A DNA stretch of 34,013 bases, from the NCBI GenBank assembly GCA_900088475.1, contig FLMG01001764.1, positions 1-34,013 on the forward strand. Direction: 5' to 3'. Shown one piece after another: positions 1-34,013 of this stretch. Positions within the stretch are counted from its first letter, which is position 1, and the number at the start of each line of letters is the position of its first letter. This DNA comes from Hyphochytrium catenoides. Taxonomy: Eukaryota; Sar; Hyphochytriomycetes; Hyphochytriales; Hyphochytriaceae. Under the pieces are notes generated by a model. That model was not told where the DNA came from. It saw nothing but the letters and a program-made list of their open reading frames with translations, and ran no database searches. The translations under genes were made by a program, and so were the position numbers.

Positions 1-3000
1 GATAGGTCTGAGGGCAGGAGAGAGAGAACAAAGAACATCATCTCCGCCACTCGAGGCAAGAGGAGTGAGCGTTCCTTGCAGTGCTGGAGGAAGGTAGACA
101 TTGGGAGAGATCTAGGTAACAGGATGTCCTTGAAGGACTGGAAGGCTGATGGATAGAGCGCAATAAGGCCAGAGGACAGCTGTAGGATGAGCTTCAACAA
201 TCGCCCGACCTCCTCTGTCTCTACCAGGCGGTTGCCCTCTATTTGCGCACAGGTCAAGCTTGTGGACTGGTTAACATCGAGGAAATGTTGAATCAGACGC
301 TCTGTCAAGTCTCTGACAACGTGTTCCCTCAAGAGGTTCTTCTCTTCTCCCTGTCCTTCACCCCAGCTATTCTCCTCCGGATCGCTCTTCTCTATGTCAG
401 CTTCCGGGACATGTCGAGCTTCCAGGAGGTTGCGGACCACTCTCAGGACACGATCAACGGACCAAGGCAGACAGCTCGCTTGGAACCAAACGTCATCTTG
501 GTCTTTACCATTCGTTTCCTCTGTGTTTGCCTTCTCTCCAGTGGTCCTGGTTAGCTGGAGACTGTCACTCAGCCAGAACCATAAGGCAGCAGAGAGGAAG
601 CTACCAAGATAGGGCCTCGCAAGAGAGTGATTGTGCTTCTCCATCGCGCTTGGGTGCCCTCCAGAGAGAGAGATATAGCAAGAAGAGTCTCTACGAGTCC
701 TGTCTCCTCTCCACAGTTTGCTCATTGTGTCGATTAGACCAAGCTCCTCTTCGCCTAACGTCTCTGCGATGGAAGAATGGAGCTCAATTCTCAGAGTAGA
801 CCAATGATAGCAAAGGAGAACCATGAGACCTCGGCTACCAGCCACACGCGTCATGAAGGCGCAGGACCTCTCTGACTTCTTGTCTTGTCTTTTCACGGCC
901 ATGAGGACAAGAGTCATTGAACGTCTAGACACGGGATAGAGCTCCCCAACAAGTGCTCTATCCTGCTTCAGCAAATGGTCAACATCCCTTGCTAGCTGTG
1001 CACAGGCTTCTCCGGCCTCCTCCGCCGTCATTGTGCTATCTGCCTGGTTCAGAATTGTGCAATAGAGCTGCAGATAAGCCATCCACATCCTTGGAGTACA
1101 TTCCCTTCCTCTCTCCTTCTCAAGACCTCTTTGCAGACCCAGCTCCATGCGTCTCCAAGCCGCAGAATAGTTCCCGAAGAGTTCTTTTAAAAGAGAGACT
1201 GCGAGCAAGAATCCTGATGGAGCGTGGTCAATAAAGCAAGCCGTTTCACCACTTTCTGCCCTCAAGTCAGCCTTTAAAAGGATATATTCCTCTGTGACAA
1301 TAATGAAGATTGTGGAGGTTAGAGCCATCTGAGTCGTGAAAGCCGGAGCTAACGATGGGTTGCTAAGCAAGAGCTGATGGTGGCTTGCCAGGATAAGGGA
1401 TGAGGTAAGAGAAGCAGCGCTATACTGAGAATCCTCTACGCAACCCAAAGCTAAGGATAGGCATGCAAACTGCAATGGTATAAAGACGAACAGTTCATCA
1501 CTACGGTCGATAAGCAACCGAAGTCATACCTAATTCTCTCACAATGCAAGAGGCGACCTCCCAAGCTACCTTCTCCATATTCCCTTGCAGACTGAGAAGG
1601 AAATTTTTGACAGATTTTCGACGATGAGGCTCTGGACTAGCATTGTCCTGAACGTGGAGCTCGAATTGCAGGAATTGCTGCACGGATAGGGGTTTCTTTT
1701 TCAGGATGTCTGGTCCAAGGTACGGCAACCGAGAGTGAGAACAGAATGGAAAAGTAGTGTACAAGGAACGTCACGCAGACTGCGGAAGCATACCGGCGAT
1801 GAGAGGCATTCTTAGAAGTTGATTTAGAAGATGCTGGTCTTCAACAGTGGCAGCTATGCATCGTATGTGGAACCAGTGCAGAAAGTAAAGCAGTTTGACT
1901 GGAATGAATCCTGGACAGAAGTGATCAGGAGTTATATCAGAGATCGTATCGAAGGAACGACAGCGGCTACTGAGGTGACATGGGCGATAAGTAAGGCCAA
2001 GAGTTTTGAGCGGATTTCAAGCATTGTGGGGAAGGTCAGGTGCGGAAGGGGATCTATAGTATAGGAAAAGCAGCGGAAAGAAGACGGAGGCTCTAACGCA
2101 CTCGAGTTACCTAAGCTATCTCGTGCTGCCACGAGCATTCTGTTTTCCTCGAAGGTCACTTCTGCAAACTGCCAAACCGTGGAGGAGATGTATTTCATAG
2201 AGAACGCGGCGGCAGACCTGATGTCTTTTAAGGTCTTACCCCTTGTACTGCAGAGAGCATCGACGACTTTTCTGCTGAACGCTCGAATGAATGATCGATC
2301 TGATGAAGTCATTTGCGGAGCCAGCTGCTCACTCGTTGGCTGGAGAAGTTTCGGAGGATGGGTTTGAGATAAGGAGAGAGAGCAAATAAGGCCAAAAATG
2401 GCAGCGGTCGTAAGACAGCCTCTAGAGGAATCTCGTTCCCCTTCACCAAGCTGCAACCCTATAAAATGTTCCATTGTCTCAAGCATGTGGCTGAGAAGAG
2501 AGGAAGCTGCCCGTCCTTTCTCGGTCTGGGATGTCTTCGCCTCACCAAATTCGTTGTGCTTCGTCCTCTTGGTGTCTACAAGCAAGTGGACGAGAAGGTA
2601 CCTCGTAGTCCGAGCCCGGGCTGCATTGTTCTGTTTAAAGGCCAGTACTAAGAGTCGGTGAAGGAGGTTGAGGACCAAATAAGCGCAATGAGGGAGCTGA
2701 GCCAAAAGCAACGCTTAGCTATCTCCCCTTGCAGGCGTCACTTGTTTTGGTTTTTAGCTTACCTCTTCCACCTTCAATTCTGCTACCAACTGCGTGAGCT
2801 TAGAGACATCAGAGATATCAGGTTGTTCACCTAAGAAAAGAATGAGTCCGGGGGAGGTGAATGGCAATTAAGCTCCAATGGAGAGGCTAGTCAATCAGCT
2901 TCCAGAATCTGAGGAATGACAACTCATAGCAGAGCAGAGACGAAGTAAGATTAAGCTTGAGAGATGGCCGTGATAGAAAAATTCCTTTTATAGAAAGATT

Positions 3001-5652
3001 TAGGAAGCAGAGCTCGTCGAGAGGTACTAGGTACCATGGAGAAGGCTGTACCTGATGGGCCAGCCGCAATTAGAGTTTGTTCTACCGAACGGAAGGTTGA
3101 CTCAAGTGAGGAAGGAGAAGTGCTTGTCTGGCTATTAGCGCTGTCCTGGGCTTTTTTGGCCCTCTGCAGCAACTCTTCATAGCGCTTGGAGACGCTCTCT
3201 AGCTCTTCCTTGGACACCAAACCTTCGGCCTGTAAGGCCCTAATAAGCTCCACTTGGTATTGGGCAGTGCAAAGTCCATCCTGGGCTTCTTCTAGTTCCT
3301 ATGAAAAGAGGGATGAACGTTTAAACTTTGACTAGTAAGAGGCAGGGCAAGAGATAACATCTGGGAAGGGGGTGCCGGAAGAGAAAGGAACAAAGAGAAA
3401 GACCGCTACTTTTGAGGCGGCATGGAACTGTTGACCACCAGATGCGAGGAGTCCAAGCCATGCCACGGATTTGAGGGAGGTGAAGAACGACCTTGAGCTC
3501 TCTGACGTTGGCTGGCAGAGTAAGCAGCGCCTTTTTTAACTTCAGCCACTTTGCCCTTTGGAAGAGAACAATTTCCTTCACTCTTCGAGGCAAAGCTTTC
3601 GTTCTTGCGAATGAAGCGACTAGTTGCTGGCATTCAGAAGCTATGGGATCAATCAGAGGCTTAAAGCCAGATATATCGGCTGTAGATAGGTCCTCCACCT
3701 ATGAGTATGAGTGAAGACATAGAGGTGAACTTGGAGCACTTGGCGCAGTAGAGCTCGATGCAGACGGTACCGACAGCCTTCAACATGTTATCACATCCTC
3801 CTTGTCCATTCCTCTTCTTAGTCACAGGGCTGCGTCCAATGCCCCTTGCTCCTTCCCTGACCCTTCCTTTGGTATCCGTGCAAATGGTGTTGCCGTCTAT
3901 TGTCACTCTCCGTAAGGCCAGGACGTAATACCTTCCACTCCTGCTCTCGTACTACCTCTACTTTCAACACATCATCAACTGTCTTGGTACGAACCTTAGT
4001 CAGGTCATGAAGCCGGGTGCGCACCAGCGATATGAAGTCCGAGACCTCAGGTGCTTGACAGAGCACCTTCACTGCTTTCTGATGGGCCCGCAGCTTCTCG
4101 ACACAGTCTGTCGGGACACTAAGAGAGAGGCACTCCATCCAGACAATAGTTCTCTTTTTCTGAATGAATGCGTTGTCGTCACTTCTCCAGTTAATGGCTG
4201 CACCTAGTCGCTGTCTCAGCTCCCGCATCGTAAGATTGAAGGACTTCATGCAGGCATCTTCCGACTCCTGGTCGTAAGCCACTTCTTCGATACTTCCACA
4301 GCTCAAGCATAGCTGCAGCCACACCAGATATAGAAAAAACATGCGCAAATTCTCTCCCTTTCGCGGCTCCATGTCCGTAGCAAAATGGTTCCAAAGGAGT
4401 GCGACAAAGACGCTAGCACGCTGTGGATTTCCTTGTTCTATACTCTTGGTGACAGACTTCGATGTCACCTTGTACAAAGCCTGAATGTATGGAAAGAGGC
4501 CCTCCTTCGAAACTGCCTTGGAATAGATACAAGCCAACGTCGAGATGGCGCCTGATAGAGTGATATCGTGGGCTTCAAGGACGTCACAAAGTAGAGCAAG
4601 GACGCACTCACACGACAGATAAAGAAGAAATAAATCTAAGAGCAGAGCAAGAGCCTGAGGACAGACATGGCCCCCACGCTCTACCGCTTCCTGAGGTGGA
4701 AAGCTCTCTTCCAGTGACCATCGCAATAAGCAAGACATTAACTGCTGAACATCGCGGATAGATACGAATGAAGCAGCAGCCTCTACAATCCGTTTGACGG
4801 AGGAATATCCCCCTCGGGCCCCTACGCTGCTGCGGAAGAGCTGCCTATACGTTTCCTCCAGAAGAGCTTGGGAAAGCCTAGATTCGCCTGGCCGTATCGC
4901 CGTCGAGGCGATGGTGTTTAACCATCGCGAGATAAGCCAATGAAGAATCTCTTGCCCTATGGCACATACAGAGCACCCTTCGATGTCCCCAGAATCACAG
5001 ATAAGCAAAGCCTTTAGCTGGTTAGTTAGAGCTGACAGTCGATCCTCATCTGCAGAGAGACCGGATGGGGAGCACCTTAGTCAACAAATGGTGGTCTAAC
5101 CTAAAAAAAACGCGCGGGGTGAAGGTTACCTGACGGCTTGGCAAAGAGGCTCTGGAATTCTGCCAGTCGAGAGCTGCTGAGTAGCCATAGACCAAGGAGT
5201 GAAACTGTTCCACTTGCTAATTTAGCGTGCAGCTTTTCCTGCAGTTGCTGCAGGACCAAAGGTGAGACACTGATAAGTGATAACGCTTCAAGAGACGAGG
5301 CCAATTCGACCACTCGTCTTTCCTGCAAGGACTATAAGGAAAATCATCAGTCCAAGGCATCATGATGGCAAGGGATGGATAGACTGTCGCTTACGTGCTG
5401 TTCTGCGGGCTGGCTGAGTAGCTTGTCAAGGATAGTTTTAGGATCAAGAGAAGGCTTGCCTTTGCTTCCACATGCAGATCTGAGCCGCCCATTGAGGGCC
5501 GAACCTTTCTTATTTACGAGGCTGCTTTGTAAGATGGAGGTACTGACATCTACCTCTAGCGGCTTGCAGTGACGCTTCGTATTGCTGTTGTTGGCCGCCA
5601 CGTCAAGCTGTAACCCTTCCAGCAAATCGAAGACGTGCGGTCGCTTGGGCAT
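1..5652 (-). CDS. FANCA: FANCA-like protein (Fanconi anaemia core complex), 5' about 1,470 codons, runs off left edge
   Basis: In animals FANCA is a nuclear scaffold of the Fanconi core complex, which promotes FANCD2-FANCI monoubiquitination in interstrand crosslink repair. Start is ATG at 5652 (MPKRPHVFDLLEGLQ). Proposed exons, high to low: 5652-5395, 5322-5130, 5049-3932, 3698-3492, 3298-3052, 2830-2763, 2696-2111, 1910-1794, 1709-1530, 1450-1; all phases agree. Stretches that align with FANCA as I know it: DFISLVRTRLHDL (human DYISLAKTRLADL) near residue 500, then VEDLSTADI (YEDLSSAGDI), VELIRALQAEGLV (VAFIESLKRADKI), and SVQQFLQFELHVQ (LTYQDWLHLELEIQ) near residue 940. Order and spacing match a ~1,455-residue protein, so the C-terminus lies just outside the window. 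Weak points: the exon 4 donor (GTCGTT at 3491) is poor; the exon 10 acceptor could be 1470 instead of 1451, but only 1451 keeps the frame. The rest is Leu-rich and helical. Confidence 0.78.
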
Positions 5653-6703
5653 TACACAGTGCTCTCATGCTTTCTTCCCTGCACAGGGCACAACTCTTTT
5701 TGCTGGCTGATACCGACCAAAGCGCCCCTGAGCCAACGGAGACCCCTATGGCATTTTATCTATTCAGACATCATTCTGAGGACCACTATCAACAGGGGTG
5801 AGCGGACAACACGTCTCCAGCCATCTCTGAACTGAGCTTCAGAGCTAGCTCCATTGGCGGGAACAGCAGTTTGGAAATTTCTTAGCGCGCCACCCCCGCA
5901 CTTGGGAAGCGGTTTGCCGCCAGAAAGCCGTTAGCGGCTACCTCGCGCCACGCCCTTGAACCCAGTAATAAATCTTCAGCTTGTAGCCAACCGGCGCCTG
6001 TGCGTGGCGAGGGCCGCAGCCTCATCAAGGCTTGTCATTGCCGCCTCTCTAGCGCAGAACATGGCCATCGATCCACCTTGCGGAGGCCGTGCACCATCTA
6101 ACGCTCATGAAGGTGCAATGGGCAACAGGGCAGATGGGCTCCAAGATGGGCCTAGCGGTATGTTCTCTTGAGGCGAAACGATCAGACGGTGCCATCACCT
6201 TCGCAAACGTGCGGCGAATCATTACGAGCGGTCTCTGCGTCATCACCGCTTCGAGGGTAAACGTGGCGATGTGGCAACCGCCTGCCCAAAGGAGTGCACT
6301 CAGAAGTAACGACCCTAGTTCGGTGAGCCAGACACACCGAGGAACAAAGTTGAGATAGCCTCGCGTTGCCTTACCAGCGTTTAGCCTCGGTTATTGCGGA
6401 CCAAAACGGTTCCCGTCCTTTCGGATCTACATTGTCCTGTCTCTCCTGTGCGAGTAGAGGCTCTCTCGTCCTGCAGCGCTGTATTGTTCCTTTCTCATCT
6501 GACATATATTGTATATTCTTGTACCAGCACTTAGACCACAGGACCACTATCCTCTTCATCCTAAGGCTGTAAGATTATCGCTGCCTCTCCCACCTTCTAG
6601 TTCCCTCCTCGCGCTATTCCCCGGCGGCTCTGCCTTCATTTTCTCCCTCACAAACATCAGCAGTCTTGTCTCTCTATATTAAGGGTTGCACGTCCTCACG
6701 TTC
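5653..6703. other. Intergenic region between the FANCA-like gene and the hAT remnant
   Basis: No gene is supported here. The right part should contain the 3' flank of the transposase remnant and the left part the promoter and 5' UTR of the FANCA-like gene, which is transcribed leftward. From about 5950 to 6360 several ORFs overlap on both strands in a patch that looks GC-rich (see findings). No TATA box, terminal inverted repeat or tRNA was recognised. Confidence 0.5.
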
Positions 6704-8937
6704 CTACGTTAGACGGGTGAAGAGCATTCTCTCAGTAATCTTGCTGGGTTCATCCGGAAGATCAGCAAAGTCTGCAAAGCGCAGTAGCTCGTCTTTATCC
6801 TCTTCGCCTTCGGAGTCGTCCCGTGGAGTCTCAGGATACAATCCCTCAGTTTGGAGGTCGGCCGACAAGCCTGGACGAGTCGATCCATCGCCCTCTAACT
6901 CCGTTGACTTTCTTTACTAAACGTTCCAAGAAGTCTCCCCTTCCCATCTCCCGTTCGTACTTCACGCTGCATTCTAGCCGGGGAACATTGTACCTGATGG
7001 CAGCGATCTGATCTATCTCTTCTGGTCCCAGATGATTGACACGCTGAAAGTAAGCCTGCTGCTCCTCAGCAGTTCTACATGTCTTCCTGCTTTCCTCTCT
7101 TGCTACACTCGCGGGGTTGAGATGTATCTGGATTAGAAGAGGAGCTAGGGCTCGGTACTCGTGCTGGACTGTAGACCAAGCTAAGGCTGGCTGTAACCGC
7201 ATGTTGGCTAGTAGCGGATGGGTAAGATGGTGCGCCTTGATGCAGAAGCTGGCGAATTCTCCAATCAACTTTGTATAGTTCTCGTCAAAGCTGTCACTGA
7301 GAAGCTTCAGCGCTTTGTGGCACTGCTCCATCAGAGGGCCCTGGCCCAGTTCTAAGAAAGAATGGCCAAATCTTGTCTCTACAGCCTTTCTCATCTCGAA
7401 GAAGAAGGGGTCAGTGTAGAAGGCAAGAGCATGCAGAGGTGAATAGATGCCAGCCAGCCTCTTGTCGAGCAGCGCGTAGATGTCCTCAACAGCTTCGGGC
7501 TCCTCTAGTGACAGATTCTTTCTAACCTGCTTGTCCAACGTTGCTAGGTGGATCTTGCAGTACAGAAAGCAAGCATACACGGAAGATAGAGTCGTTCCTT
7601 CCTGCTCGAGATAGTGCGTGCAACTAGAGATAGGCCCCAAAAGCGCTTCCATTGCTGAGCATCGCTGCCAGAATCTCTCGTCTTCAAGTAGCTGCTTCAC
7701 AGTTTCTACGAGCTCTACGTCTGTCTTCAGCAAGGATCCATCACAAGCTGACCTGCTGGAAAGCCGTGTGGCCGCCGGCCGAACCCTGTTGAGCCTCTCA
7801 AACATCCGGACTGAGGTAGCCCAACGGGTCCTGGTAAAAAGAGCCAGGTTAATAGGCTTCCCTAGCTCCTCCTGGCAAATTCGTCGCAAGAGATCCTGGA
7901 GAGGAGAGGTCTCTTCAATGTGCCTTGTCACAGAAATCGCCTCTTTGAGGCTCCGGAATGGCTCTGGAAGCTTCAAGATGTCCACTACGACGTCGTTGAG
8001 GTTCTGAGACGCACAGCCATAGACTATGACAAAGGGCTTATCCTCTGGTGGGGACTGACGCATTTGGCGGACAACGGCGGGAGAGTCAGAAACGAAGCTC
8101 CATAGGATTCTGGGCCTATGCGCCTTCACTTCTCCAATGGCTTCCAATAGCTGGGTCTTAACCTCTACTAGTTGAGGGAGCAGACTATCTGCCAACCCAT
8201 TGTTTTGCCTGACTCTCAGGTGTTTAAGGAAATAATGCTCGGGACCACACGCCTCCAGCTTGAACACCTGTTGGCCGCGACGACTGCTGAGCGCCGTCCC
8301 AGCAGACAGACAGATTGTGCTCCACGACTTGATCTTTACCATTGTGTCGTCCATCACGGTCCGATACTCAGCTTGCAGGAGCTCCCCTCGAATCCGGGCG
8401 GCTCCGGGCAAAGTGTAGCCAGGCATTAGCGAGCCAAAGAAGTCTAACCAGAGTGGGTCCTCGAACGCATTGAAGGGAATGCCCGTACAGCATATGGCTC
8501 TCGCCAGCCTCCGGTCTAACGACAGCTCTCTCTGAGAAGAGATGGTCTTCGTTGCCGCAAATGCTGCTGTGGCGCCACTATTATGAGAGCGTCCTTCCCT
8601 TCTTTCATTAGACTTTTGCCTCTTTGCTGCTTTTTGCCTGTGGCATCGTTCAGGTTCACTTCTGCCAGGACCAGGTCCGTTGGACCGTCTAGCCTTTCGG
8701 ATCAGCTAAGAGGCTGGCATTTGACGAAGATGACGAGCTCTGCGTGTGGAAGAGCAGCGTTTGCCTTTCATCGCCCTGGTCTCTCTTTGGACACTTAAGG
8801 AGGTGCTGGCGGAGGCGGCCAATCAAAGCGACAACGTCTTTCCCACAGTGTTTGCAATCAACTCGCCAGCCTTTGGTCCCGCATTTATGATACTTCGCAC
8901 CGAACTCCGCCCAAGCGACATGTGCCGTTGGCGGCAT
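6704..8937 (-). pseudogene. hAT-superfamily transposase remnant (BED zinc finger plus DUF659-type), two frame breaks
   Basis: ATG at 8937. Segment 1 (8937 to about 8700) holds a BED finger: CKHCGKDV then RLRQHLLKCP, fitting C-x2-C...H-x4-C. Segment 2, in another frame, runs from about 8703 to 6846 and gives the core: LARAICCTGIPFNAFEDP and FFGSLMPGYTLP, then FVSDSPAVV, YGCASQNLNDVVVDI and TRTRWATSVRMFERL, which are DUF659/hAT landmarks. A third frame carries the acidic end (ERMLFTRLT, stop 6706-6704). The first switch must lie in the short overlap near 8688-8706, with no plausible intron, so it is a one-base frameshift; the second lies between 6846 and 6917 and could be a frameshift or a small intron. 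Signature residues have changed: the usual D-x-W is KSW, the C-x2-H has Gln for His, and the C-terminal ER...FS dimerisation motif is not recognisable. Probably a dead copy, or an unusual derivative. Confidence 0.8.
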
Positions 8938-9224
8938 TGTGCTCTGCTGGGTGCTTTGCTCCGTGCTATGCCTCTACCTTGAGAGCTATCTGGCTCTATG
9001 AGTAAGCAGGTCGAACGAAGAAGAAGCACCACTCCTATCGCGACAGCCTCTATCCACAGGCAGACCAAGCACAGACGTAAGATTTGACATAAGAACCTGG
9101 AGGGACGAAGTGGCACTCAACGAAGCTATTAGGCAAGCACAAGGACTGCAGCAGGACCATAAGTGTGATCGAGTCCCCAGCGCCAGTTTACATTTGCGGC
9201 TGGTGTTGCCGCGGCTTTATTGAT

Positions 9225-9360
9225 GGTGCCTGTCGCCTTCTGTCTGCTGCTGTTGCCTGGCTGGCCCCTTGGTGGTGCCCACTGGCCTTCTGCCTGCTGC
9301 TGTCCCTGGCAGCCCCTTACTGGTGCCTCTGCCCCGCTGCTGGTGCGGCTGCTACTGTTG
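9225..9360. repeat. 48-49 base minisatellite, about 2.7 copies
   Basis: GGTGCC recurs at 9225, 9274 and 9322, followed each time by a similar stretch rich in CTG, CTT and CCC (for example CTGCTGCTG then GGC..GCCCCTT). Copy 1 is 9225-9273, copy 2 is 9274-9321, and copy 3 is partial and more degenerate. The period is close to a multiple of three, so a plus-strand reading frame stays open and gives a Trp/Cys/Leu/Ala-rich peptide; I take that as a by-product. Confidence 0.75.
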
Positions 9361-9450
9361 CTGCCAGGAAGAAGCCTTCAATAGCTCGTCCGATCTTACA
9401 ATCCAACGCTGATCTCTTCCCCAACCAGTTTCCCTTCCCTCACATCAATT

Positions 9451-9555
9451 GTTAGATAATGTGTCTTTCCAACTTCAAACCAGTGCATGGTGCATTTTAT
9501 TACATTTATACCAGGTTTAACCCCTTCAAACAGGGTTATTTATAGGATATCTAAC
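9451..9555. repeat. Short inverted repeat in an AT-rich patch (possible MITE or hairpin)
   Basis: GTTAGATA at 9451-9458 is the reverse complement of TATCTAAC at 9548-9555, with similar flanks (AATT before the left arm, ATTAA after the right). The spacer is about 90 bases and AT-rich. A short arm like this can arise by chance. Confidence 0.3.
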
Positions 9556-9664
9556 ATTAACACAGTTTTAAACCAACCCCAAATCTGGCCTCAATCTGTC
9601 AATCTGCCTCTCCTCAAACTCATCAGGGCCTGGTCATCCAGCCAGCCTCATCACCGTGCTGTCC

Positions 9665-12600
9665 TTAGCGGGCATCAGGCACTCGAGGCACGCTCATCAG
9701 CAGTACTCGCTCGTGACTGACGATGGAGATCTCTGGCAGGCGGCAAGCAGCCCTAGCAGCATTGTACCTGCCTCTTAGAGCGAAGATGGCGATTAGAACG
9801 AGCACGCAGACCGCTGCTATGAGAGGTGCTAGGCCAGGCTGCGGTAAGATTTCTAGGAGCGGGTTGTGCTCTGCAGACGAGCTAGGCAACGGCTGGTATG
9901 TCCTAGAATAAGTCCTAGGGATTGGTCTATGTCTCTCCCCATTGTCGGTCTCATAAATAGTGAAAGCCCTTGACGTCGGGCCAATAGATAGAAAGAGGTC
10001 CAACAGTAGATAAAGAGGTTCTCCTTTCCAGAGCACGGCCGGCCCACCTGACCTGTCAGAGAGACGGCAGCTGCAGTTGCGTCCGTGGAGAAGAGCTTTC
10101 TCCCTTCTTCGTTGCCCGTCCGCCACTGCCTCGAGGCATTATCTTCGGAAGAAGTTTGCTGTTGGATAGAGCGAGAGGGGTAGATAGCCGGTAGCTCACT
10201 GGTTGAGCAGACGGAGCTATGACGATGGACCGCTGTCTGTGCTGTATGTCCTCTCCTAGCACGAGCTCTTGACTGGTGCTGCCAACAGAGACGCAAGAGT
10301 CGTCATCTGAAAGGACGTAGGGTCCTTTCTCCTCCCTGCTCCCTTGTCCCTTTTGCTCTTCCTTCTCCCTTTTCTGCTCGCTCTGTGGCTCATAGTCTTC
10401 CTTTCCATTCTTTATTCGCTCCGCCTCCTCAAGAAGAAGAGAATGGCGGCTTTTCTGCTTAGCCCTGATCAAGGCTTCAGGTACCCAGGAGGCCGTGATG
10501 CGATACGAAGCTTCAATGTCTCTGTCATTAAAGAGAGAGAAGAAGTACATCTCACTGCTTGAGTCTCCCTTCCGCTCCGCCGGAGTGATCACAAGCTTCT
10601 CAGTGCTGTATGACATATACAAGCGCCGCAGAGAGAAAGATGGTCAAAATATGTGCACTCAGAGGACCTCCAACACAAGGAAGAGTGACAGATAAGGGAG
10701 AACAAGCTCCAACCAAGAGGAAAGAGTGACGCAGGGGTGAAGATCTTCATATGCTAATAACAAGCAGGCGCAGCAAGGGACAGACGAACTTCCACCATAA
10801 AGGGCAAGGTTAAAGCAAAGAAGACAGCGTGCAAACACAGGGAACTGAGAGGGTAGACTCCACCGCGTGAGGAACTGAAGCGAGTGACAGGCCAACAATG
10901 AGAAGCTATGCTAGACCTGATAGACTTCCACTCATGGTCCAGGCGCGATGGGATAACTCTTCGGCTAGCGTAGAACTCATAGTCCCGATGGCTGAACTGT
11001 AGCTGCACCGTGATGAAAGTCCTCGGCTCATGAACCTCAAGAGAAAAGGAGGCGGATCCTTTCCCTGGAATAGAGCCTTCAAGAGGTTGCCGGTCATTAA
11101 GCTCTAGGAGAGTCTCTCCGGTCCACGTCTCAAACTTTCTTTTGAGACGATCTCGTCTCCATGAGTTTTTGTCACCGCTATGAGAGCTACTATCGACCTC
11201 GTTACGAGGAGAAGCATCGGAGCAAACGAACCTTTGAGGGCTGGACTTTGAAGGGGAAGCAAGAGAGCTCACACTGTCTCTCATTCTCTCTTCTAACCGC
11301 CTCACCACCTCTCCTACTGCCTCCACCTTTGTTTTAGGGACACTGCTCAGCTCTTCCTGTCTTTCCGGTCTCCCACTCTCCACGCCTTCACGGCTTGGCT
11401 CCTCTAGGACCTTGCGAAACACTTCTCTTTTCGTCTTCTCAAAGAATGTCTGCCAGGGGAGAGAGGACTCAACGAAAAGAGGATTTGCTCTTTTGATGAG
11501 TTCATCCGTGCCTCCCATGGTATAGAGGTGCTCTAGCCTGTTATAGTCAATCGAGTTCTCTGGCACTGTCTGGAACCTCTTCTGGGGCCTGATGGAATGA
11601 GAAGAGCAAGTAGTATGAGACAGAGTAACGAAGGGGGAAAAGGGCTACCAGGAGATAGATAACCTGAGGGACAGTAGTTGCAACTTTGGGGCGAGGAAGA
11701 GACAGAGAGGAAGACCGAAGCACGAGAGACGAAAGATGTTGACAGCCTGATCCTGGAAGTAAAGGGTATAAAAGAGCTTGTGGGGAGTGCCAAGGAGCTG
11801 GATGGGGCTGGGGAAGTCACCTTTTTGGAGCGCCATTCTTCTTCTTTGTTCTCCATACTTCTTTCTCTTCTTCACTATCCCAAGGCGCATTGTCATCATC
11901 TTCCTCTTCACCAGCTACTCCAGGCTTCCATCCTGGAGCGCCTCCTCTGAGCTTTGTGATAAAAAGATCTGGAGAAAGTTCAATGTCGTCCGTAAAGTTG
12001 AAGCCAGAGAGGAATGGCTTCCTCTCCATGGGAAGAGGAGCTCCTCTGGTAACCGGAGGCGGCTTCTTCACTGAAGCGGGAGACGCAGCTTCTCCCTCTG
12101 CATCTTCAGGCGGTATTTCTCCATCCTCTTCTTGCCTTCTCTCTTCTACCACTGAGACATGGAGATCAGGAGAGTCCACATCCGGTACGGATGAGGGAAC
12201 AGGATATTGAAGCGACTCTTCGCTGTGCTCTGATGATGGAGACGGGGTTACCTCCTGGTACGGTATCGCTCCATCCTCTTTGACTGGCTCCTCATGAATA
12301 GAGACTGCCAGCTCTTCGTGCACCTGGTTGACCAGGAAAGGGAGTCAAGGGTAAGGAAAGTATTGGCAACAAATACGTAAAGGTAACGAAAGGGAAGACA
12401 GGAGCATTCTTTCAGGCCGTAACCACAGGTTAGGAAGAGGGAGATGGGCGGCCATGAGACAAAGTAGCGGAAGTACGGGAATAACAATCCAATAGAGGTG
12501 TGACATCTGCCGCTCGTACCATTTGTGAATCCTCAGCTTGAACTGGCTCCGTGCTGAGAGTGGAGACGCTCTGATCGGTAGGAGCGATGGTCTCATTTCC

Positions 12601-15600
12601 AGCAGGAGCTGGTGCTTCATCCTGAAGAAGCGGAGCAATGCTCTGGTCCATAGAGGGAGAGGGAAGATTTTCGTCGTTCTCATATCTCTCCTCTGACGTT
12701 AAAGCAACTTCCTGCGCCAAAATCGAACCTCTGTCTAGACTTTCGTCTTCGTCTTGGCTTAGAGATGAGTCATCTTCCTCATGTGACCCTTGCTCTTCCT
12801 CTTCCTCATCTTCCACATCTTCCTCGGTGAGTGAGTCCGCTTGATGTTCTTCTGTAAGATCATCTTCCTCCTCGACGCCCAGCTCCACCGATTCCTCTTG
12901 TTCGTTCTCACCTAGCGCAACGAAGTCATCTCCTACAGTTATCTCTTCTTTCTCTTGTAGGTCCAGAGATTCTCTGCCTTCTTGGGCCGACTTCCTCTCA
13001 CGCACCTTGTTTCCTTTGACTGAGGACGCTATACTTCTCAGCTCCTGTCCATAAATAGATAGTTTCTGCTGTCTTTTATCTCTGTCTCCTTTTAGACTCC
13101 TAGATCTAACGGGGACCACATTGTTTGGCTTCGGAATATGTCTCTTCGGTCTCTTTCTTCGGTCCCCAGCTCTTTGGGGGCTCGTTGTATCTAACTTTGG
13201 CTTCACACTCCTGCGCTTGAAGAATGAGTACGCTCGGCGTATCTCCGCCAAATGTTTCTCTTCTTCCTCTAAACTCAGACCTCTCTGTCCTGCTGTCACA
13301 CCCATTAGCTGCAGGTCTTGCTCTCCAGCGCGCTCTGCTCCCTGCTGCTGGTCTCCTGTGTCCAATGTATTTGGGTTTCGGCTGGACACTGATCCAACTA
13401 ATCGAGAGGGATCAAGGACATCCGTTCGAGAGAGGAAAGAGGATTCTTTGTCCTGGTCCAACGTAGAGAGGCTCCCGTCCTTTGCCCCCTTTCCTTTCGC
13501 TTTCTCTAAATCTTCCGGCTGACCCTTCACCGAAAGCACATCGGGGAGCTGTGGGATGACCAGATGAAGTGGAGCTGGGGACTTAGCCTCATCCTCTCTT
13601 CTCCCCTTCTCTCTCAAAAGGTCCAAAGAGAAGGCCGAAGCTGAAGAAGAAGGAAGAGGAGTTCCGGGAGGAGAGGAAAGGGCCAGGGCACTTCTCTGCT
13701 GCTCCAGCGCTACCTTAGCCTCTGCGGGTGTAAGGAGCTGGGCTTTGGAGACAACCAAGTATCCGGAGGAATGGATGTTCTGAGCCCCTTCTCGTCTATC
13801 CTCTGAGCCATCTTGTTTCCTCTCTTCAATTCTGTCTCCATCTCGTGCCTCATTGTCTTCTTTAGGGACAGTGCCCGTCAAGTCCAAAGTCCCTGCCATA
13901 TCAATGTGCTGGATAGAAGGAAGGCGGTGTTCTCTCTTTCCCTCCGGAAGAGGAGCTAAATAGGTCTGTACATAGTCGCCAATGTATCTCTGCTGTTGCT
14001 TTGTCACGACATAGTCATAGTCTCGGGCACAAAGTGCAATTCTCTCAAAGGGAAGAACCTCCCTCTCCCGTACTAGGTGGACGTAGAGTACTGCCCATAA
14101 GTCTAGGTAGCAGATGGCAGAGCTTTCTAGCTGATCAGAAAACCATTCGCAGAGGAGACAAAGCTCTTCTTGTCTTGCTTTCAGGGAGATGCCCCAAAGC
14201 CTCTGCGCCTGTGCATAGAGGACTCCGCAGAAGAGAGAAAGCTTGACACATCCTGTTCTGTCCTCATCAACTTCAAGAAAGGCATGAAGCAGACTCCTGA
14301 TCTTCTCTAGGATTTGGCTATGGTCTTTACGTACTTTTTCCTCGTTCCCCTTCTGCTCGTCTTCAGTCTCTTGGCCTCTCTCAAAAGGAGCGTCAAAGAG
14401 CTGATATGCTGCTTCTTGTGCCATCACTCTAAATCTGAGCCACTCGGCAAGGTAGGAGAGAGAGTAGGCATCCAAGTCAACTGCAAAGCGCACAGAGTTT
14501 GTCTCCGCGAGAGCGGATGCCTTCTCCTTTAAACTGGAGACAAAAAACGGCGTGCCCACTTTCCACTCCAGAAGCTTCTTCAAGAGGACATCGACATTTC
14601 TCAGACTAGCGTGCTGAAAAAAGAGGTAATCAGAGAAGGCGATCGGTGAGCATGGAGACAGAGAAACCAAGATCCATTAAAAGAACGCCCTAGTGAAGGG
14701 CTAGACTGCATAAAAGAGAGCAGAGTAGGTGAATTAGACGTCAGATTTGTCTCTCGCTGCACACGAAAGCAATCAGAGGCCCCAGAGCTGTGAAGCAGAT
14801 AATGAACTCAGAGAGTTGGACGGAGAGAATAGAGGCTGGACCGACGCACAATGGAGAAACCTGAGTGAGAGCGTTTATCCTATGTTTTCCTACTTACCGA
14901 GGTCTTCGTAGTGGCTGGCGCAGATGACCAGTGTTCATACACAGGTCCTTCTATGAGCAGATCCAAAGATCGGAAATAGTAGCCAAAGTCCAAGTAAGCG
15001 CGCAATGCGTCATCATCCACCTTGTGATAGTCCAGCAGAGAGATGAAGCACCCAAAGGTAGCGCAGAGTGGGACATCGTCATACATCAGGATAGAATCAA
15101 AGAGCTGGGTGAGCCTTCTCTGCGCCACCATTCGGTCCCCATACTGGTGAATGAAGTCTTCACAGACCATTTGGACCAACTTCTCCGGAAGAGACGGAGT
15201 CGATGTGGTGAACGGGGAGGGACAAGCAGATGATTTCTGCAGCGTACCATTGCTTTCCTTGTTCGTTTCGCTAGAAAGGGTCAGAGAAGCAGAGGCTGAG
15301 GAAGGTGAACCGCCAGAGGTGCCATTCGCCCTAAGCCTTTGCGTTTTCGTATCCCAGAGCGTAAGATCAGCAAGCATGCGCTGGATGAAGGAGACGACAG
15401 TCTCTATCCCTAATAGAGGAGAGTCTTTTAACCTGACTTTTTCCCGATACCGTCCGCAGTCGTCGCAGTAGTAGCTACTGGCAAGAAACCTGGAGACAGG
15501 AGGTAATAGCAGAAGCATGGTGAGGCCCAAAATATGACCCCTTGTGTACAAGCCATGACGAAGGAGGAGCAAAGCCAGAGACGACGGTTAAAGCCAACAG

Positions 15601-18600
15601 TCTCTTTACGGAAGGACGGAAAGACAGGTACAAGGGGAAGAAGAGCACAACGAGAACGAGTGGGAGAGACAGTAAGTACAAGATACACCAATAGACAGAC
15701 AGCAGAGCGACCCGATGGCCAACAAGACAGAGCGCGGGACTGGACGTACACAAATCCACAAGTGCAGTTTGGCTCTAGCATGTAGTACTCCCTTGCCGCC
15801 TTCGCGTACTTCTCTCCTCCCCAGAAGTCGTAGAAAGGCGCTGGGATCTGCGCTACCGGTCTCTCCATAGACATATACTTAGGACGTGAGACCGAGTGCC
15901 GGATAGGGCTCTTCCTCCCAGTCTGACTAGTAAGCATTGGCTTTCTCTTTTCGCCCTGAGTGGCTCGGAAGATAGATGTGACGACATCTTTCCCCGTCAC
16001 AACCCGAAAAGACGTCTCTAGAACCTCCACCTGCTGGGACGAGCGGACGGGCTCTCCCATGGAGTTGTATGAAACAGTCACGCGAGTGGTGCGCATGGCC
16101 TTTAAACAGAACCGGTCAATGGTCAGGAAGCGGCAAGCTATAGGACCTTTTAACATTTGGAAGGACTTGGAATGCAGACGTGCAATATGCAAGGAAACAA
16201 TAGAATGCCAGCAGGAAAGAGTGGACTGGATCCTATACTAAGATGGAGACAGACGAAATTAATTCTATCGACGGGCGGAGCGGAGTTGGCTTTCGATGGG
16301 GGATATTGTGCTTAGAGGAGAAATGGTGATGGAGAGACACCCTATCGGTATATGCTTGCTCAGAGCGGCAGAGAAAAGAGTGTGTTCTTACTTCATAGGG
16401 GAGATGCTTCCGTCCTTCTCTCTCCTCTGCCTTCGGCGTAGGAGTGAGCTGAGCACCTTGATTGCTCACATCCGCATTAGTCTCATGTCCAGAAACCTGG
16501 GGAGCCTCTGACGGTATCCAGATGATGAGTCCGCAGTTGTCTAATAGGGCCCAGCCGCACTGTATCTCTCTCTTTCACTTTCTGCTGAAGTCCATCGATT
16601 CCCGTCAATATATTTTCTCTCTTTGATGCGATGTGGCATGCATTTAGACCGTCGCACTAACTCCCCTTCCTCGTCTCTTTTTCTCTCTCTCCCTCTCCCC
16701 CTTCTCTTTCACTCTGTCTCTCTCTCTTCTTTTTTTCCTCTCTCCGACCCGGATCTTGTTTAGATTGGGGTCGCGATCGCTAATGCTGATCTCCATCCTC
16801 TGTCTCCCTTACCTTGTTTCAACTCTTGAATGAGCTCGTCNNNNNNNNNNNNNNNNNNNNNNNNNNNNNNNNNNNNNNNNNNNNNNNNNNNNNNNNNNNN
16901 NNTCTACCTCTCCAGACGAGGCATCAGCATAACGGGCGAAGAGATCCTCAAGGTCCGTCTTAACCTGCAAGGAAGAATAGAAAAGGATAAGAATACCAGC
17001 GCTAGACGAAGGTGCTGGCATGCTTCGCATGGCTTTAGAAAAGAGAAGCCAAAAATTAAGTCTGAGGCTAGTGAGGAAGCTATGGGACTTCCATAAAGGA
17101 GTCAAAGGAAACACAGAGGTCTCTCATCTCTCTGACTCACCTCTTTGATTCTTTCACCCGTTACTATCAGACTGTGCGGGAGCGAAGGACCAACCAACGA
17201 CCCTTCCGGAGGAGGAGACAAAGCATCGCTCCTGTCGTTTATAGTCGTCCTTACTACTTCCTTTGAATGTCCAGCAGAGACTATAGGACACGAACGACTC
17301 TGAGCGACCAGTCAGACGAAGTGTGCAATGGGGGTTATAATACCTGTGCTGATAGAGGAATGAGGGAGAGAAACAGAGTGACAAGAGCCCCAAAGCTGTG
17401 CCGGTGACTGCTCGAGAGGAATAGCAACAGGCTCCTGCACGATATTCAGTTTTGCCGCAAGGTCCTTGCTGTTCCCTTCGGTCAATTTTCCTCTTATCTC
17501 GTTCCTGCTGATCAGTATGAGGTTTTCAGAGCCCAAGCAGACAATCTTTTCCACGCTCTGGGCAAAAAAGTAGTACTTCAGCGGGATCAGATCGATCCTC
17601 ACGTCCTCTCGAGAGGAAGAGTAAGAGACAGTGCGGGTCACTCCCCATAGAATGACCTGATGGTCCAAAGAAGAAGAAAGAAAGTAGCTGCGTTGATGGA
17701 GTGGATTGGCCTTCAGTTCCGAAGCCTCGTCAGGAGAGTAGCCGGGGTTATGGGGAGTAAAGGGCACAATTGAGGTGACGTGGTCCGAGTGCTCTTGAAC
17801 GTAGAGCTTCTTATCTGTTTTTCTCTCTTGATCTTCACTGCCAGAATCAATGGCCCAGACAGCAATCAAACCTCCTGTCAGGCCGCAGACGACCGCCGGC
17901 GGAGAAGGTAATGCGATAAAGCAGGAAAGAGAGGAGGCACTTCTAATCAGACTGCGTGAATCAATGCCAGAAGTGGAAGGAGACGGGTGACCCTTTCCAG
18001 TGTCCATGAATGTTTTCTTCAACACGTTGTACGTAGCAGCGCAAAGAACATGAATGAAGCCGTCGCTTCCAGCCGTCACAAGCACTCTCCTCTCTCCAGT
18101 TCGAACCTCTTCTTCAGTTATCTGTGAAGCGCAAAAGCCATAGGGCGAAGATGACGGGGAAGAGCCTGGGCATCTTAGATTACATAGCTGCATCCCGATT
18201 ATGGAAGCGCCATGCAGCCTCCAACACTTAGAGAGGTGCGGAGGGGCAGAAGCGGGCAAGCTCCAGACGTAGACGATGCCTTCGCTTGTCCCTGCCACGA
18301 TGTGATAGTTTGAAAGTGAAGAAGGATATAGAGTTGGCTCCCGCTCTTTACGATAACTTCCTTCCTTAGTCCTCCGTGGCAGTTTGCCACCCCAAGGAGC
18401 AGCGACTTCCTCCTTAGGAGCTACGTTACTTACTAAGTGCTCACTTGCTTGCTGCAGCGAAGTGAGTGCGGACGGAGGGATGAGACAAAGAGAGGATATC
18501 GATGCTGTGGCTTCGGGATGTTGAAGTCTGCAGCTGGGATGTTCCCCATTTGCATCTATTACGTCGATTTGCCCGTTCTCCCAACCTACTATGAAGCATG

Positions 18601-21114
18601 AACAAGAAGGGTCGTAGTGAAGAGAGGTTGTCCTCAACTGAGAGGACGCTGGCCTCTCCCCTCCCGTAGCTAGAGAGGAAGAAGGAGATGAGCCAAAAGG
18701 GTAGACAGAGAACATTCTGAAGCCTGCTGGCCCTCCCGTCGTAGAAACAAGGGCGCCAGAGGAGGTGATGGCTGTTCCAGCCTTATAAATAGTTGGAAAC
18801 CTCTCCTTCAGTTTATGAAAGGATTCTTCGAGGGTCTTAATGTCTGCCACCGTACTCGAAGAGAGAGAGACAATAGCTTCCTTCGGATTGTTTGGGGTGA
18901 AGTCCTCCTGCCCAGCTCCGCTGCTTTCTGCTTGGCCGGTGGACTGTCCTTTGGGGCGATCCACGGCATAGAAATGCATCTGGTTATCGTCAGTGAGCAT
19001 TACCATTCTTCCAATATATTTCTTTTGCCCCTCTTGCTTCCCGGGTTCGTCTCTCTCTTGAAACTCATAAAGAGACTGAATTGAAGCAGGCGAAGAGTCA
19101 AACGTGTGACACCTCGTTCTGATCCTAAACGTAGATATAGAATCAACCGCTACAACGATAAGGGCGGGGGCATTGCAATCTTTTGATGCCAGCTTGGCAT
19201 CTACGAGAAAACGTGCCCAAATTGGCCCAGAAAAAGAGAGGACAGGTGATGACGAAGCAGAAAGTCCTCCGGGGCAGGCCAAGTTGATTTCTCCCAAAAG
19301 TTCCCAGCTTTCATAGTTCCACTGACGGACATAGCCATCCTCTCCTGCCGTGAATAGGCTGCTGGAGGAGAGCTTGGCATTGCCGACATACCTGGGAAGA
19401 AGGGGACAGCAGAGACAGCCGCGCGAGGAGAAGTAAATAAGAGTTAATTAGGGGCATCTGGGAGAGAAGAAGTGCTTGCATCCCAGGATGGGAATAGAGA
19501 GTATCTGAACAAAGTTTAGAGAGGGAAAAAGGGGTCATAGTCCCCTTTCGAAAGATGTGTTAAGAGAAGAGTAGCTCTACGAGGAGTCACTCAAAATAGA
19601 AAAATGACGAGGAGCAATAAGTCCGTAGCCAGGTGCAGGTCCTACAATGCAGAGATCCTGCCTTCATGAAGCTGCTTCTTCTGATGCGACACACGGCCCA
19701 GTGCAGCCTCTTCTGCTGTCATCTTGGGAGCCCGCTCATCCCAGATGCGCACAATACCGCGCTCATGGCCGGTGATTACCTTACTAATTCCAGGAAGAAA
19801 ACATAGAGTCGTCACTTTTCCTCCTAGAAAGTTCTCAAAGCAATGAGAGAGAGAAAGGGTGGCCAGGGACCAGATCCAAATGTTAGCTCCATCTTCTGTA
19901 CAGCCAATTACCACGTTCCGCCTGCTATTGAGGTGAAGGAGCCCGACAGGGCGGTCGTGACCCATCAAAGTCCCTACCAAGGTAAGAGAGAGCGGAAGCG
20001 CCTTTCCTCCCAATCCTTCCGCCCCTACCTCTCCCCCTTGCCCTGCATCAGCGTCTGCCGCAGAGCTGGTGTCGCTAGGTATCGAGAACTTCCAGACTTT
20101 AATGACGGAGTCAAGCATGTCAGGGCGCCCTAGTCCAATCCTGTCCGCCGGAAAAGGCTCAGTCTTATCTATCTCTCCCCCTTTATCACTGCCACATGTT
20201 ATGAGACAAGAGTGCGAATCATCATAGGCTGCGCACTGAGTGTAGGACTTATGCAGGCGAATAATAGCAGCAGGCTGAAGAGAAGGGAGAAGCAGCCTTG
20301 CTGTCCCAGCATCCTGAGGTCGAGCCCCTTCCAGTGCTTGGGTCACTACTTCAACAGTGCCGCTAACTTCTTCGAGTGCCTCTCTTTCTTCAGTCCAAGT
20401 GTCTCCTCGTTCTTTCCCCCCAAAAGTAATGAGATAGCGGTCCAAGGCAGACACGTAGGAAGCTTGAATAACTCTGGTCCGCGCGACTCCTCGCTCGCTG
20501 AGAGGAACTCTTGCAATCTCTTTCTGAGACGAACTTAGAAGTAGGGCAGCAAGAAATAGTTCAGAGAGATATAGAGACTAAAGCCAGAAACCATCATCAA
20601 AGGGAACGGATCGGGTATAGACTAGAGGCCAAGGGAAAATTAGCTGAGTCGTGAGAAGGAGCAAAAGAATGGAAGAGACTTCAGATAAGCAGCGGAAGGT
20701 TGTGGGCTGTGGTCAGACTTAAACTTTCATCTTCGACTTTCGACTATAAAAAATGTGGCGCTGGTTCGGACTGTGCCGGCTGATACTGTAAGGAGAGTTA
20801 ATGAAGAGAAAGAGTGTGCTTACAAGAGCTTGAAACAGGCTTGGTCTGCCAGCAAGGTGGCATGTCGCCGCCAGTCGTAAGCGAAAGCATCCGTTCGGAA
20901 AGGTGCGACTCCCAAAGGGATTCGATATGCAAGCTCCAGGGAGCAAAACTGATGACTCCCTTGGCCTTCTTCCTCTGTGGACAGTTTTAATGTCTCCTCC
21001 ACTCTCGCCCGCTATAATGCAGACCTAAGACCTTTGACTATTGAACCTGTAGCGTAGAGAAGTGGCACTTACCCCTTGGCTACCAGCCTCAACGTCCGAG
21101 GTATCCTCTTCCAT
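9665..21114 (-). CDS. Giant protein: WD40 repeats, Cys cluster, EF-hand-like region, PPC-like domain, C-terminal TM anchor (~2,870 aa)
   Basis: Family not recognised. ATG at 21114 (MEEDTSDVEAG). Proposed exons: 21114-21073, 21011-20824, 20533-19646, 19391-17344, 17280-17141, 16964-16813 (with the N gap), 16567-16392, 16225-15750, 15489-14898, 14613-12520, 12323-11821, 11588-10917, 10605-10200, 9892-9665. Phases agree throughout, apart from the gap exon, so I propose one gene. Residues ~60-1050: WD40 blades (SVIKVWKF, GIVRIWDE, GYVRQWNY, GIVYVWSL, GLIAVWAI, HQVILWGV). ~1365-1385: Cys cluster C-x-C-x11-C-x2-C. ~1480-1700: helical region (VCEDFIHQYGDRMVAQ) and a degenerate EF-hand loop (VDEDRTGCVKLSLF). 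~1800-2430: Ser/Glu-rich acidic linker. ~2595-2690: beta domain like bacterial PPC domains (PLEGSIPGKG, YEFYASRRVIPSRLDHEW). ~2814-2832: membrane span (APLIAAVCVLVLIAIFAL) with a ~36-residue basic tail. The last acceptor (9893) is the least certain. It could still be two genes meeting at the gap. Confidence 0.65.
16841..16902. other. Assembly gap (62 N) inside an exon of the giant gene
   Basis: Coding sequence is visible on both sides: VKTDLEDLFARYADASSGEV upstream (16964 down to 16903) and DELIQELKQ downstream (16840 down to 16813). A CT-rich low-complexity run at about 16670-16745 lies close by and may explain the assembly failure. The gap size does not fit the reading frame (see findings). 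Confidence 0.95.
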
Positions 21115-21968
21115 ATTAGCTGGAAAGGAAAGCTCTTGTCATGCAGCGACCATAGGCACCGGTGCCATTCTTAGTGAAATGAGACTCTCAGTTCTCAACA
21201 CGCTGAAGAAGAAGACCGCAGACTCTCGTATCCCATTTAGCGGACATGCCAGCGAGTGCTGGCACTTCCTTGTGGCTCGCTCCCCAGTACTGCCATGGCG
21301 GCAACTCCAGCACCAGTTAATAAGGTAAGTTTCTCTGCTAATAATTGGCTACATGATGAGCGCCAAGAGGCGCAGTACAGTCGCCGTGATGCTTGCAGAC
21401 CAAGGTAAAGCTTCATCACCATTGATCGCCGATAATCTTCATCAATAAAAGCTTCAGAAGAAATGAGAGCTTTTCGGCCCGCTAATAATTCCCAGCCGTT
21501 ACTCCTCAGAAGGCATCGCACGCCTCCCCCAGGAACTAAACTGCATCAAACCGGAATCAAATGCTAATGATAACTGAACGGGATGTCTCATCGAGACAGA
21601 GGGCTACAAGCGCGAGAGCGAGTGTGGACCTTGAGTGTGTTATCCCAAGCCAAGTGCTAAGCTTATGAGGGTGAGATATTGGCTGTCGTAGAGAGACTGG
21701 GTTTGGAGAGAGAGATCTAGGGATGCTTTGGGGTGGAGTTATTTTGGTGAAAGTACCGAAAGTGCCGGAGGCTCCACATACAGTAATAAGACTATAAGAA
21801 GGCGCCCAAAGAGAGCAGAGAGAAAGAGTGGAACAGAGACGTCAGGGGAGCGAGACAGAGTCGGAGAAAACAAAGCAAGAGGTCAAACAGGGTGAGAGAA
21901 AGAGAAAGAGAGTGAAAAAGAGAGACGGAGTACGCGAGCGAGCGTGAGAGAGAGAAAGAGAGAGAGAA

Positions 21969-22006
<38 letters not shown>

Positions 22007-22477
22007 GGAGAGAGAGAGAGAAAGAGAGAAAGGGTAAAGGAGGGAAGGAGAGGAAAGGCAAGAGGAAGAAACACAAAGAACCTTGGTTCACTCTGTCTGC
22101 TGGCGACAGCTGGGAGATGGATGACATCTGATGCGAAAGCAGCAGCAGAAGCTGATGGAAGCTGCTTGACTGTGACCTTCTACATACGCACAAGTCTTTT
22201 CCTGCTGAAGGCACATCCAGCGATAGAAGTATCTGCTGACAGCTCTACGGAAGAGAGGAGAGCAGGACGTAAGGGCAGAAAGAGAGAAAGGTGAGGAAGA
22301 AGAAGATCCACCGCAAGACTTCTCGCCTCTTCACTAAACTTGGTCGGCTTTGAATGCCAGCAACCAGGCGAGGGACGTGATGGCTGCGCTGTTAGTCTGA
22401 CGAAGCTCAGCAGAGCTCAAGAAGGGTGAAATATTGGAATAAGAAAGAGGATATATCTAGTCCCAAAGGGCATCAGC
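21115..22477. promoter_or_regulatory. Head-to-head intergenic region shared by the giant WD40 gene and the HECT gene
   Basis: The two genes start 1.36 kb apart and point away from each other, so this region should contain both promoters and 5' UTRs. No TATA box was recognised. It contains the GA tract listed separately. A minus-strand ORF at 21521-21237 begins with GTG, has no recognisable domain and ends before the ATG at 21114; I do not call it a gene. Confidence 0.45.
21892..22072. repeat. GA-rich (GAGAAA)n low-complexity tract
   Basis: About 180 bases of almost pure purine on the plus strand, built from GAGA and GAGAAA units. Smaller GA runs recur at 22598-22665, inside intron 1 of the HECT gene, and CT runs at 16670-16745. 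Polypurine tracts of this type can form triplex DNA or bind GAGA-type factors, but nothing here shows that directly. Confidence 0.85.
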
Positions 22478-25400
22478 ATGGACCTAGAGATGTCTGAGTC
22501 TAGGGCAGAGGGAGCCAATGACGGCGTGAATGGGGATCAAGCTTCTAATGAGATGGCCAACACATTTTACAGGTAGGCAAGGGAGAGAAGGAAAACAAGG
22601 AGAGAGAGAGAGAGAGAGAGTAGAAAATTGAGAGGATACAGAGAGAAGAAAAGAGAGAGAGAGATTATGAGGCAGAGACACAGAGAAAGGTACTTCGAGG
22701 GACAGAGATTGAGGAAGAGGGAGAGGCGCGACAAAGAGAAAGATTGGACCAGCTGGGAGGGATAGGGATCAAGCTCCAGTCCTTGCTGACGTTTCCTCCC
22801 TCTTGTCGGCCGACTCTAGGCTAAATAGCCAGCTTACTGGGCAGTTCCATTTATCGCCCGTAGAGGCAGCCGTCAAGGCTCTGGAGCTTCTCCAGGCGGG
22901 GCCACCATACATTGTGGATGGTGTTGACATCACGAGCACTGTCGTCGGTGTAGGAACGAGCGGCGGCATCCCGCCCGCTATGGACAGTGCGAAACCTGAG
23001 AGTGAAGACCCTGAACATCCAGAAACAGAGTTAAGAACCCAGGAAGATGACGTGACAATGGAAGATGCCCCAGCGCACCCCCAGCCTCAAGAAACGGTCA
23101 CGCCTTCGTCATCAGTCGCATCTCCCGCAAATCCACCGTCTGCGTCAACACAAGGGACAGCTAGGGAGCACGGGCAAGGTTTAGATCTTTCCTCGATAAA
23201 AGAAATGGTGGAGGTTGCTGGCTCATTGGATGACTTCAAAGCGCTCAGAGAAAGAGTGTATGCCGTCTTCTCTTCCACTGAAGCCCTATCTGTGTCCTTT
23301 CTCTCCTCTCCCACCCTGTCTCCTCCGAATTCTGTAGATCTGGATGCGGCGCATGAAGCGTTCAGTCTGCTAATCTCTCTCGGAAACGAGTCGATATTGA
23401 ACTCTTTGAAGTATGCTTTGGAGTCACTGATGGCAAGTCTTCAGTACAGGAAGTTCGAGGAAGATGACGAGAACGGCGTGAATCAACTTCTCATAGTCAT
23501 GGAGTATCCTCTATTGCTGGACCCGTCCTATCATCGACACGTTCTAGGAGTCTTGGTGGCCATTCTATTTCATCTTCCTTCTAAGCTCAAGGAGCAAGTC
23601 AAAATGCTGTGGTCTCACTCGAAAGAACGCTTTGAGCGTATCCTCTCTACACTTCAGCAGTTTATCACAGTCCGTATTTATACCTTGCAAGGCTCAGGCT
23701 TGGACTTTGCCCAGCCAGACGTGATGTGCGCGGCCTCCATGATAGGGATTCTACATGAGATCAATGCGGAGAAACACTATATCTCTTCTGCAGACTTCTA
23801 TAACGATGCAGTCAATAGCGAGATGAACGTAGTCCAGGACTATAAGAAGTGGAGGACAAGAGAGCTTGAGAATCTCACAAGCTCAAACACTCCTTCCCAT
23901 CTCTCTGCTCTTACTTCAGACCAATTGGCTTTCTCTGACTTTCCGTTTATGTTGGACGCTGCAGTGAAGGCGAAGATCCTCCAGCTGGATGCACGGATTC
24001 AGATGAGGGCTGAGCTGCAGGTACGGTCCCCGTCTTTGCAGTTCTGTTACGAGAGAGACAATTGAGCTTCTGCTGTTTCTTGCTACCTTTTCTACGGTGC
24101 CGATTATTCTCCTCCTCAAAATTTTACCTCACTATCTTCCAAACATCTGTGTACGCGGATCGTGGAGCCTGACTGTGTGTGTAGCACCCCTTTGTGCTCC
24201 ATAATGGCGGGTCTCTAATCTTTTACTCTTGCGCTCTCTGACCCCTAGGATGCCATGCTCCGCACCCTCCTTTTGGGTAGAAGTAGCCCTTATCTCTTCC
24301 TTAGAGTGAGAAGAGACAACATTATTCAGGACACTCTGCAGCAAATTGCTTCCATATCTGCAGAGAACAAGAACGATTTGAAGAAACCCTTAAAAGTTCA
24401 GTTCGTGGACGAGGAGGGAGTAGACGAAGGAGGAGTGCAGAAGGAGTTTTTTCAAATACTCATTAGGCAGCTGCTAGACCTAGATTATGGTAAGGAAGCT
24501 ATGCCGGTGGGAGGACACACAGGGTCAATGGGGAGGTGTACAGAGTTAGGTCGCACTTGGTGAAGGAATGAGTTCTAGAAAAGAGGCAGGTGTAGCTGGT
24601 GGAAAGGTACGAAGATTACCGGGGATCCTTTGGCGCATGGCAAGACGAAAGGGTTAGAAGCTATAAGGGCAGTCCTTGCATGCTGTGGAGCGAATGGCGA
24701 TCCTTAGGAAGGAGTTTGAAGCTGAAGTAAGGGCTTAACAGGAGGATCAGCACCTGATATTAGACATGTCTGGAAAGATGCTCAACTTTCTTTGTCTCAA
24801 CAGCCATGTTTATGTACGACGAAGAGACGCGGACCCTTTGGTTTAACAGCCATTCTCTAGAGTCGTCTATGGAGTTTGAGCTGATAGGCATTCTGATGGG
24901 AATCGCAATCTACAATGGAGTCATCCTGGATGTAAACTTCCCGCCTACTCTGTACAAGTTGCTATTGGGTGGGAAACCCAGTGTGGAAGACTTGATGGAC
25001 TGTAAGCCGGTAAGAGAGCCAGGAGTTATATCATTTCGGTTTGAGATGCATGAGCTACGTCCGACGAACGTTAACCTAACAAAGGAACTATGTGTCTGAT
25101 CAACTTGCTCGCTCTCTTTTTCCCATATCGCTCTCTCCTTCTCTGCGCATTCCTGCCACGTAACTTTTAATCAGTCACTGGGTAGGGGGCTGAAGTCCCT
25201 CTTAGAGTATGACGGAGACGTGGCTGAGACGTTTGGCCTGACTTTCCAGATCCAGCAGGAGGTGTTTGGAGAGAAGTTTGACGTAGACCTTAAGGAAAAT
25301 GGAGCAGACATACCTGTCACCAAAGAGAATAGGCAAGGTGAGACTGAGATCGTGACGGAGGATGGCTCAAGGAGAAGGGAAGGTTAAGAGTGTGCAGATG

Positions 25401-26631
25401 GCCTGTGAAAGACTGAAGTATCGTTGGCCTTCGGTTGCATTTTATCTTCTTTTCTGGTGGAGCTCATGTTGTGCGCTTTGTACGCAGAGTTCGTCGAGCT
25501 TTACGTGGAGTACATCTTCCAACGTTCGGTCGAAAAGCAGTACAAGGCATTTCATCAAGGTTTTCATCTTGTCGCTGGAGGAGATATTCTCAAGGTTTAC
25601 GCACCTTATTATAAGGAGACCAAGAGATTGCCCCTGGCCGCCTTCCTTGTCTTTAGTACCGTTCTTTTATCCTATTGAGCGTCTCCTCTACGACTGGAAG
25701 TGTGCTCCTCTCCCTCCTCTCTATGGACTGAGTACTCTTACCTCGCCCCTCGCACGATAACCTTACTACCGTCATTTATTCCCCAGATGTTCGTTCCTGA
25801 GGAGCTCGAGCTTCTTATCTGTGGAAGCAGCGATCTGGACTTTGAAGCATTAGAGAAGGTTACACACTATGAGGATGGATATAACCAGGACAGTCAGTGT
25901 ATCAAGTAAGTAAGAACCATCGAATGTGAGGAAGGATCAATTTTGGGACTAGAGAGCAGAATGGCATCGGATATGGAACAGAATGGCATGAGTTTGGGTT
26001 GAGGAGTTAAGGAAAGAAAGACGCCGTCTACTGGGTCGTTGGATGCCCTCTGTGCCTTAAGGTTATTGCCTTTTAGGTGGTTCTGGAGTGTGGTGCACGA
26101 GATGACGATGGAAGAGAAGAAAAAACTTTTGGCATTCTGCACTGGCAGCGACCGTGTGCCTATCAACGGCCTGGCCAGTCTGACATTTGTAATCTCTAGG
26201 AACGGGCCAGACTCTGATCGGTGAGCGCTCGCCATCTCTATTCATAGCACTAAGGCGCTCTATATTACTCTTTTACATCCTCTATGACCTCTTACTGTTC
26301 CTTCTAAGCATTGCCATCGGCCTAACAGCTTCTTCCCCCTGCTATTCTTTAAATGCTTCCATGCACCTTCCATCATAATGGGTTGGGCCAGCCTTCCGAC
26401 AGCCCACACTTGGTAAGTTCCATGATAGACGGCATACCAAGGAACCAGAAGTTTCAAAAACACTGACCGTCGCTCTTCCTGCCCTCAACCTCTCGTACGC
26501 GGCACATTTACCTGAACTGACCTTCTCTCAGCTTCAATCACCTCCTGCTTCCTGACTACAAGTCAAGGTCAAAACTCAAAGACAGGCTACTTCTCTCAGT
26601 GAATCAAGCGGAAGGATTTGGGCTTATGTAA
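22478..26631 (+). CDS. UBE3A: HECT-type E3 ubiquitin ligase, UBE3A-like (10 exons, 816 aa)
   Basis: Accepts ubiquitin from an E2 on a catalytic cysteine and passes it to substrate lysines. Exons: 22478-22572, 22766-24020, 24249-24489, 24804-25009, 25175-25337, 25488-25594, 25787-25905, 26077-26220, 26392-26412, 26532-26631; all phases agree. The HECT domain covers about residues 430-816: [116 protein letters not shown] (catalytic Cys), ending EGFGLM. This order matches UBE3A/HECTD2 more closely than NEDD4-type ligases; no C2 or WW domains are seen. N-terminal EMANTFYR and [19 protein letters not shown] resemble the ends of the UBE3A AZUL finger, but its Cys ligands are not visible. A Ser/Pro/Glu-rich linker follows (about residues 100-160). 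Least certain: exon 1 and its junction, in GA-rich sequence. Confidence 0.92.
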
Positions 26632-26681
26632 AGCATGTGGGGAAAGCGAGGCAGAAGGCGGGAGAAAGGGAAAGCAGGTAC

Positions 26682-26739
26682 CTGAGGACCTGGACCTCAC
26701 ACGCACCAAAGGCGCTCGGAAAGACTGAGGACCTGGACC
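26682..26739. repeat. 15-base direct repeat downstream of the HECT gene
   Basis: CTGAGGACCTGGACC occurs at 26682-26696 and again at 26725-26739, 43 bases apart, in the 3' flank between the HECT stop (26631) and the convergent small ORF. Confidence 0.7.
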
Positions 26740-26863
26740 GACATATCTCCCCGATCACATCCTATCCATGTCCCTTACTATTTAACGCTGCAGCTAGCAC
26801 ATATAATATTGACCTATCTCAGCTGCTTAGCCATTTTAGACAGGGGTACTCCTTTCGACATTA

Positions 26864-27217
26864 TTAGGCACATTTTGAAGCTGTGCTGATAGTTCCTCTC
26901 TTTATAAGACGCCGAAGGCTTTCAAATCTCTGCGAATGTCCACCCGTTGTCGTCTGCGCGTTCTCTATCACCGTAGGAGGAGGGCAGCTCACTTTTGTCA
27001 GTGCATTTTTGGTCTGAATATATAAGCAGCTCTGATCTTCATTTAGTTGAGAGGGCCTGCTGGTTTGCATGGAGGAGAGATATGGGCCTAGTTGTTGGAG
27101 TTCAGACGTGAGGTTTTCTCTAAGAGCTTCGTTTTCTTGAAGAGCCTTTATTCGTTCAGGGTCGGAGAGAGCTTGGGCAATGGCGCTAGCCATTCGCAGC
27201 GCCGACGGATCCACCAT
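26864..27217 (-). CDS. Hypothetical protein, 117 aa, single exon, helical N-terminus
   Basis: Not recognised. ATG at 27217 with an in-frame TAG nine bases upstream, so this start is plausible unless an intron ends there. The first ~50 residues (ALSDPERIKALQENEALREN, then LTSELQQLGPYLS) look like a charged amphipathic helix or short coiled coil. The rest is Thr/Ser-rich and ends in a basic stretch (RFESLRRLIKRG). There is no signal peptide or membrane span. It converges with the HECT gene, with 232 bases between the stops. The real gene may have further exons upstream in 27230-27900. It could also be a chance ORF. Confidence 0.4.
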   Translation of the reverse strand: MVDPSALRMASAIAQALSDPERIKALQENEALRENLTSELQQLGPYLSSMQTSRPSQLNEDQSCLYIQTKNALTKVSCPPPTVIENAQTTTGGHSQRFESLRRLIKRGTISTASKCA

Positions 27218-28770
27218 AGCTCCAATCTAGAGCGATATGAGGGCCAAGGGCAGGAGAAAGACCGGTGACACTTGCACCGACGGTCCTGCTTCAGATAAAA
27301 TCACCATACCATAGTACTTAGCTAGCAGGACTCCAACTGGCAGACCTCAGAGACGAACCCCAAAGGTAATTTTGAAGCAGTTTGAGAGACGGGTAGGGGA
27401 TGGCAGAAAGATCTTTATAAGACTCAGAGGACCCACAAGGTTCTGGCTGGTCCTCTTCCGAGCTCCTCCATGCTATAGCGGCGATAGCAACAGACTTTGG
27501 ATTCCCTATTTGACCGCGGTTGATTGCGAAAGTATAGAGCCTAAGGCAGCCGCTGGTTCCATTGCCAGGCTAGCGGTTCTGCTGCTGGTTGGCGCTAGTC
27601 AACCGCGAGTCAGAAGACTGACGACGTGGCTTGATGCCAACTACTAAGCTATATTTGGAAGAGGAAGAATGATGAGAGCTAGACAGACTATGAAGACAAA
27701 GAGAGAGGGGAGAGAACGATGGGAGGACGTGCCGCGGTCTGACGTCGCTCCCTCCTTCCGAAGCCATAGATCATCAGCGAGAGAGGTCAAAGATCTCGCC
27801 AACATCCTCAAAGTGCGACAGGCGGCAAGAAAGAGATTACGCACATTATGACCAATACCCTAGGGGAATTTGGGGTTTTCTCCAGGATAAGTTAGTGAGG
27901 ATTGGGGATAGAACATTATGACGTGCGATGTACAGCCATACATTGTCTTTTTCGGTTTCAGAAGCGTCTAACGGTCCTATGTTAGCCAGTTGTTCTGGGT
28001 CAACATCCGTGCACGACTACAACGCACTGACGGTATGAAGTATTCAGAAGCGCGTGGTGGTTATGGCGGATCTGTATCTTTTGATTCTTGATCAGTATTG
28101 CTGCCTCCCCATCCACCAGAGAATGCGGGTTTAGGGGATGGGTTCAGAATGTGGATGAGGGACGGGTGGGCGATTCGAGAATATTCCTCGCATCTTTCCT
28201 TGGCTACAGAATCCTCTCAGTCAAATGCCTGATCCGATTCACACCTCGCTAGTACATTGACCCGACTCCCATTACAGTGTAGTCACAACCGCGCTCGCTC
28301 TGTCTTGCTAATCCTGTGTCGCTCTCTGCCTCTCTGTCTGGTCCTCTGTTTTTGTTTCCTTTCCTCACCTCTTACCTATCCGGCCTTCTCTTTCATGATT
28401 CTCTTTTTGATGCTCTGTCTCTTGGTCTTTCTTCATCTTGCTCGATTCTCTGTCTTGCTCTCAAAGTACCAGTGTTCACTCTCCTCCAACGACCGCTAAA
28501 TCTGTGACTGTCGATCTCTCACAAATCTGCGGTCTCGTTGTCTCCATCATCTTCCAAGAACAACGCGCTTTATTGCGTCATTCTTTGACCTTCCACATAG
28601 CCACATCGCGTACCAAGAGACGGTGACGAAGAAGCTGTCCACATACTTTCTTCATAAGTGAGATAGTAGTTTGAGATCGGCTGAGCTTCCAGGCTTTTGA
28701 AGACAAAGGGCGTCTTGGACTCAGATTTCGTCAACCGGAGTGTCTTTGAAGACCACGCTAGTAAACGAAG
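27218..28770. other. Unassigned region upstream of MBF1; possible undetected minus-strand exons
   Basis: No gene can be supported firmly. On the minus strand, 27844-27700 has an open frame with protein-like composition (VRNLFLAACRTLRMLARSL, then TSLADDLWLRKEG), and a second frame starts with ATG at 27767 (MASEGGSDVRPRHVLP). From about 28300 to 28560 the plus strand is rich in CT runs and probably belongs to the MBF1 promoter and 5' UTR. Confidence 0.35.
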
Positions 28771-29420
28771 ATGGACCAACAGTGGGCTCCCCAAGGCTGG
28801 GACAAGAGGGCACAGCCCAAGAGTCAGCAAAACACTGAAGCAGCGATCAACAAGGCTAGAAGGCAAGGTGCTGCCATTCTTACAGAGAAAAAGTGTAAGC
28901 GAGCCCATGTTTTTCAATTTTCGTCCTTCAGACCACAGTGTGATTGGCGTCTCTTGCAGATGGAGCGGGGGGCAATAAAAGTGCACACAGCGGTGCCAGT
29001 CTGAATGCAAAGAAAATTGAAGAGTCAGACGAACTCAAGGTTGATAGAGTAGATCTGAGCCTCTCAAGAGCAATTCAACAGGCTCGTTTAGCAAAGAATT
29101 GGACTCAGAAACAGCTGGCCACGGTACGGCACCGCTGAAGATGTCTAACTGTTCTTCTACTCCGGTTCCAATCCGTTTTCTCCACCTTTTGTTCCGCTTC
29201 TCTCTCATTGCCTCTCGTTTTGCTTGGTCGCTCTCCTTAGAAGCTTTTGATGTCCATTGACACGCTCCTTTCAAAACATTGAAACTCTGTATAGGCCATC
29301 AATGAGAAACCTCAGGTTATTGGAGAGTACGAGTCTGGAAAAGCTATTCCCAACCCTCAGATCATCTCCAAAATTGAAAGATGTCTGGGTTGCCGCCTCC
29401 CTCGCGGGAAGAAGAAGTAA
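28771..29420 (+). CDS. MBF1: Multiprotein bridging factor 1 (transcriptional coactivator), 137 aa, 3 exons
   Basis: MBF1 bridges gene-specific activators and TATA-binding protein in the nucleus. Exons: 28771-28894, 28960-29123, 29295-29420; the 414 bases give 137 residues plus stop, close to the usual 140-150. The MBF1 N-terminal domain is present: [14 protein letters not shown], then [18 protein letters not shown] Gly/Asn linker ([12 protein letters not shown]) leads to the Cro/C1-type helix-turn-helix: [20 protein letters not shown], then [20 protein letters not shown] and [15 protein letters not shown], ending in the basic RGKKK tail. Every segment aligns with eukaryotic MBF1, with no missing motif. 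Introns are 65 and 171 bases. The gene converges on ALG5. Confidence 0.95.
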
Positions 29421-30204
29421 AGTATAAGTTAACTTATTATCAACAGGGATACATCATGTTGATGACATGTTAATGGGCCTTGCATGACACTTTCGTCGCT
29501 TAGTACCTCTAGCTACAGTCTGCCCCGGTCACTTAATATTCCTATCTTCAAGTCTACCCTGGTCGCTTTACCATCCTATCATTAAGTCCACCCCGATGGC
29601 TTAGCACTCCTATCGTAAGTCTTCTCTGGCCATCTATCGAGCCAGCGCAATCCAAGCGAAAATGCACGGGTACAATATGTCTTGGTCACGACCGTCTTAC
29701 AGTTCGGTACTGAGACCACTGCCACCCGCTTAAAGAGGATTCTTGCCGTCGTAAAATGCCTGAAGCGGGCCATTAGGATTATTTAACCCAGTCATGCTGA
29801 TGGACTATTGCCGGTCCACTGCTCTGCTGCCATTTAGAGCACTGTCGTCTATCCCTAAAAGTGTTCGGATGCATCGCGGGGCTCCACTTGTCAATGTTTT
29901 TGTGTAGCTCGAACTTGTTTGTCGCGCTGGCTTTCATTATAAGCTTTGCTCCAACATCACCATCTCTACATTGGCCCTAGCAAAGGATCGCACGTGCCGC
30001 AACGTGCCTCTCGCAAAAGTCTCGTGCGTCCTGCTACTTGCTGACAGCAACATTGCGAAATGTGTCCTCCCATCTTTCTATCTTATCTAAGCATTCACAA
30101 TTGAAACGCTTAGGATCTGTGCCACATCAAAACGTAAGAAGTCGCTGGGCCGGTCAATAAGTAGCTGGCTCCCGATGCTCCTATCTTATCCAGTGAATTG
30201 GATC
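29421..30204. other. Intergenic region between convergent MBF1 and ALG5
   Basis: Three-prime flanks of both genes. Apart from the tandem repeat at 29486-29640 nothing was recognised; no tRNA or convincing ORF was seen. Confidence 0.6.
29486..29640. repeat. Degenerate tandem repeat, period about 33 bases, 4-5 copies
   Basis: Copies start near 29486, 29516, 29549, 29584 and 29617. The shared frame is AAGTC(T/C)-CCC-GGTCGCTTA-(8-9 bases)-CCTATC. Examples are AGTCTGCCCCGGTCACTTA (copy 2), AGTCTACCCTGGTCGCTTT (copy 3) and AGTCCACCCCGATGGCTTA (copy 4). Copies 1 and 5 are the most diverged. Confidence 0.75.
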
Positions 30205-32864
30205 TCACATTTTCCCGGGTGGGTGGAAGTGATGCCCATCGCTCGAGCTCCAATACCCAGTGCTATACAAAAGGCGAAGAAGCAGCAGCTCTCGAAGCAT
30301 TGAGAGACTGGCACCCGCAAGGCTCAGCTTGGAGCCCGGAACCTCAGTCCATCGCACAGGCACCTCCTAAACGAAGAGGTGCAAGCAATGGAGGGATGAG
30401 GAAGGGCCGCTTACTCTGTATCTCGTCGCCCCGCCGTGCTCCGTGCGTCATACTGAACCTCTGTTGCGCAATACCTAAGTCACTATAGCACGCCAATGTA
30501 TTTGCTTGGTCCTCTTCAGCTAACATAACCTCCTATATCCCTCAACTCTTTTAACCATTCCCTACCACGTTGATATATATTGATTGGTCCACGAAATCCC
30601 AGGTCATACCTTCACTATTATATGCTCCATACGTGCCACATACAGAAGCTCGACGTCGAAGGCCCAACGCTCAATGTGCATTGCTGGAAAGAGCTTTCTG
30701 GCGGCTGTCCTAGAAAAGAGCTTAAAGCCACATTGGGTGTCTCTCACGCCGGTAGGAGTCAAAGTGTTCACCGTGAAGTGAAACCCCTTCATGAGAATGT
30801 TGCGATACCAAGCCCTCTGCGTAGTCAGGGAAGGAGACAAAAGGGTAGCAAAAAACTTTAGGGCTCCTAAGCCGTCAGGCTGTGTCGTAGGAGGACTTGG
30901 AGATATCGAAAGCGTGAAGGGTGGCACCCTTAGATTGAATGGTAGAGGTACAGCAAAGTTACAGATACTATGGCAATGAGATACGACGCCGAGGAAAATC
31001 AAACGGCAGGTTTCCAGGAAGAAGAGCCGTTCAATGTACGATTGAAAATTCAGTCCCTCCGGTGCCATTCAGCCAATATGACTCCGTCTCTTTCTTTCTC
31101 TGCTCCACCTCTTCCCGCCTGCCTGATATCTGCCTCGTGGTCCCAAATCCCCCACATACCTTGGCCAGCGCCACATCCTCTAAATGGGCCCTGCTCCCTG
31201 CAACAATCAAACTTCGTGGGTCATCTACTGGTGGAATCTCCTTCCATAAAAGCTCAAGGTCTTCAAATTTTGTCGCCCCATCGGCGTCAGCCATCAAAAT
31301 ATATTCGCCAGATGAGCGAAGGACTCCCTACACACAGATTGTGATTAGTACAATCAAAGACTGGCAGGCGATAACAGTCTCACACATCACAATAAGAACG
31401 GTAAAGAAACATCAAGGAATGTATGGCTAACGACCGATTAGATCATAGTGCATCGTCTAAAGCGATAATAAGACATGCAAAGTGTTTCTGTCGGGAAACT
31501 GAGGATAAACTCTTTGACTCAGAGAGAGTCAAGAAAAGCAGAAGCAGTAGAGGAAGCAAGACCTTGCGGACAGCGCCTCCTTTGCCATTGTTCTGCACAG
31601 ATTTAACCAGTTTGATGGACGTTGAGGGATGGTCTGCAGCGTACTGAAGGGTGACGTCTGCCGTCCGATCCTTACTGCCATCATCCACTACTATGATCTC
31701 GAAGGAGAAGCTACTACAAAGAAGAGAAGGAAGAGCGAGGCCCACGCCATCTTGGTAAGTACCCGGGAGAGCTCCGAGTTAGGAGAGCGACCGCTTCAAA
31801 TATATAGGCGAGACCGTCTCGGCTAAACGTCTTTGCAATCATGAAGAAAGAGATAGGAGGCTTCGCTGCCCAAGGGCAGGCTCTCGTGTAGGTCTTTGCA
31901 AACGGGTCTCCGCCTTCACACTGTCCTTAGCAAACGGTTTCTTCCTCACTATACCTCCTTATATAATGAAGAGTCGCGGAGACCATAGTTACCTTTCCTG
32001 ATTCTTTTTCCTTTTCAGATAACGGATGGTTTCGTCGAGCATGACTGGAAGTCTGTCTTCTTCGTTATAGGCAGGAACTACAACGGAAAGAGTGACAGTG
32101 GCCTCGTCGAAGAGAGAAGGAAAGGGCACTCTGTGGAGATTAAGAAGAGGATGTGAATAAGAATATAAGTTACAAAGGAAAGGAGCCCAACGTATAGCTA
32201 GGAAGAGGACAGAAGTAGCGAACTGCACGGAGACTGGTTGTCAATATAGTGGCTAAGAAGAGGCTGAAGGACTGGTAGAGCGGGAACGCGTCCGTAGTAG
32301 ACACGCAACACAATCTAGCAGACAGGCCAAGAAAGTAACCAGACGTCGACGATTTGTAGACCTGGAGTTACGACAGGACTTTGGAAGCAGGAGCGGACAC
32401 CAGATGAAGAGCTGGATTTCGGCCCACATGACCAAACGCGAGAGAGCGGTTCTTCATGCTGTTACCTCTTTCCGGTGTGTGGCTGAAGGAAAGTACTCTC
32501 AGACTCGGGATATGGATCACTAAGGCTCCTTTCTAGCTGCCGCAACGGTCCCAGTAGCCATTGAAGGGCGAAAGCCTGCTTTGAGAGAGGCGATCCAGAC
32601 TATCTTTAGCGATAAATTGGCAGCAAAGCAGAGGAAGTTGTCCGCAGAAAGGAAAAGGTATAGAAAGCTTTCCCTTCACCTCGAAAGAGCTATGAGTGGG
32701 GAGAAAGAGCCATTAAAACGACAGCCCGAAGGTAAAGCAGTGGAGGCAGGCTGTCAGCAATGCCCAGGACTAAATAGTGCGAAGCGTCGGCATTGCTTGA
32801 GACAACTTTGACCCACCAGCAGCACGGCAGCCAGGACGAACGCAACACCGAACCCAGGCTTCAT
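30205..32864 (-). CDS. ALG5: Dolichyl-phosphate beta-glucosyltransferase ALG5, 326 aa, 7 exons
   Basis: Transfers glucose from UDP-glucose to dolichyl phosphate at the cytosolic face of the ER; the Dol-P-Glc is used to complete the N-glycan precursor. Exons: 32864-32817, 32575-32466, 32130-31993, 31710-31563, 31327-31160, 30816-30610, 30366-30205; all phases agree and 981 bases give 326 residues (human ALG5 has 324). An N-terminal signal anchor ([16 protein letters not shown]) is followed by the GT2 fold: [40 protein letters not shown], the DxD-containing [13 protein letters not shown], then [40 protein letters not shown] and [11 protein letters not shown]. Catalytic and nucleotide-binding residues appear intact. 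No KK-type ER signal is seen at the C-terminus. The exon 2 acceptor could be three bases further upstream. Confidence 0.95.
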
Positions 32865-34013
32865 GGCGCCCCAAGCTATACTGAACTATAAGCTCTAGCT
32901 AATGTGGCCAAGCACAGCTCTTCGGTCCTCCCAGTCCCTGGCGCCTTCTTTCCCTTCCCTCCGCCAGAAGTGAGCTGGGCCTGGGCTGAGGCTCCAACCG
33001 TTAGAGGATGCCGGTCGCGCGACTTGGACAGTGATGTGGTACAGGGCGCCCTTGGCCAGGTGAGTAGACTCTCAGCTTCTCAATGCTCCATTGATGACTG
33101 CACAGGTCTTCTTCCTCCTCACCGGCTATTGACACGAAGATCGGGGCCGCTATTGGGGACCGATGCACTGGTGCTGTCTCTCTGAATATATCTGTCTCTC
33201 TCAGTTAGCCAGGCATGGTAGAATAGCAATATCATCTCAATATCTCTGTCCAACTCTGTCTCACTCTTTCATATCTCTAGATCACCTATCAAGGTCAAAG
33301 GCCGCTGATTTTTTATGCTTCCCTTTATCTTCGTGTTGGAGGGTAGCACCTCGATACCCCAGAAGAAGCTACCCCTGTCTTCTTCTTGTCCATAGCTAAT
33401 GCCTCTAGCACGACAGGGAAAGCCCTCCCTCGGTAGGTGGTGAAGCACCTTTTATCCAGAACACCCCTTGGATCTGGTGCATGCTTTCTCCCTCGTCAAG
33501 CTCTGGCCAGGCCTGCAGTCCCCATCAGAAGCGACAGCACACAAGCTAAACTCTGGACGGCGACAAAGTCAGCATCGACAGCAAGCTGAGGTGGTGGACA
33601 GTCAAGGAGGACAAGAGAGAGAGAAGCAGAGGCGTTAGTAAGTGTAGATAGGGCGCGAAGCGGGACAGGTTAGACGGAGACGCAGCTGAAAGGACACAAG
33701 AGTTCAAAAGTAGTGACGGGTGACGAAAGCGTGACACTCACAGGAATGGAAAGCTCATAACGAGATTATTCTGAGAAAGCTCGTTGGCCGGATCAACTGA
33801 AGTCTCCGTCTCTCCCTGTCATTGGTTCTTCATCAACGCTGCGGCGAGTATTGCCAGAGGACAGGGTCTTGCCTGACGTCTTTTTACAGAAAGAAGCCTT
33901 CGACGGCGTTACGGGCCGCACGAACCTGTTGCAGCGACGCAATGGTCTCAACGATGGTAGGGACGCGGCTGGAGGAATCTCCAGAAGGCATTGTCTACTG
34001 TGTCCCCCCACCT
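32865..34013. other. Right flank: upstream region of ALG5 and an unassigned edge
   Basis: Should include the ALG5 promoter. Plus-strand ORFs here (for example 32904-33185) have no recognisable domain and no good splice context, so I do not call them. A possible minus-strand exon at the edge is listed separately. Confidence 0.4.
33888..33991 (-). CDS. Possible first coding exon of an unknown minus-strand gene
   Basis: ATG at 33991 opens a frame (MPSGDSSSRVPTIVETIASL, then QQVRAARNAVEGFF) that ends at a good donor (CT|GTAAAA at 33887). The N-terminus is Ser-rich, followed by a possible helix. An acceptor near 33820 (CAATGACAG) would continue the frame for only about 20 more codons before a stop. 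The frame on this side is also open to the window edge, so the true start may lie outside. Family unknown. Confidence 0.2.

Follow-up and report, generated by a model that had tools for sequence, protein, structure and literature searches.

A probable, very diverged FANCA homologue at the start of a stramenopile contig

The window analysed here is a 34,013-nucleotide stretch of DNA (G000:C843:1-34013) taken from an assembly of 42.5 Mb in 1,105 contigs. As it begins at position 1 of its contig, base 1 of the window is also the contig's first base. A predicted gene of ten exons, with all introns GT-AG, runs on the minus strand from an ATG at 5652 down to base 1, and its spliced product is stop-free and 1,458 residues long (Table 1). 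Exon 10 is truncated by the contig start, so the stop codon lies outside the window and the 3' end of the gene is absent. The splice joins are predictions picked by hand among candidates, and alternatives exist for the exon 4 donor and for the exon 9 donor paired with the exon 10 acceptor. The initial annotation had pointed to four motif stretches resembling the Fanconi protein FANCA, and all four are present and in order, in open exons of this one gene.

Table 1. Positions of the predicted exons of the FANCA-like gene and of other features in the window
Feature	Position	Strand	Residues	Remarks
Exon 1	5395..5652	-	1-86	ATG at 5652; GT-AG; shows no FANCA signal when tested alone, P 0.64
Exon 2	5130..5331	-	87-153	Without FANCA signal; out of register, P 0.21
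Exon 3	3995..5049	-	154-505	End of FANCA match: residue 503 / FANCA 521; DFISLVRTRLHDL at exon end
Exon 4	3492..3698	-	506-574	End of FANCA match: residue 565 / FANCA 589; VEDLSTADI at exon start
Exon 5	3052..3298	-	575-656	Contains VELIRALQAEGLV; chance level, out of register, P 0.31
Exon 6	2763..2830	-	657-679	Out of register, P 0.43
Exon 7	2111..2696	-	680-874	Out of register, P 0.074
Exon 8	1794..1910	-	875-913	Out of register, P 0.17
Exon 9	1543..1709	-	914-969	Contains SVQQFLQFELHVQ; in register (936/942), chance score, P 0.35
Exon 10	1..1469	-	970-1458	Truncated by contig start; out of register, P 0.27
Open frame of 619 residues	6846-8705	-
Two long open frames	17312-20577	-
HECT E3 ubiquitin ligase	22713 to ~26230	+		Multi-exon; Pfam HECT in two pieces
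Family 2 glycosyltransferase exons	30604-32240	-		Match at 31446-31778, E 1.1e-9

Several other genes share the window. The HECT ligase is the most informative about the host: among the 120 matches listed for it, named oomycete proteins make up 25 of the best 30, at 47-61% identity. In a midpoint-rooted tree of 46 rows (45 of these 120 matches plus the query), a supported split (95/96) places the query together with 10 named oomycetes, Mucochytrium and 9 rows without a species name; its position beside the oomycetes is weakly supported (82/58). This tree supports a placement of the host among the stramenopiles, to which water moulds and brown algae also belong, and, together with the introns, upholds the protist origin first proposed for the DNA. 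A search of the genome with a light-harvesting-protein profile gave no match, and from this one search the host may be a non-photosynthetic stramenopile. Other observations are more modest. The 619-residue frame has a sub-threshold DUF659 match (E 0.18) and no relative in the PDB at E up to 0.1; it may represent a hAT-type transposase gene or its remnant. The two long frames, perhaps a single gene, have weak, sub-cut-off matches to WD40 or EML-like beta-propellers, and the glycosyltransferase is, by its motifs, what we take to be ALG5-like. A megablast comparison of one gene neighbouring the FANCA-like gene with plasmids gave no match.

Similarity between the spliced protein and FANCA was detected by several methods. 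A matrix profile built from 11 sequences (10 of the 120 listed mammalian FANCAs plus that of Xenopus) scored the protein at 70.2, against 34.7 +- 3.7 for shuffles; none of 1,500 shuffles reached this score (best 55.9), and a Gumbel fit gives P = 3.3e-6. The same profile was run against 215 comparison sequences, consisting of 120 HECT proteins and stop-to-stop frames from the window (at least 120 aa) and from loci (at least 100 aa). Within this small background, which holds few helical-repeat proteins and includes the gene's own exon frames, the top sequence was the gene's own exon 3 ORF (46.7), followed by an unrelated HECT protein (40.6). With an HMM made from 10 mammals and Xenopus, the spliced protein came out ahead of 1,000 shuffles and of its own reverse (5.4 vs 3.1 bits), with E = 0.12 in this set of 1,002, and its residues 489-565 aligned to model positions 507-589. 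Pairwise comparison used orangutan FANCA (P0022, 1,455 aa), which also supplies the FANCA residue numbers in the pairwise, matrix profile, part-wise and exon tests. With BLOSUM62, the score was 86 against 49.9 +- 6.0, reached by none of 200 shuffles (best 81); under each of two BLOSUM45 settings, one shuffle in 200 exceeded the real score.

The signal is confined to about 80 residues, window residues 489-565 corresponding to FANCA 507-589, and homology around this block was recovered by the pairwise, HMM, matrix profile and exon tests alike. Exon-by-exon profile tests showed that exons 3 and 4 match adjoining stretches of FANCA, each separately and in register. Taken alone, exon 3 scored 46.7 (0 of 400 shuffles; fitted P 0.0024) and exon 4 scored 35.9 (3 of 400; P 0.0092). 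The best match of exon 9 is also in register, yet 137 of 400 shuffles reach its score. The best matches of the seven remaining exons all lie out of register, and among these exon 7 has the lowest P (Table 1); the best match of exon 5 falls at FANCA 196, with its score reached by 120 of 400 shuffles. Of the four proposed FANCA-like motifs, those in exons 3 and 4 therefore lie in matches beyond chance, whereas those in exons 5 and 9 belong to matches of chance score.

Beyond this block, there is little to align. Residues 1-480 gave a borderline profile score (reached by 7 of 150 shuffles) and residues 605-1458 a chance one (29 of 150), both against a vertebrate-only profile that has little power at such distance. 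Global alignment of the N part was not above chance, the reversed N part scoring 49 under BLOSUM45 against 38 for the real one, and global alignment of residues 605-1458 was not above chance either (z 1.3 and -0.3). In a MAFFT alignment, the middle block is 29% identical to human FANCA, in which the FANCA_helical region spans 544-625. As similarity outside exons 3 and 4 is at or near chance, the case for a full-length FANCA is based on length, order and position rather than on similarity throughout. The length agrees closely, with 1,458 residues in the predicted product (3' end absent) against 1,455 in human FANCA. Nevertheless, a full-length copy stays at the level of a proposal, given N and C parts at or near chance, a silent Pfam, low-confidence models and a gene truncated by the contig start.

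Standard database searches did not recognise the gene as FANCA. No FANCA family was reported by Pfam for ten ORFs of the window (four of them from the FANCA-like gene), for the whole spliced protein or, at E up to 10, for a middle piece of 482 residues, while human FANCA, run together with the middle piece, matched each of the four FANCA families. The spliced protein thus lacks an above-cut-off match to Fanconi_A_N, FANCA_helical, FANCA_arcN or FANCA_CTD, and its membership in the family is for this reason called probable rather than established. The initial annotation had counted the lack of any FANCA profile hit against its proposal, and for Pfam this lack is literal. A phmmer search of PDB chains with the spliced protein found no match at E up to 10. 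Residues 490-960 were also compared with 5.8 billion proteins, covering relatives of 0.55 to 1.75 times the query length, and none at E up to 1 was found among the 7,984 top word-sharing candidates scored. In a further search, human FANCA 480-680 (with its sequence checked against 7kzp_A) retrieved 868 proteins. Because the best 120 of these 868 were all named mammals, a broad FANCA profile could not be built, and a non-mammalian FANCA among the remainder would go unseen.

Structure models were made for exons 3 and 10, each folded alone and without an alignment, and both are of low confidence. Exon 3 was folded from 3995-5050, which includes one intron base but leaves the first residue as it is in the spliced protein; its alignment with full-length mammalian FANCAs spread over their whole length and was not used in folding. 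The exon 3 model is all-helical. A Foldseek search with it listed no FANCA chain among the best 50 matches, the top rows including designed repeats, TPR and importin chains, none at E 0.001. Other helical proteins, such as CNOT1 and Integrator subunits, fit the model equally well or better than FANCA does, and at the C-terminal end the structural alignment of this low-confidence model lies about 24 residues off the sequence register.

Other Fanconi genes are present in the genome that carries the FANCA-like gene. Genome profile searches located FANCD2 on contig C16 (six matches, five of them above the curated cut-off and one below it), FANCI on C177 (two domains) and, on C259, the C-terminal domain of FANCL (E 1.6e-24). 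No match was obtained anywhere in the genome for FAAP100, the FANCM MHF-binding domain, FANCE, FANCC or FANCF, although a non-match does not prove absence. The FANCA-like locus itself was retrieved by neither the FANCA_helical nor the Fanconi_A_N genome-wide search.

Taken together, these results suggest that the gene is a very diverged FANCA homologue in a stramenopile, a reading to which we give a probability of about three in four. The near-diagonal match of about 80 residues, the near-equal length and the company of FANCD2, FANCI and FANCL make homology probable without establishing it. Instead, the gene could encode an unrelated stramenopile alpha-helical (HEAT/ARM-like) protein with a middle part that resembles FANCA by chance. 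Such a coincidence would fit a signal restricted to one short block with other parts at or near chance, the silence of Pfam, and an exon 3 model that suits CNOT1 or Integrator subunits at least as well. Moreover, FANCA was chosen from a very large number of known families, and this choice consumes some of the significance that the P value expresses. Set against this, exons 3 and 4 independently match adjacent FANCA stretches in register, the residue number of the block and the length of the protein both come close to those of FANCA, the fitted P takes no credit for position, and the genome holds three partner genes. On balance, we consider a chance likeness unlikely.

It is also conceivable that the true FANCA lies elsewhere in the genome and that the gene described here is a paralogous or fusion protein sharing one FANCA block. 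The only FANCA_helical match genome-wide, at G000:C64:81958-82131 (E 0.0023, 23.6 bits), might be read in this way, but it is below the curated cut-off, contains two stops, and its translation shows no FANCA motif by eye, and we judged it spurious. The same profile also gave a sub-cut-off match in Methanocaldococcus jannaschii, and Fanconi_A_N has no candidate anywhere in the genome, although a non-match does not prove absence. A FANCA at another locus therefore appears very improbable.

If the gene is indeed a diverged FANCA, we infer homology beyond the FANCA-like block, membership of the complex, and function. On the model of the vertebrate core complex, in which FANCA and FANCG have been proposed as a chromatin-targeting module (PMC10085685), its product would be a long alpha-helical scaffold. 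This scaffold could help to recruit FANCL, the E3 ligase, to damaged chromatin, where FANCD2 and FANCI would be monoubiquitinated during crosslink repair. FANCA is usually regarded as confined to animals and close relatives of theirs. A stramenopile FANCA, if true, would push the origin of the gene far back and would suggest that current profiles may miss other 'missing' subunits because of their divergence. We lean, with less assurance than for the homology itself, towards a scenario in which FANCA and a multi-subunit Fanconi core complex were already present in the common ancestor of opisthokonts and stramenopiles, with later loss, or divergence out of reach of profile searches, in most lineages. 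The 'minimal' Fanconi pathway of many protists may then be partly a detection artefact.

The initial description of FANCA as best known from animals calls for some qualification: outside animals, the protein or its N-terminal domain has already been reported in choanoflagellates (PMC6792448) and in Mucor (PMC11061109). The former dates the gain of Fanconi_A_N to Choanozoa. Elsewhere in the literature, the ancestral metazoan is described as holding most core-complex genes (PMC2730050), PMC4132730 lists no FANCA found for Arabidopsis, two yeasts, fly or worm, and PMC6680887 records no FANC core genes as found in three dinoflagellates. No report of a stramenopile FANCA was recognised among the papers listed from the literature searched, a body of work that mostly lies outside subscription papers and preprints.

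The gene resembles human FANCA (7kzp_A) and Xenopus FANCA (6lhs_B) in its length of about 1,450 residues, in the correspondence of its block to FANCA 507-589, and in the helical character of exon 3 in a low-confidence model. It differs from both in its Pfam silence and in a similarity at or near chance outside the middle block, which is itself 29% identical to the human protein. As described in PMC11061109, Mucor (Mucoromycota) likewise has a FANCA outside animals beside a reduced Fanconi set that includes FANCD2 and FANCL; unlike the gene here, the fungal FANCA is listed under PF03511, and the two hosts belong to different eukaryotic supergroups. The choanoflagellate Fanconi_A_N proteins (PMC6792448) are similarly pre-metazoan relatives of FANCA, and compared with these, a stramenopile copy would imply either a much earlier gain of the gene or a transfer.
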